Assembly: GCA_014055495.1 (NCBI GenBank)
Contig: WIAG01000022.1
Location: forward strand, 1-58,894
DNA length: 58,894 nt
Source: Nitrospira sp. CR1.2
GTDB taxonomy: Bacteria; Nitrospirota; Nitrospiria; Nitrospirales; Nitrospiraceae
Direction: 5' to 3'
The notes beneath the pieces are model-generated. The model made no database searches. It was not told the DNA's origin and saw only the letters and a program-made list of their open reading frames with translations. Positions 1 through 58,894 of the stretch are shown piece by piece. Position 1 is the first letter of the stretch, and each line of letters begins with the position of its first letter. The position numbers were made by a program, and so were the translations under genes.

Positions 1-180
1 GAGCAAGCGGCGAATCATGCGCTGGTATTGCGTATGGTGCCGGGAGGCTTCGGCCTTGAAGAACTCCACGCTCTTTCTGCTCAAAGCCAGGGTCACGTTA
101 ACTCCCTCATCGCGAAATGCCAATTCGACAGGAGAAGGAAGGAAATCCGGGACGACGCGAATTTCGCCCCGAAGGCTCAT
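1..180 (-). CDS. CopG/BrnA-like antitoxin (partial, N-terminal part)
   Basis: Sixty codons read on the minus strand from an ATG at 180 and run off the left edge, so only the N-terminal part is visible. The segment with SRKSVEFFKAEA followed by YQRMIRRLL resembles ribbon-helix-helix (CopG/BrnA-type) antitoxins, which bind DNA and neutralise a partner toxin. The start lies two bases after the stop of a short reading frame at 183-284 that resembles the end of a BrnT toxin, which is the usual toxin-antitoxin order. The family call comes from memory of the motif; the C-terminus cannot be judged. Confidence 0.6.
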   Translation of the reverse strand, partial: MSLRGEIRVVPDFLPSPVELAFRDEGVNVTLALSRKSVEFFKAEASRHHTQYQRMIRRLL

Positions 181-182
181 CT

Positions 183-284
183 CTATATTTTATTCTCATG
201 CTCATAGACAGCCTTCCCCTTTCGCCAATAACCGGCGCCGATGATTTGGCTCATTGAGACCCGATAGAAAACATTTCCTACCAT
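183..284 (-). pseudogene. BrnT-like toxin remnant (C-terminal 33 residues)
   Basis: A 33-codon frame ending in TAG at 183-185 contains IIGAGYWRKGKAVYEHEN, which resembles the C-terminus of BrnT-family RNase toxins (usually about 90 residues). An in-frame TAA lies just upstream and the stop of the preceding gene is at 349-351, so there is no room for the N-terminal two thirds. I read this as the tail of a toxin gene truncated by deletion, leaving the antitoxin behind. The alternative is a genuine short peptide. Confidence 0.45.
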
Positions 285-348
285 ACCCACACATAGCGAT
301 TATAGGGAATGATCACACCTCGATCCGGCGTTGATCCTGTCGGCAGAC

Positions 349-906
349 CTAGCCTTGGCTCCCGCCGGCCGGAGGCTCACAGTCTCCGGTCGCGGATGCC
401 GACCTCTGCCCCTCTTCCTCCCACACCCGCCGTCTCGCGCCGACATGCCTCAACAAACATTCGGCCGTCGCTAACAGATCCTGCACCTGACGAGCGGACC
501 CATCGGCGTAATGCGCCAGGTCGAAGATCGGAATCTGGAGACAGACTTCAGCCCGATTCTTGCGTTCCGGTGAAAACACAATGCGGTGGGCAGGCGGTTG
601 CGGATGTTCGCAAGGTTTGAGCAGATCGAGCGTCTGAAAGAACACCCGGCAGAGTCGCTGCAGATCACCGAGAATGGCCAGTTGTTCCTCATCATCGCCT
701 AGCGGCAACTGGGCGGGATTGTCGAAGGCCCCATAGAGGTTGAGCTGAAATCCGATCTGGACGACCTGGCCGCCTCCGGTCTTTACATAAAACGGATCAT
801 GGTCGAAACAGACCTTGCGCTGTACGATCATGTCTCGAAGCGCCTGTTCACTGTGAAAGGCCTGGTCAAGATTCAGCTGCATAGGCCTCGATTCACCTCT
901 GTTCAT
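349..906 (-). CDS. Conserved hypothetical protein (185 aa)
   Basis: I do not recognise the family. The protein is soluble, with no signal peptide or membrane segment. It has a mixed alpha/beta look for about 150 residues and a low-complexity Gly/Ser/Ala tail. The start at 906 is chosen because its ATG overlaps the TGA of the pentahaem cytochrome gene (ATGA at 903-906), a sign of translational coupling. An alternative ATG at 882 gives 177 residues. Its place as last gene of the cytochrome/hemerythrin operon suggests an accessory or regulatory role, but nothing in the sequence shows one. Confidence 0.7.
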   Translation of the reverse strand: MNRGESRPMQLNLDQAFHSEQALRDMIVQRKVCFDHDPFYVKTGGGQVVQIGFQLNLYGAFDNPAQLPLGDDEEQLAILGDLQRLCRVFFQTLDLLKPCEHPQPPAHRIVFSPERKNRAEVCLQIPIFDLAHYADGSARQVQDLLATAECLLRHVGARRRVWEEEGQRSASATGDCEPPAGGSQG

Positions 907-1457
907 TCCCCTCCTCCGCCATGACAGACGAGACACTGTCCCATCCGGCCTGGTCGATGGGCTCCGCGCCCCTTCTCATACAATTGCCGTACGATCGGCC
1001 CGTCTCGCAGCGTCGGGCGGGTGGCTATCCTGTTTCCGAATTCGTGACAGACCGTACAGGAGTTGGTCCCGGTGGCACGAAAGATAAATTCTCCATGGGG
1101 GTTGGTACGCGTCTGCTCGGTAATCTGAGCCAGCGCCCCGCGGTGCTCGGAATGACAACCGGTGCAGGCTTGTCGTTCGAGCACCAGCGCGCGATGCCAC
1201 CCGGCCACGGCGGGCGTCGCGCGGGCCTCGAAATAGCCTTCAGTGTGGCAACCGGTACAGCGTGCGGGACTGGGTCCCCGAAACGGCTCGTGACAATTCG
1301 TGCATCCGCCTCGATCCACATGGTACCGACTGAGGTCACCCGGAGCCCAGAACGCGGCGGGACTCCGCACTGTGCCCCACCCGATCCAGATCACCAATAC
1401 TAAGGTTGCCGACGCCACCGCCGGAATCGCCGTTCTCGGAAGCGGGAGGTAACGCAT
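903..1457 (-). CDS. Membrane-anchored pentahaem cytochrome c
   Basis: The 184-residue protein begins with an uncleaved-looking hydrophobic helix (about residues 9-28) followed by a periplasmic domain with five CxxCH motifs: CTNCH, CTGCH, CTGCH, CTVCH and CLVCH. This fits a NapC/NrfH-like or small multihaem electron carrier, though the spacing is not a clean NapC pattern. The last two haems sit in a block (NPHGEFIFRATG ... HRPGRMGQCLVCH) that closely matches the dihaem protein at 2079-2465. It lies three bases downstream of the cytochrome b gene and overlaps the following gene by four bases, so the products probably form one complex. Confidence 0.85.
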   Translation of the reverse strand: MRYLPLPRTAIPAVASATLVLVIWIGWGTVRSPAAFWAPGDLSRYHVDRGGCTNCHEPFRGPSPARCTGCHTEGYFEARATPAVAGWHRALVLERQACTGCHSEHRGALAQITEQTRTNPHGEFIFRATGTNSCTVCHEFGNRIATRPTLRDGPIVRQLYEKGRGAHRPGRMGQCLVCHGGGGE

Positions 1458-1460
1458 GGC

Positions 1461-2048
1461 TCACGAGATCCCGGCAAAGAACAATGCCCCCACCACATGG
1501 AGGACGGTGAAGACCAGGAACATCAGCGTCATCGGCGCATGGATCGCCTGCCAGAGACGAAAGGCCTCCTCCTGAGAGGCCATCCCGTGCAATTGCGCGT
1601 CGACCTCACTCTCGGATAAGCCTTGGTGTTGAAGGTGGTGCCGTTGCTCGTTGAGTGCCCTCAGGCTCACGGCATGCACCAGCTGCCCCACGATCCCGCT
1701 CAGGACAACGATGACCATGGAACCCATGGCCAGAATCGGAACGATCGCATGGTAGTGGGCGCCGGAGTGAATAAAAATCAGCAGCGGCCCCAGGACGCCT
1801 GCCACCATGTGAACTCGAAACCACCCGCGCGGCCATCGACGCGAAGGACTGGTCCGTTTTCGAAGCGGATACACAAACACCAGCATCGTGACGGCCAAGC
1901 CAGCCCAGCCGACGCCATGCCCGTACTGGGTATGGCCGAAGGGCGTGACCTGGTCGAGACTGAGCAGCGCCTCAAAGGCCAGGGCGCTGAGAACCGCACC
2001 GACCGTCGCCGCGACCAGCGCAACAAGGCGCGACCGCACTCCTGTCAT
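1461..2048 (-). CDS. Membrane cytochrome b-like protein (four to five TM helices)
   Basis: The 195-residue protein is mostly hydrophobic, with helices near residues 8-30, 45-65, 80-100, 110-130 and at the C-terminus (VFTVLHVVGALFF). Histidines fall inside or next to helices (HMVAGVLGPLLIFIHSGAHYH, IHAPMTL, VLHVVG), as in di-haem b-type subunits that pass quinol electrons to periplasmic cytochromes. A soluble loop rich in His and Gln precedes the last helix. The ATG at 2048 is preferred over the upstream start at 2075 because the membrane helix then begins promptly. Flanking genes encode a dihaem and a pentahaem cytochrome c, supporting a quinol-cytochrome c module. The haem-b assignment is inferred. 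Confidence 0.7.
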   Translation of the reverse strand: MTGVRSRLVALVAATVGAVLSALAFEALLSLDQVTPFGHTQYGHGVGWAGLAVTMLVFVYPLRKRTSPSRRWPRGWFRVHMVAGVLGPLLIFIHSGAHYHAIVPILAMGSMVIVVLSGIVGQLVHAVSLRALNEQRHHLQHQGLSESEVDAQLHGMASQEEAFRLWQAIHAPMTLMFLVFTVLHVVGALFFAGIS

Positions 2049-2078
2049 GGATGATACCCACGTTTCATCGCGCACCGG

Positions 2079-2465
2079 TTACTTCCGGTATTTCTCAACC
2101 CCCTTGTTGCCGCCGGCATGACAGCGCAAACAGTCTGCGAAACGCCCAGGCCCGTGAATGCCCTTCGCCTTGGCCTTGAGTTCCTGCACCAATCGATTGT
2201 CATGCACCTGCGGCAACAGCACGCCGTCTTTTCCGGCACGATGACAATCCAGGCATGTCGTCGCGCCGGTTGCGCGAAAAATGAGGTCGCTGTGAGGATT
2301 TGCCGTCATCCCGCTCGAATCGGCCACCGCCCACGCCGACGACGGTTCCAGCGACGATACGTTCCCTCCTGCATAATCGGCGGGAAACGCCTTCCCTCCT
2401 GGCGCGACAGCCAGGCAGAACAATCCCACGAGACCACCCAACGCAAGGACACCCCGCCCCGTCAT
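2079..2465 (-). CDS. Dihaem cytochrome c (periplasmic)
   Basis: A Sec signal peptide (about residues 1-27, ending near GGKAFPA) precedes a 100-residue domain with two haem motifs, CLDCH and CLRCH. The stretch NPHSDLIFRATG, then CLDCH, then HGPGRFADCLRCHAGG, matches the C-terminal half of the pentahaem protein encoded at 903-1457. Its start codon overlaps the TGA of the hemerythrin gene (ATGA, 2462-2465), and the cytochrome b gene follows at once. Probable periplasmic electron carrier of the same complex. Confidence 0.85.
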   Translation of the reverse strand: MTGRGVLALGGLVGLFCLAVAPGGKAFPADYAGGNVSSLEPSSAWAVADSSGMTANPHSDLIFRATGATTCLDCHRAGKDGVLLPQVHDNRLVQELKAKAKGIHGPGRFADCLRCHAGGNKGVEKYRK

Positions 2466-2944
2466 GACCGGTCACTCCCGCAACAGGTTCGATATCGCTC
2501 CTCCGGGATCTCCTTCATGGCCTGGTACAACTCCGCCCGTTCCGCCTCACTGATCACTTGGTCGATCGACGGGTACAGAATCCGCTCCTCCTTCATGTTG
2601 TGCGATTTCAGGATCTCCAACAACCGCTGCTCCTCTCGATCGCTGTCGGGATTCTGTGCCTGCACTTTTTCATGAATGGCTTCCAGGCAATCGCCGATCA
2701 TCCGATGCTCGGTCCGCATGACTTGTGTGGGCCCGCCTTCCGCCATGCCGGAGTTTTCTTCCCACTTGGGAAACAGCACGTCTTCCTCCCAGACGATATG
2801 GCGCTGCAGGCCGAACTTGAACTCGACGAAAGCCTCCTTAGCCTTGGCGAAATCCGTGCGCTTCTGCTGCTGGAAGGTATTGAAGAGCGCATCCAGCCGG
2901 TCATGGTCTTGCTCGAACGTGACACTGATCTTTGCATCCGACAT
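2462..2944 (-). CDS. Hemerythrin-domain protein
   Basis: The 160-residue protein is a single hemerythrin domain. Candidate iron ligands are in order: HDRLDALF near the N-terminus, then HIVWEEDVLFP, then TEHRMIG, and SHNMKEERILYP near residue 120. These domains bind O2 at a di-iron site and serve as oxygen sensors, carriers or scavengers. No output domain is attached. It is the first gene of a tightly overlapping run (2944 to 349). The por genes for an oxygen-sensitive enzyme lie just upstream, so O2 buffering is a reasonable guess but not shown. Confidence 0.85.
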   Translation of the reverse strand: MSDAKISVTFEQDHDRLDALFNTFQQQKRTDFAKAKEAFVEFKFGLQRHIVWEEDVLFPKWEENSGMAEGGPTQVMRTEHRMIGDCLEAIHEKVQAQNPDSDREEQRLLEILKSHNMKEERILYPSIDQVISEAERAELYQAMKEIPEERYRTCCGSDRS

Positions 2945-2958
2945 GCCGTTCTCCTTTG

Positions 2959-3450
2959 TTATGACTGACGGAGTCTATATTCCAAGTGACAGGCGACACA
3001 GGCCTTCAGGACGCGATTGAACTCGGGCAGGATCCGCTTCAGATCTTTCGTCGGCATCGCATCGGCCAACTTCTCGGCAGCCGCATGATGCGCCATGGCG
3101 AAATCACGATAGGCCGGAGGAAAATTCTCCGGCTGCTGTCGCGCCATCGCCTGCCGATGCATAAAGAAGCCCAGATGCGTGTCGGTCAACCCTTGCGCAA
3201 GCGTGTAGTCCTCTTCAGCCAAGGCCGCCACGATCGCCTGAATCGTTTCAAGATGCTGGAGCATCACCGCGCGATGTTCCTGCCGCGCATCTGCCTCCAA
3301 CAGAATGGGCGTGCGCACATCCGGCAGATGCGCCGGCATCGTTCCGCCGATGTCGGGAGCGGACTTCCGCTCTGCACAGCCGCTCGCAAGAAGGAACAGC
3401 AGCACCAGACACGAACCGCCCACCCTTGAACTCATTCGCCCTCGACTCAC
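2959..3450 (-). CDS. Lipoprotein with one C-terminal haem-c motif (cytochrome c'-like)
   Basis: A lipoprotein signal (LVLLFLLASGC, lipid Cys near residue 25) is followed by a helical domain and a single CVACH close to the C-terminus (ACVACHLEYRLRQS). This layout is like the four-helix cytochrome c'/c556 group, in which the haem motif is C-terminal. The GTG at 3450 overlaps the porB stop (GTGA); an ATG at 3435 is equally possible and gives 158 residues. It is similar in plan to the protein at 18983-19453. Likely periplasmic electron carrier or NO/O2 binder. Confidence 0.75.
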   Translation of the reverse strand: MSRGRMSSRVGGSCLVLLFLLASGCAERKSAPDIGGTMPAHLPDVRTPILLEADARQEHRAVMLQHLETIQAIVAALAEEDYTLAQGLTDTHLGFFMHRQAMARQQPENFPPAYRDFAMAHHAAAEKLADAMPTKDLKRILPEFNRVLKACVACHLEYRLRQS

Positions 3451-4382
3451 GCCTGCTCCTGTATCGCCTGCCGCCAGTAGGCATCCACCTGCCCTTGGAT
3501 GTGCCGAATGGCCTCTGTGTGTACCGTCGGCTCGAACAGATGCCGAAAACGTCCCTGCAGTTGCAAATAGGCCTCGACCGGCTTGCGCTTCGGAATGTAC
3601 GTGTGGGTGACCACACCGTTCACGGCCTCCTTCAACGGCCAGAGACCGGTCTCCACCGCCAGCTTAGCCACTTCCGGCGTGGCTCCCGGATCGTATCCCC
3701 AACCGGTGGGGCACGCGGAGAGGGCGAGGAACATTTTCGGGCCGGTGTATGCCGCCGCGCGCGCGAACTTTTCCGCCAGATCCAGCGGATACCGTGGGGC
3801 GACCGTCGCAATGTAGGGCGGCCGATGCGCCCGCCAGATCTCAAAGATGTCTTTCTTCTCCTGCGTCGCGCCGGGATGCTGCAGACTGCAGGGTGAGGTG
3901 GCGGTTCGCGCGGCAAAGGGGGTAGCGGGTGACAGCTGCATGCCGGTGTTGCCGTAGGCTTCGTTGTCGTAACAGATGTAATAAAAATCAAGCTTACGAT
4001 TCATGGCCCCTGAGGTCGACGAGAGGGCCATGTCGTACGTGGAGCCGTCACCTCCCAGCACGATGACCTTCACATCTTCGTCCTTCGGCACTCTCCCCTT
4101 GGCGATCAGCACATCCAAGGCGTCGCGAATCCCCTGTGCGCCGGCCGGCGCCGAGCCCATGGTGGTATACAACCAGGATCCCTTGAACGAGCTGTAGGGA
4201 TACGCCGCCAGCATGGTAAAGCAGCCGGCGGCATTCACGTAGACGACATGATCACCCAGCACCTTTGCCGCAAGCCGCAACGCTTCGAGCCCACCACAGC
4301 CGGCGCACAGGGCCGTGCCGGGAAGGACGTGCTCTTCGCGCGGAATCTGTTTGATCTTCTTAAAGGTCTCGCGTTGCCACAT
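3447..4382 (-). CDS. porB: Pyruvate/2-oxoacid:ferredoxin oxidoreductase, beta subunit
   Basis: This is the thiamine-pyrophosphate subunit of a 2-oxoacid:ferredoxin oxidoreductase, which interconverts acetyl-CoA + CO2 and pyruvate (or a related pair) with ferredoxin. Seen are GTALCAGCGG near the N-terminus and AAGC about 30 residues later, plus a later Cys in ACPTGWGYD, the usual ligands of the proximal [4Fe-4S] cluster. The TPP motif runs from GGDGSTYDMALS to YDNEAYGNTG. The length of 311 residues is typical. It is the last por gene. The 120-bp spacer after porA holds a repeat-like sequence and no good Shine-Dalgarno is visible near its ATG. Confidence 0.92.
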   Translation of the reverse strand: MWQRETFKKIKQIPREEHVLPGTALCAGCGGLEALRLAAKVLGDHVVYVNAAGCFTMLAAYPYSSFKGSWLYTTMGSAPAGAQGIRDALDVLIAKGRVPKDEDVKVIVLGGDGSTYDMALSSTSGAMNRKLDFYYICYDNEAYGNTGMQLSPATPFAARTATSPCSLQHPGATQEKKDIFEIWRAHRPPYIATVAPRYPLDLAEKFARAAAYTGPKMFLALSACPTGWGYDPGATPEVAKLAVETGLWPLKEAVNGVVTHTYIPKRKPVEAYLQLQGRFRHLFEPTVHTEAIRHIQGQVDAYWRQAIQEQA

Positions 4383-4501
4383 GGCATCACTCGTCTCTCG
4401 TCTCTCGTGAAGCGGCCCTCGAGGTACGTATCTCGCAGCGGCCGAAAGGTCGGCAGGATTCCCTCCTCCCGTTTTACGTCTGGCGTCCCCCGTTTCACCT
4501 T
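4383..4501 (-). repeat. Word-repeat spacer between porA and porB
   Basis: On the minus strand this spacer is built of short related words: GTGAGACGTGAAATG (starting inside porA), GGTGAAACG, GAGATACGTACCTCGAG and ACGAGAGACGAGAGACGAG. The same words recur at 9343-9422, about 20540-20575 and 51855-51925. It is not an exact tandem repeat but a degenerate series. Confidence 0.6.
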
Positions 4502-5740
4502 TTACATTTCACGTCTCACGCTTCCTGCCGCCACCATCTGCAATTGCGTCATCTCCCGATGTTCCTCGGCACTATAGAGCAACACCGGACCGCGACCTGT
4601 TCCGCTGATACCGGCCTCCGCGGTCTGTTCAAAGACGGCCTGAAATGCGCCGTCCGACAGCTGCTGGCCGCCTAACCCACCGACGAAAGAGCACAGGGCC
4701 CGTGGCCTGGCGGTCTCGTGGTACAAACAGGCGGCGACTTCTTGATAAAGAATCCCGCCCTGCCCCGGCGCCAGGTTCTGATCCAGCACGGCCACGGCCC
4801 GTCGCCCGCGTAACGCCTGTCGAATCGCATCAGCCGGCCAGGGTCGAATCACCCGCAGTCGAAGGAGACCGACCCGCTTTCCCCGCGCTCTGGCTGCGTC
4901 GACCGCCGCCTTCCCTGTACTTGCCCCCGCATTGGTCATCACGAGCACGTCTTCCGCATCATCCAACCGGTACCCTTCGACCAGGTCATACCGGCGACCG
5001 AACAGGGCGTGGAACGATTCCGCCGTCTCGCGATGCACTTCGAGCGCATTCCGGGAGGCCAGATGCACCTGATGCCGGAAGTACGCATAGGTGGTTCCGC
5101 CGATCACGGCCACACCCAACGCATGCGGCGACGAGGCCGTGAACCCGAGGTGAAACGGGCGGAAGGGCGGCAAAAACCGTCGTACGCTGTCCGGATCGGG
5201 CACTGTGACCGGCTCGCGCGTGAACGACAGCGTAAACCCATCCAAGTTCACGATCACCGGTAACATCACCCGTTCATCTTCCGCGATCCGGTAGGCCATC
5301 AGAATCGAATCCAAGACTTCCTGGCAGGTCTCGGCGTGAATCTGCAGAAACCCGGCGTCGCGCGCCGCCAGCACGTCATTGTGATCCGACTCCAGGGTAA
5401 TCGGTGCGGCCAGGGCCCGCGAGACATTGACCAGCACGAGCGGTGCACGCCACCCTGAAATGGAATAGAGCACCTCGAACGCATGCAGCAACCCTTGGCT
5501 GGAGGTCGCCGTGAAGACTCGCGCACCGGTCACTTCCGCCGCACCGGCCGCCGTCATCATGGAATGTTCGGAATCCATGCTCACGAATCGCGCGGCCAAC
5601 TCCCCGCGTTCACACCACGTGGCCAAGGTTTCTACGATTTCCGTCTGCGGCGTGATGGGAAACGCCGGGATATAGTCCACGTCGGCCAGCCGGGCGCCCC
5701 AGGCCGCCGCCAGGTTCCCGGTCATCATTTGGCTGTCCAT
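4502..5740 (-). CDS. porA: Pyruvate/2-oxoacid:ferredoxin oxidoreductase, alpha subunit
   Basis: The 412-residue protein has the pyrimidine-binding domain I signature (IPAFPITPQTEIVE near residue 25, then FVSMDSEHSMM and TATSSQGL) and the transketolase-C-like domain II (LRLRVIRPWPADAIR, VAVLDQNLAPGQGG). With PorB it forms the TPP active site. The ATG at 5740 has AGGAAGG upstream and overlaps the porGD stop by 16 bases. A longer frame to 5791 lies entirely inside porGD. The last residues, SVRREM, are encoded by the repeat-like sequence that fills the porA-porB spacer, so the C-terminus may have been remodelled by it. Confidence 0.92.
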   Translation of the reverse strand: MDSQMMTGNLAAAWGARLADVDYIPAFPITPQTEIVETLATWCERGELAARFVSMDSEHSMMTAAGAAEVTGARVFTATSSQGLLHAFEVLYSISGWRAPLVLVNVSRALAAPITLESDHNDVLAARDAGFLQIHAETCQEVLDSILMAYRIAEDERVMLPVIVNLDGFTLSFTREPVTVPDPDSVRRFLPPFRPFHLGFTASSPHALGVAVIGGTTYAYFRHQVHLASRNALEVHRETAESFHALFGRRYDLVEGYRLDDAEDVLVMTNAGASTGKAAVDAARARGKRVGLLRLRVIRPWPADAIRQALRGRRAVAVLDQNLAPGQGGILYQEVAACLYHETARPRALCSFVGGLGGQQLSDGAFQAVFEQTAEAGISGTGRGPVLLYSAEEHREMTQLQMVAAGSVRREM

Positions 5741-6642
5741 GCCACCCCGCCTTCCTGCTCCCGCTCCGCAATCAATGCGTGCGTCGGACATTCATGCACG
5801 CAAATCTGACAGCCTTTGCAATGGGCATAGTCCACGACCGGCCGGTCTTCCCGGTTCATGGAAATCACCCCGTCCGGACAATAGGCAAAACACAGCCAAC
5901 ACCCGTTGCACCTGTCTGCGACCAACACCGGGCGAAAGGTTCGCCACCCGCCGGTTTCACGTAACACCGAATTTCCGGCGGCGGCAATCCTGGCTGTGCC
6001 CTTCGTCGGTGGTTCATAGGCCGGATGGTGCAACGACGCGGCGCCGACGGCCTGGACGGCGCCCTGCGGCAACCTGGCCGGCTCAACCGAGTCGTAGCAC
6101 AGCCGCGCCGCCGTGAGATTCCGTTCGAGGACCGGCTCAGCCAGGCCGAGGTCACGAAGCTCACGATCGATCGCCGACCGGACAGGCTCCCACTCCAGCC
6201 CCACCACCCGCGCGGCAACGGCCCCGAGCAGCGCACTGATCGCCTCACGGGCTCCCAGCTGTTGGAGCGCAACCCCCGTCACATCCCGCGTCGTCACGTG
6301 CTCAGGTAAGGTCAGATGGGTGCGCAACCGATCCGCACTCAGCGACGAATTCACGAACAGGACCGTCTGCCCGGTCACTCCGTCCAGCACATGCGCCGCC
6401 GCATCGTCCAGCAACGACGCATCGGCGACCACAAGAACGTCAGGATGCGCAATGGCCCCACGCTCGCGGATCGGGTCCCGACCGAAGCGCGTGAATGCCG
6501 CGACCGGCGCCCCTCTTCGCTCCGCGCCGTAGATCGGGGAGTCTTGGGCCACATACCCGCTCACAAACGCCGCGGTGCCGAGAATGCGACTCGCGGTCTT
6601 CGCGCCCTGTCCGCCGCGCCCGTGAAATCGTACAGCCACCAT
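5725..6642 (-). CDS. 2-oxoacid:ferredoxin oxidoreductase, fused gamma-delta subunit
   Basis: Residues 1 to about 185 form the gamma domain (VRFHGRGGQGAKTASRILG, then QDSPIYGAERRGAPV). After a linker, residues of about 235-300 form a 2[4Fe-4S] ferredoxin (delta) domain with CNGCWLCFAYCP and CKGCQICVHECP. In many organisms gamma and delta are separate genes; here they are fused. The delta clusters carry electrons between ferredoxin and PorAB. It is first of the three por genes and overlaps porA. No separate epsilon subunit is present, unlike the five-subunit enzymes reported for Nitrospira, so this may be a second, distinct enzyme. Confidence 0.9.
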   Translation of the reverse strand: MVAVRFHGRGGQGAKTASRILGTAAFVSGYVAQDSPIYGAERRGAPVAAFTRFGRDPIRERGAIAHPDVLVVADASLLDDAAAHVLDGVTGQTVLFVNSSLSADRLRTHLTLPEHVTTRDVTGVALQQLGAREAISALLGAVAARVVGLEWEPVRSAIDRELRDLGLAEPVLERNLTAARLCYDSVEPARLPQGAVQAVGAASLHHPAYEPPTKGTARIAAAGNSVLRETGGWRTFRPVLVADRCNGCWLCFAYCPDGVISMNREDRPVVDYAHCKGCQICVHECPTHALIAEREQEGGVAWTAK

Positions 6643-6643
6643 C

Positions 6644-6952
6644 TCACGCTCGGTCCGCCCGCTCTTTCTTGAAGGCTTCTTTCCCGGCCGCCACGGCCGC
6701 AGCTATCGTCGCCTCGGTTTCCTTCAAGTACCGTTTTGCTTCATCGACGCTGTGCGAGATGTCCTGGCGAATCTCCCGCGCTTTTTCCAACATCTCTTCT
6801 TCCGTGCGGCGCGCATACCCCCGTAATACCGCGCGCGTCTCTACGCCGGATTTGGGCGCATAGAGGATGGCGGCCATCGCACCCAGCACGGCACCGCTGA
6901 GAAACGCGAGGGACATCCCGGCTCCCGAACAATTGTGGTTGTGATCGGCCAT
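6644..6952 (-). CDS. YtxH-domain small membrane protein
   Basis: The 102-residue protein has one N-terminal helix (LAFLSGAVLGAMAAILYAPKSG) followed by an amphipathic, coiled-coil-like stretch rich in Glu, Lys and Ala, the YtxH/gas-vesicle-like layout seen in stress-related membrane proteins. The ATG at 6952 is preceded by AAGGAG at good distance; longer frames to 7081 lack this. It ends one base before the porGD start codon. Function unknown; envelope stress association is by family only. Confidence 0.8.
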   Translation of the reverse strand: MADHNHNCSGAGMSLAFLSGAVLGAMAAILYAPKSGVETRAVLRGYARRTEEEMLEKAREIRQDISHSVDEAKRYLKETEATIAAAVAAGKEAFKKERADRA

Positions 6953-7314
6953 GGTGCTGTCTCCTTCCGGGCTAAATATGATTCGGGCATCGGCATGCGC
7001 TGTCATTCCCCGATCCGGAAGAAAGCAGAGGACGTGCCAGGCACCGGGGCCAGAACCGGAAACAAGTGGCGACTTTGGCAAGGATTTTTCGTGCCTGGCG
7101 CGGCGACGGGCCCGTCAGGCCGTTCGACTGGGGAATTCCAGAACCGCAGGGCCGCTGCACTGTCGCAAAACGCATCAGTGGCAATGGTTGGCGCGGGCAT
7201 CTCGGCCGTACGCCGGACATCACAGGGGAATTCGACGTCTCTTTGTGGTGCTGATCAGCGTGCGGAAGGGAGGAGGGGGAGGCACGGTGGAGTAGCCGGT
7301 GCGTTGGAGCGCCT
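6953..7314. other. Intergenic region, 362 bp, no gene seen
   Basis: I see no convincing gene on either strand. It contains a spaced inverted repeat (GCCAGGCAC at 7036-7044 with GTGCCTGGC at 7091-7099) and must hold the promoter for the ytxH-por-cytochrome run. No clear -35/-10 pair stands out. Confidence 0.4.
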
Positions 7315-7884
7315 TCACTCCTTGTCCGGCGACGAAGACGTGGGAGCGGAGCCCTCCTCGGAGCGATCCATGCGATCATGCCCACGTGATTCGCGCATCC
7401 CCCCGTGGCCCATTGCACCACGCCGGCGCATGCCGTGATGACGTCGGAAGGTCCGCTCGTATTGAATAATCGCCCAGATGTCTTCATCGGTGAGTTGCTC
7501 GCCGAAACCGACCATGCTGGTACCCGGCGACCCATGTTTGATCACCCAGAAGATTTCGCCTTCCGTGCGGTGGCGCCAGAAGCCATGATGCTGGAAGTTG
7601 CGAGGTGCCGGATTGAGCTGAGCTGCCAGCGGTCCGTTCCCGTCGCCCTCCGCGCCATGACAATTGATGCAGATCCCTTTGCCCGCATAGAGCGCTTTCC
7701 CCTTCTCAATGGTCTGAGGTGAGTCCGGCACTGGGCTCATCAAGGCCCGGGCTTCCGCCATCTTGTCCGCTGGGACGCGAGGCCGCATCACGTCATGCCC
7801 GGCCGCCCGCGCAACAGACGCACCGCAGAGTAGCGCGACAAGGAGCACCGCCGACAGCGCCCGGCTTCTTCTGAGTTCCACCAT
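7315..7884 (-). CDS. Monohaem cytochrome c with His/Met/Arg-rich tail
   Basis: A cleavable signal peptide (ending near ARAAG) precedes a class I cytochrome c domain with CINCH near residue 73 and the sixth-ligand region PGTSMVGFGEQL. The block APRNF...GEIFWVIKHGSPGTSM closely matches the last domain of the tetrahaem protein at 9423-10838. After the domain comes a 50-residue tail rich in His, Arg, Met and Ser that is probably disordered. Periplasmic electron carrier. It is 13 bases upstream of the PPK2 stop, so it is co-oriented but not clearly co-transcribed. Confidence 0.88.
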   Translation of the reverse strand: MVELRRSRALSAVLLVALLCGASVARAAGHDVMRPRVPADKMAEARALMSPVPDSPQTIEKGKALYAGKGICINCHGAEGDGNGPLAAQLNPAPRNFQHHGFWRHRTEGEIFWVIKHGSPGTSMVGFGEQLTDEDIWAIIQYERTFRRHHGMRRRGAMGHGGMRESRGHDRMDRSEEGSAPTSSSPDKE

Positions 7885-7897
7885 GCCCTCACCAGAG

Positions 7898-8953
7898 TCA
7901 GAAATCCAGTTCCGCCATCTTCCGATGAAAACGGGTGATCACGTTGGGATCCGGCGTGAGGCGAATCTGCGCCTCGTCCTTCCCCCTATACGGGAGCAGA
8001 TTCAACACATACCGCAAACTTTCCAGTCGAGCCGCCTGCTTATCGTTTGCCTTCACGATGATCCACGGGCTGAACGTCGTATGGGTCTTGCTGAACATCT
8101 CCTCCTTGAACCGCGTATAGGAATCCCACAGCTCCTGCGCTTTTTCATCGACCGGGCTCAGTTTCCACTGTTTGAGCGGATTCTGCCGGCGCGCTTCAAA
8201 GCGATTGGCCTGCTCCTCCTTGGAAATCGAGAACCAGAATTTGATGATCGTGACACCGTCCTCGTACAACATATGTTCGAATTCGGTGACCTGCTGCAGG
8301 AACCGCTGGTGTTCCTTCTTGCTGCAAAACCCCATGACCGGCTCCACCACCGCCCGGTTGTACCAACTGCGGTCGAAGAAGACGATTTCCCCCTTGTTGG
8401 GGAGCTGCCTGATGTAGCGCTGAAAGTACCATTGCCCCCGCTCGTCGTCCGTCGGCTTCGGCAAGGCCACGACCCGCATGGCGCGCGGGTTGAGGTGTTC
8501 GGTGAACCGGCGGATGGTGCCGCCCTTGCCGGCCGCATCACGCCCCTCGACAAGAATCGCAATGCGCTGACCGTCGGCCTGGACCCACCGTTGGAGCCGA
8601 ACCAATTCCACCTGGAGTTGCCGCAATTCCTGTTCGTATAAAAGCGTCTTACGGACCTCTTCCAGATTGATGTTCTTGCTTTTGATCAGTTGGATCAGGC
8701 CCCTCGGCGTGTTGATCCGCCGGAGATCTTCCTCGCTCAAGGTCCGACCCGCTTCCCCGATAAATCCCGCCGCCATGGCCCCGCCGGGATCACTCGCCGC
8801 CTCGTATCCGTCGCCGACACGGGGGACGGCGGTCGGAATCACCTCCAGGTCGTCATTCTCCAGATCATGTGGCCCGAGCCCTGCGTCCGACTGGGTCAGC
8901 TCACGATTTTTCCGGCCCTTGGCTTTTCCGTTTCCTTCACCCGCTCCTGCCAT
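7898..8953 (-). CDS. ppk2: Polyphosphate kinase 2 family protein
   Basis: PPK2 enzymes transfer phosphate between polyphosphate and nucleotides. The Walker A loop EGRDAAGKGG lies at residues 136-145, the Walker B/lid region has VFFDRSWYNRAVVEPVMGFC, and FWFSISKEEQ follows. The 351-residue length includes an N-terminal extension of about 75 residues that is polar and low in complexity, then a typical single PPK2 domain. Whether it prefers ADP, GDP or AMP cannot be told from the sequence. Neighbours are a monohaem cytochrome and a DsrE protein. Confidence 0.93.
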   Translation of the reverse strand: MAGAGEGNGKAKGRKNRELTQSDAGLGPHDLENDDLEVIPTAVPRVGDGYEAASDPGGAMAAGFIGEAGRTLSEEDLRRINTPRGLIQLIKSKNINLEEVRKTLLYEQELRQLQVELVRLQRWVQADGQRIAILVEGRDAAGKGGTIRRFTEHLNPRAMRVVALPKPTDDERGQWYFQRYIRQLPNKGEIVFFDRSWYNRAVVEPVMGFCSKKEHQRFLQQVTEFEHMLYEDGVTIIKFWFSISKEEQANRFEARRQNPLKQWKLSPVDEKAQELWDSYTRFKEEMFSKTHTTFSPWIIVKANDKQAARLESLRYVLNLLPYRGKDEAQIRLTPDPNVITRFHRKMAELDF

Positions 8954-8982
8954 ACGCTCCCCCTGCCTCTCGTTATGCCGGA

Positions 8983-9342
8983 TCAGAACGCCACATTCCG
9001 GTCGCGCTCAGCCACGGCCTTGATGTAGTCGGCCATACCCTTGATCGTGGCGCCGGCGACGAGATCCGCCCCGCTGATTTGACGAGCAACCGCACAAGCT
9101 CCACAGACCCAGATGGGAATCTGCGCCGCTTGCACCGCGGCCAACAACTCTTTCAACGGAGTGAGATTGACGCCGGTCACGTGGTCGGCTGTGCCCTTGC
9201 GCCCCAGTGTCACGGCCTCGTTCCACAACCAGAGCACCACATCATGCCCCTGCTCCTTCGCCGTCTTGGCTGCCATAAACAGTAACGTCGCCATCGTCGG
9301 ATCATCGGTACCACGACTACCGGAAATCATAAACGTCGCCAC
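8983..9342 (-). CDS. DsrE/F-like small protein
   Basis: The 119-residue protein has the DsrE/F fold pattern: VATFMISGSRGTDDP, a helix MATLLFMAAKTAKEQGHDV, the WVCGACA loop near residue 80 and a C-terminal GATIKGMADYI. Such proteins act in sulfur relay or are of unknown role. The GTG at 9342 is chosen because AGGAGG ends six bases before it; the TTG at 9348 abuts the ribosome site. The spacer to the tetrahaem gene upstream is a word-repeat. Confidence 0.75.
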   Translation of the reverse strand: MATFMISGSRGTDDPTMATLLFMAAKTAKEQGHDVVLWLWNEAVTLGRKGTADHVTGVNLTPLKELLAAVQAAQIPIWVCGACAVARQISGADLVAGATIKGMADYIKAVAERDRNVAF

Positions 9343-9422
9343 GCGCAACCTCCTTCGCTCGCCGTTCGTATCTCGTCGTTCGTCCGGAACGTTTCACGAG
9401 ATACGTTTCACGCTTCACGTGC
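9343..9422 (-). repeat. Word-repeat spacer (GTGAAACG / GAGATACG family)
   Basis: Immediately after the TAA of the tetrahaem gene the minus strand reads ACGTGAAGCGTGAAACG, then TATCTCGTGAAACG and GACGAGATACGAACGG, before the AGGAGG of the next gene. The words match those at 4383-4501 and 51855-51925. The spacer separates two co-directional genes. Confidence 0.65.
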
Positions 9423-10838
9423 TTATTTCGCCAAACTTCTGATATAGGCGATCAACTGCCACACCTGGTCATCCGGCAACCCGGCGAACGACATCATGCC
9501 CGTTCCCGCCGAGCCATTTTTAATGATCCAGAACAGCTGCCCATCCGGAAGATCCTTCATCATCGAGCCACAGGTGAAGTTTCTCGGCGGCGGAATCAAG
9601 GCCGCCCCCATGAAGCCCTGCCCATTGCCCTTGTCGCCATGGCACATCGCGCAGGCCACTGGCTGGGCCGTCTGGAGAAACAGCGTTTTCCCCGCCTTGA
9701 TGGTCGCATCCAACTGCGGCAACGGATTGGTCTTGGACAGAAACTCAGCCGGCGCCTTCGCCGTTTTCCGAGGCTGCGGGCAGACCCCGCTCGGACCTTC
9801 ACCGGACCCTGCGGCTGCCTGTGCGACTTCCGCTTGGCCCTTGAAGGTGGCCTTCAGATACGCCATCACGTCGGCCACGCCTTGTTGCCCGATGGTCAGG
9901 CCCCAATAGGGCATATTCGGCGACTTGCCCATCGCCGCGCCACCATGATTGATCACGTTGTAGAGATAGTCGGTCGGCACCTTGTCGAACGGAATGTTGG
10001 CATGGATAGCCGGTTTTGGGTCCAACCCCGAGGCGGCCGGACCATCGCCCTTTCCGGTGAACCCATGGCACTGGGCGCAATATTCTTTGTACAGCACCTT
10101 TCCTCGATCGACACTCGCCATGCCGAACTCAGGCGCCGTCCACGGTTCGTAATACTTGAAGTCCTTGACCCCTTGTACCGCCAGAAACCCGATGACCGCC
10201 CGCAATTGCGGCTCCGTGGCATCGGCCAGGAACTCACCCGTATGGACGATAAAATCCTGGGGGTTTTGTCCGAAGCGGAAGAGCCAATCCATGTTGTACC
10301 GTTGCCCGGAAGCGGCCAACGAGATACTTTGCGGTCCGCCGATCAGTTTGCCGTTCTCTTCGATCAGATGACAGCCCAGGCAGGCATGCGCCTTGTACGC
10401 CATGCCCCCGAAGGTCGCGTCGAACTTGCTGATTTTGGAGAGATCGAAGGCCCCCACCGTCACCCGCGAATCCTTGTTGTGTTGCTCGAAATACTCCGCA
10501 ATACCCTGAGCTTCATCCTCAGTGACGACCGGGTGCCGAGTCGGCCCCTCGGACAAATCCCATCGGTATCCTTTGGGATAGAGCGGGGCCTCTTTCCCGG
10601 TCAGGTATCGCAGCAACCACGCGCACTGATACTTACTCCCTGCCCAAATGAGGTCCGGTGCTTTGAGGTTGAAGCGTGATTCGGCTTTCCCTTCCAGGCG
10701 GTGACATCCGGCACAGTTGTTCTGGATCATCTCCTTGACGCGCGTCTGATCACTGCCTAAGAGCAAGCGGGGAAATGAAAACAACCCCACCAACATGACC
10801 AAGGCGCACCCGATCATCACCGTCCGTCTTCCACCCAT
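9423..10838 (-). CDS. Tetrahaem cytochrome c built of class I domains
   Basis: The 471-residue periplasmic protein has an N-terminal hydrophobic segment (signal or anchor, residues 7-28) and four haem sites in order: CAGCH near 42, CLGCH near 153, CAQCH near 250 and CAMCH near 395. Each lies in a separate cytochrome-c-like unit; the last contains PPPRNFTCGSMM...LFWIIKNGSAGTGM, very like the monohaem protein at 7315-7884. A low-complexity Ala/Gly/Pro linker lies before the last unit. The modular layout suggests gene fusion of small cytochromes. Likely periplasmic electron conduit; partners unknown. Confidence 0.88.
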   Translation of the reverse strand: MGGRRTVMIGCALVMLVGLFSFPRLLLGSDQTRVKEMIQNNCAGCHRLEGKAESRFNLKAPDLIWAGSKYQCAWLLRYLTGKEAPLYPKGYRWDLSEGPTRHPVVTEDEAQGIAEYFEQHNKDSRVTVGAFDLSKISKFDATFGGMAYKAHACLGCHLIEENGKLIGGPQSISLAASGQRYNMDWLFRFGQNPQDFIVHTGEFLADATEPQLRAVIGFLAVQGVKDFKYYEPWTAPEFGMASVDRGKVLYKEYCAQCHGFTGKGDGPAASGLDPKPAIHANIPFDKVPTDYLYNVINHGGAAMGKSPNMPYWGLTIGQQGVADVMAYLKATFKGQAEVAQAAAGSGEGPSGVCPQPRKTAKAPAEFLSKTNPLPQLDATIKAGKTLFLQTAQPVACAMCHGDKGNGQGFMGAALIPPPRNFTCGSMMKDLPDGQLFWIIKNGSAGTGMMSFAGLPDDQVWQLIAYIRSLAK

Positions 10839-10874
10839 GAACCACCCCTTTCGTTCGCCCCACTGCGCGGCCGG

Positions 10875-11522
10875 TCAGCGTGATGCCAACCAGGCATGGA
10901 TATCCGCGATCTCCTGATGACTCAAGACAGAGCCCCAGGCCGGCATCGGACCTCGGCCATGGAGCACCGTCTCCCAAAACGCTCCCTCGTTCTTCAAGAT
11001 TTTATTGCGGGCCAATTTGGGCCCCGCGCCTCCCATCGCGCCCTCGCCATGGCAAGCCTGACAGTTCCGCGCAAAGATTTCCGCGCCTCGTGCCGACACC
11101 CCTACCAGCGGACCGTCGCTCGCGGGGCTGGGCCCTCCCGCCGGGGCCGTCATCGCCAACTCTTCTTCGATAGACGGCAAATGGTCCGTCGCACCAGGAT
11201 GATAGCGGGCCGTCACGAACTGAAGCAGCGCATCGGCTTCGTCCTTGGAGAGGTCCGCGCCCCAGTGCATCATCTTCTCGACCGTGACCTGCCATCGATC
11301 CGGCGGCAACCGCTGTTGCACGATCAAATCGGTCGTGTGGCACACGGCGCAACGAGCATGAATCAACGTCACCGCCCGTCGAGCCTGCGCCGGTTCGATC
11401 GTATGCTTGTCATCTTCTTGAGCCGCCGTCACAGCCGCGATGCCGAGGAGCAGTACCAGCCCCGCCACCAACGGAGACCATCGCCCTCGCTCCCTTCGCA
11501 CGCCCTCCGTCACGCCCCTCAT
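10875..11522 (-). CDS. Dihaem cytochrome c, probable partner of the sulfite oxidase (SorB-like)
   Basis: The 215-residue protein has a signal or anchor helix (VAGLVLLLGIAAVTAA), then two haem motifs: CAVCH in a dihaem-type N-terminal domain and CQACH in a class I C-terminal domain ending in IADIHAWLASR. Its ATG overlaps the TGA of the molybdoenzyme gene (ATGA, 11519-11522). In sulfite dehydrogenases of the SorAB type the cytochrome subunit takes electrons from the molybdenum centre; this protein is a good candidate, although classical SorB has only one haem. Confidence 0.82.
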   Translation of the reverse strand: MRGVTEGVRRERGRWSPLVAGLVLLLGIAAVTAAQEDDKHTIEPAQARRAVTLIHARCAVCHTTDLIVQQRLPPDRWQVTVEKMMHWGADLSKDEADALLQFVTARYHPGATDHLPSIEEELAMTAPAGGPSPASDGPLVGVSARGAEIFARNCQACHGEGAMGGAGPKLARNKILKNEGAFWETVLHGRGPMPAWGSVLSHQEIADIHAWLASR

Positions 11523-12700
11523 GCGGCCACCGTCACAGACAGGCGATCCCACCCGTTCCACAAAAACCCCCCGGGATTCCACGGACTCTTCTCCGGTTGC
11601 TGAGTCCCCTGCGCATCCGTCGCCCGGCAGAGAATCGCCGTCGGTCCCACCTGACGCGCGTTCCACAGGTATTGCCAGTGTCGCCAGGCATAGGGCTGTT
11701 CTTCACCCACCAACCGAGCGGGCGCCCAGGTCTTCCCGTCGTCGCACGAGACTTCCACCTTGGTGATCGGCGATTCGCCCGCCCAGGCGACCCCTTGAAT
11801 GGTCACCGGACCAATTCTCAGCGTGTCCCCTTCGGCGGGCGCAGCGATCAGCGATTTCACCGGCATCTGCTCGACTGGCACCATCACGCTCCCCGGCAAC
11901 CCCGACCCCGGCTGGATCGACGTCTCCGGTATCCGATAGGCCTGCTGCATGTAATATCCGGGCGTTTCGTCTGCGCGCAGGGTGATCTCCGTTAACCATT
12001 TCATGCAGGATTCCGCCATCCAGCCGGGGGTGATGACGCGCAACGGCGCCCCATGCAACAAGGGCAAGGGCCGGCCGTTCATCTCATAGGCCAACAGGGT
12101 ATCGGGATGAAGGGCCTTGGCGATGGGAATACTTCGCGTGAACAGGGGGACGGTGGGCAGAGCCGGACGATCCGCGCCTTGCAGTTGCACATGAAGCCCT
12201 TGCGGCTTCACCCCGGCACGCTGCAACACATCGCGTAAGCGCACCCCGGTCCATTGCGCATTGCCGGCCGCACCACGCTCCCATTGCACACCCGGGACTT
12301 TCGGCCGATGATGTGCTCGCCCATTCCCGCTGCATTGCAACACGGCGGTGATCGTGACCGGCTCAAATTTCTTGAGCTCCGGCAGACTCAGGGTCAATTC
12401 ATCCTTTACGAGTCCCTTTACCGTCAGACGCCACGTCTCCGGCTGAATGGCCTCCGCACTGGGCGGCCCGAAGTGGCTGCGCACGAAAAACCGTTCGTTG
12501 GAGGTCAACCAGGAAGTGAATTCCCGCACCGGCGTTTCCGCATCGAACGGCCTGGAGACACGCACGGTGAGCGGGCCGCTCGCCTGCCCGGTCGTCTCAA
12601 CCTGACTGTCGGCGAGCGCTCGATCGAGGCCGCCCCCCACCACACCCACTCCGATGCCTTGCAGCACCCGCTCGAACAACGCCCGCCTCGTCACCGCCAT
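11519..12700 (-). CDS. Sulfite oxidase-family molybdopterin enzyme (SorA-like)
   Basis: Members oxidise sulfite to sulfate (some act on other substrates) using a molybdopterin cofactor with one protein Cys ligand. The N-terminus RRALFERVLQGIGVGVVGGG looks like a twin-arginine export signal. The Mo-binding region holds VLQCSGNGRAHH with the expected Cys near residue 140, then PLLHGAPLRVITPGWMAESCMKW. The C-terminal dimerisation domain follows (VTIQGVAWAGESPITKVEVS). The ATG at 12700 has AAAGGA upstream. It overlaps the dihaem cytochrome gene, so electrons probably leave to a periplasmic cytochrome. Substrate is inferred from the family. Confidence 0.85.
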   Translation of the reverse strand: MAVTRRALFERVLQGIGVGVVGGGLDRALADSQVETTGQASGPLTVRVSRPFDAETPVREFTSWLTSNERFFVRSHFGPPSAEAIQPETWRLTVKGLVKDELTLSLPELKKFEPVTITAVLQCSGNGRAHHRPKVPGVQWERGAAGNAQWTGVRLRDVLQRAGVKPQGLHVQLQGADRPALPTVPLFTRSIPIAKALHPDTLLAYEMNGRPLPLLHGAPLRVITPGWMAESCMKWLTEITLRADETPGYYMQQAYRIPETSIQPGSGLPGSVMVPVEQMPVKSLIAAPAEGDTLRIGPVTIQGVAWAGESPITKVEVSCDDGKTWAPARLVGEEQPYAWRHWQYLWNARQVGPTAILCRATDAQGTQQPEKSPWNPGGFLWNGWDRLSVTVAA

Positions 12701-12730
12701 GATCGTCCTTTCATCTGCCCCCATTGCCCT

Positions 12731-13129
12731 CTACGTATGAGGATTCAATTCGATCGCCACCTGAACCGGCACGACGATGGATTGATGGACGGTACAAGCA
12801 TGGGCGACTTTCAACAATCGTTCTTTCAATTCCGGCGTGATCCGGTGGGGCAGCCTGATCGACAGATGAATCTGCCCGACACGGTGCGGCTGCTCCGCCA
12901 TCGTCCACTCCGCCTCCACTTTCAGGCCGTCACGGGAAATGTCGTGTCGCGCGCAAAAGCTGCCCACGAAATAGCCCACACAGCTGGCCACAGAACCCAC
13001 AAACAATTCCACTGGACTCATGCCCGCGTCGGCGCCGCCATCGTCGACCGGTTGATCCGTGACGACGCGATGCCGGTCGCTGAGAATGTCGTAGCGGGCG
13101 CCGCCCTGATAGGCTACGCTGAGCTTCAT
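12731..13129 (-). CDS. OsmC-family protein
   Basis: The 132-residue protein has the OsmC/Ohr fold pattern, with MSPVELFVGSVASCVGYFVGSFC (first Cys region) and a second conserved Cys in VAHACTVHQSI. OsmC proteins reduce organic hydroperoxides through two cysteines, which fits the visible pair. The ATG at 13129 has AGGAG upstream, and a longer frame to 13183 is unlikely. Located 30 bases before the sulfite oxidase start, so perhaps co-transcribed. Confidence 0.85.
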   Translation of the reverse strand: MKLSVAYQGGARYDILSDRHRVVTDQPVDDGGADAGMSPVELFVGSVASCVGYFVGSFCARHDISRDGLKVEAEWTMAEQPHRVGQIHLSIRLPHRITPELKERLLKVAHACTVHQSIVVPVQVAIELNPHT

Positions 13130-13233
13130 CTCCCTCTCCTCTTCCGGTCTGCGGCCGCTCGTGCGTGGCTCCCGATGGTTCATTATCTCCGACGTCTGGC
13201 CTGGATCTGTTTCACGAGCACCAGGCTATATAC

Positions 13234-14079
13234 TTAGTAGGGCACATCCGCCGGCTTCCCTCCCTTCGGCCAATCCTGGCCTTTGCCGGGAAAATCCGGG
13301 CGTGGTTGCGCATTGATGTAGGCCGCGACGTCATAGGCATCCTGGTCCGAGAGAGCCCATCCCCTGGTTCTCGGCATGTTCGACTTGATGAAGGATGCCG
13401 CCACCGGCACACGGGCCAGCTCCGCGCCGAGCGTGTAGGACCGAGGGCCCCACAGGGGAGGCCCCGCCATGGTACCCTGCCCGTCGGCTCCATGACAAAA
13501 CGCACAACGGGCGGTGAAGACCTTGATTCCATTGACAGTATCCGGCGGCTTGGGCGATTGAATGGCGGGAATCCCGCGCCAGGCCATCCGGCTGCCGGCC
13601 GGCACATCCTTCGACAACCATTCGATATAGGCAACGATCGCCTGCAGTTTGTGACTGTCCTGCGGAATCGGCTTCCCGTTCAAGTTGCGTTCGAAACATT
13701 CATTGATGCGGTCGGCGAGCGTCACGGCCCGACCCGTCCGCTCCCGATATTCGGGATAGGCCCGCAACAGGCCGACGTAGGAGGCAGAATTGGGATCGAG
13801 CCCCGCGTCCAAATGGCAATTTGCACAGGTGAGTGCGTTCCCGACGTAGGACGACGCAAACTCCTGGGTATGCACGACCAGCTGATAGCCTAACCGGATC
13901 TGCTCTCCGCGTTGCCCGCCGGGGATGGAATCGGGGGAAGGGTGACTGAACAGGGCGTCGAGCCTCTCAGGCTCGACGTGGCTCACGGCGGACTGCGCAC
14001 CGGTTCGTGTCTCCTTCGAGTCGACGCACCCTGCGATGAACGCGACGATCACGACGGCGATCAATAATGTTGCTCTCAT
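13234..14079 (-). CDS. Dihaem cytochrome c, thiosulfate dehydrogenase (TsdA)-like
   Basis: A lipoprotein-type signal (VVIVAFIAGC) leads into two class I cytochrome domains with CANCHLDAG and CAFCHGADG. The region between them, with YPEYRERTG, LADRINECFERNLNGKPIP and VAYIEWLSK, matches TsdA, which couples thiosulfate oxidation to tetrathionate. From memory, a Cys serves as axial ligand of haem 1 in that family; the Cys in RINECFERN is a candidate. The ATG at 14079 is followed at once by the signal sequence. Relatives may instead be general soluble cytochromes, so activity is uncertain. Confidence 0.78.
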   Translation of the reverse strand: MRATLLIAVVIVAFIAGCVDSKETRTGAQSAVSHVEPERLDALFSHPSPDSIPGGQRGEQIRLGYQLVVHTQEFASSYVGNALTCANCHLDAGLDPNSASYVGLLRAYPEYRERTGRAVTLADRINECFERNLNGKPIPQDSHKLQAIVAYIEWLSKDVPAGSRMAWRGIPAIQSPKPPDTVNGIKVFTARCAFCHGADGQGTMAGPPLWGPRSYTLGAELARVPVAASFIKSNMPRTRGWALSDQDAYDVAAYINAQPRPDFPGKGQDWPKGGKPADVPY

Positions 14080-14298
14080 ACGTAGCGAGCCTCGCAAACT
14101 GCATACCACGCCGTTCGACACGTCGAATCAGAAATGGCCGTGGCTAGCAGACCCAGTACCCCTTCAAGCATCTGTGCCTGGCGACAAAAGCCCCAGGACT
14201 TGTCGAGCCTCTGCGGCATCACGCCACAGCGACGTCTGCACATCGATTGTTCTCAAACTGTGCTGTTAGGGCCGGAATGGGAAGAAAGGATTCTGCGC

Positions 14299-14883
14299 TC
14301 ACTCCGGCATCGGGATCGAGATCAGGACCGCGCCGAGCACGTCCCGCAGCTTGTAGTCCCGTTTCGGGCTGCGTGGATCGGCGTTATGGCAGCTCACGCA
14401 CACGGACGACACGGCCAGATCGGCATACAGGGCCTGAAAGTATCGCGCTCCTCCCTCGGTCACCGACCCCTTATACGGCTGTTCTGGATGCGCCATGACC
14501 GCTTCGAGCGCCTTGCGTTCGAAGTCGCTCTGAGGCCCGTTTTGTTTGTTGATCGGATTGAGGCTGATCAAGCGATACCGGACGGCGCTGCCGGTCAGCG
14601 TGGCCAGACTCGATGCCTCTTGAAAAAACTGGGCCGGAAGCGGGAGCGCACTGAGTTCGCGCCATTTCTCAGAGGACTCGATCACGCCTCTCCGCTGCAT
14701 CCGCTCCACGACATGGACGGTATAAAACGTTCGATTGGCCTCCAGCACGGAATGGAGATAGTCCATCACCGCTTCAACCGGAACACTACCGGCCGATGGT
14801 GCGCCGGCGAAGCCGGGGCCCCAGCCTCCGAGCAGAGCAACAGCCACAACCAGTCCCCCCGCAAGCTTCTGTGTGATCGGCAT
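14299..14883 (-). CDS. Haem-binding DUF3365 (Tll0287-like) protein
   Basis: A Sec signal (residues 1-27) precedes a domain of about 165 residues ending in SVCVSCHNADPRSPKRDYKLRDVLGAVLISIPM. This is the Tll0287-like/DUF3365 layout: a PAS-like fold with one covalently bound haem, proposed as a redox sensor domain. Here it stands alone with no kinase or cyclase attached. The ATG at 14883 follows AAGGGAGG. Surrounded by cytochromes; function unknown. Confidence 0.8.
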   Translation of the reverse strand: MPITQKLAGGLVVAVALLGGWGPGFAGAPSAGSVPVEAVMDYLHSVLEANRTFYTVHVVERMQRRGVIESSEKWRELSALPLPAQFFQEASSLATLTGSAVRYRLISLNPINKQNGPQSDFERKALEAVMAHPEQPYKGSVTEGGARYFQALYADLAVSSVCVSCHNADPRSPKRDYKLRDVLGAVLISIPMPE

Positions 14884-15052
14884 AATAGCCTCCCTTCATG
14901 ATGGTCCTCCGACCAAGAGCCGACCATCGGGTACAGTCGTGTGACTCTCCTCCTCTTCGAACCAGCGGCAACGCCGGACCTCAACGCTCGCAGATCCCCA
15001 CCGTCACACCGTCATGGGAGGGGCATCCCCGCTGTCGCGCCCTCCTCGAACC

Positions 15053-15424
15053 TCATGATTTGAGCGACCGGATGTACGCGATGAGATCGGCCACCTGTGC
15101 CTCCTCGAACTCTGCCTCATACCCGGTCATGGCCGTACCGGGTCTGCCCTCCAGAATCACCTTGCGCAATTGCGCATCGGTCTTTGACTGCGTCGCCTTG
15201 GCGGTCAGATTGGCGGGCGGCGGCGACAAGTAGGCCGCCATGTCGCTGTCGCCTTTCCCTGTCGGGCCATGACAGTTCTGGCAGCTCTCCAGATAGATTT
15301 TTTTGCCGGCCTCTGGATTCGACTTGCCCTCAGCCCCTCCCGCGGCTCCGCCCATGAAGACGTTCGCAACCATCAACAGGAGTCCCCCACCGACGACTGC
15401 TACCCGACGACCTGCACCGTTCAT
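15053..15424 (-). CDS. Small monohaem cytochrome c (upstream of bc complex)
   Basis: The 123-residue secreted protein has a signal peptide (ending near GGAAGG) and a single class I domain with CQNCHGPTGKGD, a PPPANLT turn and the ligand region PGTAMTGYEAEF. Same family as the proteins at 19473-19847 and the last domain of 9423-10838. Its place just after the cytochrome b/Rieske genes makes it a likely electron acceptor of the bc complex. Confidence 0.85.
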   Translation of the reverse strand: MNGAGRRVAVVGGGLLLMVANVFMGGAAGGAEGKSNPEAGKKIYLESCQNCHGPTGKGDSDMAAYLSPPPANLTAKATQSKTDAQLRKVILEGRPGTAMTGYEAEFEEAQVADLIAYIRSLKS

Positions 15425-15445
15425 TGTTCCCTCCTCTCACTCAGG

Positions 15446-15679
15446 CTATTTGAATGTCGTCATGTATGCGGTAATGGCGAAAATGTCCTCGTCCGGCAGC
15501 GGCGGCTTGGGAATATAGGCCCCGCTGTCGGGCTCGAAATCGTTCGGGTTCAGATTGAAACGGTACACCCAATCCGCCTTCAGCCGTTCGCTGAACTTGA
15601 GAAACGAGGTGCTGGACGTTCCTCCGACATACCCCTTCGGCCTACTGGCCGGCGTGTAAAGTATACGATCTGTAGCCAC
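15446..15679 (-). pseudogene. C-terminal remnant of a cytochrome c (no haem motif)
   Basis: Seventy-seven codons contain LKADWVYRFNLNPNDFEPDSG and PPLPDEDIFAITAYMTTFK, the pattern that follows the haem site in many class I cytochromes fused to or associated with quinol oxidases. There is no CxxCH in this frame and no minus-strand CxxCH in any frame between 15680 and 15958. The GTG start at 15679 lacks a strong ribosome site. I read it as a truncated gene whose haem-bearing half was lost. A short non-haem peptide cannot be excluded. Confidence 0.5.
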
Positions 15680-15958
15680 TCCGGCTCACCATCTGTCGGC
15701 AGATCACCGCGATCACGTATGTACGGTAGGAGTCATCGTCAGCCGGAAAGATTCGCGACACTTCCCGCCGTCTCACTCTTTTCATCCCAGCAACTGTGCG
15801 AGAGCCGTGCCTGGACGAAGGCCTGGAGGAGCGTGATTGTAAGAGCGTGATACTAGGTGCATGAACTCGGCACGCCCGGCAGGGGAGGGGTCTAGGCTGG
15901 CGACAAACGCAACGAGACCGAGGAAGAGGTTGGCGCGAAATGTCTCTTCGACGTGGCG

Positions 15959-17284
15959 TCAGGTCGCGCGCTTCAGACTGAGCATATAACTGGTGAGGTC
16001 GTTCAGCTGTTGCTCCGTGAGCGGGAATTTCGGCATGAATGACCCAGGCGCCACGGATTGCGGATCGCGGAAATGTTTGAGATGCCACGCGCGATCGGGC
16101 CTCGTATCCCCGACGGTCGACAGATCCGGCGCTACGGCTCCCCCCTCGCCGTGAATGCGGTGACAGCCGGCGCAGCCGAATTGGGCATACACGGCCTTGC
16201 CACGCGCCACGGCCGGATCCGCCCTCGGGACGGCATACAGGTTCTTGATCGAGATTCCCAACAGCCCGAACACGACCAGCAGGAACAGCAGCCCGCTCCC
16301 CAACGCCACCGGCCGCCTGATCGGGTTACGCACGGGGTTGCGATCGATGAACGGCCAAAAAAACATGATCAGGATCACGCAAAGCGGAAGAATCCAGGTG
16401 GCGAGCGGTTCGAGCGGCCCATGCACGTACTTGAGCAACTCATAATAGAAGAGAAAATACCATTCAGGGACGGGCACGAAACTCGTGTCGGAGGGATCGG
16501 CCTTATCCGTCAGCGGCAAAGGGATGCCGTACGCCACGCCGGCGACGAGCGCAAAGACCCCGGCAATCACGACCGCGTCCATGTAGACCTGCCGTGGCGC
16601 AAACGTTTCGCTGCTCAGCGATGCGCGGTCATCGGTCCAGGGACCGGCAGGGCCGACCCGTCGCAGGATGAAGAGATGCAGCGCAATACCTGAGGCAATG
16701 ACCGCTGGCAAGAACAGCACATGGATGGCGAAAAAGCGCGACAACGTCAGGGCGCCGAGCGTCTCCCCGCCACGCAAGACCCGCGACAGGAGATCCCCCA
16801 CCAGCGGCACCGTGCCGACCATATTGATCCCGACTTGTGTCGCCCAATAGGCCGTTTGATCCCAAGGTAGAAGATAGCCGGTAAAGGCGAAGGTCATCAC
16901 GATCAGGAACAACAGGACGCCCATCATCCACATCGCTTCGCGGGGCGGTTTGTATGCGCCGTAGAGAAACGTCTGCAGCATGTGCAGGCCGATCGCGATC
17001 ACCATGGCCGAAGCGCCCCAGTGGTGGAGCCCGCGCACGAACCACCCGAACAGGACCTCGGTTTCGATGAAGCGCACACTGTCGTAGGCATGATCCGGCG
17101 TGGGGGCGTAGTACACCGCCAGAAACATGCCGGTAGCGGCTTGCATGAGAAACAGAAAGAGTGTGACCGAGCCGAAGACATAGATCCAGCTGGCCCCGCC
17201 GGGGATGGGCTCATCAAGCAGTGTGCGCTGGACCGGCTTCAGGTTCAACCGACGGTCGAACCAATCGTATAGGCGAGAAGACAT
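15959..17284 (-). CDS. Cytochrome b/b6 with fused C-terminal cytochrome c domain
   Basis: The 441-residue protein contains the whole b-type core: haem-ligating His pairs in HHWGASAMVIAIGLHMLQTF and FAIHVLFLPAVIASGIALHLFILRR, the Qo motif PVPEWYFLFYYELLK (PEWY), and about eight helices. After the last helix a class I cytochrome c domain has CAGCHRIHG and a Met ligand region SFMPKFPLTEQQL. The fusion is a bc1 variant in which cytochrome b and c are one chain. The Rieske gene lies upstream with an 86-bp repeat-like spacer. It oxidises quinol and reduces periplasmic cytochrome. Confidence 0.92.
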   Translation of the reverse strand: MSSRLYDWFDRRLNLKPVQRTLLDEPIPGGASWIYVFGSVTLFLFLMQAATGMFLAVYYAPTPDHAYDSVRFIETEVLFGWFVRGLHHWGASAMVIAIGLHMLQTFLYGAYKPPREAMWMMGVLLFLIVMTFAFTGYLLPWDQTAYWATQVGINMVGTVPLVGDLLSRVLRGGETLGALTLSRFFAIHVLFLPAVIASGIALHLFILRRVGPAGPWTDDRASLSSETFAPRQVYMDAVVIAGVFALVAGVAYGIPLPLTDKADPSDTSFVPVPEWYFLFYYELLKYVHGPLEPLATWILPLCVILIMFFWPFIDRNPVRNPIRRPVALGSGLLFLLVVFGLLGISIKNLYAVPRADPAVARGKAVYAQFGCAGCHRIHGEGGAVAPDLSTVGDTRPDRAWHLKHFRDPQSVAPGSFMPKFPLTEQQLNDLTSYMLSLKRAT

Positions 17285-17370
17285 TCCACTCCCAGATCTC
17301 AGTGTTGAATCGCACCTGTTGCAATTGACATCCCGTTGCAACTCACAACTCACCACTCACCGCTACGCAC
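17285..17370 (-). repeat. Word-repeat spacer between Rieske and cytochrome b genes
   Basis: On the minus strand the words GTGGAGTTGTGAGTG, GGTGAGTGGTGAG and TTGTGAGTTGCAACGGG follow one another, starting in the last codons of the Rieske gene. It is the GTGAG(T/G)TG variant of the degenerate intergenic words seen elsewhere in the window. Confidence 0.5.
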
Positions 17371-17922
17371 TCACAACTCCACACTTTCTGTCAGCCCTGA
17401 CTTGAAGTCCTTATACATGACGAGGAGCCGACCCCCTTCCACCTTGGAGGGCAGGACATCCAGCGGCCGCGGTGCCGGGCCGCCGGTCACCCGCCCGTTG
17501 ACGTCGAAGGAACTACCATGACAGGGACAGAGAAACTTTTGCGCACCGTCATCCCATCGATACCCGCAACCCAGGTGCGTACAGATCGGGGAGAATACCT
17601 GCACCTCGCTTTCGGAACGCCGGACAGCCCACACCGCCTTTTGTGCCTTGGTTTCCATCCATCCGTCCCGGATGGTGGTGACATGGTCCAACTGCATAGG
17701 CCGGCCGAGAGGCAACTCCGCCACCCCGCCAACATCCACCCAGTCACGCTTCCGCCTGCTCAGGGCCGGCGAAATCAGCGAGCCCAGCAACGGAACCGCC
17801 AACCCCATCCCCACAAAGCCCGCGGCAGCCACTGTCACCCAATGGAAGAAGGTTCTCCGGGTCCCGACCGGTGTCGACAGACCTGCGCCTTCACTGCTGT
17901 GCGTGTCGTCAGAGTGATTCAC
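17371..17922 (-). CDS. Rieske iron-sulfur protein of the bc complex
   Basis: The 183-residue protein has a membrane anchor preceded by a twin-arginine-like RRTFFHWVTVAAAG (residues 22-48). The [2Fe-2S] ligands are Cys114 and His116 in CTHLGC and Cys132 and His135 in CPCHGSSF, with the disulfide Cys119/Cys134. It transfers electrons from quinol at the Qo site to the cytochrome c domain. It is the first of the pair with the cytochrome b-c gene. Its last codons (VEL-stop) lie in the repeat-like spacer. Confidence 0.94.
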   Translation of the reverse strand: MNHSDDTHSSEGAGLSTPVGTRRTFFHWVTVAAAGFVGMGLAVPLLGSLISPALSRRKRDWVDVGGVAELPLGRPMQLDHVTTIRDGWMETKAQKAVWAVRRSESEVQVFSPICTHLGCGYRWDDGAQKFLCPCHGSSFDVNGRVTGGPAPRPLDVLPSKVEGGRLLVMYKDFKSGLTESVEL

Positions 17923-18011
17923 GTGTCCGAATCCGTTGTTGGGGTGATCACGGATAGGAGAGGAAACGGCAGCAGATCTACTCCCGTCTTCTCAGCCATC
18001 CGAGCGTTGAC

Positions 18012-18455
18012 TCAAGCTGTCAGGTTCTCGATATCCAGCCCTAAACCGATCCAGGCCCGCAACAAATCGTGTCGAGTCAGCGTGTATCTGATCGTGCCAT
18101 CCTTCTCGACTGGAAGATTGAGCAAGCGCTTCTCTTCCATGATGCGAACGGCATCGTCGATGGAGGTCTCCGCCGTCACGGTAATGCGGTCTTTAGCCAT
18201 GACCTGCTCCGCCGTCAGTTGGTTGAGGTCCTGGTTCGACCTCAGCGCTTTCAATAAATCAAATTCACTGATAAACCCGATGTATTGTCCCGCGTCATCG
18301 ACCACTGGGGCTCCCGGCGTATGAGTCGTCAGCAGTTCCACTGCAATCGCCAATGCGCTTTGGTCACGGCGAATCCGCAATTGATTCGTCCCGACGATCT
18401 GCCCGACCGTCTTAAAGCCACCTACCGGCACACCCGGTCTCGTCATCGTCGTCAT
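18012..18455 (-). CDS. Two-CBS-domain protein
   Basis: Two tandem CBS motifs fill the 147 residues: the first around GAPVVDDAGQYIGFISEFDLLKAL and the second around NLPVEKDGTIRYTLTRHDLL. CBS pairs bind adenosyl nucleotides such as AMP or ATP and act as energy sensors. There is no attached enzyme. The ATG at 18455 has AGGAGG at ideal spacing. It lies near the bc genes, but co-regulation is not shown. Confidence 0.88.
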   Translation of the reverse strand: MTTMTRPGVPVGGFKTVGQIVGTNQLRIRRDQSALAIAVELLTTHTPGAPVVDDAGQYIGFISEFDLLKALRSNQDLNQLTAEQVMAKDRITVTAETSIDDAVRIMEEKRLLNLPVEKDGTIRYTLTRHDLLRAWIGLGLDIENLTA

Positions 18456-18554
18456 CCTGTCCTCCTTCGTGCTATTCCAGCGGCGGAATTGCCACCGGCA
18501 CTACCCGCACCCTTTCAATGAACACAGGGCACCCTTCCCCGCTCACGCGCCTCT

Positions 18555-18773
18555 TCACAGCTTCTTACCGGCTTCCACCCGACAGGTGTTGATGCCGAGG
18601 AGCGTCCAAGCAGGACAAAAGCCGATCACCCCGGTCACGAGCGCGATCGCCCCCACCGCGAGCACCGCACCCATTGCCGCCCCAGTCAATCCGCCGAAGG
18701 CACCGATCCCGATCAACAGAATTCCCAGCACGATACGAATCGGTCGCTCGATTCCGCCAACGTTGCATGCCAT
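18555..18773 (-). CDS. DUF2892 (YgaP-type) membrane protein
   Basis: The 72-residue protein has two helices (RIVLGILLIGIGAFGG, then VLAVGAIALVTGVIGFCPAW) and ends with LLGINTCR. This matches DUF2892, an inner-membrane domain often attached to rhodanese. The ATG at 18773 is preferred over the GTG at 18776 for spacing to AGGAGG. Function unknown; a paralogue is at 47175-47363. Confidence 0.85.
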   Translation of the reverse strand: MACNVGGIERPIRIVLGILLIGIGAFGGLTGAAMGAVLAVGAIALVTGVIGFCPAWTLLGINTCRVEAGKKL

Positions 18774-18982
18774 CACAGCACCTCCTTCGTTGCCATCACA
18801 CGATCCGCCGCCAGCGCTCAGCCATCAGCACCCGCAATCTAGGACTGCAGGCTACCCACCCTCTCAATCCGTGTGAGTCATCGCAGCGGGAATGGATTCA
18901 GGTTTTACTCAACTGACCTCTCTCGATTCTCCACGTGCCCCCTGATGCCGACAGGTGAAGGCTGAATGCAGACGGCAGATGG

Positions 18983-19453
18983 CTACTTCGTTGTCCCAAA
19001 ACGATACATGTCGTGGCAGGTGGTGCACCGTGCCGTCATGCTCGCCAGGCGATTGAGAATCTGTTGGGACGTTTCTCCTTGCGCAATACCGTCGGCAAGA
19101 TGGTCCATGTCCTTGTGAATGGACATGCCGAGCTGCTTGAACGCCAAGGGTAGTTTCAGCATGATCGCAGGGTTGACATCCGCCGCCATCGCCATGCCTG
19201 CCGCGCGCGCCGCGCCTTCCGCCTCCTTGAGGTTCGGACTGGGGCTGCCCAGCACCGTGACGACTCCATGCACCGCCTTCAACAAGTCGCGCATCTCCGC
19301 CAGCACGAGGTCCCGCTCCGCCGGCGCCAACAGAATTTCCGTACGTCCGTCGGTCGACGGCCTCGTATGGCCTTGTACGAACAACGCCGCAACCACGCCC
19401 GCCGTGACGACCCATAACACCGCCGTTCCCGCCCCCAGGACACGCCAATTCAT
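18983..19453 (-). CDS. Membrane-anchored protein with C-terminal haem-c motif (cytochrome c'-like)
   Basis: An N-terminal helix (AVLWVVTAGVVAALFV) is followed by a helical domain and one haem site, CTTCHDMYRF, near the C-terminus. This is the cytochrome c'/c556 layout, similar to the lipoprotein at 2959-3450. These bind small gases or carry electrons. The ATG at 19453 begins a frame with a clear anchor; the next gene starts upstream after a short spacer. Confidence 0.8.
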   Translation of the reverse strand: MNWRVLGAGTAVLWVVTAGVVAALFVQGHTRPSTDGRTEILLAPAERDLVLAEMRDLLKAVHGVVTVLGSPSPNLKEAEGAARAAGMAMAADVNPAIMLKLPLAFKQLGMSIHKDMDHLADGIAQGETSQQILNRLASMTARCTTCHDMYRFGTTK

Positions 19454-19472
19454 TCAGCACCCCATCCATCTG

Positions 19473-19847
19473 TTACGGGAGCGTGCGATTCGCGCCGGTC
19501 CCCAGCACGCGTACGTAGGCCGTCACATCGCGCATCTCTTCTTCGGTGAGGACGAACTTCCAGGCCCCCATCGCCGTATTTTTCCGACCATCGTGAATGG
19601 TCTTCAACAACGTCGCGTCCAATTTGTGTTGCACAGCCGGGGCGGTGAGATCGGCGACCGGCGGTGTGAACGTCATCACACCGTTCCCCTTTCCTTCTAC
19701 CCCGTGGCACCGGATGCAGAGATTGGCATACAACACCTTGCCCTTCCCGGCATTTCCGTCATGCTCAGCAGCCTCACCGAGGCCGCCCACGATCGCCGAG
19801 ACGAGCATCAACGACGACACACCAACCACTCCGGCTCGGACGTTCAT
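19473..19847 (-). CDS. Small monohaem cytochrome c
   Basis: The 124-residue secreted cytochrome has a signal peptide (MLVSAIVGGLGEAA) and a class I domain with CIRCHGVEGKGN near residue 45, FTPPVADLT and NTAMGAWKFVLTEEEM. It belongs to the same paralogous group as 15053-15424. The ATG at 19847 is chosen because the signal then starts normally; a frame to 19952 has no role. Confidence 0.88.
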   Translation of the reverse strand: MNVRAGVVGVSSLMLVSAIVGGLGEAAEHDGNAGKGKVLYANLCIRCHGVEGKGNGVMTFTPPVADLTAPAVQHKLDATLLKTIHDGRKNTAMGAWKFVLTEEEMRDVTAYVRVLGTGANRTLP

Positions 19848-20065
19848 GGCGCGCTCCTTTTTGACAAGACCCCTCGCACAGATCGCAGAACGACGCAGAA
19901 TGGAAAGAATGCGATCCCCGTGCCAATCGCACGTGTCGGGAATACACGACACATCATGCGAAATTCGTCCGTATTCGCCCGGACGACTGTGAGCTGCGCC
20001 GGGGCGTGGAGAGAATCACCCCAGCGCGAAGACCAGGCTGGCGCAGGATGCCACAGGCGGCAGGA

Positions 20066-20500
20066 TCACAGGATGGTCGGTTCGAGGGTCACACGCGTTT
20101 TCATGGAATTGGATATCAGACAGTTGGCTTCGGCCTTTTCGATCAACTCCTTCGCCTTGGCCGCATCGCCGCCGGCCGGAAGGGCGATACGCGGGCGCAG
20201 CGTGATCACCGTTACCTGAAACTTCCCGTCCACGAGTTCCAACCGGCCTTCCGCCTCGGATCGGTAGGAGACAAATGCCAGCCCCGCCCGTTCAGCCACG
20301 GCAAGAAAGGTCGTCATTAGACAGATGTTCGCTGCCGCGACATAGAGATCTTCTGGAGACCAGATGCCCTCATGCCCTTTGAATTCCGGAGGTGTCGCCA
20401 CCTGAATCTCCGGCTTACCGTCGCAGGCGATCACTCCTTTCTTCTGCTCCGACCACGTCACGGTCGTGTGATACGTATACACCTTACTGCGAACCTCCAT
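20066..20500 (-). CDS. OsmC-family protein (YhfA/peroxide type)
   Basis: The 144-residue protein has the OsmC core with EGIWSPEDLYVAAANICLMTTFLA and a second Cys in AEANCLISNSM. Two conserved cysteines would fit hydroperoxide reduction or binding. It is a different sub-type from 12731-13129. The ATG at 20500 has GAGGGTAC upstream. It precedes the rnk gene's stop on the same strand with a repeat-containing spacer. Confidence 0.85.
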   Translation of the reverse strand: MEVRSKVYTYHTTVTWSEQKKGVIACDGKPEIQVATPPEFKGHEGIWSPEDLYVAAANICLMTTFLAVAERAGLAFVSYRSEAEGRLELVDGKFQVTVITLRPRIALPAGGDAAKAKELIEKAEANCLISNSMKTRVTLEPTIL

Positions 20501-20539
20501 CGTACCCTCCCGATTGATGATTGCCTACCCGGCTGCCGA

Positions 20540-20575
20540 TCCTGACGAGGTACGTTTCACGATTCCAGCTCCACG
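20540..20575 (-). repeat. Short copy of the GTGAAACG word repeat
   Basis: The spacer between rnk and the OsmC gene holds ATCGTGAAACGTACCTCG on the minus strand, matching words in the spacers at 4383-4501 and 9343-9422. Short and imperfect, so the assignment is weaker than for the longer copies. Confidence 0.4.
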
Positions 20576-20627
20576 GATCTCAAGCACACCACCGGCGACG
20601 TTTTGCGCATTCTGCTTGCCCGCATGA

Positions 20628-21044
20628 TCAGAGGTGATAATCTCCTGCGGCTTCCGGCTGATACACAACTTCTTTGATACGTACGGTTCGCACCCCCGCC
20701 GGAACCGGCCAGTCCACCGTCTGCCCCGCACGGGCCCCCAAGAGCGCGGTCCCGATGGGTGCAAGGATCGACAGCTTCTTTTCCTCGATGCCGGCATCAG
20801 ACGGAAATACCAGCGTATAGACATTTTCCATACCGGTATCGACGTCTTCTATCCGGACCTGAGAATTCATCGTGACCACATCATGGGGAACGGCGGATGG
20901 GTCGACGACATGGGCCCGGTCGAGCTCATGCTCCACACTCTCAAGATGATCCCGGTCCCGTCCCCCGGCGCTGAGACGCGCCTTCAGGACATCTCTCAGG
21001 CGCGCCAGATCGAATTCGGTGATATAGATGTCACGCTGGTTCAT
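20628..21044 (-). CDS. rnk: Nucleoside diphosphate kinase regulator-like protein (Rnk/GreA C-terminal domain)
   Basis: The 138-residue protein has an N-terminal helix pair (FDLARLRDVLKARL) and a C-terminal GreA/GreB-like domain with SILAPIGTALLGARAGQTVDW. Rnk-type proteins bind RNA polymerase near the secondary channel. The C-terminal domain and length fit. It overlaps the start of the universal stress gene by 14 bases (stop of usp at 21031, start of rnk at 21044) and is probably translated with it. Confidence 0.85.
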   Translation of the reverse strand: MNQRDIYITEFDLARLRDVLKARLSAGGRDRDHLESVEHELDRAHVVDPSAVPHDVVTMNSQVRIEDVDTGMENVYTLVFPSDAGIEEKKLSILAPIGTALLGARAGQTVDWPVPAGVRTVRIKEVVYQPEAAGDYHL

Positions 21045-22017
21045 GTAGTGCTCCCCTCGCGTCCGGCTCGTTCATGGTTCGAGGCACGACTCGGCGATAG
21101 TCCGGCGCAAATGTCGGCGTCTTCACGGTGAGGACTGGGCACGTAGCCCGTCGCAAGACGGCATCCGCCACGCTGCCGAATCGTTCCACCGAGAGACCGC
21201 GCCGGCCATGGGTCCCCATCACGATCAGATCGGAACGATGGCGCAACGCAGCAGCGAGGATCGCATCGGACGCAATACCCCCTGCAATCTCCACGTCAGC
21301 CGCCAATCCGAACGATGTCACGAACGTCTGGAGTTCCGCCAGTTGCTTGTTCCAATGGTCTCGCTTTTGCGTCTCCTGTTCGATCACGCCCAGGCCGCAG
21401 TCCAAGTCGTAAGGAACCGGTTCCAACACATGCATCAACGTGACTCCCGCGCCGAGCCCGTTCGCGAGCTGAACGGCATATTCCACGGCATCCAGCGAAG
21501 GACTCGAAAAATCCAGCGGGGCCAGAATACGCCGGATCTCCACCTGTCTGTTCGCCGCAGACGGCGTGTCCGCTTCTTCACGCCCCCCTGGTACCGCGAG
21601 CACCGGACACGGCCCCTCTCTCACCACCCGTTCCGCCGTGCTGCCGATGAGCCCACAGAGCACATTCGTTCGCCCCTGAACGCCCAGCACAATAAGCTCC
21701 GCCCCCTTGTCCTTCGCAGCCACACCAATGTGCTCGGCCGGATTCCCCAGCACCAACCGAGCCCTCACGGATATGCCATGCCGCACGAGTTCCTCGCGCA
21801 CTTCCGTCAACCGCTGCGCCGCCTCAGCGCGCACCTTCATTCCCGCAGCCAGGCGCTCCGTCTCGGTACTCAACCGGCGAGGCGCCTCGATCACATGCAG
21901 AACTTCCAAGGTGGCTCCCCAGTGAGAAGCAAGATAGACGGCATAGTTCTGCGCACAGACCGCACCATCAGAAAAATCGGTCGCCAGGAGGATCCGAGTG
22001 ATCAGTGGCTTCGTCAT
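21031..22017 (-). CDS. Double UspA-domain universal stress protein
   Basis: Two UspA domains lie in tandem in 328 residues. Domain one runs from ITRILLATDFSDG to PCPVLAVP with the ATP-loop pattern GVQGRTNVLCGLIGSTAERV; domain two from IRRILAPLDFSS to CPVLTVKTP with GTHGRRGLSVERFGSVADAV. Both have the G-2x-G-9x-G(S/T) nucleotide loop. These proteins are induced by stress and bind ATP in some cases. The ATG at 22017 matches the family start. Confidence 0.9.
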   Translation of the reverse strand: MTKPLITRILLATDFSDGAVCAQNYAVYLASHWGATLEVLHVIEAPRRLSTETERLAAGMKVRAEAAQRLTEVREELVRHGISVRARLVLGNPAEHIGVAAKDKGAELIVLGVQGRTNVLCGLIGSTAERVVREGPCPVLAVPGGREEADTPSAANRQVEIRRILAPLDFSSPSLDAVEYAVQLANGLGAGVTLMHVLEPVPYDLDCGLGVIEQETQKRDHWNKQLAELQTFVTSFGLAADVEIAGGIASDAILAAALRHRSDLIVMGTHGRRGLSVERFGSVADAVLRRATCPVLTVKTPTFAPDYRRVVPRTMNEPDARGALHEPA

Positions 22018-22336
22018 GGCAGCTCCTCTGAAGCGGGTTGAGCAACTGTGTCCGTGGAGACGTACCGGTCTCCGCGATGCAGCGGCGACAGGTCGATCAC
22101 GGAGCGGCGCGCGTGGATGGTGGTAATCTGAAAACCGACGATCAGAGAGTAATGGGGTTCTCTCCAGCAAGACAAATGCCAACGGACCTCCCGTTCATGT
22201 ACGCAGCCTTTCGCTGTATTTCTGGGCGGGTAGAAAACGGACGGCCGGCTGGCCCACACCGGACTGTTGCCATTTGCAGCAGGGCCCACTTCGCGATGAG
22301 GCAATACACCCCGTCCTGTCGCTCACGAGCGCTGCG
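22018..22336. other. Intergenic region, 319 bp, no gene seen
   Basis: I find no supported gene on either strand. Weak open frames have no ribosome site and no recognisable motif. This is where the promoter for the usp-rnk run should lie. Confidence 0.4.
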
Positions 22337-23320
22337 TCAAAGTCGCACAACCGACGCAGCGTCGGGCGGATCCGCACAAGACCTCTCCCGGTCGCTCCAC
22401 CACAGTCCGCTCATCTCCATCATCTCCATCATCGCCGTCTCACCCGCCGCATGTTCGAGCAGGTCACGCGAGAAACTGAGGGACGGCATGCGTGCGTACA
22501 TCGTCCGCAGCACTTCAGCCTCCTGTGGCGTATCGATCGCCTCGGTCAGGCGTTCGAAGAGGACCATCATGTTCGGCAGCACATTCCGGCCCATGTTCCA
22601 GAACGCGTCGACTTTTCCCGCCATGATGCACGTATTCCACAGCGCGCCCGACGCGTAGGCCAACCGTGCCAGCGGCGGCTCCGGCCTTTTGATAAACGTC
22701 TTGACGGCGCGGATCGTGCGAGAGCCGAAACGGAGTAGCTGGTGATCGGGCATGATCCATCCGTATTCCGCTTGCGGACTCTCCGGCCTCGATGCGAGCA
22801 ACACCAGCTTCGTGGGCAACTGCTCCGCCGCCCGCACGGCATACAGCACTTCCCTGAGGTACCGTTCTTCGGAAACCACGATGTGGTCGGAGGGAGAAAT
22901 CAGCACCGTGCCTTCCGGATCACGCGCCCGGATATAGGTCAACGAGAGAAACACCTCCGGGGCCGTGCCGAGATTGCGGGGTTGCACCAACACCATCCCG
23001 GGATCCCGCGCGCCGATCTGCGCCCAGGCCTCACGATGCCCACGAGCCACGACCACGACCGTACGCGTCGGACTCGTCACTTGCATCGTGCGATCGAGCG
23101 TATGCTGGAACCTCGAGCGAGCCCCTAGGACCCTACGGTATTGCCCGGGAACGTTCCTTCCAAGCCAGGGCTTCAACTCCGGTTGCATGGCGACGCCGCC
23201 ATGGCTCGCCAGCACAATCGCCCACCGTCGTCCGTTGGATTCTCCTGACTCCCGCACCGTGCTCTCCTCTCCGCGAAAAGGGGACGCCGTTTCGCCGTCC
23301 CCTCGTTCACCCCTTGCCAT
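22337..23320 (-). CDS. Sugar-phosphate nucleotidyltransferase-like protein with a degenerate active-site loop
   Basis: The 327-residue protein resembles mannose-1-phosphate guanylyltransferases (WAIVLASHGG at the start of the Rossmann domain, HTLDRTMQVT, then VLISPSDHIVVSEERYL). The normal N-terminal loop G-G-x-G-x-R is replaced by SHGGVAMQPELKP, so the catalytic Arg and the Gly-rich nucleotide loop are not obvious. It may be inactive or a regulatory paralogue. A 48-residue membrane gene overlaps its start by 14 bases. Confidence 0.7.
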   Translation of the reverse strand: MARGERGDGETASPFRGEESTVRESGESNGRRWAIVLASHGGVAMQPELKPWLGRNVPGQYRRVLGARSRFQHTLDRTMQVTSPTRTVVVVARGHREAWAQIGARDPGMVLVQPRNLGTAPEVFLSLTYIRARDPEGTVLISPSDHIVVSEERYLREVLYAVRAAEQLPTKLVLLASRPESPQAEYGWIMPDHQLLRFGSRTIRAVKTFIKRPEPPLARLAYASGALWNTCIMAGKVDAFWNMGRNVLPNMMVLFERLTEAIDTPQEAEVLRTMYARMPSLSFSRDLLEHAAGETAMMEMMEMSGLWWSDRERSCADPPDAASVVRL

Positions 23321-23453
23321 CTCGAACCACCTGCTTACTGCGCTTCACAGGCACCCGCAGTGATGCGACCTGATGAGGATCAAGGAAGGACACCCATACC
23401 ATCACCACCCACACCACCAACGTGATCCCTCCCAGCGACAATAACACGAGCAT
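23307..23453 (-). CDS. Small single-TM membrane peptide (48 aa)
   Basis: The ATG at 23453 follows AAAGAGGTGA with good spacing. The peptide begins MLVLLSLGGITLVVWVVMVW, one transmembrane helix, then a basic tail (RVPVKRSKQVV). It overlaps the start of the nucleotidyltransferase gene by 14 bases. Length and layout are like small subunits of membrane complexes, but no homologue is recognised. Confidence 0.5.
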   Translation of the reverse strand: MLVLLSLGGITLVVWVVMVWVSFLDPHQVASLRVPVKRSKQVVRDGKG

Positions 23454-23862
23454 GCCGTCACCTCTTTGCGCCCGGCGTCTCGACAGAGGCGGAGCGCCCC
23501 TCTTACTCGGATCGATTCATACGACACACACGTGTCACGGCGCTGAGTCCCCACACGTCAATGCCCACCACTCGCAGCCGCGTGGCCGTACCGCAGTATG
23601 ACGGTTGTTCATCCCGTGCAATAGGCACAATCTGCGCGAGACGGACGACATCTCACCGCCCCAACCCCTGTCACTGTGGCCCCGGAGCATGAATCGACGG
23701 CGAACGAAACATGAAGACTTCTTCATGAATCGTTCTTCATTGAAAATCCACCGGCGCTTCAGATTCGTCTGCGTGCCGGCGAGCGTGAGAAGAGTGCGCC
23801 GCCGGTCGACGGCTGGAACCGAATGCGGGGAACCCTGCGCCCATAGGTCGGGAAGGGTCGGC
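23454..23862. other. Intergenic region, 409 bp, no gene seen
   Basis: No convincing frame with a ribosome site exists. The plus strand has GAAGACTTCTTCATGAATCG at about 23711, an AT-richer patch that could hold regulatory signals. Nothing else was recognised. Confidence 0.35.
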
Positions 23863-24402
23863 TCACGCAAGCGACAGCATGGTCGACCGCGCGACCTGCG
23901 TCAGCCCCCACAGCAAGAACAGGCCATAGACGGTGCCGAAGAACCAGGGAAAGCTGACGGCCCGATGCGCCCACCACTGGCGATGTCGGCGAAACGCCCA
24001 TGGAGGCTCGAACGAGCGCGGCTCGTTGCTCTGATCGACAATTGTTTCACGGTGCTCGCGCAATCGATACAACGTGCTCACCGGTTTCCGATTGAGCCAT
24101 TCCGGTCTGGTCTCGATGCCGCGCAACTGCCATTCCCACAGCGCATTCTGTGCGGAAAACCGGCCCAACACGATCGCCATCTGCCCGCTCATGAGAATCC
24201 CGATCGTGCTCAGCAGGACGATGACGATGGTAAACGGCAAGGCCAGCGACTCACGCGAGACGAGCAACCCGATGACGGCGACGAAAATCGAATTGGCCGT
24301 CAGATAATCCGACAACATCGTGTGGTAATCACGAACGCCGGCCGTCCACAAGGTCAACAGGTGATTATAGTCGGACTGCATGGTCTCGCGGTCGTAGATC
24401 AT
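23863..24402 (-). CDS. Hypothetical membrane protein (three TM segments)
   Basis: The 179-residue protein has helices near residues 38-50 (IFVAVIGLLV), 57-75 (FTIVIVLLSTIGILM) and 150-170 (WFFGTVYGLFLLWGL), with a charged, Trp/Arg-rich cytoplasmic segment between the second and third. I do not recognise the family. It follows the glucan phosphorylase gene by four bases and is probably in its operon. Confidence 0.7.
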   Translation of the reverse strand: MIYDRETMQSDYNHLLTLWTAGVRDYHTMLSDYLTANSIFVAVIGLLVSRESLALPFTIVIVLLSTIGILMSGQMAIVLGRFSAQNALWEWQLRGIETRPEWLNRKPVSTLYRLREHRETIVDQSNEPRSFEPPWAFRRHRQWWAHRAVSFPWFFGTVYGLFLLWGLTQVARSTMLSLA

Positions 24403-24406
24403 TCCG

Positions 24407-26128
24407 CTAGGCTCCGTTCACCGCGTGATCGACCAACCGATAGGCATTGCGCAGATACTGGCCGACCATCCGCTGCGTGTTGAAAAACGCCCCGTTGATC
24501 GCAATCGTGTGTGTCATGATCTCGATGAATCGGTCCCGGTCTTTGTAGAAGAGGGGCAACACCTGCTGTTCGAGTTTGTCGTAGAGCGCGGCCGCATGAC
24601 AGGCCTGCATCTCCTCCGACGGGGAGGCGCAGGCCTCGACCTTCTCTCCGATCGACCAGCCGGTCACACCTTCGATATGCCCCTCGACCCACCAGCCGTC
24701 CAGGATGCTCAGGCTGGGGACGCCGTTCATCGCCGCCTTCATGCCGCTGGTGCCGGACGCCTCCATCGGCGGTAACGGCGTATTCAGCCACACGTCCACC
24801 CCTGCGCAGAGCAGTCTGGCCAAGCTCATATCGTAGTTCGCCAGGTAGGCCACAGAGAGTTGCCCGCGCATGGCGTGAATGCGCCGGATCATCTCCTTGC
24901 CTTCCTCGTCCTGCGGATGCGCCTTGCCTGCGAAGACGAACTGAATGGGGCCCACCCCTTTCCCAAGGCGCTGCAACCGCTCGACATCGTGGAACACCAA
25001 CATGCCCCGCTTATACGCGGTGGCGCGGCGGGCGAAACCGATCGTGAGCACATCCCGATCGAAACCCGCGTTGGTCTCGCGATTCACCTCATCGACCAAC
25101 GCCAGTTTGGCCTCCCGATGGGCGGCCCAAATGTCCGCCCCGGGAATACTAATGGCGTAGCGCAGCGACAGTTGATCGTACCGCCAATCAGGCAGGTGAC
25201 GGTCGTACAGGCTCTGAAAGGCCGGAGCCGCCCAGGTCACGGCATGTACCCCGTTCGTAATGGAATGGATCGGGTACCCGGGATACAGCGAATGGGAGAC
25301 CTCGCCATGCCGCATCGCCACACCGTTGACAAACCGCGACCCGCGCAGGGCCAACAGCGTCATGTTCAGCGCGCCTTGATGCTGGCAGGCCTGCGCGAGT
25401 TCGCACCGCCGCGCCCCTAGTACCCGATGCGCCAGATCGGCGGGGAATTGATCATGGCCGGCCGGCACCGGGGTATGGGTGGTGAACACACAGTGCTCCC
25501 GCACCTTCTCGATCACTTCCGGCGGCACCTCTCCGTTTCTCGGCTGCGTCCCGATGGCCGCTTCGATCAAGGCCAGCACCAGCAGCGCCGCATGCCCTTC
25601 GTTGAGGTGGTACCGATGGATGTGGTCATGCCCCAGGGCTTGCAACAATGCGAACCCGCCGAACCCGAGGACCAGTTCCTGGCATAAGCGATAATGGGCA
25701 TCTCCTCCGTACAGCGAATCCGTGATGGTTCGGTCCCAAGCGCTGTTTTCGGGAAGATCCGTGTCGAGCAGATACACGGGCACGGCGTGTCCGGACATGC
25801 CGGTCACCACATGCCGCCAGGCGCGAACCAGCACCGGTCGCCCTTCGATCTCGACGAAAACACGCGGCTCCAGCGGCTCGGCAAAATCGCCGACCGTCCA
25901 GGCCACCGGCTCCTCGGACTGCCGACCTGCCCGATCGAGACGCTGATAGAAGTAGCCGCGCCGATGCAGCAGCGTGACGCCGACCATCGGCACGCCCAGG
26001 TCGGCGGCGGAGCGAATGGTGTCGCCGGCCAACACACCCAGGCCACCCGCGTACGTCGGCATCAACGGATTCAAGCCGATCTCCATCGAGAAATAGGCAA
26101 CCAGCGCATTGAGGCCTGGGCGTATCAT
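24407..26128 (-). CDS. glgP: Alpha-glucan phosphorylase (short GlgP type)
   Basis: This enzyme releases glucose-1-phosphate from glycogen-like glucans. The 573-residue length and N-terminal VAYFSMEIGLNPLMPTYAGGLG fit the shorter GT35 group. The pyridoxal phosphate region is EASGTSGMKAAMNGVPSLS, and GDAHYRLCQELVLGFGG and HLNEGHAALL are conserved blocks. It overlaps the trehalose synthase stop by four bases (ATGA, 26125-26128), so storage glucan breakdown and trehalose formation are translationally coupled. Confidence 0.93.
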   Translation of the reverse strand: MIRPGLNALVAYFSMEIGLNPLMPTYAGGLGVLAGDTIRSAADLGVPMVGVTLLHRRGYFYQRLDRAGRQSEEPVAWTVGDFAEPLEPRVFVEIEGRPVLVRAWRHVVTGMSGHAVPVYLLDTDLPENSAWDRTITDSLYGGDAHYRLCQELVLGFGGFALLQALGHDHIHRYHLNEGHAALLVLALIEAAIGTQPRNGEVPPEVIEKVREHCVFTTHTPVPAGHDQFPADLAHRVLGARRCELAQACQHQGALNMTLLALRGSRFVNGVAMRHGEVSHSLYPGYPIHSITNGVHAVTWAAPAFQSLYDRHLPDWRYDQLSLRYAISIPGADIWAAHREAKLALVDEVNRETNAGFDRDVLTIGFARRATAYKRGMLVFHDVERLQRLGKGVGPIQFVFAGKAHPQDEEGKEMIRRIHAMRGQLSVAYLANYDMSLARLLCAGVDVWLNTPLPPMEASGTSGMKAAMNGVPSLSILDGWWVEGHIEGVTGWSIGEKVEACASPSEEMQACHAAALYDKLEQQVLPLFYKDRDRFIEIMTHTIAINGAFFNTQRMVGQYLRNAYRLVDHAVNGA

Positions 26129-27399
26129 GTGGTCCCCAAGACCTGACGAATGAGCCGCAGTTCGTCCCGGACCAACCGGGGCATCAGAAAATGCTGTCGG
26201 ACATGTTCACGCCCGGCCCGCCCGAAGTCTCCCCGCTCGCCGGGATGCTGCAGCAGATGAAGCGCCCGCTCCGCGCAGGCTTCCACATTGTCGACCAGAT
26301 GCTTCTGGAACGGCTCAGGGAACTGCATCGGGATGCCGCCCGTGTTGCCGGCAACCACCGGCTTTTCCTTCCAGAGCGCCTCGGACACCACCAAGCCGAA
26401 TCCTTCCCGCAGCGATTTTTGGATCACGACATCGGAGCCGCGTTGAAAGGCATTCACCTCCATGCTGCCCACGCCGGACAGATTCGTGAACACAAAGAGG
26501 TCCGGATCGTTCGCAGCCTCCTCTTCGACCCGATCCAGAATCTCCCATCCCTCCGGATCGTCCCCCGCCATGGCACCGATCAGCACGAGTTGCACACCAG
26601 GGAGTTCCTCTTTGACAAGGCGATACGCGCGCGCCACGCCGAGCGGATCTTTCCACGGATCGAAACGGGACACCTGCAACAACAGCGGCCTGGTCGGGTC
26701 CACACCGGAGTCCGCAATCACCCGGCGGCACAAGTCGGCCGACAACTCCATGTTTTTGGTCGCGAGTGGGTCGATGGCGGGCGCGATGAACGCGATGCGC
26801 TTGGAGGCCAACTGGGGAAGCACGAATTGATCCATCGTGAACACGACCGCGTCATATTCTTCCAGGAGAGGTCGCAAAAACTGGCTGACATCCTTGTCCG
26901 GCGCGGAGCTGTCGATGTGACAACGCCAGATCCATTTGGCCCCGCGCGGCCCCGCGAAATGCCGAATGGCGGCAGGCTGCGGATCGTGCACGATGTAGAG
27001 GTCGTAGTCGTTGCCGAGCGCCTTCGCGCTTCGCTCATTGACCTTGAGATACAGATCCTGCTCGGCCTTTCCCAATCCATAATGGCCGCCCTGGAGCGCG
27101 TTATGGAACGATTTGGTGATGGCAAAAAAATCCGGTTCTCCGTGGATCAGCCGCCAATCGGCCTGCACGCCCAGCGCTTGCAGCATCGGGATGTATCGCG
27201 CCAAGAGTTCCGCCACGCCGCCGCCCGCTGCCGTCGAATTCACATGACAGATTCTGACTCCCTGCAAACTCTTGGCGAGCGAGGTCAGCTCCTCATACGT
27301 CTCCTCGCTGAGGAGGCTGCGATAGCCGCCCAGATTCGCCAGGATCGCCCCGCACCGGCGGCCGACTCCCACCTTGGGTAACTGCGTCTGTCCATCCAT
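26125..27399 (-). CDS. GT4 trehalose synthase (TreT-like)
   Basis: TreT makes trehalose from NDP-glucose and glucose. The 424-residue protein has the GT-B fold pattern with ICHVNSTAAGGGVAELL in the N-domain, PLLLQVSRFDPWKDPLG at the start of the C-domain and the acceptor region SLREGFGLVVSEALWKEKPVVAGNTGG. The family link to TreT rests on the N-terminal VNSTAAGGGVAE block. The ATG at 27399 has AAAGGCAGG upstream. Adjacent to glgP. Confidence 0.85.
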   Translation of the reverse strand: MDGQTQLPKVGVGRRCGAILANLGGYRSLLSEETYEELTSLAKSLQGVRICHVNSTAAGGGVAELLARYIPMLQALGVQADWRLIHGEPDFFAITKSFHNALQGGHYGLGKAEQDLYLKVNERSAKALGNDYDLYIVHDPQPAAIRHFAGPRGAKWIWRCHIDSSAPDKDVSQFLRPLLEEYDAVVFTMDQFVLPQLASKRIAFIAPAIDPLATKNMELSADLCRRVIADSGVDPTRPLLLQVSRFDPWKDPLGVARAYRLVKEELPGVQLVLIGAMAGDDPEGWEILDRVEEEAANDPDLFVFTNLSGVGSMEVNAFQRGSDVVIQKSLREGFGLVVSEALWKEKPVVAGNTGGIPMQFPEPFQKHLVDNVEACAERALHLLQHPGERGDFGRAGREHVRQHFLMPRLVRDELRLIRQVLGTT

Positions 27400-27428
27400 C
27401 GGTCCTGCCTTTCCTTCATCTGCATCCG

Positions 27429-27932
27429 TCAACCGAACGTGGCCCGCACCCACTCGCCGAGATAATGGGAAATCGCCACGACACTGAGCCCGATCAGCAC
27501 ATGCTCACCGATCACTTTCCAGGGGGGCACCCGTTGCGCCAACGCCAGGGCATAACTCAGCACGGCCAGCAGCGACAGGCCCCAGATCAGACAGACGACC
27601 AACGCGAGGTCCAGCGGCATGAACAGCACCGGCAGGGCGAAGGTCCCGGCGATGACGAACTTCGAGGCAAAGGTGGCGAGGGTGGAGGCCCAGATGTCAT
27701 GGGTATTTCCATGATTCTTCGATTCTTCGGCCACGTGGATCCCCAGCGCATCGGACATGGCGTCGGCCACCGCAATGGTCAGAATGCCTCCCAGAACGGC
27801 GGGCATGGAATGGGTGCCGGCATGCAGTCCGACCATCAGCCCGAGGGTGGTGATCACCCCGGACGTAAGCCCGAAACTGAACCCAACTTTCAGCGCGGTG
27901 CGCATGCCCGATCTCGTCTCCCGACGGGCCAT
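27429..27932 (-). CDS. VIT1/CCC1-like membrane protein
   Basis: Five membrane segments lie in 167 residues. The first block, GFSFGLTSGVITTLGLMVG, and the second, GGILTIAVADAMSDALGIHVAEES, resemble the VIT1/CCC1 iron-manganese transporter family. The length is shorter than classical VIT1 and metal-binding residues between helices are few, so transport is not assured. Start at 27932; an ATG at 27905 is also possible. Confidence 0.7.
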   Translation of the reverse strand: MARRETRSGMRTALKVGFSFGLTSGVITTLGLMVGLHAGTHSMPAVLGGILTIAVADAMSDALGIHVAEESKNHGNTHDIWASTLATFASKFVIAGTFALPVLFMPLDLALVVCLIWGLSLLAVLSYALALAQRVPPWKVIGEHVLIGLSVVAISHYLGEWVRATFG

Positions 27933-27966
27933 CCTGCGGCATCATCACGATCGACAGGAGGACCGG

Positions 27967-28614
27967 TCAACAGACCTCCTTTCCCGCTTCCCGCAGGCAG
28001 CCCGCAATCCAGTCGTTCACGGCGGCCAGCACGGCACTCACCGAACGGTTTGCCGCCAGGACTCCCCCGTACGCGTCTTCGCTTGGAGCCGCTTCCATCC
28101 GGTCAAAACTCCTGGCGCCCATCACCTGCTGCCTCTTCAGATCGGTCAATTGCGCGCGCAACCGCACTCGACTCCGGCTCGGCTTCTGCAGAAACTCCTG
28201 TTGTACCACCAGGCCCGACACATCCAGTTGATGGTCTGCCCGGAGGGCCGACGGCATGGGCACCACCACACGCCAATATCCCGACTGTTCGAGCGCCCGA
28301 ATGAGTACCGGTGTCAACATCCTGGACGGAGCGTCGACCCAGAAATGGTCGGCGTAGTAGTTCACTTCCGACGGCCGCTGCTGATAGGCGATCCGCGGTT
28401 GCTCAAATCCGGCCGCGGCCTGCGGTACGCCGACGAGCAACACACCGTGGGCGGCGACTCGCGGAAGCGCAGGCACGGGCCCTCCGTCCGTCTCCTCCGC
28501 CGTCAACACAAAGGTATGCACCGGACTGTCCGTCGATCGAGGCAACACGCAGGCCGTCAACGTGCAGGCCACCATGACCAGGACCAGTCTGCTCAGCCTA
28601 TGAGGATCGGCCAC
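27967..28614 (-). CDS. ABC-transport auxiliary lipoprotein (PqiC/LptE-like, DUF330)
   Basis: The GTG at 28614 has GGGAG upstream and gives a lipoprotein signal, LVLVMVACTLTAC. The rest (HTFVLTAEETD, PRIAYQQRPSEVNYYADHFWVDAPSRML) matches the periplasmic lipoprotein associated with MCE transporters. It is in the Mla-like operon after mlaD. It may pass lipid between membranes. Confidence 0.82.
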   Translation of the reverse strand: MADPHRLSRLVLVMVACTLTACVLPRSTDSPVHTFVLTAEETDGGPVPALPRVAAHGVLLVGVPQAAAGFEQPRIAYQQRPSEVNYYADHFWVDAPSRMLTPVLIRALEQSGYWRVVVPMPSALRADHQLDVSGLVVQQEFLQKPSRSRVRLRAQLTDLKRQQVMGARSFDRMEAAPSEDAYGGVLAANRSVSAVLAAVNDWIAGCLREAGKEVC

Positions 28615-28624
28615 GAGACTCCCT

Positions 28625-29587
28625 TCACTCCCCCGGACCCTTGGACTGAGACGAACGGCCAAGCACCAGCAGATTCGGTTGCCGTTCGACCTGTTGCGCC
28701 ACACGATTGAGAGTGGCGGTGAGTTGCCGCAGCTCCGTGACCAGCAACCCGGCATCGGCCAGGGTCTGCCGGGTAAACTGTTCGACGCCCGGCTTACTGG
28801 TCCCTACCATGTCGCCGACCGAGCGACTGGTTCGAGACCACTCTTCCGTCAGCTGTTGGAGTCCGGCGGCGGTCTGGCCGATACGGTCCAACAGGGCCGG
28901 CAACTGCGTTCCGATCCGTTCCGTGATCTTCGCCGTCTGTTCGGCCGCCAGTGTGGCGCCCTGGATGCCGCGATCCAGGCGGCCGCTCTGGGCCGCCAAC
29001 ACCGCGGTCGCCGCAGCAAGATCCTTGAGCACCTGCTTGACCAGCGTGCGATTCTCTTCATCCATCATCAAAGAGGCATTCTGGGCCAGACCGTTGAGAT
29101 GGACGACAAGATTCGCCAGCCCCTGATCGGACAACAACTTTGCCAGCGTGCCATCCAATCGCCCGAAGAGAGACGGCACGCTCTTGATGACCGGATAGGC
29201 CTGGCCGGCTTCCGGCGACAGCGGAGGCGCCTCCCGCGTGCCCCCAGTCAAATTCAACGTGACTAATCCCGTGAGGCCTTGCGTGACCAACATCGCCTGC
29301 GTATCGGTTTTGACCGGCGTGCCGGCGACGATATCCAGCGTTACGCGCACCTCTTCCGGATTCTCCGGATTCAGGACCACGGCCTTCACCCGCCCGACAT
29401 CCACGCCGCGATATTTCACGGTCGAATCCACACTGAGTCCGGAAACCGATTCCCTCGTATAGACATAATACCGATCGTAGATGCCGCGATAATCCGTCTT
29501 GCCCAGCCAGAAAATTCCCCCGAGCACCGTGAGACCCAGCAGCAGCACGAATCCTCCGACCACGATGTAGTTGACCTTCGGTTCCAT
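28625..29587 (-). CDS. MCE-domain lipid-binding protein (MlaD-like)
   Basis: A 320-residue protein with one N-terminal helix (NYIVVGGFVLLLGLTVLGG) and an MCE domain (residues 40-120; TVKYRGVDVGRVKAVVL). A long helical C-terminal region follows. It forms the periplasmic ring that delivers lipids through the ABC transporter. The ATG at 29587 starts directly at the anchor. It follows the ATPase gene closely. Confidence 0.9.
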   Translation of the reverse strand: MEPKVNYIVVGGFVLLLGLTVLGGIFWLGKTDYRGIYDRYYVYTRESVSGLSVDSTVKYRGVDVGRVKAVVLNPENPEEVRVTLDIVAGTPVKTDTQAMLVTQGLTGLVTLNLTGGTREAPPLSPEAGQAYPVIKSVPSLFGRLDGTLAKLLSDQGLANLVVHLNGLAQNASLMMDEENRTLVKQVLKDLAAATAVLAAQSGRLDRGIQGATLAAEQTAKITERIGTQLPALLDRIGQTAAGLQQLTEEWSRTSRSVGDMVGTSKPGVEQFTRQTLADAGLLVTELRQLTATLNRVAQQVERQPNLLVLGRSSQSKGPGE

Positions 29588-29597
29588 CCGACACCTC

Positions 29598-30425
29598 TCA
29601 GGCCCGCTCCGGCAAGGCCCCGGCATGGTTCTGTTGCGCGGCGCGTCCGCGCGGGCCGTGGAAATAGCCCTGGACGACGGGATCCTCCGACGCTGCGAGC
29701 GCCTCCATCGTGCCCATTCCCAACACCCGACCGTCGCCCAGAACCGCCACTCGATCGGCAATGCGCCACAAGGAATCGAGATCGTGCGTCACCATCACCA
29801 CCGTGAGACCCAGCAATCGCTTGAGGTCGAGCACCAGATCGTCGAAGCCTGCGGCGATCATCGGATCAAGTCCGGCGGTCGGTTCGTCGAGAAACAACAG
29901 TTCGGGGTCCATGACGATGGCACGGGCCAGCGCGGCGCGGCGCCGCATCCCGCCGCTGAGTTCGCTCGGAAATTTCACCGCGCTGTCGGGCGGAAGGCCG
30001 ACCAAGGCGATTTTTAAGGCCACAATTTCGCGAATCAGCCTTGCACTCAGCGCCGTATGCTCCTTCAGGGGCACGGCGACATTGTCGGCCAGCGTCATGG
30101 AACTGAACAGGGCCCCGTGCTGAAACATCACCCCAAACCGCCGATGGAGGGGAGACCCGTCCGGCTGTTCCAACTCACGACTGTTCACGCCTAAGAGGCT
30201 GATGGTTCCGGTCGTGGGCGTCAGGAGACCGATGATCTCCCGTAAGAGCGTCGATTTACCGCATCCGTTTCCACCGGCGATGGCAAACACCTCGCCGCGC
30301 ATGACCGTGAGGCTCACATCCTGATGCACGATCGCCGGCCCGAACCGGGTGGAGACATGGCTCACCTCGATCACGGGGAGGCCGACCTGCTCTGCCGTCG
30401 CGAGTGTGGAAGGCAACTTCTGCAT
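29598..30425 (-). CDS. ABC transporter ATPase (MlaF-like)
   Basis: The 275-residue ATPase has Walker A GGNGCGKST at residues 51-59, the signature ELSGGMRRRAALARA, Walker B LLFLDEPTAGLDP and a switch His in VMVTHDLDSL. Together with the permease and MCE protein it forms an Mla-type phospholipid transporter. The ATG at 30425 is in frame with a short N-terminal lead. Confidence 0.93.
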   Translation of the reverse strand: MQKLPSTLATAEQVGLPVIEVSHVSTRFGPAIVHQDVSLTVMRGEVFAIAGGNGCGKSTLLREIIGLLTPTTGTISLLGVNSRELEQPDGSPLHRRFGVMFQHGALFSSMTLADNVAVPLKEHTALSARLIREIVALKIALVGLPPDSAVKFPSELSGGMRRRAALARAIVMDPELLFLDEPTAGLDPMIAAGFDDLVLDLKRLLGLTVVMVTHDLDSLWRIADRVAVLGDGRVLGMGTMEALAASEDPVVQGYFHGPRGRAAQQNHAGALPERA

Positions 30426-30480
30426 AGGCGTCCTCACGCCTTCATCTCGACAGGATGTTCCCCATGGTTTCCCGCGAGGC

Positions 30481-30497
30481 CGCAGCACGGTGCTGCG
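30481..30497. other. Palindrome in the mlaE-mlaF spacer
   Basis: CGCAGCAC, one central G, then GTGCTGCG: eight-base arms separated by a single base, in the 151-base spacer between the permease and ATPase genes. It could form an RNA hairpin or bind a protein. Confidence 0.4.
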
Positions 30498-30576
30498 ACG
30501 CGAGAACGAAGAGAGAAGCCATCGTCGACATCCAGTGGCCCGGATGATTTCTGCATACCGTCGCGCGGCATCCCGG

Positions 30577-31716
30577 CTACAGGCTCCACCAATTCAACAG
30601 AATGCTGCATAGGGCATCGAACATGATCACCAGAAAAATGCTCTGCACCACGCTGATCGTCGTGTGCCGTCCCACGTCATCCACTCCGCCGCGAATCTGA
30701 AAGCCCTGATAGCAGCCGACCAGCGCGATGATGACGGCAAAACACGGCGCCTTGCCGATTCCGATGAGAAAATGGCGCAACGCGACGGCCTCCTCGAACC
30801 GCGTGAGAAAGGCGGTGAAACTCACGTTCAGCTGGTTCGATGCGATCAACATGCCGCCGAACACCCCCAACACATCGGCATACACCGTCAGCAACGGCAG
30901 CGCGACGACCAAGGCCAGCACACGCGGCAACACCAGCAGCTCGATCGGCGAGAGGCCGAAGGTCTGCAGCGCATCCAATTCCTCGGTCACCTTCATCGTG
31001 CCGATCTGCGCCGCATAGGCCGACCCCGATCGCCCGGCAATCAAGATGGCGGCGATCAGCGGCGCAATCTCCCGCAGCAGGGAGATACCCACCAAGTCCA
31101 CAATGAAGATGTTGGTGCCGAATTTTCTGAGTTGTTCGGCGCCCTGATACGCAATCACCACGCCGATCAGAAACGTCAGCAGGCCGGTGATCGGTAAGGC
31201 GTTCACCCCGTCGAGCCGAAGACTGTTCAGGGTACTGCGCCAGCGCAAACGAGCCGGCGACCGGAGCAGGTGCAGCAGCGCCGTCGACGTCCGGCCGATA
31301 AATTCCACCCCTTGCAGCACCTGCGTCCTGGATCTGCGAAGAAGCGCCGTGACCAGTTGCGTCCCGTTCGGCCGCACCGCGACATGGGCCATCATGACGC
31401 TCCAGTTGGCCGACACGAGACTCATCAGTTGCAGATATTCGGATCGTAACCCCTCAACCGTCACCTCACATCCGCGAAGGCGCGCGTCCATCACCGCGCG
31501 GGACAAGACCACTGCCCCACCGGTGTCGAAGGTCGCAATCCCGCTCCCCTCGAATCGAAACGCTCCACCCGTGGGCCAGTCCATCACCGCAAGGACACGT
31601 TCGACCCTGGCGACCTCGGACATCGTCCAGGCGCCCTGACAGCGCAGTGTGCGCCCTTCTACCAGGGTGACCGTCGCCGGCGATGCTCCACGTTCGGTTG
31701 TCGATCGACGAGCCAT
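30577..31716 (-). CDS. MlaE-like ABC permease with N-terminal STAS-like domain
   Basis: The 379-residue protein has an N-terminal soluble part (to about residue 95) similar to STAS domains (GIATFDTGGAVVLSRAVMDA), then the MlaE permease (LPITGLLTFLIGVVIAYQ, EIAPLIAAILIAGRSGSAYA, MKVTEELDALQTFGLSP). This single-gene fusion replaces separate MlaE and MlaB. The ATG at 31716 is used. First gene of the transporter operon. Confidence 0.9.
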   Translation of the reverse strand: MARRSTTERGASPATVTLVEGRTLRCQGAWTMSEVARVERVLAVMDWPTGGAFRFEGSGIATFDTGGAVVLSRAVMDARLRGCEVTVEGLRSEYLQLMSLVSANWSVMMAHVAVRPNGTQLVTALLRRSRTQVLQGVEFIGRTSTALLHLLRSPARLRWRSTLNSLRLDGVNALPITGLLTFLIGVVIAYQGAEQLRKFGTNIFIVDLVGISLLREIAPLIAAILIAGRSGSAYAAQIGTMKVTEELDALQTFGLSPIELLVLPRVLALVVALPLLTVYADVLGVFGGMLIASNQLNVSFTAFLTRFEEAVALRHFLIGIGKAPCFAVIIALVGCYQGFQIRGGVDDVGRHTTISVVQSIFLVIMFDALCSILLNWWSL

Positions 31717-31735
31717 GCTTGCTTCGCTGCACGCG

Positions 31736-32905
31736 TCACACCTGGTGCTGCTCCCGCAACCCGACAATCAGGTCCTTCTTGGTGATCAGCAACGCCCCCA
31801 GCCCGAAGAGCACGGTGCCCAAGGTCACCAGGCCGCCGACCACCGGCACCAGCGACAAGAGGGAATAGAGCACGAGCCCCACCAGAAACGGCTTGGCCAA
31901 GGATGTCGTCTCGTCTCCATGACGAAGCAGACACTGTCCGACGTAGATCATGGCGTAGATCCGCGCCACATAGACCGTCACCCCATACATTGCCAACAGA
32001 ATCACCCCCACCGGCAGGGCCAGCAACGTGACCACCAGACTCGCGGCAGCAATCGGTGTGACGAGCAACACCAGGCCCCCCACTCCCAGGGATGCCACCG
32101 GCTGCTCCCGTATCGTCGCCGTCACTCGGTATGAGAAGACGGGATAGACTCTCAGGAGGATCAGCCCCAGAATCAACGTGGACAGAAAACCGACGACAGC
32201 CGCCAGCACCCGCGCCCCGACGATTCCCTGCCGAGCCCGCTCCATGCTCCAGCCCTCCGGCAACGGGCGACGGGTGATCGCTCCCCGAACGGTGGCCTCT
32301 TCGTCGATCGAAGGCGCCGCCTCCCCCCAATACCGTAGCCGGCCGCCCACCGACGCTTTCGAGGTCAGGCGGACGGACTCGGCTGCCACGATCAGGTCGC
32401 GCTCAATCTCATTCGACAACGTCGCCCGCCATGCGCCGACCCGCGCATCGCGACCGACCGGCCCTTCCAGCTGAACATGCCCGCCACCCGCGATGAGGTT
32501 CTCGCGAATCTTCGCCGTCTCGGTCAGGTGAAGATCCACCCCGGCCAAGGTGGCATTTCTGCCGATTGTGCCGCTGATGGTGACTTGAGCACCCATCACC
32601 CGTGCGTCCTGAGCCACGGTGCCCGACAGAATGACCTTGGCCCCGGCGACGATCACATCCCCGTTGACGACACCATCGATCATAATGTCGCCGCCGGCCG
32701 CATAGAGATCGCCGTTGACGATCCCGGAGACTTCAACATGCGGTCCGAACGCGAAGTAATCGCCCTGCACCACCTGCCCCGCTCGCAAGACGGCTCGATC
32801 ACCCCACGGCGATCGCGGGCCAGCGCTATCGGCAAAGGCCGCCGGCGACGGCGCGCACATCAGCAGGACCAGAGCGGTTGAGCCGAACACATTTTTCAGG
32901 TTCAT
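31736..32905 (-). CDS. Bactofilin-like (polymer-forming) exported protein with C-terminal membrane helices
   Basis: A signal peptide (residues 1-25) is followed by 180 residues of short beta-helix-like repeats (VVNGDVIVAGAKVILSGTV, TISGTIGRNATLAGVDL) as in bactofilins. Then come four to five membrane helices (from AVVGFLSTLILGLILLRVY on). Bactofilins are usually cytoplasmic; this one is exported and membrane-bound. It overlaps the DUF2231 stop by four bases. Confidence 0.75.
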   Translation of the reverse strand: MNLKNVFGSTALVLLMCAPSPAAFADSAGPRSPWGDRAVLRAGQVVQGDYFAFGPHVEVSGIVNGDLYAAGGDIMIDGVVNGDVIVAGAKVILSGTVAQDARVMGAQVTISGTIGRNATLAGVDLHLTETAKIRENLIAGGGHVQLEGPVGRDARVGAWRATLSNEIERDLIVAAESVRLTSKASVGGRLRYWGEAAPSIDEEATVRGAITRRPLPEGWSMERARQGIVGARVLAAVVGFLSTLILGLILLRVYPVFSYRVTATIREQPVASLGVGGLVLLVTPIAAASLVVTLLALPVGVILLAMYGVTVYVARIYAMIYVGQCLLRHGDETTSLAKPFLVGLVLYSLLSLVPVVGGLVTLGTVLFGLGALLITKKDLIVGLREQHQV

Positions 32906-33330
32906 CGTGGTATGACTCCGGCTCCGTAACGATAGACCAAATCGCCGCCGAAATAACTCGCGACCACCAGCAGCAGCGATCCGGCAAGTCCAAGCCCCAA
33001 CACCAGCGCAGGACGCTCACGCATCACCCCCCAATACGACATCAGTCGCAGACCCAACAGGCCGACATAGACCCACAAGACGGCGAACGCCAGTTCCTCA
33101 TGTGTCTCGATGGCCTGCTTCGGGATGTTTCCAGCATGCTCGACCGCCTCTTCCGCAAAATGCCCTGTCACCACGGCTACTGCAGCCGCCAGTACTCCGA
33201 GCACCAGCAACGACAGGCTGGTCTCCCGAAACTGTTTCCCTCGCCACCGGAGGGCCAACAGATCGAACAGCCAACTCGCCAGCAGCAGGGCGATCGGGAA
33301 ATGGACGATCATCGGATGAATAGGATGCAT
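32902..33330 (-). CDS. DUF2231 membrane protein
   Basis: The 142-residue protein begins MHPIHPMIVHFPIALLLASW, characteristic of DUF2231, and has four helices. AAGGAGG precedes the ATG at 33330. Its TGA overlaps the bactofilin-like start (ATGA, 32902-32905), showing coupled expression. Function unknown; relatives are found near haem and redox proteins. Confidence 0.8.
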   Translation of the reverse strand: MHPIHPMIVHFPIALLLASWLFDLLALRWRGKQFRETSLSLLVLGVLAAAVAVVTGHFAEEAVEHAGNIPKQAIETHEELAFAVLWVYVGLLGLRLMSYWGVMRERPALVLGLGLAGSLLLVVASYFGGDLVYRYGAGVIPR

Positions 33331-33610
33331 GCAGCCTCCTTGGTACCCCCTCCCGTTTCGAGAGGTGTCGCGCCAATGACTCAATCCCTCGGCAGGCGGA
33401 TCGTGCGCCTCACCAGAGAGGTTGTGCGCCTGAGGAGTGCAAGGATGGAGCCCCCACCGCAACAGCAGGGATGGGGGGAAACCGTGTGGAGAAACGGCTG
33501 GTCGGACATCGCCTGTTCGCGAGATAGCGTGACAATCGGGGAGGTCTGCTACAGAGAAGGTCTGCCTCCCTGTGGCAGAATGCGACAGGAGCAGGCGCTG
33601 ATCACCTCGG

Positions 33611-35338
33611 TTATTCCTGTGCGCTCACGGACAGAAGGAACAGATGTTTTCGGCTCGGCTGGGGAAATTCATGAAGCCGCTCGATGCGAAGTCCGGCAGA
33701 CTTTTCCAAGACCTGCATGTGCTGTTCCTCCGTGAGGATCCTGACCGGCCCCAGTCTGTGCACGGCTTCACGCACCGCATCGGGATTCGGCAACTCCGGC
33801 ACCACGTTGTCTCGCTTCAGATAATACAGGGCATCCTCATTCTTCGGCCAGCCGGGGATATACATGAACAGAGCCGGACCGGCTTCTCTCGCCATGGCCT
33901 TGACCTCTTCTGTCGCCTTGCGCGGCGAGGCGGCCTGATCGATCGCCGGAAATACGTAGTTCACCACCAGGACGACATAGGCCGCCGCAAGCGCACCCAC
34001 CAGTTGCAGCGCGAGGTGCAGGCGCGCCTTCACCACCGCATAGAGCAAGGTGCCGGACAGGGCGACGACCGTCACGAGGAAGACCGGTGAGACCACCGGC
34101 GACGAAACCAGCCAGCGCTTCCGCAACGGAGCTGCCCCGAGGAACATGCCGACCCCGAACACGAGCGCCAGGACGACAAGCAACACTTTCAACAACGGGG
34201 TCATGGCACGGGATGCGTCGGTGGTCTCGAACATCCGATGGTAGAAATAGCCGATCATCAGCCCGATCCCCGGCACGATCGTCATCAGATAGGGCTCGCG
34301 CTTGAGCGTGGCCAGACTGAATGCCGTGAAGAGGCTCAGCACCCAGACCAGCAACAGTAATTCGGTCGGATGGGCTCGAAGCGGGCGTTGCGCCCAGAGC
34401 AACAGCAGGGCCGACGGGAGCACGGCGCACCAGGGGAAGAAGTCGGCCCACATCATGCCGAGATACCAGTACAGCGGATGGCCGTCTCGCGCCATGCCGA
34501 TGGAGCCGGCAAAGCCGCTGTTCCACACAGACCCGATCGCGCTCAGGATCTTAAAATGATGCTGATACCCCGCCCCCAGCATCTGCGCGTAGCCGGCCAT
34601 CATGGCAAAGGCCAGACCCAAGCCGGCCCAGAACCACCGGTCCTTCAGCATCCGCGTATCGCGTTGGATCACGGCATAGGTGGCCATCACGAGCAGCGGA
34701 AGAAAAAATCCATGCATCTCCTTCAGCATCGCCCCGAGCGCCATGCTGAGAAACGCCAGCACATACCAGCGTGAACTGCGGCCCAAAAACTGAACCTGAA
34801 CCCAGGCGAACAGGGCCAGCGTCACGAGGAACGTCAAGGAGGAGTCAAACAGCACGCGACGTCCATACCAGAGAAAGACGTGACTGGTGACGACGACCAA
34901 CGCCGCCCAGAAGCCCGCGGTCGAGGACACCAACCTGGTCCCCAACACATACACGAGCGCCACCGTACCGACTGCCGCCAGCGAGCCGGGCAGCCGCAGC
35001 GCGATTTCGTGATCGCCCCACAGCCACGTCGACAGGTGGAGCATCCAAAAAAATAACGGGGGCTTGTTGAAATAGGGCTCGCCTTGATACGTCAGGTCGA
35101 AGAATTCTCGGCGACGCCCCATTTCACCCGCGATGCCCGCATAGAGCCCTTCGCTGCCTTCCAGGAGTGAAAACTGAAGGTTCGTAAAAAATGCCCAGAC
35201 GCCGACCAGCGCCAGCACCAGCAACTCGCCGTAGCGTTGCCTGGCAGGATGGTCCCGCAATGCGGCCCAGACGGGCCTCACGCTCCGGGATAACTCACCG
35301 CTGTCGAGCGACGAAGGCCCCGCATTCATGTCCGCCAT
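33611..35338 (-). CDS. GT39/ArnT-like membrane glycosyltransferase
   Basis: The 575-residue protein has about twelve helices and an N-terminal LLEGSEGLYAGIAGEM periplasmic loop with a DE/E-type acidic motif followed by YFNKPPLFFWML, as in ArnT and PMT family enzymes, which transfer sugars from polyprenyl phosphates to lipid A or protein. The C-terminal soluble domain is about 90 residues. The gene abuts a TolC-family gene (21 bp). Confidence 0.87.
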   Translation of the reverse strand: MADMNAGPSSLDSGELSRSVRPVWAALRDHPARQRYGELLVLALVGVWAFFTNLQFSLLEGSEGLYAGIAGEMGRRREFFDLTYQGEPYFNKPPLFFWMLHLSTWLWGDHEIALRLPGSLAAVGTVALVYVLGTRLVSSTAGFWAALVVVTSHVFLWYGRRVLFDSSLTFLVTLALFAWVQVQFLGRSSRWYVLAFLSMALGAMLKEMHGFFLPLLVMATYAVIQRDTRMLKDRWFWAGLGLAFAMMAGYAQMLGAGYQHHFKILSAIGSVWNSGFAGSIGMARDGHPLYWYLGMMWADFFPWCAVLPSALLLLWAQRPLRAHPTELLLLVWVLSLFTAFSLATLKREPYLMTIVPGIGLMIGYFYHRMFETTDASRAMTPLLKVLLVVLALVFGVGMFLGAAPLRKRWLVSSPVVSPVFLVTVVALSGTLLYAVVKARLHLALQLVGALAAAYVVLVVNYVFPAIDQAASPRKATEEVKAMAREAGPALFMYIPGWPKNEDALYYLKRDNVVPELPNPDAVREAVHRLGPVRILTEEQHMQVLEKSAGLRIERLHEFPQPSRKHLFLLSVSAQE

Positions 35339-35359
35339 CGTGCATCCATCATCTATCCC

Positions 35360-36712
35360 TCAAAACATTTTCTCCAACTCGCCCTTGGCCCGCGCCAGGT
35401 TGATGCGCGACGCATTGAAGCGAAAGAGCGCCTCGATCACGTTATCCCTGGCACGCGCCACGGAGGTTTGGGCATTCGTCACTTCGATATTGGTCGCCAA
35501 CCCCGCCGCAAACCGATCCCGCGCAAACGCCAGTTCCTTCTGGGCCAGATCGAGGCCCTTGTGCGACACGCCCACCTGCTGCGTGGACGACTCCAGCGTG
35601 AGCAGCGCGTTGCGCACTTCCAGCGACACCTGGTCCGACACATCCTTCATACGGATGGCCTCCTGGCGCACGCGGCTCCGGGTTTCGGAAATGCGGCCCT
35701 CTCGTTGCCCGCCGTCGAAAATCGGCACGGATAACGTCAGGCCGAGCGTGCGCGTGGCATAGGCTTCATCCGGCTTCAGTCCGATCCACCCATAATCGCC
35801 GTTGAGCGACAAGGAGGGCACCCGCTCGCTCTCCACCGAACTGTGCGACAACGAGGCCAGGCGCTGCCGATTGGCCTGCGCCTTCAGTTCGGTCCGGTTT
35901 TCCTGGGCCGTCGCCAAGGCTACATCCGGTTTTTCGTGGACCACATTTACAAACGTAAGGCTGTCCGTCAAGACCAGATGGACGTCGAAATCAATCCCCA
36001 AGGCGCGAATGAGATTCAACCGCGCGCTCTCATGATCGTTCTGTGCCACCAGCAGCCGTTGACGAGTGTTCTCCAATTGCACCTCTTCGCGCGTCACGTC
36101 AAGCCCCGTCGCCACCCCCGCGGCTTTTCGATCCTGCGCCAGCTTCAGCAATTGCTGGCTCAATTCGATGTCGGCCCACCTGGCCTTGACCGCTTCATCC
36201 GCTCGCAAGGCTTCCATGTATAACAGTCCGACGGTCGCCATGACGTCGCGCTTGGCGATCTCGGCCTCAAGAGTCGCCACCTCGATGCCGGTCTTGGCGG
36301 CTCGCCAGCGTTGAATGAGGCTCAAACTGAAGAGATGTTGCACAAGGCTCGCCCGCGCATCATAGACTTCGAAGGGATCGGTGACACTACGCGACAGCCC
36401 CAAGCCGGACAGGCGCTCGGGCGGCAACCCGAAGGCCGCGAGGTTGACCGTCTGGCTACGCCCGTTCAAGAACCCCGACACGTTCGGCAACATCGCGCCC
36501 AGGCTCGTACTGGCGGCAGATTGGGCGGCGGCAATCCGCTCCTTCAACAGTCGCACCGTGGCGTTGTTGTCGATGGAAGCCTGGATGGCGTCATGCAGGC
36601 TCAATCGTAAGTCCGGAGGACTCGACGTCGATTCCACCGCCCCGACGCTCCCTGCTCCCATTCCCACCGTCAACGCCAGCATGATCATCAGCACAATTCC
36701 TGGTCGTGCCAC
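35360..36712 (-). CDS. TolC-family outer-membrane efflux protein
   Basis: The 450-residue protein has a signal peptide and the repeated OEP helices (RTELKAQANRQRLASL, DQVSLEVRNALLTLESS, ELAFARDRFAAGLATNIEV). The GTG at 36712 follows AGGAGG. Usual partners are RND or ABC systems; none lies next to it here, but an RND operon without an OMF is at 42736-48497. Confidence 0.9.
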   Translation of the reverse strand: MARPGIVLMIMLALTVGMGAGSVGAVESTSSPPDLRLSLHDAIQASIDNNATVRLLKERIAAAQSAASTSLGAMLPNVSGFLNGRSQTVNLAAFGLPPERLSGLGLSRSVTDPFEVYDARASLVQHLFSLSLIQRWRAAKTGIEVATLEAEIAKRDVMATVGLLYMEALRADEAVKARWADIELSQQLLKLAQDRKAAGVATGLDVTREEVQLENTRQRLLVAQNDHESARLNLIRALGIDFDVHLVLTDSLTFVNVVHEKPDVALATAQENRTELKAQANRQRLASLSHSSVESERVPSLSLNGDYGWIGLKPDEAYATRTLGLTLSVPIFDGGQREGRISETRSRVRQEAIRMKDVSDQVSLEVRNALLTLESSTQQVGVSHKGLDLAQKELAFARDRFAAGLATNIEVTNAQTSVARARDNVIEALFRFNASRINLARAKGELEKMF

Positions 36713-36864
36713 AACATCCTCCTTCTTCCGGTGTCTCGCGCGTGTTACGAAGGCTCACGCAGGGAGGTCTACAACTGACAGCCTCGGACTCCTGTAGCAG
36801 AAGGCCACAAACCCGCGACGAGACACCTTGCACTGCGCCGCTTCGAATTCACCTCAGCACAATC

Positions 36865-36894
36865 TTGCATGGACCGGACTTGCATAGACCGGAC
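36865..36894. repeat. Tandem 15-bp direct repeat (possible operator)
   Basis: TTGCATGGACCGGAC at 36865-36879 is repeated as TTGCATAGACCGGAC at 36880-36894, with one mismatch. It sits in the divergent promoter region, 44 bases before the -35 of the kef promoter candidate. A duplicated operator site for a regulator is a reasonable reading. Confidence 0.6.
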
Positions 36895-36937
36895 CGCGCA
36901 ACAGAGGGTAAGGCCCCGCGCTCGAAGCAGGCACCAT

Positions 36938-36966
36938 TTGACTTTGGCCGGCAAGCCCTCTATTTC
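36938..36966 (+). promoter_or_regulatory. Candidate sigma-70 promoter for the kef operon
   Basis: TTGACT at 36938-36943 and TATTTC at 36961-36966 are separated by 17 bases. The distance to the GTG start at 37039 leaves an untranslated leader of about 65 bases. Assignment is by eye only. Confidence 0.4.
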
Positions 36967-37038
36967 TCAACTAGTCCATCGGCTTGAGCAGACGAAGCCT
37001 GTCCACAGCACCGCCGCCTCTTACAGAACAGGACCCTT

Positions 37039-38805
37039 GTGCATCCGGACCCCCTCTTCTTTCGAGATCTCGCCACCGTCTTTCTGGCCGCTGTCGCAGG
37101 CGGTGCGCTCGCGTGGGTTGCGCGCCAACCCCTCGTGCTCGGGTATGTCCTCGGCGGCATCGCCATCAGCCCCTTTACGCCGGGCCCGTCCGTGTCCGAT
37201 CTCCATACCTTCGACTTCTTTGCCGAGATCGGCGTCATCCTGCTGATGTTTTCGATCGGGTTGGAGTTCTCGGTCAAGGACCTGATGCGGGTCAAATGGG
37301 TCGCCCTGGTCGGCGGCCCCCTCGGTATTCTCCTCTCCATCCTGCTGGCTATCGGCGTCGGCAGCCTGATGGGCTGGTCCGTGACACAGAGTATCGTGAT
37401 CGGAGCGGCGATCTCCATGGCGAGCACCATGGTACTGGCGCGCTTACTGTTGGATCGCGGGGAACTGCACTCCCGCCATGGACGTATCATGATCGGCATC
37501 ACGCTGGTTGAAGACTTGGCCGTCGTGGCGATGACGGTACTCGTCCCCGCGCTCGGCACGTTCGAATCAGGACGGCTTATCTTGATCGGCCAGGCCCTGC
37601 TGAAGGCCCTACTGATCCTGGCCCCCTTCGGCTATCTGGCAGCCAGGGTCATCCCCCCCTTATTGATGCGTGTGGCCAGAACCCAGAACCGGGAGCTCTT
37701 CCTGCTTGTGGCCCTGGCCATCGGGTTGGGAACCGCGGCGGTGACGCAAATGGTCGGCCTGTCGCTCGCACTGGGCGCGTTCCTGGCCGGCTTGATCATC
37801 AGCGGCTCCGCCTATGGGCATGAAACGTTGGCCCGCTTGATCTCCTTGCGCGACGCCTTCGTCGCGCTCTTCTTCGTCACGATCGGTATCTTGATCGATC
37901 CGCATGTCATCCTCGACAACCTGTCGCTGCTCGGCACGATGATCGGCTTGATCATGGTGGGAAAGCTGGTGATTTGGACGACGGTGGTCCGGCTCTTCGG
38001 ATATGCGTTTTCCACGGCGATACTCGTGGGCATCGGTCTCACGCAGATCGGAGAGTTTTCTTTTGTGCTGGTGCAGGTGGCGAAAACGGCGGGCCATGTC
38101 GGGGCCGACGTGTACAACGCCACGCTCGCCGCCTCGCTGCTGACCATTCTGTTGAACGCCGCCTTGGTGCGGTATGTCCCTGAGTGGCTGGGCAAACGCC
38201 GTCTGGCGAGGGACCCTCGACTCTCGGTATCGTGGGCGGCCGAGCAAGAGATTCCTCCTCAGCATGTGGTGCTGTGCGGCTTCGGGGGGGTCGGCAACGC
38301 GCTGGGGAAGGCTCTGGAGGAATTCGGGGTACCGTACATTGTGATCGAGCGGGATCCTGACATCGTTCGGCGGCTTCAGATTCGGGGCACCCCGTGCCTC
38401 TACGGAGACGCTTCGCATCACGAATTACTGACGCAGGCTCGAGCGGCGGATGCGTCGCTCATCGTCGTGGCCCTGCCCGAAATCGAAACGGCCGCGCTGA
38501 CGATACGCCGCATCCGCAACCTCAATCCCCTGGTCCGGATCTTGGCCCGCGCACACGGCCAGGCGGAAGCCGAAAAACTGGCGTCCGTGGGAGCGACCGA
38601 ACTCATTCAGCCGGAAGTCGAAGCCTCGGTGACGCTGATCCGCCACACCCTGGATTGGTTTGCGGTGCCGAAAGATCGCATTCGTGACTACGCCGAACGG
38701 TATCGCGCCTCGGTGGATCCCACACGTCCATCGGATGAAGCCGCGCAACCGGCCGCCGAGCCGAATGGCGATCGAAAGGACGACATTGGAGCCGTCACCA
38801 ACTAA
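37039..38805 (+). CDS. Kef-type cation/proton antiporter with RCK (TrkA-N) domain
   Basis: The 588-residue protein has about twelve N-terminal helices of the CPA2 family (MFSIGLEFSVKDLM, LVEDLAVVAMTVLVP) and a C-terminal NAD-binding domain with VVLCGFGGVGNALGKALEEFG (Rossmann motif), ending near residue 555. It exchanges K+ or Na+ for protons under redox or osmotic control. A GTG start is used with AGGA upstream. The ATPase gene begins before its stop. Confidence 0.9.
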   Translation: MHPDPLFFRDLATVFLAAVAGGALAWVARQPLVLGYVLGGIAISPFTPGPSVSDLHTFDFFAEIGVILLMFSIGLEFSVKDLMRVKWVALVGGPLGILLSILLAIGVGSLMGWSVTQSIVIGAAISMASTMVLARLLLDRGELHSRHGRIMIGITLVEDLAVVAMTVLVPALGTFESGRLILIGQALLKALLILAPFGYLAARVIPPLLMRVARTQNRELFLLVALAIGLGTAAVTQMVGLSLALGAFLAGLIISGSAYGHETLARLISLRDAFVALFFVTIGILIDPHVILDNLSLLGTMIGLIMVGKLVIWTTVVRLFGYAFSTAILVGIGLTQIGEFSFVLVQVAKTAGHVGADVYNATLAASLLTILLNAALVRYVPEWLGKRRLARDPRLSVSWAAEQEIPPQHVVLCGFGGVGNALGKALEEFGVPYIVIERDPDIVRRLQIRGTPCLYGDASHHELLTQARAADASLIVVALPEIETAALTIRRIRNLNPLVRILARAHGQAEAEKLASVGATELIQPEVEASVTLIRHTLDWFAVPKDRIRDYAERYRASVDPTRPSDEAAQPAAEPNGDRKDDIGAVTN

Positions 38806-41557
38806 CGAGCACGGGAACTGGCACGGCCAGGCAGTTGCGGAGGTCGTGGGACGCCTGCACACCGATCCTCGCCGCGGGCTGACCATCGAGGAGGCCGCAC
38901 GACGGTTGGCTCACCATGGACCAAACCGTCTACCGCCTCCGGCGAGACGGTCTGTCTGGGTCCGGATTCTTCTGCAGTTTCACAATGTCCTGATCTACAT
39001 GATGCTCGGGTCCGCAGTCGTCGCGGGCCTGCTGAGTCACTAGATCGATGCCGCGGTCTTGTTTGCCGCCGTTGTCGTCAACGCCGTCATCGGCTTCATT
39101 CAAGAGGGGAAGGCCGAAGAGGCGCTCGACGCCATTCGCAACCTGCTGTCCCTCCGCACGACCGTGATCCGCCAAGGGGAACGCATTCAGATCGCGGCCG
39201 AGGACCTGGTGCAAGGCGACCTCGTCACCCTGGCATCCAGCGATAAAATTCCGGCGGACCTTCGCGTGGTCAGCGCCAAGAGCCTGTTCGTCAACGAAGC
39301 GATCCTGACGGGCGAATCAGCAGTCGTCGAAAAGTCGCCCGCCGCAGTGCCGATCGAAGCGCCACTCGGTGATCGCCGCTGTCTCCTCTATTCCGGCACG
39401 TTGGTCTCTTCCGGACAGGGCACGGGCATCGTCGTGGCGACGGCGAGTCGGACGGAGTTGGGCCGGATCAGCGTCATGTTGGAAGACGTGCAGGAGATGA
39501 CGACTCCGCTGGTCCGGCAAATGGCGGCCTTCAGCCGATGGTTGGCCGCAGCGATCGGCCTCGTCGCCGTAAGCACCTTCTTCATCGGGGTGCTCTGGCG
39601 CGGCCACTCCGCCGACGATATGTTTATGATGGTGGTCGCCCTGGCCGCTTCGTCCATTCCCGAAGGCCTTCCCGCCATCATGACGATCACCTTGGCGCTC
39701 GGCGTCCGACGAATGGCTACCCGCAACGCCATTGTCCGACGCCTCCCCGCGGTGGAAACCCTGGGATCGGTCACGGTGATCTGCTCGGATAAGACGGGCA
39801 CCCTGACCAAGAACGAGATGACGGTTCAGTCGGTCCTCACCGGCACGCTGGCCTTCGACGTGAGCGGCGCCGGCTACGTTCCCGAGGGCGGCCTGCACCT
39901 GGACGGAGCGGTGGTTTCCCCCGGCGCCCACCCTGAGATCACGGAACTGGCCAGAGCCGGTGTGCTCTGCAACGATGCGTCGTTGCGCCTCGGGAACGGG
40001 ACCTGGCAGGTGGAGGGGGATCCGACCGAAGGCGCCCTCTGCACCTTGGCCGTGAAGGTCGGCCTGGACCCGCTCGGTGAGCGAGAGAAATGGCCCAGGG
40101 TAGATGCGATCCCCTTCGAGTCGGAGCATCGATTCATGGCAACCCTGAACCACGACCATGAAGGGAACCGGTTTATCTACCTGAAAGGGGCGCCGGAACG
40201 GCTATTCGGCATGTGCACCACCTCTCGTGCCGGAAACCTTGAGATCCCAATGGATCGAACCGTCTGGGACGAACGAGTGCAAGCCACCGCCGGGCAGGGA
40301 ATGCGCACCCTGGCGATTGCCATGAAACAAGTGCCCGCCACACAACTCGACCTGCGTTTTGACGACGTCGACAGCGGTTGCACGCTGCTCGGGCTCCTGG
40401 GAATCATTGATCCGCCGAGGGAGGAAGCGACGGCCGCTGTCGCGGACTGTGCCTCCGCCGGCATCCGGGTGAAAATGATCACCGGCGACCATGCAGAAAC
40501 GGCTCGTGCCATCGGCGCCCGCCTCGGCATCGGGCAGGACAAACCGGCCATGACCGGCAGTCAAATCGAACAACTGGACGACGAACACCTCCGCTTGGCC
40601 GTGTCGGACCTGGACGTGTTCGCCCGCACGAGTCCGGCGCACAAGCTGCGGCTGGTCGGTGCGCTCCAGGCCTCGGGGCAGATCGTGGCCATGACCGGCG
40701 ACGGAGTCAATGACGCCCCAGCCTTAAAACGCGCCGATGTCGGAGTGGCGATGGGCTTGAAGGGGACCGACGCTGCCAAAGAAGTGGCCGATGTGGTGCT
40801 TGCCGATGACAACTTCGCCACCATCAGCGGCGCCGTGCGGGAAGGGCGCGGCATCTATGACAGCATCCGCAAGTTCATTTTGTTCATGCTGCCGACCAAC
40901 GGGGGAGAAGCGCTGGTCGTCACGGCGGCCATTCTGTTTGAGTGGACCTTACCGCTCACCGCGGCGCAGGTCCTATGGATCAACATGGTCACGTCCAGCA
41001 CCCTGGGGCTTGCCTTGGCGTTTGAACCTCCGGAATCGGATGTAATGGCGCGACCGCCGCGCGATCCCCGAGCGCCGCTGTTGTCCTGGTTCTTCGTCTG
41101 GCGGTTGACCATGGTCTCCGCCCTGATGATGACCGGCGCCCTCGGCCTTTTTCTCTGGGAGCTGGACCGAGGCGCCGGCATCGAACGAGCACGCACCATC
41201 GCGGTCAGCGCCGTCGTGATGGCAGAAATGTGGTACCTCCTGAATAGCCGCTACATCCTCCGCCCTGTGTTGTCACGAGAGGGGCTGTTCGGCAATTCCT
41301 CTGTCTGGATGGTCATCGGCGCCTGTGCCCTGCTCCAGCTCGCCTATGTCCACACGGCTCCGCTGCAAGCCGTGTTTCATTCGACCGACTTGAGCCTGGC
41401 GGAATGGGTGCGGGTGCTGCTGGTGGGCCTGTTCGTCTTTACGATCGCGGAAACCGAGAAGGCGATCATACGCAGAGGGAGTCGGCAACAGGCAACGCCT
41501 CAAGCCGCACGCTCAGGCACAGCGTCATTCCCTTCCCCACGGGAGCATCACCGATGA
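38786..41557 (+). pseudogene. P-type Ca2+/cation ATPase interrupted by one in-frame TAG
   Basis: Read from a TTG at 38786 (AAGGA five bases upstream; an ATG at 38765 is also possible), the frame gives the N-terminal cation-ATPase domain up to ...VVAGLLSH, then TAG at 39041-39043, then IDAAVLFAAVVVNAVIGFIQEGKAEE in the same frame. Relatives have Trp after the His of this GH-W-(V/I)-D segment, so TGG to TAG is the single change. The rest is intact to 41557: TGES in the actuator domain, DKTGTLTKNEMT with the phosphorylated Asp, the KGAPE nucleotide site and MTGDGVNDAPALKRAD, 923 residues if read through. It may be a recent pseudogene, a readthrough gene or a base error. Confidence 0.85.
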
Positions 41558-41889
41558 AGACTCTGGCTTCGATCCTCGCGGCCACTGACTTTTCTGAGCA
41601 CGCCCGCGCCGCCGTCGAACGCGCCGCCCTCCTCGCAAAAGAGCAGGAGGCCCCCCGGCGCATCGATCGGCTGATGACGGAGTGCCTGCCCCAAGTTCCG
41701 CAGAGCACCTACCTCATCGAACGAGGTGATCCCTCTCCCGTCATCCTTGCCCAGGCACAGGCCCAGTCTGCGGATCTCATCATCCTCGGCAAACAGGGCC
41801 GGTCGCGGGCCGAGGAACTATTTCTTGGCAGCGTCACCCGCCATGTTCTGGCCGGATCGACCTGCGATGTCCTGGTGGTCTCGCCATGA
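41554..41889 (+). CDS. Short UspA protein with a missing middle segment
   Basis: The 111-residue protein has the N-terminal ILAATDFSEHARAAVERAALLAKE and the C-terminal LIERGDPSPVILAQA, ADLIILGKQGRSRAEELFLGSVTRHVL and CDVLVVS of UspA. Typical members have about 140 residues. The segment between ALLAKEQ and the last third lacks the second strand (usually ...HLLHV), consistent with an internal in-frame deletion of about 25-30 residues. The ATG overlaps the ATPase stop (ATGA). Confidence 0.8.
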   Translation: MKTLASILAATDFSEHARAAVERAALLAKEQEAPRRIDRLMTECLPQVPQSTYLIERGDPSPVILAQAQAQSADLIILGKQGRSRAEELFLGSVTRHVLAGSTCDVLVVSP

Positions 41890-42797
41890 ACACACGCGCG
41901 CGCGCAACACGCACCCTGCTCCTCGCCGTCGACTTCTCGAGGCCTGCCTCCCGCGCAGTGCCGTATGCCGTCAAGCTGGCGTCGACGCTGAACCTGAGCC
42001 TCACCGTCGTTCACGTGCTCCAAGCGCCGCCGGGCTTCACGTCCTGGAGACCTGCCGGCCGCCGATCACTCAATCCGCTCAGGACCAAAGCCCTGCTCGA
42101 ATTAGGCCGCGTGGTTCGTGTTGCGAACGACAATCAGGTCGCAGCTGAATATAAACTGCTCGCCGGGGTTCCGGAAGAGATCATCCTGCAGACTGCCGAT
42201 GAAGTCCGGGCCGCCCTCATCGTGATGGGAACACACGGTCGAGCAGGACCGGATCGACTCAAGTTGGGAAGCGTCGCAGACGCTGTGCTCCGCAGGGCCC
42301 ACTGCCCGGTGTTCACCATCCACGCCGCAGCCGGCGGCCATCCCGCGGTTCATCCGCTGCGGCTCAACCTGGGTCGAATTCTGGTGGCTACGGATTTTTT
42401 GCCGTCATCCGCCGTGGCGCTTCGGCACGCTGCCGAACTGGCGAGGCTGCTGCCTGGAGAGGTCCTGCTGGTCCATGTCGCCGACGCGGACTCAACGAGA
42501 ACAGGCCTCGAGAAGCAATTCCGACAGGCCCTCTCCGCCTCCCGAGCCGACGATGTGGTCGGAGAACAGCTCCTGCTGCACGGGGATCCGGCCGAGTCTA
42601 TCCTGGCTCATGCGACACGGACGAAGGCACGGCTTATCGTGATGGGAACGCAGGGTCGTCGTGGGATGGAACGGCTGATCCTCGGAAGTGTGGCATCGGC
42701 GGTGATTCGCGGTGCGCGCTGTCCGGTGCTGGTGGTCAGGAACGGCGGACGGCACCGACGGTTGGCTCTTCCCGTACCGCCTGCACACCGACAGTAG
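41886..42797 (+). CDS. Double UspA-domain universal stress protein
   Basis: Two UspA domains are present in 303 residues: the first from LLLAVDFSRPASRAVPYA to CPVFTIHA with GTHGRAGPDRLKLGSVADAV; the second from GRILVATDFLPSS to CPVLVVRNGG with GTQGRRGMERLILGSVASAV. The ATG overlaps the previous stop (ATGA, 41886-41889). The last 20 codons overlap the end of the RND pump gene on the opposite strand. Last gene of the plus-strand operon. Confidence 0.9.
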   Translation: MNTRARATRTLLLAVDFSRPASRAVPYAVKLASTLNLSLTVVHVLQAPPGFTSWRPAGRRSLNPLRTKALLELGRVVRVANDNQVAAEYKLLAGVPEEIILQTADEVRAALIVMGTHGRAGPDRLKLGSVADAVLRRAHCPVFTIHAAAGGHPAVHPLRLNLGRILVATDFLPSSAVALRHAAELARLLPGEVLLVHVADADSTRTGLEKQFRQALSASRADDVVGEQLLLHGDPAESILAHATRTKARLIVMGTQGRRGMERLILGSVASAVIRGARCPVLVVRNGGRHRRLALPVPPAHRQ

Positions 42798-45700
42798 CCT
42801 GCTCACCATGGCCGGCTGCAATCGCCGCTCCTGCCGGGCCGGCGCCGATCCAGAGGTAGTAGAGTACCGGGATCACCACCAACGTCAAGACCGTCGACGC
42901 GCCGACCCCGAACAGCAACGACACTGCCAACCCCTGGAAAATCGGATCGAGGATGATGACGAACGCGCCCACCATCAAGGCCGCCGCCGTGAGCAGAATC
43001 GGCCTGGTGCGAATCGCACCGGCGCGGATGACCGCCTCCAGCAGCGGCACACCTTCCGCCTCCTGGTGTTGGATGAAATCGACCAGAAGAATGGAGTTCC
43101 GCACGATGATGCCCGCCAGGGCGATGAACCCGATCATCGACGTGGCGGTAAAATAGGAGCCGGTCAACCAATGGCCCGGGAGGATCCCGATGAGCGTGAG
43201 CGGAATCGGCGCCATGATCACGACCGGCGTCAGGAACGATTGGAACTGCGCCACGATCAGGAGATAAATCAACACCAGCGCCGCCCCGAACGCCAGACCC
43301 ATGTCTCGAAACGTTTCGTAGGTGATATGCCATTCGCCGTCCCACTTCATGGCGAATCGCTGCTCCGACCAGGGCTGCACCGCATAGTGCTGCGCCAGGC
43401 TATACCCCTCGGGCAAGGTCAACTGTTCCAGTTTCTTGCCGATCCCCAACACGCCATAAACCGGACTTTCGCCCTTCTCCTGACCGGCCATGCCGACATC
43501 GGCCGTCACATAGACGACGGGTTTCAGATTCTTATGATAGATGGCCTTCTCCAGCACCGTCTGCTCGACGCGGATCACTTCCGAGAGCGGCACCATCGAG
43601 CCGGCGGTGCTCCGCAAGGAAAGTTCTCCCAGATGTTCGAGGCCGGTGCGTTCGCTGATCGGCAGTCGTAACATCACCTGCACCGGTCGTTTTTCTTTCG
43701 GCAGATGCACGAGCCCGACATGGGCGCCATCCAGCGCCAGTCGCAGCGTCTTGACGATGTCCTCCGACGGGATTCCGGCCAGCGCCGCCTTGGCCCGGTC
43801 GACGGTGAACACATACTTCACCTGATTCGCCTCCAGGTAATCGTCCACATCCACAACACCGGCCGTTTCTTCAAAGAGACGGCGCACATCGCGGGCGATC
43901 GCCAGTTGGCGTTCGTACTCCGGTCCATAAATCTCCGCCACCAACACCGACTGCACCGGAGGTCCGGGCGGCACTTCCACCACCTTGACATTGGCCCCGT
44001 ACCGCCGACCGATCTGTTGCACGGCGGGACGGATACGTTGCGCGATCTCGTGACTTTGGGCGTGCCTGTCCTCCTTGGCCACGAGGTTGATCTGGATGTC
44101 GGCTTCATGCGGCTGATCGCGCAGGTAATAGTGCCTGACCAGCCCGTTGAAATTGAACGGCGACGCCGTGCCGACATAAGCCTGGTAATCGCGCAACTCG
44201 GGGATCGTCCGCACGTACTCGGTCACCCGTTTCGTCACTCTGGCCGTCTCCTCCAACGTGGTCCCTTCGGGCAGATCGATCACGAGCTGCAATTCGCTCT
44301 TGTTGTCGAACGGCAACATCTTGACCACCACGTCACGCGTGTAGAACAGATACACCGACCCAGCGAGGAACAGGGCGATCACGCCCAGCACCAGATAGGC
44401 CAGCAGCGGATGGGACAACACGGGCGCCAACAAGCGTTGGTACAACCGGTAGGTCCAGCCCTGTTCCGACGCCTCTTCGCCGGCGCCGTGCATCGTGACG
44501 CCGGGCCGATAGCAGGTCTGGCAGAACCAGGGAATGACGACGAACGCGACGAGCAGGGACACGAACATCGCGATGGAGGCATTCACGGGGATGGGCCGCA
44601 TGTATGGCCCCATCAGACCGGAGACGAAGGCCATCGGCAACAGCGCGGCAATCACGGTCAGGGTCGCCAGGATGGTCGGATTGCCGACCTCATCGACCGC
44701 CACCAGCGAGGCCTCACGATGCGGATGCCGCCTGAGCGTCAGGTGCCGATAGGTGTTCTCCACGACGACGATGGCATCGTCGACCAGAATGCCGATGGAA
44801 AAGATCAGGGCGAACAGCGTGACCCGGTTGATGCTGTACCCGATGAGCATGGAGACGAATAACGTCAACGCCAGCGTCAGCGGGATCGCAATCGACACGA
44901 CGAAGGCGGGACGCAGCCCCAGGGTCACCCCCAGAAACACCACCACCGCCACCACCGCGATCAGCAGATGCCAGAGCAATTCGTTGGCCTTCTCGTCGGC
45001 GGTCTCTCCGTAATTGCGCGTGACCGTGACCTGCACGTCGGCGGGAATCACCGTGCCCTTCAACTCGTCGACTTTTTGAATCACGCCGCGGGCGACGGTC
45101 ACTGCATTGGTGCCGGCCTGCTTGGCGAGGGCCACGGTGACCGCGGGAGCTTCCTCCGGGACGCGTCGTTCTTGAAGCGTGTCTCGCAATCCCTCCTGCG
45201 ATTCACGTTTCGCGAGAGACGACCGACCGTCCCCCGGTCGCTCGCCATGCCACACATAACTCGTGGCCTCGGTCGGCCCGTCGATGACGTCGGCCACTTG
45301 CCGCAGGTAGACGGGACGCTGCTCATTCACCCCGACCACCAGGGTCTCAAGATCCTCCTTGGACCGAATGAACCGCCCGGTTTCGACCAGGAAGCTTTCA
45401 TTCCGGCTTTCAAACCGCCCGGTGGGTAGCGCAAGATTCTCACCCTGAATGACGCCGGCCACCCGCAAGGGCGTGAGGCCATAGGCCTTGAGACGCGTGG
45501 GGTCGACCTGCACCCGCAGCTCGCGACTGCGTCCGCCGACAATAAACCCTGCCGCAGTGCCTGGGACCTTCTTCGCATCTTCCAAGACCTGATCGGCCAG
45601 TTGCCGGAGTTGGACATCGTCGTACCTGGCGCTGGACAAGGTCAGCGTCACAATCGGCACATCGTTGACGTCGCGCGGCTTCACTTGAAACGGCAGGGCA

Positions 45701-46089
45701 CCCGGCGGCAACAGATCCTGGTTCGACATCAACTTGTCGTAGAGGTCCACCAGGCTCTGCTCCATCGGCTCGCCCACGTAGAATCGCACGATGACCAAGG
45801 CGCCGCCGGGGCGGGAAATGGAATAGACGTATTCGACGGTCTTGATCTCGGAAAGTTTGCGCTCGATCGGCTTGGTCAGTTGTTCCTCGACGACCTTCGC
45901 GGAAGCGCCGGGAAAGGGCAACCAGACATCCGCCATGGGCACGACGATCTGCGGCTCCTCCTCGCGCGGCGTCAGCAGAATGGCCAGGAGTCCCAGCAGG
46001 AGCACGCCAAGGATGATGAGGGGGGTGAGTTTGCTGCCGACGAAGAGGGCGGCGAGGCGGCCGCTTGGTCCGAGGCGGGGAGTCGTCAT
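42736..46089 (-). CDS. RND efflux pump inner-membrane transporter
   Basis: The 1117-residue protein has the two-fold RND architecture: N-terminal TM1, large periplasmic domain, TM2-6 with IGILVDDAIVVVEN in TM4 (the two Asp of the proton relay), a second periplasmic half, then TM7-12 ending in LTLVVIPVLYYLWIG. The VDD pattern and periplasmic loops place it in the HAE-like group rather than the metal-specific HME group, but substrate is unknown. It is second after the adaptor gene. The terminal 20 codons, a variable Ala/Gly tail, overlap the plus-strand UspA gene. Confidence 0.92.
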   Translation of the reverse strand: MTTPRLGPSGRLAALFVGSKLTPLIILGVLLLGLLAILLTPREEEPQIVVPMADVWLPFPGASAKVVEEQLTKPIERKLSEIKTVEYVYSISRPGGALVIVRFYVGEPMEQSLVDLYDKLMSNQDLLPPGALPFQVKPRDVNDVPIVTLTLSSARYDDVQLRQLADQVLEDAKKVPGTAAGFIVGGRSRELRVQVDPTRLKAYGLTPLRVAGVIQGENLALPTGRFESRNESFLVETGRFIRSKEDLETLVVGVNEQRPVYLRQVADVIDGPTEATSYVWHGERPGDGRSSLAKRESQEGLRDTLQERRVPEEAPAVTVALAKQAGTNAVTVARGVIQKVDELKGTVIPADVQVTVTRNYGETADEKANELLWHLLIAVVAVVVFLGVTLGLRPAFVVSIAIPLTLALTLFVSMLIGYSINRVTLFALIFSIGILVDDAIVVVENTYRHLTLRRHPHREASLVAVDEVGNPTILATLTVIAALLPMAFVSGLMGPYMRPIPVNASIAMFVSLLVAFVVIPWFCQTCYRPGVTMHGAGEEASEQGWTYRLYQRLLAPVLSHPLLAYLVLGVIALFLAGSVYLFYTRDVVVKMLPFDNKSELQLVIDLPEGTTLEETARVTKRVTEYVRTIPELRDYQAYVGTASPFNFNGLVRHYYLRDQPHEADIQINLVAKEDRHAQSHEIAQRIRPAVQQIGRRYGANVKVVEVPPGPPVQSVLVAEIYGPEYERQLAIARDVRRLFEETAGVVDVDDYLEANQVKYVFTVDRAKAALAGIPSEDIVKTLRLALDGAHVGLVHLPKEKRPVQVMLRLPISERTGLEHLGELSLRSTAGSMVPLSEVIRVEQTVLEKAIYHKNLKPVVYVTADVGMAGQEKGESPVYGVLGIGKKLEQLTLPEGYSLAQHYAVQPWSEQRFAMKWDGEWHITYETFRDMGLAFGAALVLIYLLIVAQFQSFLTPVVIMAPIPLTLIGILPGHWLTGSYFTATSMIGFIALAGIIVRNSILLVDFIQHQEAEGVPLLEAVIRAGAIRTRPILLTAAALMVGAFVIILDPIFQGLAVSLLFGVGASTVLTLVVIPVLYYLWIGAGPAGAAIAAGHGEQATVGVQAVREEPTVGAVRRS

Positions 46090-46096
46090 CGGTTCC

Positions 46097-47188
46097 TTAT
46101 TCCGCTCGTGGTGTCGGGAGAGCGGCGGCCGTCACATCCTGCACCAGAGCTCCCTCTGCACCCTGTGTCGCGTCGGCCAGGATCCGTTCGTCGGCACTGA
46201 CGCCCGACAGCACTTCGATCCCCTGCCCCAACGGACGTCCCAGTTTGACCCAGCGCAAGCGTGCAACCTGGTCCTGCTCGACGACAAACAGACCGGCCAG
46301 CTCCCCTCGTTCGATGAGCGCCGCTTTGGGAACCATCAAGGTCCGGCTCACACCGCGCTCCAGCCGCAACCGGCCGAACATTCCGGACTTCACCTTCGGC
46401 TGCTTCGGCAACTCCACCTTGATCGTAAAGGTATGGGTCTGCGGGTCTCCGGCCGGAAGGATCTGCGACACCTTCCCCTGCAGCGGTTCGGGACCCAGCG
46501 CATCAATGACGACCGGAATGGACGCGCCGACCGTGACCAGGCCCACATCACCCTCGGCAACCATAGCCTCCAGCCGAAGCCGGGTGGGATCTTCCATCCG
46601 CAGCAACGCCTGCCCGGGAGACGCGAGTTCACCCACTTCGACCTTCTTCTCCGTGATCACACCATCGAAGGGCGCCTTCACGACGGTGTACCTCAATTGG
46701 GCCAACACGGCTTTCCGGCCTGCCTCCGCGACTCGAAAGGCGCGCGTGGCATTTTCCAGTTCTTGCTTGGAGACGGCATCTTTCTGATACAGGTCTTCCA
46801 TGCGTGTGCGTTGCGCCTCAGCATTGTCGAGTTCCGCCGCCATGCGCGCCAACTCGGCCTTGAGGTCGCGATTGTCCAACACCGCCAGCGTCTGCCCCTT
46901 GCGCACGGGCGTACCTTCCCGAACCAACAACTCATCGATGGTGCCTTGAATGCGACTGGCCAGGGTTGCTTGATACAGGGCTGTGACCTGTCCCGTCACT
47001 TCGACGCTGACGGGCACCTCCCCGACCTTCACCTCGACCACCGACGCATGGATGGTTGGACGGACCGCCATTGTCGGCGCCCCTGCGCCGGGCCGGGACG
47101 GTTCCTCCCCCTGCCCGCACCCGCCAAGGGCCAGTACGACCAGCGCCGTCCGCCAGGCGCTCTTGCTGATTGTGTTACTCCTGAACAC
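46097..47188 (-). CDS. RND periplasmic adaptor (membrane-fusion protein)
   Basis: The 363-residue protein has a lipoprotein-like signal (TALVVLALGGCGQG), a barrel-sandwich and helical hairpin region (ASRIQGTIDELLVREGTPVRKG; ELARMAAELDNAEAQRTRMEDL) and C-terminal beta domains. It couples the pump at 42736-46089 to an outer-membrane channel. Its start overlaps the small DUF2892 gene by 14 bases. Confidence 0.92.
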   Translation of the reverse strand: MFRSNTISKSAWRTALVVLALGGCGQGEEPSRPGAGAPTMAVRPTIHASVVEVKVGEVPVSVEVTGQVTALYQATLASRIQGTIDELLVREGTPVRKGQTLAVLDNRDLKAELARMAAELDNAEAQRTRMEDLYQKDAVSKQELENATRAFRVAEAGRKAVLAQLRYTVVKAPFDGVITEKKVEVGELASPGQALLRMEDPTRLRLEAMVAEGDVGLVTVGASIPVVIDALGPEPLQGKVSQILPAGDPQTHTFTIKVELPKQPKVKSGMFGRLRLERGVSRTLMVPKAALIERGELAGLFVVEQDQVARLRWVKLGRPLGQGIEVLSGVSADERILADATQGAEGALVQDVTAAALPTPRAE

Positions 47189-47363
47189 CGAGCCTCCGTA
47201 ACAACGCCATCATGGGACACCAACCGGTAAACGACGACTGGATCAGATTCGCCGCCACAAAGGCCGCGAAATAATTGTATGCGGGATGGACCGTCGCCCC
47301 CAGCACCACCGAGGCCAACACGAATACCCCCGCGATCAACCGCAACCAATCATTGAGTCTCAT
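47175..47363 (-). CDS. DUF2892 (YgaP-type) small membrane protein
   Basis: The 62-residue protein has LIAGVFVLASVVLGATVHPAY and ends with SFTGWCPMMALLRRLGV. The ATG at 47363 has AGGAGG upstream. The Cys-Pro in GWCP is typical of the domain. First gene of the RND operon. Confidence 0.85.
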   Translation of the reverse strand: MRLNDWLRLIAGVFVLASVVLGATVHPAYNYFAAFVAANLIQSSFTGWCPMMALLRRLGVQE

Positions 47364-47471
47364 CTGTCCACCTCCTTGCTTATCCCGTAGGAGGCCCGCC
47401 AGGGCGAAAGGATTCGCCGAAACCAAGGATTCACCGGCGGATCAAAGACTTATCACCTTCTGCGGGAGGCG

Positions 47472-48497
47472 TCAAAACCGATAGTGCCCGCCGATGGAAA
47501 CGATGGTGTCCTGAAAATCCCGGAGCACGTTCGTCGACGTCCGTTTCCCGTATTGGAAGGACAGCATCACCGTTGCCGCCGTCGACAGGTGATACCGCAA
47601 TTCGGCAATGCCCTGGTGCGTGGCATCGAAGCGATCCACGTGGGTGTCTCCGGCGAGGCCGCTGGTGAAGGTTTTTCGGCGATGCACGTAGGTCAATCCG
47701 AGATCCCATGCTCGAGTGAATCGGAACTCCGCCCCGCCCGACACCATATGCAGGTAGTAGGACACATCATCCGCGAACTGCGGCTGCTCATGACCGTCGG
47801 CCAAACCCCGTTCGTAGAGATAGCTCAGCATCAGCGTCAGCCAGTCCGTCGCTCGATAATCGAGTCGCGGGCCGATCGTCCAGAATGTCGTATTCCGTTC
47901 CGCGAACGAGTCGTTGTACCGCCGGAGGCCGTAGCGAGCGACGAACGTGCCGGTCACGCTCTCGGTGAGGTGCCGTTCGAGTTCGGCCCGCCAATGGTGC
48001 GAACTGACGCGCTCTTCCTGAATGGATCTGGTTCCGGTGCGCCGCTCGAAATTGGGGCCGAGAAAGAGATTGGGCACATAGCGATAGCGCACCAGGACCG
48101 ACGTGGCGCGATCGAGCGAGAAGCGGTCCTGAATGCGATAGTCGGCATGGTTGAAGATGGGATTGTTGGTGTAAATGGCTCCCTGCGCCTTCACGGAGAG
48201 TTCGTTTTTTCCCTGGGCCGTCGGCGTCGAGTGGATCACCTCCAACGCCGGTTCCCAAATGACATCCTCCGGTTTGTCGGCCGACACCACGGTCGGCTGC
48301 GAAGGATCTTCCGTCAAACGAAGTCGACGGGCGGAGGAAAATTGAAACGCGTCGGTCGTATAACTGGTCTTCTGTTCGGCCACCGCGGACCATTGGGCCT
48401 GCGCCGGACCGTCCCAGGCTCCAAGCAGATATCCGCCTGCCAATAGGCACGGACTGCGCAACAGAATGTACAGGAGAACATGACGCCCTGGTTTCAT
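47472..48497 (-). CDS. Outer-membrane beta-barrel protein (341 aa)
   Basis: A signal peptide (ending near GPAQAQ) is followed by alternating amphipathic strands (RATSVLVRYRYVPNLFLG, LTLMLSYLYERGL) and a C-terminal Phe (SIGGHYRF), as expected of outer-membrane barrels. It is unlike TolC, so it is probably not the channel of the pump. The ATG at 48497 overlaps the TauE stop (ATGA, 48494-48497). Family not identified. Confidence 0.75.
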   Translation of the reverse strand: MKPGRHVLLYILLRSPCLLAGGYLLGAWDGPAQAQWSAVAEQKTSYTTDAFQFSSARRLRLTEDPSQPTVVSADKPEDVIWEPALEVIHSTPTAQGKNELSVKAQGAIYTNNPIFNHADYRIQDRFSLDRATSVLVRYRYVPNLFLGPNFERRTGTRSIQEERVSSHHWRAELERHLTESVTGTFVARYGLRRYNDSFAERNTTFWTIGPRLDYRATDWLTLMLSYLYERGLADGHEQPQFADDVSYYLHMVSGGAEFRFTRAWDLGLTYVHRRKTFTSGLAGDTHVDRFDATHQGIAELRYHLSTAATVMLSFQYGKRTSTNVLRDFQDTIVSIGGHYRF

Positions 48498-49297
48498 CGA
48501 GCGGTCTGGAACCCGGCCAGCTTGGCCACATTGACCACGATCAGAATCATCGCAATCGTCACCGTCACCGTGGCGGTGATTCTGCTCATCGTCGCCGGCG
48601 AAAGCCACGCGCCCACCCGCACCCCCGCGAGCATGCCCGAGAGACTGCCCACCAGCACCAGGCCCGTCAACGGCCAATCGATTCGGCCGAACTGCAGGTG
48701 GCCGATCACGCCGCTGATGGAGATGAGTGAAATGATGGTGAGCGATGTCCCGATGGCGACCCTGGTCGGAAATCCCAGCACGACGCTCAGCGCAGGAACG
48801 ACCAGAAAACCCCCGCCGACGCCGAACAGACCGTTCAGCGCCCCCACCACCAACCCGATGGCTCCGACTTTGATCCAGCAGGTCCGAGGGAAATGCGTCG
48901 CGCATCCGTCTTGCTGTTCAGTCTGGTTCACCAGCGCGCGCTGACGGGAGATGAGGGTCCGAGTGAGCAGCAACAGAAGGCCGAAGCAGATCAGCAAGAC
49001 CTCATCAGTGACGAGGTGGTGAGCGAACGCGCCAGCCCAGGCTCCGGCCATGCCCGTCCAGCTGAAGGCGGCAGCCGCTTTGGACTTGACCAGCCCGTGG
49101 CGCCCGTACTCCCAGGCGCCCAGCAGCGAGGAGGTCGCCACGATCATCAAGGACATGGCCGCCGCCTGCCGCACAGGGATGCCTGCGATATAGACCATCA
49201 GGGGCACGCCCAGGATGGCACCGCCCGTCCCGGTCGCGCCCAATTGCAGGCCCATGGGCACGCCGGCCAACACGGCACGGACCGCCTGGTCGATCAT
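48494..49297 (-). CDS. TauE/SafE-family membrane transporter
   Basis: The 267-residue protein has eight helices and the family repeats (GATGTGGAILGVPLMVYIAGIP and NGLFGVGGGFLVVPALSVVLGFP). TauE/SafE members are candidate sulfite, sulfoacetate or small-anion exporters. First in the gene order before the barrel protein. A link to sulfur metabolism is supported by sqr nearby. Confidence 0.9.
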   Translation of the reverse strand: MIDQAVRAVLAGVPMGLQLGATGTGGAILGVPLMVYIAGIPVRQAAAMSLMIVATSSLLGAWEYGRHGLVKSKAAAAFSWTGMAGAWAGAFAHHLVTDEVLLICFGLLLLLTRTLISRQRALVNQTEQQDGCATHFPRTCWIKVGAIGLVVGALNGLFGVGGGFLVVPALSVVLGFPTRVAIGTSLTIISLISISGVIGHLQFGRIDWPLTGLVLVGSLSGMLAGVRVGAWLSPATMSRITATVTVTIAMILIVVNVAKLAGFQTAR

Positions 49298-49345
49298 GCC
49301 GGTTCCTTCTCGATCGTCGCCACGCGAGACCCCGTCCCCATATCG

Positions 49346-49528
49346 TTTAGCCCGGAATATTCATGAATGTCGTCGCGAGGCGTTCGAGACCGAAGCCCGC
49401 CGGGACTTCTCGCAAGCGAGGCCGACGCAGGCGTACTAACGGTCCGTCGAGGAGGCCGAACGAGAACAGCTCCGCCGGGCGAGAGAATCGGACGACGGAG
49501 CAGGCATTCATGAATAATCCGGGTTAGG
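49346..49528. mobile_element. MITE-like inverted-repeat element
   Basis: TAGCCCGGAATATTCATGAATG at 49348-49369 is matched in inverse orientation by CATTCATGAATAATCCGGGTTA at 49505-49526, with two or three mismatches. Between them lie 135 bases with partial dyad symmetry. No transposase frame is present. The right arm covers the TAA of sqr (49524-49526). I believe similar sequences occur elsewhere in Nitrospira genomes, but that is from memory and needs a search. Confidence 0.65.
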
Positions 49529-50771
49529 CCGGCCCCTCCAGCTTGGCGATCCCCATGGCTTTCAAAATCACCTTTTCGTAGTAGGGTTCGCTGACGCCCT
49601 TCTTCATCTTGCGCAAGAAATACTTCTCCAGCGCAATTTTGGCAAGGTGCACCCATTTGCCCTTCTTCGCCCAGGTCACATTGCGCGGGGCCATTTGCGG
49701 CAGGGCCACGAATGCCACCCCGGTGTCGCCCATATCGGCCAGACAGATGGCGTTCCAGGTTGCCGTTTCCCGTTTCGGATCGTCGTCGATATCGGCCTTG
49801 ATGTTGTGCACGGCCGCCGAGACCATCGACTCGATCATGTACCCGGTCTTGGGCGCACCGGTGGGGATCGGTGTCTGCTCCACCGGCGGGATGGCCACGC
49901 AGACTCCCACCGAATAGATATTTTTATACTTGGGATTGGCCTGGTAGGCATCGATATTCACAAAACCCTTCGGATTGCAGAGTCCCGGTGTTCCCGCCAC
50001 CGCATCCACTCCGGCAAAGGGCGGGATGATCATCGAATACCGGAACGGCACCTCCTGGCCCCCATCCAGTACGAACTTCCCCGGCTGTACTTCTTTAATC
50101 GCCTCATTGCAGATCGGCTTGATGGAATGTTCGGCGAACTCGTCCTCCATCAAACGGCGCGAGGCGCCCACACCGGCAAGCCCCATGTGCCCGATGAACG
50201 GTTCCGGCGTCACAAAATAGATCGGCACTTTCTTCCGCAGTTTCTTCTTGCGCAGATCGGCATCCAAGATAAACGCCATTTCGTAGGCAGGACCGAAACA
50301 GGACGCCCCCTGCGCGGCCCCCACGACGATCGGGCCGGGATCCTTCAGAAACGCCTGATAGGTCCCCCAGGCCTGCTCGGCATGGTCCACATTACAGACC
50401 GATTGGGTATAGCCGCTGGGACCAAGCCCCGGAACCGCGCCGAAATTCAGTTTCGGCCCCGTGGCGATGATGAGGTAGTCGTAGGGAACTTCGCCCTTCG
50501 AGGTGATGACACGATTCTGCTCCGGCTCGATCCGGTCAGCCGCCGCATGGATGAATTCCACGCCTTTTTTCTCCAGCACCGGCCCCAAGGCGAAACTGAT
50601 GTCCTTCCTCGTTCGCCACCCGACCGCCACCCAGGGATTGGAGGGCACGAAGTGGAACGAGTCCACGTTGGAAATTACCGTCACTTTGTGTTTCTTGGCC
50701 AGCAACTCCCGGGCTTCATAGGCTGCCGGCAACCCACCGATGGACGCCCCGATAATGACGACCCGTGCCAT
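49524..50771 (-). CDS. sqr: Sulfide:quinone oxidoreductase-like flavoprotein
   Basis: SQR oxidises sulfide and reduces quinone at the membrane surface. The N-terminal FAD motif is VVIIGASIGGLPAAYEA. The redox-relevant cysteines are at residues 126 (SVCNVDHAE), 158 (GASCFGPAYE) and 291 (VGVCVAIPP), close to the pattern of SQR. C-terminal helices attach it to the membrane. A GGGAGGGG site precedes the ATG. A MITE-like element ends at its stop codon. Confidence 0.88.
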   Translation of the reverse strand: MARVVIIGASIGGLPAAYEARELLAKKHKVTVISNVDSFHFVPSNPWVAVGWRTRKDISFALGPVLEKKGVEFIHAAADRIEPEQNRVITSKGEVPYDYLIIATGPKLNFGAVPGLGPSGYTQSVCNVDHAEQAWGTYQAFLKDPGPIVVGAAQGASCFGPAYEMAFILDADLRKKKLRKKVPIYFVTPEPFIGHMGLAGVGASRRLMEDEFAEHSIKPICNEAIKEVQPGKFVLDGGQEVPFRYSMIIPPFAGVDAVAGTPGLCNPKGFVNIDAYQANPKYKNIYSVGVCVAIPPVEQTPIPTGAPKTGYMIESMVSAAVHNIKADIDDDPKRETATWNAICLADMGDTGVAFVALPQMAPRNVTWAKKGKWVHLAKIALEKYFLRKMKKGVSEPYYEKVILKAMGIAKLEGPA

Positions 50772-51129
50772 GATTCCCCTCCCTTCACTGTGGAACCACG
50801 CTCCTACCTCTCACAGACTATGATCCTGCAAGGGGCGCGATCACCAAGTTCTACGCCGGACCTTTCCTGAACTGACACGGCGGCATAGACCGTTCCCGCC
50901 GTACTTGTTAAGAGTCATCCCGCACGATTTGGATTCGAGCATTCTCCAGGTCCGCACTGTCCATGGCTGATTCACACCCTCGCATCTCCTCGAGCCTCGT
51001 GCCGCTCCATGTGATTCGCAATGAAACAATTGGACAGATCGCCGGACCCCTTAGGGGATTTGTCGGGTTGACTTCAGCCTTCTGCGGCCGGTACTTCTAA
51101 CATGGACTATTGTTGAGGAGGGCCGCCTC
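50772..51129. other. Divergent intergenic region, 358 bp
   Basis: Lies between sqr (minus) and the CHASE3 gene (plus). It has a palindrome CCCCTTAGGGG at 51049-51059 and a possible plus-strand promoter, TTGACT at 51068-51073 and TACTTC at 51092-51097 (18-base spacer). A weak minus-strand frame is not convincing. Confidence 0.4.
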
Positions 51130-51828
51130 ATGCTTCATCGTCTCTTGGCCGGCAAGGGCCTGATCATCGTCCTCGCTGTCGGATTCATCGCGGTCGAGTC
51201 GATCGTCGTCGCCTCTTTTCTCAGTTTGGTCCACTTGAAGACCTCCAATACTTGGGCCACGAAGAGCGAAGAGGTGCTGCTGGAGCTGGAACGGATGATG
51301 ATTGCCGTCTCGGGGGCTGAGACCAATCAACGCGGGTATATCATTTCCGGATCCGATGACTACATGCCCCCCTATCGGAAAGCCCTCGTCACCCTTGAGG
51401 ACCAGCTTCACCGGGTCGGAACCCTGACGAGGGACAACAGACTCCAGCAGGATCGAGTGGCCTTTCTTGCCACACAGGTCGAGCAGCGATCGGACGAAAT
51501 GGACCAAGCCATTGTGACACGTCGCACGAAAGGTCTGCCCCCTGCAAAATCGGTCGTGGAGGCGAATCAGCACAATCGAACAATGGAGACGATTCAGGAA
51601 ATCGCCGCGCAAATCCGTGACGAGGAAACCAGGGTGCTCCAGCGCCACCGAGCAGATTCGGAAGCCTGGGCATTTACAACCGGCTCGTTTGCCGTGGCGT
51701 TTTTCATCCTGAATGCGGTCGTCTTCACGTTGTGCGGCCTGGTGATGAAACTGGCGTTGAGCAGCCAATCGCAAGCCGAGCGCCTGCTCCGAACCCTGCG
51801 TCCGTCCACCACCGCGACAACACGGTAA
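51130..51828 (+). CDS. CHASE3-domain membrane sensor without output domain
   Basis: The 232-residue protein has an N-terminal helix (residues 10-32), a periplasmic CHASE3 domain (VLLELERMMIAVSGAETNQRGYIISGSDDYM), a second helix (residues 177-200) and a short tail. CHASE3 normally feeds kinases or methyl-accepting proteins; here no output follows. It stands alone on the plus strand between minus-strand operons. Confidence 0.85.
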   Translation: MLHRLLAGKGLIIVLAVGFIAVESIVVASFLSLVHLKTSNTWATKSEEVLLELERMMIAVSGAETNQRGYIISGSDDYMPPYRKALVTLEDQLHRVGTLTRDNRLQQDRVAFLATQVEQRSDEMDQAIVTRRTKGLPPAKSVVEANQHNRTMETIQEIAAQIRDEETRVLQRHRADSEAWAFTTGSFAVAFFILNAVVFTLCGLVMKLALSSQSQAERLLRTLRPSTTATTR

Positions 51829-51854
51829 GCATTCGCCGCCAGGCCGCTTGCCGG

Positions 51855-51925
51855 ACCGTTGTTCGTATCTCGCTGTTCGTCGTCGGTCCTTCGTATCTCA
51901 TCGTCCGTATCTCATGAAGAGTAAG
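51855..51925 (-). repeat. Word-repeat spacer (GAGATACG family)
   Basis: On the minus strand: GAGATACGGACG, ATGAGATACGAAGGACC and CAGCGAGATACGAACAACGG in sequence. Same words as at 9343-9422. Lies between convergent CHASE3 and CopD-like genes. Confidence 0.55.
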
Positions 51926-51989
51926 GAGTCAGTTTTCTTCGCGCTTCACGGAACTCGTGAATGCCGCTGGTGGACATTTCCCCAACCTA

Positions 51990-52463
51990 TCAGGTGCGGG
52001 CCAGCACCACGGCGAGGAGCAGGACCAGCAGCGCCACGAGCAGCGACAGGCGTGGCACCAGTGCCGAGTACCGGACCAACATCCGGTCCCGGGCACTCCG
52101 TTTCTCTTCCGCCGCTCCCAGAACCCTGCGAACCTGCGGTCCTACCACCAAATCGTGCAACAAGGTCAGGGTGAACAGGAAGGAGGCCACTGAAATTTTG
52201 GCGAGAAAAATCGTCGGCCACTGCCGTGGATCCAGCAGCGGAATCGATCGGCCCACGGCCATCACCGACCCGGTGAGGACGAGCATTCCCATCGCCCCCC
52301 AGACCACAGCCCTGAACCGATAGGCGACGGTTCGAAACAGCGCGACGTGCTGAGCGAAACCTCCATCCCGCTTCAGAACAGGCACGAGCACGACGGACAG
52401 GAATACCATCCCCCCAATCCATACCATGGCCGCCAGCAGGTGAATCCACACCAATGCAAACAC
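51990..52463 (-). CDS. CopD-like membrane protein
   Basis: The 157-residue protein has four helices and starts MFALVWIHLLAAMVWIGGMVFLS, with the WIHLLAA-WIGG pattern of CopD-family membrane proteins. Relatives are linked to copper uptake, but short ones like this are of unknown role. The final helix is Leu/Val-rich. Confidence 0.78.
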   Translation of the reverse strand: MFALVWIHLLAAMVWIGGMVFLSVVLVPVLKRDGGFAQHVALFRTVAYRFRAVVWGAMGMLVLTGSVMAVGRSIPLLDPRQWPTIFLAKISVASFLFTLTLLHDLVVGPQVRRVLGAAEEKRSARDRMLVRYSALVPRLSLLVALLVLLLAVVLART

Positions 52464-53106
52464 GAGCCTATCCTTTCCACTATCGGTAAACGACCATCAT
52501 GACAGAGAGCAAAAACACGAGCAAGGAGTGGTACCGCTACGACTCGGTGAGATAAACCGGATTCGGACACCACTCGACCTCTCCGAATACGAGCCGCATC
52601 TGCGTATCCGGATGAACGAGAGCTGTGGAGGCTGTCCCCCTTCGCCGCGCACCGGGGACGGATACATCGACAGGGACTCTCACAGGATGGCACGGCACAC
52701 CCCAACAGGGCTTGCAGATCCCTCGCCGTCCCCTGCAGGAGGCCTGTCGATCGAGCTGTGGCAGGCTTTGTCGATACCACTCCAGCCTATGACAGCGGGC
52801 GACCGGACTCGACATCCGCTGCCCCCGGCTGTGACCCAGGCGTCTGGAGTTCGGACCGACTCCCCGATGAGTCGAGGCATGAGATCGATCGACTGCGGCA
52901 ACTTCATTCTCTTTGCGCGGGAGGGCCGTCTCCCTCGGGATAGACAGCACGACAGTCACCACGGCCCGCCCTGCGCCTCACCGCATGAGGCTGCGGCCAC
53001 GCCAACCAGGCCCGTGACCCGAACCGGCATGACCGCGTAGACCTCACTCCTTCACACAGGCACACTGCTGTGCATCCCAGGCTGGTACCCAGCCGCCTGG
53101 ATTGCC
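52464..53106. other. Non-coding stretch, 643 bp, no gene recognised
   Basis: Several open frames exist on both strands (for example 52528-53040 plus, 52537-52962 minus), but none has a ribosome site or a recognisable sequence; they are Pro/Arg/Ser-rich, as expected of random GC-rich frames. It contains the 3' flank of the barrel gene and the 5' flank of the CopD-like gene. No repeat or RNA structure was recognised. Confidence 0.4.
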
Positions 53107-53808
53107 CTAGAAGGAAATACCGACGTAAGGCCCCACCTGAAAATAGTCGTTGTTCGTGTTGGTCAGGCGCGCAGTCAGGTGATACCGGGCATCCACACCG
53201 ACCTTGAACGCCTTCCACACCGCAAGCTCGAATCCTCCGCCGAATTGCACACCCAGATCGAGGTACTGCGTCCGATTCGAAGGCGGGCTGATCACATGGA
53301 TGTCCAGACCAATTGGAATAATCCATGGCCGGAACGCATGTCCCTCCATAAACTTAATTTTGGGAGCGATGTCGATCGTGACCATCGTGAGCTGGACCTT
53401 CTGGGGATCGGTGGCCAGCGTGTCGGTCAAGGTTCTGGTCGCAATGCTCCCAGCCGCGTTGTTCACACGGTTTGAGTTGATGCTGTTGAACTGCAACCCG
53501 ATTTCTCCGAGAACCCAGGTCTTGTCCATGCCGCCCCAGACATCCTTCGACAGGACCAAGTCCAGACCCGCGCCGGCATACCATCCGGTATTCCCCCCAT
53601 TCTGGCCGCCGATCCCTGCCGTATCCGTAAAAATCTGCCCGCTGCGGTCCTCGTTTAAATTCATGAACCCGCCTTTGAAGAACACCATATTCCCGGTGCC
53701 TTCTTCAGCCGATGCCGGCTGCGCATAAGAAACACCGAGCACCGCGGCGATCGCAACCCCTGCACCCCACATTCCAATGTTCCGCACGACTCTCCGAACC
53801 CGCATCAT
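53107..53808 (-). CDS. Outer-membrane beta-barrel protein (233 aa)
   Basis: A signal peptide (ending PASAEEG) precedes a barrel of about 200 residues with alternating strands, for example QYLDLGVQFGGGFELAVWKAFKVG, and a terminal Phe (PYVGISF). AGGAGGGG precedes the ATG at 53808. Family not identified with certainty; it resembles OmpW/opacity-like porins in general layout. Confidence 0.75.
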   Translation of the reverse strand: MMRVRRVVRNIGMWGAGVAIAAVLGVSYAQPASAEEGTGNMVFFKGGFMNLNEDRSGQIFTDTAGIGGQNGGNTGWYAGAGLDLVLSKDVWGGMDKTWVLGEIGLQFNSINSNRVNNAAGSIATRTLTDTLATDPQKVQLTMVTIDIAPKIKFMEGHAFRPWIIPIGLDIHVISPPSNRTQYLDLGVQFGGGFELAVWKAFKVGVDARYHLTARLTNTNNDYFQVGPYVGISF

Positions 53809-53999
53809 AGTCCCCTCCTTGGTGTGTCACCGAATCGCCTGGCCGGCGTCCGGGTTGCCCTCCCATGTTGTCCTCACCGGCTTGTAGCACCAACTGCGCA
53901 AGCATGTGGTGGACTCTGCTGAACATCGTCGATACTCCTCGTTTTAGGCTTGTTCGATCACTCACCGACTCGCGCGCCTGTTGGCCCCCCTGCGCGTCG

Positions 54000-54548
54000 T
54001 CATACTTGCAACATACGTCGGCTGATTCGCCGCCTCTGCTCGGCGGTCAACCGCATCTCGGCCAAGGCGAACAGCAGCCGCTCTTCGCAGGCGATCTGTT
54101 CGCGATACCGACGAATCAGCGCGTCAAGCTCCCCGGTCAGCGTCCGCAATCCACCGCACCGTTTTGACGCCGCGGCTTCCTGATCGTCGGCCCGTTTTCC
54201 CTCAAGCTGTCGCAGCACCGCGGTTGCGACGGCTTTCAGCGACTGGTGTTCATCCAGGAATGTTTGGAACTGCTCCTGTCCCTCCTGCTTCCGGCCGAGG
54301 AGCCGACGGAGATCGGCCACCAGCATGGCTTCCCGCTTGAAATGCACGTCCACGGGGCCGGTAAAGAACTCAAGCAGCTCTCTCAACGTATCCCGGTTCG
54401 TTCGCGTCACCGCTCCACTCCCGGCAAGGCAAGAACTCATCGCCGTTTCAACCATCACCAGTCGGTCCAGAATCATGCGGTGCTCCCGTTTCAGCAGCGC
54501 CACGGGATCGACGGTGATCCTCGTTGGTCTGCTAGCTTGAGACACCAT
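54000..54548 (-). CDS. Hemerythrin-domain protein
   Basis: The 182-residue protein has candidate ligands in KREHRMILDRL, PVDVHFKREAMLVADL, DEHQSLK and IACEERLLF. The last is a Glu/Cys rather than His, which is unusual. It is a second hemerythrin in the window. ATG at 54548. Confidence 0.75.
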   Translation of the reverse strand: MVSQASRPTRITVDPVALLKREHRMILDRLVMVETAMSSCLAGSGAVTRTNRDTLRELLEFFTGPVDVHFKREAMLVADLRRLLGRKQEGQEQFQTFLDEHQSLKAVATAVLRQLEGKRADDQEAAASKRCGGLRTLTGELDALIRRYREQIACEERLLFALAEMRLTAEQRRRISRRMLQV

Positions 54549-54853
54549 CGTTCCAGGATCCCATGTCCAGAAGCTCCAACGGACGAACAACGCGACAACC
54601 TGACGGCGTGCGCACTGTACCGAACAGCACGGTGGTTCACACTAGAATCGGCCGGTCCGGCGTATGATGGATCTCAAGGTTTTTGATAGGTCTTTGGACC
54701 TATGCCTGCAGAAATGCGGGGGCGTTGAGCTGAGCGGAGCGCACGAGAAGAAGGAAATAGAGAAGACCTTACGCGATGCGGAATGTCGAACCTTGAATCG
54801 TAAACGTCGCGTTCCGCATTCGGACGTCACGCATGACGATCGACGGGTTTGGC
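54549..54853. other. Intergenic region, 305 bp, with two inverted repeats
   Basis: ATAGGTC-TTTG-GACCTAT at 54686-54703 is a seven-base perfect hairpin. ATGCGGAA at 54776-54783 is inverted as TTCCGCAT at 54812-54819. A plus-strand frame at 54664-54900 spans both but has no recognised function and overlaps the regulator gene antisense. These may be operator sites or RNA structures 3' of the Fnr-like gene. Confidence 0.45.
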
Positions 54854-55603
54854 TCAGCGCTGAGCGATCTGGGAGAGGCGGTCGGGATTCAGCAGGGTGA
54901 TGGTTCGTCCGTCGAGGGTGAGCACGCCTTCATCGCGAAAGACCCCGAGCAGACGGATGGCGGTTTCAACGGTAATCCCGGCCATCTCGGCGACTTCTTC
55001 CCGTTTGAGGGTGAGTCCGACCCGGACATGATCATCCTGTTTCTTCCCGAATCGATCACCGAGTTCCAGCAGCAAGCCGGCCAATCGCTCACGGGCGCTC
55101 TTGAATGTGAACTGGTCGAGATGATCCATGTTGACCCCCACTTCGTTGCTGAGGAGCTGGATCAGCTTGATCGCCAGTTGAGGATTTTTCTGGATGACCG
55201 CGAGGTAGCGTTCCTTATCGATGACGCACACTTGGGAGGGTTCCAAAGTCTCGCACGTGACTTCGTGAAGGGCTCGCTCGCCGAAGACGTGTTTCTCGAT
55301 CATCTCACCGGGGCCTATGATGCGGACGATTTGCCGCCGGCCCCGCGTCGACGAGCGCGTGAGCTTGACCTTGCCCGCGCATAATACGTAGAGGCCCAAA
55401 CACAAGTGACCTTCGTAGAACACGGTCTGGTGAGGCGCGTACTCGAGCGTGCGCTTGATGGTCTCAAATTCGGCGAGATCGCTCCCGGCAATATCGCACA
55501 GCACGACCTTCTCGCGAAGCCCGCAGGTGCTGCAATTCTCGATGAGGCAGGGCTTCCGTTTCACAAGTGGAGGATTCCTAACGCCAACCCAACACCGAGC
55601 CAT
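54854..55603 (-). CDS. Crp/Fnr-family transcriptional regulator with N-terminal Cys cluster
   Basis: The 249-residue protein has a cyclic-nucleotide-binding-type domain and a C-terminal winged helix (LKREEVAEMAGITVETAIRLLGVFRDEGVL). Near the N-terminus are C19, C24, C27 and C36, resembling the Fe-S cysteines of Fnr. The recognition helix ETAIRLL has the Glu and Arg seen in Fnr-type regulators. The ATG at 55603 is used; a GTG at 55564 preceded by TTAGGAAT also gives the Cys cluster. It could sense O2 or NO. Target genes unknown. Confidence 0.88.
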   Translation of the reverse strand: MARCWVGVRNPPLVKRKPCLIENCSTCGLREKVVLCDIAGSDLAEFETIKRTLEYAPHQTVFYEGHLCLGLYVLCAGKVKLTRSSTRGRRQIVRIIGPGEMIEKHVFGERALHEVTCETLEPSQVCVIDKERYLAVIQKNPQLAIKLIQLLSNEVGVNMDHLDQFTFKSARERLAGLLLELGDRFGKKQDDHVRVGLTLKREEVAEMAGITVETAIRLLGVFRDEGVLTLDGRTITLLNPDRLSQIAQR

Positions 55604-55738
55604 CGACGACGACTCGCAACAGGGGATAACCGACGTTTCACCGACAATTCAGATACACCCTTCATACCCGCACAAACGACGCGAAGGGGAGCCGGTGGCC
55701 TCCCGATCTATCCGGAACCGAATCGGCCCCGCTCCCGA

Positions 55739-56701
55739 CTACTCCTTCACCAGAGAAAGCTTTGTGCCCGCGTCATCCTTGGCATCCTGCGCGCAGCGGA
55801 ACCCCATCCAATTGATCTTTGTCTTGGGATCCGTACCGTTTCGCATGGCTGCCCGCATCGTGGTAGTACTGTCCATCCACCCACCGCCGCGGAAGGCTTT
55901 CTGCGTGCCCGTCTCCGGCCCCTTCGGATTTCGAGTGGGCGCAGTCTTGTAGTAGTCCTGGTCATACCAATCGGCTACCCACTCAGCCACATTGCCGATC
56001 GTTTGATACAGTCCGTACGGACTCACGGCATTCTCGTACCTGTCGACGGAAATGATCGGCGGATAGAGCAGCAACCGCTCGGGACGATCCCGCACGGGGC
56101 CGGATAATCCGGTTCGACCGAAATTGGCCCTGGTCGGACCGGCAAGTTCGCTGCCCCAGGGGAACAGTCGGCCATCCGTCCCCCGCGCCGCCTTCTCCCA
56201 TTCGGCTTCGGTCGGCAACCGTTTGCCCGCCCATTTGCAATACGCATCCGCGTCGTACCAGCTGACGTGCATGATGGGATGATGGGCCATTGTATCCTGG
56301 AAATTCCCGCCGTCGTACCGCCAGTCCAGCTGCGGCAGACGATCCGTGGCCAGCACAAATTTGAGATATTCGAGTGCGGTCACTTCATACTTCCCGATCA
56401 GAAACGCATCCAGATACACCGACCGCTGGGGAAGCTCGCTCCGATACGCGAGCCGATCCGTCTTTTTATCGCTCCCCATCAGAAATTCGCCGGCCGGAAT
56501 GAGCACCATTTCGTCCTTGGTCTTCCACCTCGCCACCCGTTCCTGAGCGATCTTCTTGCCTTCCTCGCTCCACTCGATCACGATGTCCTGGGTGTCCAGC
56601 GCGCGCGCAACCGGAATCAGGGCGACCAATGCCGCTCCGATCACCAGCGCCTGACCCGCGCGTTTGAGAGCCCGTGACATTCCCCTTCGCTGTTTCCTCA
56701 T
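55739..56701 (-). CDS. SUMF1/FGE-domain exported protein without catalytic cysteines
   Basis: The 320-residue protein has a signal segment, then the SUMF1 fold: MVLIPAGEFLMGSD, ALEYLKFVLATDRLPQLDW, RLPTEAEWEKAARGTDGRLFPWG, NVAEWVADWYD and the C-terminal RGGGW...GFRCAQ. True formylglycine-generating enzymes have two more Cys in the RGGSW-to-GFRC segment; here that segment is MDSTTTMRAAMRNG, with none. It is probably a binding or structural protein. It pairs with the paralogue 33 bases upstream. Confidence 0.85.
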   Translation of the reverse strand: MRKQRRGMSRALKRAGQALVIGAALVALIPVARALDTQDIVIEWSEEGKKIAQERVARWKTKDEMVLIPAGEFLMGSDKKTDRLAYRSELPQRSVYLDAFLIGKYEVTALEYLKFVLATDRLPQLDWRYDGGNFQDTMAHHPIMHVSWYDADAYCKWAGKRLPTEAEWEKAARGTDGRLFPWGSELAGPTRANFGRTGLSGPVRDRPERLLLYPPIISVDRYENAVSPYGLYQTIGNVAEWVADWYDQDYYKTAPTRNPKGPETGTQKAFRGGGWMDSTTTMRAAMRNGTDPKTKINWMGFRCAQDAKDDAGTKLSLVKE

Positions 56702-56734
56702 GTTCGGCCTCCCTCTGTTCTTCCCGCGATTCCC

Positions 56735-57667
56735 TCAGCGATCGGCCTTCTGTAGAAATTCCGGATCGATCGCCGACAGTCGATGGCTTATGTCGCCCGA
56801 TTGCGCACAACGAAATCCGATCAGATAACTCCAGTGATCCAAGCCACCGGAATTCCGCCCGGCGGAACGGGCGACTTCGGGATCTTCGTTCCACGACCCT
56901 CCACGAAATACCTTATCCTGCCCAGACTCCGGCCCCTGCGGGTTGCGATTCTCCTGCCGCCGGTAATACTCCGGGTCGAACCAATCGGAGACCCATTCAC
57001 TGACATTCCCGGCTAATTGATGGACGCCGTAGGGGCTCACTCCGTTCTCGTAGCGATCGACATTGGCCAACGGCGGGTACTTGGCTCCCCGCTTCGAACC
57101 CGAGTGCGCGATATTACTCTTGATCCATCCGGCCGGTTCGTTGCCCCAGGGGAACATACGCCCGTCATCGCCCCGTGCCGCCTTTTCCCATTCGGCTTCA
57201 GTCGGCAAACGAGCCCCACGCCACCGGCAGTAGGCATCGGCTTCCCGCCACGACACGCCGATCACCGGATGTTTGGCCATCTTGTACGGGAACGGCTGCG
57301 CCCGCCAGTATTGGGGCCAGGCCGCGCCGGTCGCCAACACGTACCGCAAATAGTGCACGTTGCTGACCTCGTACCGGTCAATGCTGAACGCGTCGATATG
57401 CACCTGGTGCTGGGGCAGTTCCTGCGGCCCCGCGGCCCGATCGAATTTCGGATCGCTTCCCATGAGAAACGGGCCGCTCGGCACCGGCACCATTCCGTCC
57501 GCTACCTCAGTCAACGCCAACCGCTCCACATCATCGAGCGGGGACCAGAGCGGCGGCGGCTTCGGCAATTCATGATCGGCGCGAGCCCAGTCGACAGCGG
57601 CCCACCAACCCATCACGCTCACGACCGTTGCCAAGACGAACCTGCCAATCGTGCAATCTATGGGCAT
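56735..57667 (-). CDS. SUMF1/FGE-domain exported protein (paralogue)
   Basis: The 310-residue protein has a signal helix (residues 9-28), then the SUMF1 domain: MVPVPSGPFLMGSD, SWREADAYCRWRGARLPTEAEWEKAARGDDG, NVSEWVSDWFD and RGGSWNEDPEVARSAGRNSG...IGFRCAQ. The segment that carries the catalytic cysteines of FGE has none. The sequence is clearly homologous to 55739-56701, so this is a tandem duplication. Confidence 0.85.
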   Translation of the reverse strand: MPIDCTIGRFVLATVVSVMGWWAAVDWARADHELPKPPPLWSPLDDVERLALTEVADGMVPVPSGPFLMGSDPKFDRAAGPQELPQHQVHIDAFSIDRYEVSNVHYLRYVLATGAAWPQYWRAQPFPYKMAKHPVIGVSWREADAYCRWRGARLPTEAEWEKAARGDDGRMFPWGNEPAGWIKSNIAHSGSKRGAKYPPLANVDRYENGVSPYGVHQLAGNVSEWVSDWFDPEYYRRQENRNPQGPESGQDKVFRGGSWNEDPEVARSAGRNSGGLDHWSYLIGFRCAQSGDISHRLSAIDPEFLQKADR

Positions 57668-57748
57668 CGTACATCACTCGTCATTCGCCAGCCGCCGGTG
57701 ACGGCCATGCAGACACGGCCATGGTCGCTCTGCATGACCGGCGTCGGA

Positions 57749-58738
57749 TCAGTGCTCCTGCTTTTGAAGCAGAGGATCGATTTCCTTCTTCGCTTCCTCA
57801 GTCACGTTGTACCGAGTATACGCATGGTCCAGAACCTCATTGGCATACAGCCGCCCGGTCGGCGCCGGCACTCCAACGGTCGTCTCAAGGGTCGCCTTGA
57901 GACCGATGGTGACAGTCTGTTCCGTCGCGGTTCTGATATAGGGATGCCAGACCACCAACTTATAGGTGCCGGGAGGCACATCGGTCATGGTGAATCGGCC
58001 CTGCTCATCCGTCTTGGCAAAGTACGGGTTCGTGATGGCCACACCCCAACTCTCCATGTAGGCGTGGAACCCGCATTGCATGACAAAGATCCGGCGCCCC
58101 TTACTGAGCTTGACCAATTCTTTCATCGGAGGGCCGGCCATATGTTTGTGATACATGCCGGCTTCGGTGCGATCCTTGAAATTGCGCGGATGCTGTGGGT
58201 TCATCGGCAGCGGGACGTTAAACAGGACGCGCGCACCCAAATTGGACGTTTCATAGGCCTGGATGTCGTGCATGACCGGATCCATATTGACGACCGTGAC
58301 CGATTGATCGTCCCGCACGACGGTCGTAAACGGAAGGAACAGGCAGTCCTTCGCCTCAATTTGCGGCACCTCTTTTTCTGCAAACGACTTCCCCTTTTCG
58401 ATCCCTTCGAGATACACCACCACCTCACGAAACTCGCCATTCGGTCCGACATTGAAGGGTTGCAGGATACGCCAACCTTCTCCGTCGGAAATACGCCCGC
58501 AATAGAACGGATCGGGCAACGTGGTCAGGTTATACCCTTTGGGTTTTGGAACGGTGCCCTCCAACTTGACGACCCCGGTCAGCGTCCCCCCATCCGATAC
58601 CGTCACTTCTTCATACGGTGCGGCAAACGCGCTCGAGAAGGACGAGGCGAGAGCCATCGTCGCGATTCCCATGACCCGTCCGACCCAGCGCATCGTCATC
58701 GTCGGCTGTTGATTCTGAATTGTGGTCCCACGTGTCAC
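57749..58738 (-). CDS. Secreted cupredoxin-like protein with carboxypeptidase-regulatory domain
   Basis: The 329-residue protein begins at a GTG (58738) with GGAGG six bases upstream and has a signal peptide ending near SAFA. The middle holds possible type-1 copper ligands: VMHDIQAYE (His) and MQCGFHAYM (Cys-x2-His-x2-Met). A carboxypeptidase-regulatory-like beta domain follows (FTMTDVPPGTYKLVVWHPYI). It is probably a periplasmic electron carrier or structural copper protein. First gene of the run with the two SUMF1 proteins. Confidence 0.78.
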   Translation of the reverse strand: MTRGTTIQNQQPTMTMRWVGRVMGIATMALASSFSSAFAAPYEEVTVSDGGTLTGVVKLEGTVPKPKGYNLTTLPDPFYCGRISDGEGWRILQPFNVGPNGEFREVVVYLEGIEKGKSFAEKEVPQIEAKDCLFLPFTTVVRDDQSVTVVNMDPVMHDIQAYETSNLGARVLFNVPLPMNPQHPRNFKDRTEAGMYHKHMAGPPMKELVKLSKGRRIFVMQCGFHAYMESWGVAITNPYFAKTDEQGRFTMTDVPPGTYKLVVWHPYIRTATEQTVTIGLKATLETTVGVPAPTGRLYANEVLDHAYTRYNVTEEAKKEIDPLLQKQEH

Positions 58739-58839
58739 GTACGGCCTCCTTTGTGATTAGTCCCTGCGGTGATCGACCTCTATCCCCGATCATACAGGGA
58801 ACCGATCACGGAATTCCTCTCCTGAGAGTCAAAACACAG

Positions 58840-58874
58840 ATGGGGGAGCTGCGTGGTACAGGCAGCTCCCCCAT
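58840..58874 (-). terminator. Strong hairpin, likely terminator of the gene to the right
   Basis: ATGGGGGAGCTGC at 58840-58852 pairs perfectly with GCAGCTCCCCCAT at 58862-58874 around a nine-base loop. On the minus strand it is followed by CTGTGTTTTGAC, a modest T run. It lies just after an apparent stop codon at 58881-58883. Confidence 0.6.
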
Positions 58875-58880
58875 CCGGTG

Positions 58881-58894
58881 TTACGCCATGACGG
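58881..58894 (-). CDS. Possible 3' end of a gene beyond the right edge
   Basis: The last bases read, on the minus strand, Val-Met-Ala-TAA, followed by a strong hairpin. This fits the end of a coding region outside the window, but four codons cannot prove it. Confidence 0.25.

Follow-up and report, generated by a model that had tools for sequence, protein, structure and literature searches.

Between the genes of the DNA analysed here, a stretch of 58,894 nucleotides from Nitrospira sp. CR1.2 (the window), short recurring words were identified which probably represent degenerate heptanucleotide tandem arrays of a known kind, residing in intergenic DNA and evolving by slippage. These arrays possess a tandem period of 7, locate to spacers, differ in 7-base steps between orthologous spacers and follow a two-arm polarity, whereby words of the type CGT-nnnn form the 5' arm of an element and reverse-complement words of the type nnnn-ACG its 3' arm.

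A sequence-only reading of the window had reported such words at 4383-4520, 9343-9422, about 20540-20575 and 51855-51925, and their presence at these coordinates was confirmed. What had been described there as mosaics rather than tandem copies was however found to consist of tandem 7-base units, namely GTGAARC and GAGATAC, with CG at every unit boundary. The following features were assigned:

4390..4436, minus strand: 3' arm of site A (GAGATAC, GCTTCAC, GAGAGAC, GAGAGAC), its end lying 7 bases ahead of the start of a TPP-enzyme (POR beta-type) gene
4491..4520, minus strand: 5' arm of site A (GTGAGAC GTGAAAT GTAAAAG GTGAAAC), extending over the final codons and stop of the PFOR alpha-type gene located upstream
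9361..9382, minus strand: 3' arm of site B (GAACGAC GAGATAC GAACGGC), preceding a DsrE-family gene; the spacer folds with z -2.5
9383..9389, minus strand: centre of site B (TTCCGGA)
9390..9419, minus strand: 5' arm of site B (GTGAAGC GTGAAAC GTATCTC GTGAAAC), 3 bases past the stop codon that ends a cytochrome c gene
17339..17385, plus strand: another heptamer array in a spacer, unit CAACTCA, unrelated to GTGAARC and also found by TRF
20545..20561, minus strand: site C, consisting of one 5'-type arm alone (GTGAAAC GTACCTC) and flanked by a GreA/GreB-family (Rnk-like) and an OsmC-family gene
51860..51950, minus strand: site D, decayed and located in a convergent spacer, with GTGAAGC followed by GAGATAC words, three in number
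51950..51988, minus strand: terminal part of a longer interspersed repeat with heptamer arms, in a diverged copy (77.5 percent across 40 columns)

TRF also reported period 7 at 4390-4408, i.e., in the 3' arm of site A. The PFOR genes of the window match N. moscoviensis weakly at the DNA level, and no match to Rfam was obtained for the window. The longer interspersed repeat, with the sequence CTAGCAGGATGCGGAAAAAGTCCGCCAGCGGCGTTCTCG..., looks like a MITE.

Within the window alone the word counts barely or marginally exceed chance, while genome-wide enrichment is strong. In the window, CGTGAAACG was seen three times with 0.77 expected, a count reached by 6 of 100 shuffles, and with one mismatch allowed CGAGATACG was seen 20 times as compared to 13.6. 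The genome (4.06 Mb in 167 contigs) was therefore considered through a sample of 459 kb, the window included, and later of 840 kb (21 percent), with genes being called by a home-made codon-usage finder, for which reason start positions are approximate. Enrichment of the reported 8-mers in spacers, as had been proposed for checking, was borne out in the 459 kb sample, where GAGATACG and GTGAAGCG rank first and second of all 8-mers: the former occurs 24 times in 65 kb of spacer (1.55 expected) and 5 times in 366 kb of coding DNA, the latter 29 times in spacer (3.0 expected) and 20 times in coding DNA. In the same sample GTGAAACG was found 17 times in spacer with 2.3 expected; GAGACGAG, likewise named among the recurring words, is not enriched in spacers (5 versus 4.0). 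When a 16-base word tandem was searched with at most two mismatches, 46 copies were found in the 4.06 Mb genome, as compared to 3 of a reversed control.

The 7-base period was documented by counting arrays: 145 kb of spacer contain 13 of them, compared with a single one in dinucleotide-shuffled spacer and likewise in 660 kb of coding DNA; in two relatives the spacers yielded 11 and 21 period-7 arrays and the respective shuffles none. No excess of spacer arrays was found in the own genome for periods 6 and 8-12, and that for period 5 was negligible. Being tandem with period 7, intergenic and variable in unit number at orthologous loci, the arrays behave as heptanucleotide intergenic simple sequence repeats. 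Self-complementary heptamers, i.e., mini-hairpins, were considered as the cause of the period and rejected, as self-complementarity in the units does not exceed that in shuffled ones.

Read between the CGs, the words of the 5' arm are TGAAG, TGAAA, TATCT, TCTCT and TCGTT, and those of the 3' arm are their reverse complements. The centre separating the arms comprises 5 to about 100 bases (all spacers with at least two words inspected), and element centres are unrelated to each other except in copies of the longer repeat. Among word pairs located 21-150 bases apart, the T-then-A order was found 108 times and the A-then-T order once, and exclusion of the longer interspersed repeat left 80 pairs versus 0, it being understood that arrays within one genome are not independent. 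Counted by spacer in three genomes, 25 of those with both arms showed the CGT-then-ACG order and none the reversed one; two were mixed, one of them apparently being that of site A, where GAGATAC is followed by GTACCTC. The strand orientation noticed in the sequence-only reading, where it was called strict, is in fact this arm polarity, since both word orientations occur within one element, in a fixed order and alike on both strands. Genome-wide the words show no strand preference, with 23 copies of the 16-base tandem on each strand, and the apparent minus-strand bias results from the genes of the window being mostly on that strand (54 of 59 gene calls).

With respect to neighbouring genes, the position between genes holds, while the earlier statement that the words always lie beside stop codons was too strong, given a median distance of 108 bases from the upstream stop in same-direction spacers. 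Word choice taken in gene direction differs modestly between the arms, TGAAN accounting for 28 of 41 words in the left arm and, as reverse complement, for 19 of 50 in the right arm (p 0.006). As each unit contains a TGA and its length of 7 is no multiple of 3, a reading frame entering a GTGAAAC array soon stops; arrays can set the 3' ends of genes and make for fast-changing spacers. A filter on translation by outward stops was rejected as sole explanation of the polarity, since in same-direction spacers arrays with stops in sense (20) are as common as those with stops in antisense (22).

Comparison of orthologous spacers revealed how the arrays change. When orthologues of spacer A sharing at least 80 percent identity were paired, multiples of 7 made up 49 of the 59 pure gaps, whereby such pairwise comparisons are not independent, and the length classes of this spacer in congeners were 119, 140, 98, 70, 63 and 49 (divisible by 7) next to 76, 55 and 41. 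As orthologous spacers differ by multiples of 7, whole units are gained and lost, and the left and right arms change independently; copy-number change was observed as a difference between species. At spacer A one congener possesses ten copies of AACCTGA, a homogenised variant unit, and in several congeners the TGA stop of the upstream gene belongs to the first unit. In spacer B, 16 of 60 pure gaps are of 7 bases, the remainder being mostly short, and the spacer is one unit off its nearest relatives (80 versus 87 bases), while in other congeners it was found replaced by unrelated palindromes, another heptamer family included. Some congeners carry a wholly different spacer. The 7-base steps and the ten-copy variant unit speak for slippage, one of the two origins previously offered for the words; mobility, the other one, holds in part: the site at 51855 lies in a decayed copy of the longer repeat, and most other elements, given their unrelated centres, are no simple copies of each other. 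As a separate observation, the spacers of relative G135 are rich in AAACCAAACAAAC-type words, with irregular length, and form a different spacer family.

Taking these findings together, it is suggested that short palindromic seeds would sit between genes, their 5' side carrying words of the type CGT-nnnn and their 3' side words of the type nnnn-ACG, and that each arm would gain and lose whole 7-base units on its own, most likely via strand slippage or unequal exchange in replication, the words being presumably diversified by point changes. A minority of copies would travel within the longer, MITE-like interspersed repeat, and some single spacers, such as that of site B, may depend on a hairpin or acquire one again and again, heptamer arms being able to provide it. 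What we infer from these data is slippage as the molecular mechanism, an origin from short palindromic seeds and a near-neutral maintenance. It speaks against this explanation that slippage alone predicts neither the fixed arm polarity nor the recurrence of this polarity in other phyla, and so do the mostly short gaps of spacer B and the wholly different spacers of some congeners.

An unlikely alternative is that REP/BIME-like or MITE-like mobile palindromes are present, each two-arm element being a copied unit moved by a transposase. In its favour, about 40 matches in the own genome were obtained for the longer repeat, whose core bears heptamer arms; about 20 of them are nearly full length to a 116-base query composed from observed copies, and in two neighbouring pairs the 45-base end of the repeat is inverted at a distance of about 195 bases. 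In addition, over 60 bases the whole element of site B matches unlinked places in congeners with approximately 75-90 percent. The MITE traits of terminal inverted repeats and of several near-identical copies are present in this longer carrier repeat and absent from most heptamer elements. Outside of the longer repeat the centres are unrelated and the arms vary by whole units, which does not agree with a defined stem-loop of 20-40 bases copied as a unit in the manner of REP/BIME. Moreover, the heptamer words are absent from the 3 kb loci of the genome's four Y1 transposase matches, and among relatives the number of arrays does not track the Y1/RAYT family, as one genome (G112) has 63 arrays and no match while another (G110) has no arrays and 6 matches; an association with RAYT of the REP/BIME kind was hence not found, neither at the loci of the own genome nor in relatives.

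Slightly less probable still is the idea that the elements are transcribed hairpins, serving as terminators or as stabilisers of mRNA 3' ends and kept by selection on RNA structure. It derives its strength from spacer B (orthologues of window 8985-9800), where a hairpin is kept in most of 26 congener spacers despite replacement by unrelated palindromes (mean z -1.95), and from the folding of the 26 two-arm elements, which is somewhat stronger than that of mononucleotide-shuffled versions (mean z -1.5). Spacer A, in contrast, is without structure (mean z -0.31), word-bearing same-direction spacers fold like others (-0.56 versus -0.35), so that a general folding excess of word-bearing spacers was not found, and no terminator-like site, i.e., a GC stem followed by a T run, lies at the arms of site A or of site B. 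The lowest density of words in divergent spacers (0.31 per kb versus 1.4 and 1.8) also speaks for this idea, but counted per spacer this depletion is not significant (p 0.43). Swapping of arms finally ruled out that they are co-adapted for RNA pairing, as own partners pair no better than swapped ones (-13.6 versus -15.6 kcal/mol), with 1966 of 2000 permutations being as good or better. A general role as RNA hairpin, terminator or stabiliser is consequently not supported, whereas local use of a hairpin at site B is plausible. That the arms are not co-adapted, and that the CGT/ACG frame and order are kept while the inner bases vary, would agree with binding sites of a protein reading CGT every 7 bases in a fixed inward orientation, the polarity then reflecting facing half-sites; yet the elements differ widely in copy number and in the length of arms and centre, and some congeners are without arrays, which renders this explanation very improbable.

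The arrays are not confined to the genome under study. Of 198 genomes of the phylum, 53 contain (GTGAARC)3 when at most two mismatches are allowed; most of these belong to the same family, and genomes rich in the repeat occur sporadically beyond it. Of the same-family relatives sampled, nearly all carry the repeat. When named genomes were scanned for exact matches, at least 119 stretches were obtained, Nitrospira moscoviensis and other Nitrospira included, and the matches listed comprise Chloroflexi, Desulfobacterota, Verrucomicrobia, Acidobacteria, Omnitrophota and Bacteroidota as well as Xanthomonas. The arm polarity recurs there: among the matches listed from other phyla, a reverse-complement partner within 150 bases was located downstream of GTGAARC arrays 42 times and upstream 3 times, and for tandem partners the counts were 18 versus 0 (reversed control motif 3 versus 2), in a set that was chosen by the unit GTGAARC and in which some stretches share one genome and are not fully independent. 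A wider de novo survey of facing pairs gave 34 versus 1 in favour of outward stops for GTGAAAC-like units and 19 versus 5 with 6 ties for units other than GTGAARC, i.e., a weaker rule. It is a tentative and rather doubtful proposal that heptamer arrays of unrelated phyla obey one polarity law, with facing arms and the stop-carrying strand (GTGAARC) always as 5' arm; if true, this would point to a shared, undescribed process or factor building or filtering such arrays. In Chloroflexaceae Prado088 many adjoining heptamer families were observed (GTACTGC, GAACTGC, AAGTATG and others), some arrays changing their unit along their length.

In a literature search covering few subscription journals, no paper with the word GTGAAACGTGAAACG or describing such arrays in Nitrospira was found, nor an earlier description of the facing-arm polarity. 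Seven-base spacer repeats as such are already known, while the polarity rule, not found described, is apparently new. Kept across phyla while the words change, the fixed two-arm polarity is a constraint for any explanation and lends itself to computational testing on thousands of genomes.

Among known systems, the heptanucleotide repeats of cyanobacteria go by the name STRR, and are not known to possess a facing-arm architecture. Those of the Calothrix type consist of 7-base units in short spacer arrays, as here, with units other than those found here. Cyanobacterial heptanucleotide tandem repeats (Calothrix) are also cited in PMC4692102, according to which heptamers are over-represented in the spacers of many bacteria without an accepted reason and Xanthomonas and Nostoc possess the intergenic heptamer repeats GGGAATC and GGGGA(T/C)T. 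The latter resemble the arrays described here in being degenerate intergenic tandem heptamers whose unit number differs between related species, mostly between the same gene pairs, but have a G-rich unit and form single-array runs, and no inward two-arm rule was found noted for them (PMC4692102). Intergenic heptamer repeats were also reported for Chloroflexus (PMC6749651). The GTAG- and CGTC-tagged REPs are similarly palindromic and intergenic and prefer convergent or same-direction spacers, but are defined stem-loops of 20-40 bases with a tag and not tandem heptamers (PMC3733652). Finally, the TAACTGA repeats of marine Beggiatoaceae share with the Nitrospira elements the heptamer arrays between genes and the patchy occurrence across phyla, while differing by one nearly invariant unit which is nearly always in direct orientation and mostly lies few bases upstream of start codons (PMC4679880).
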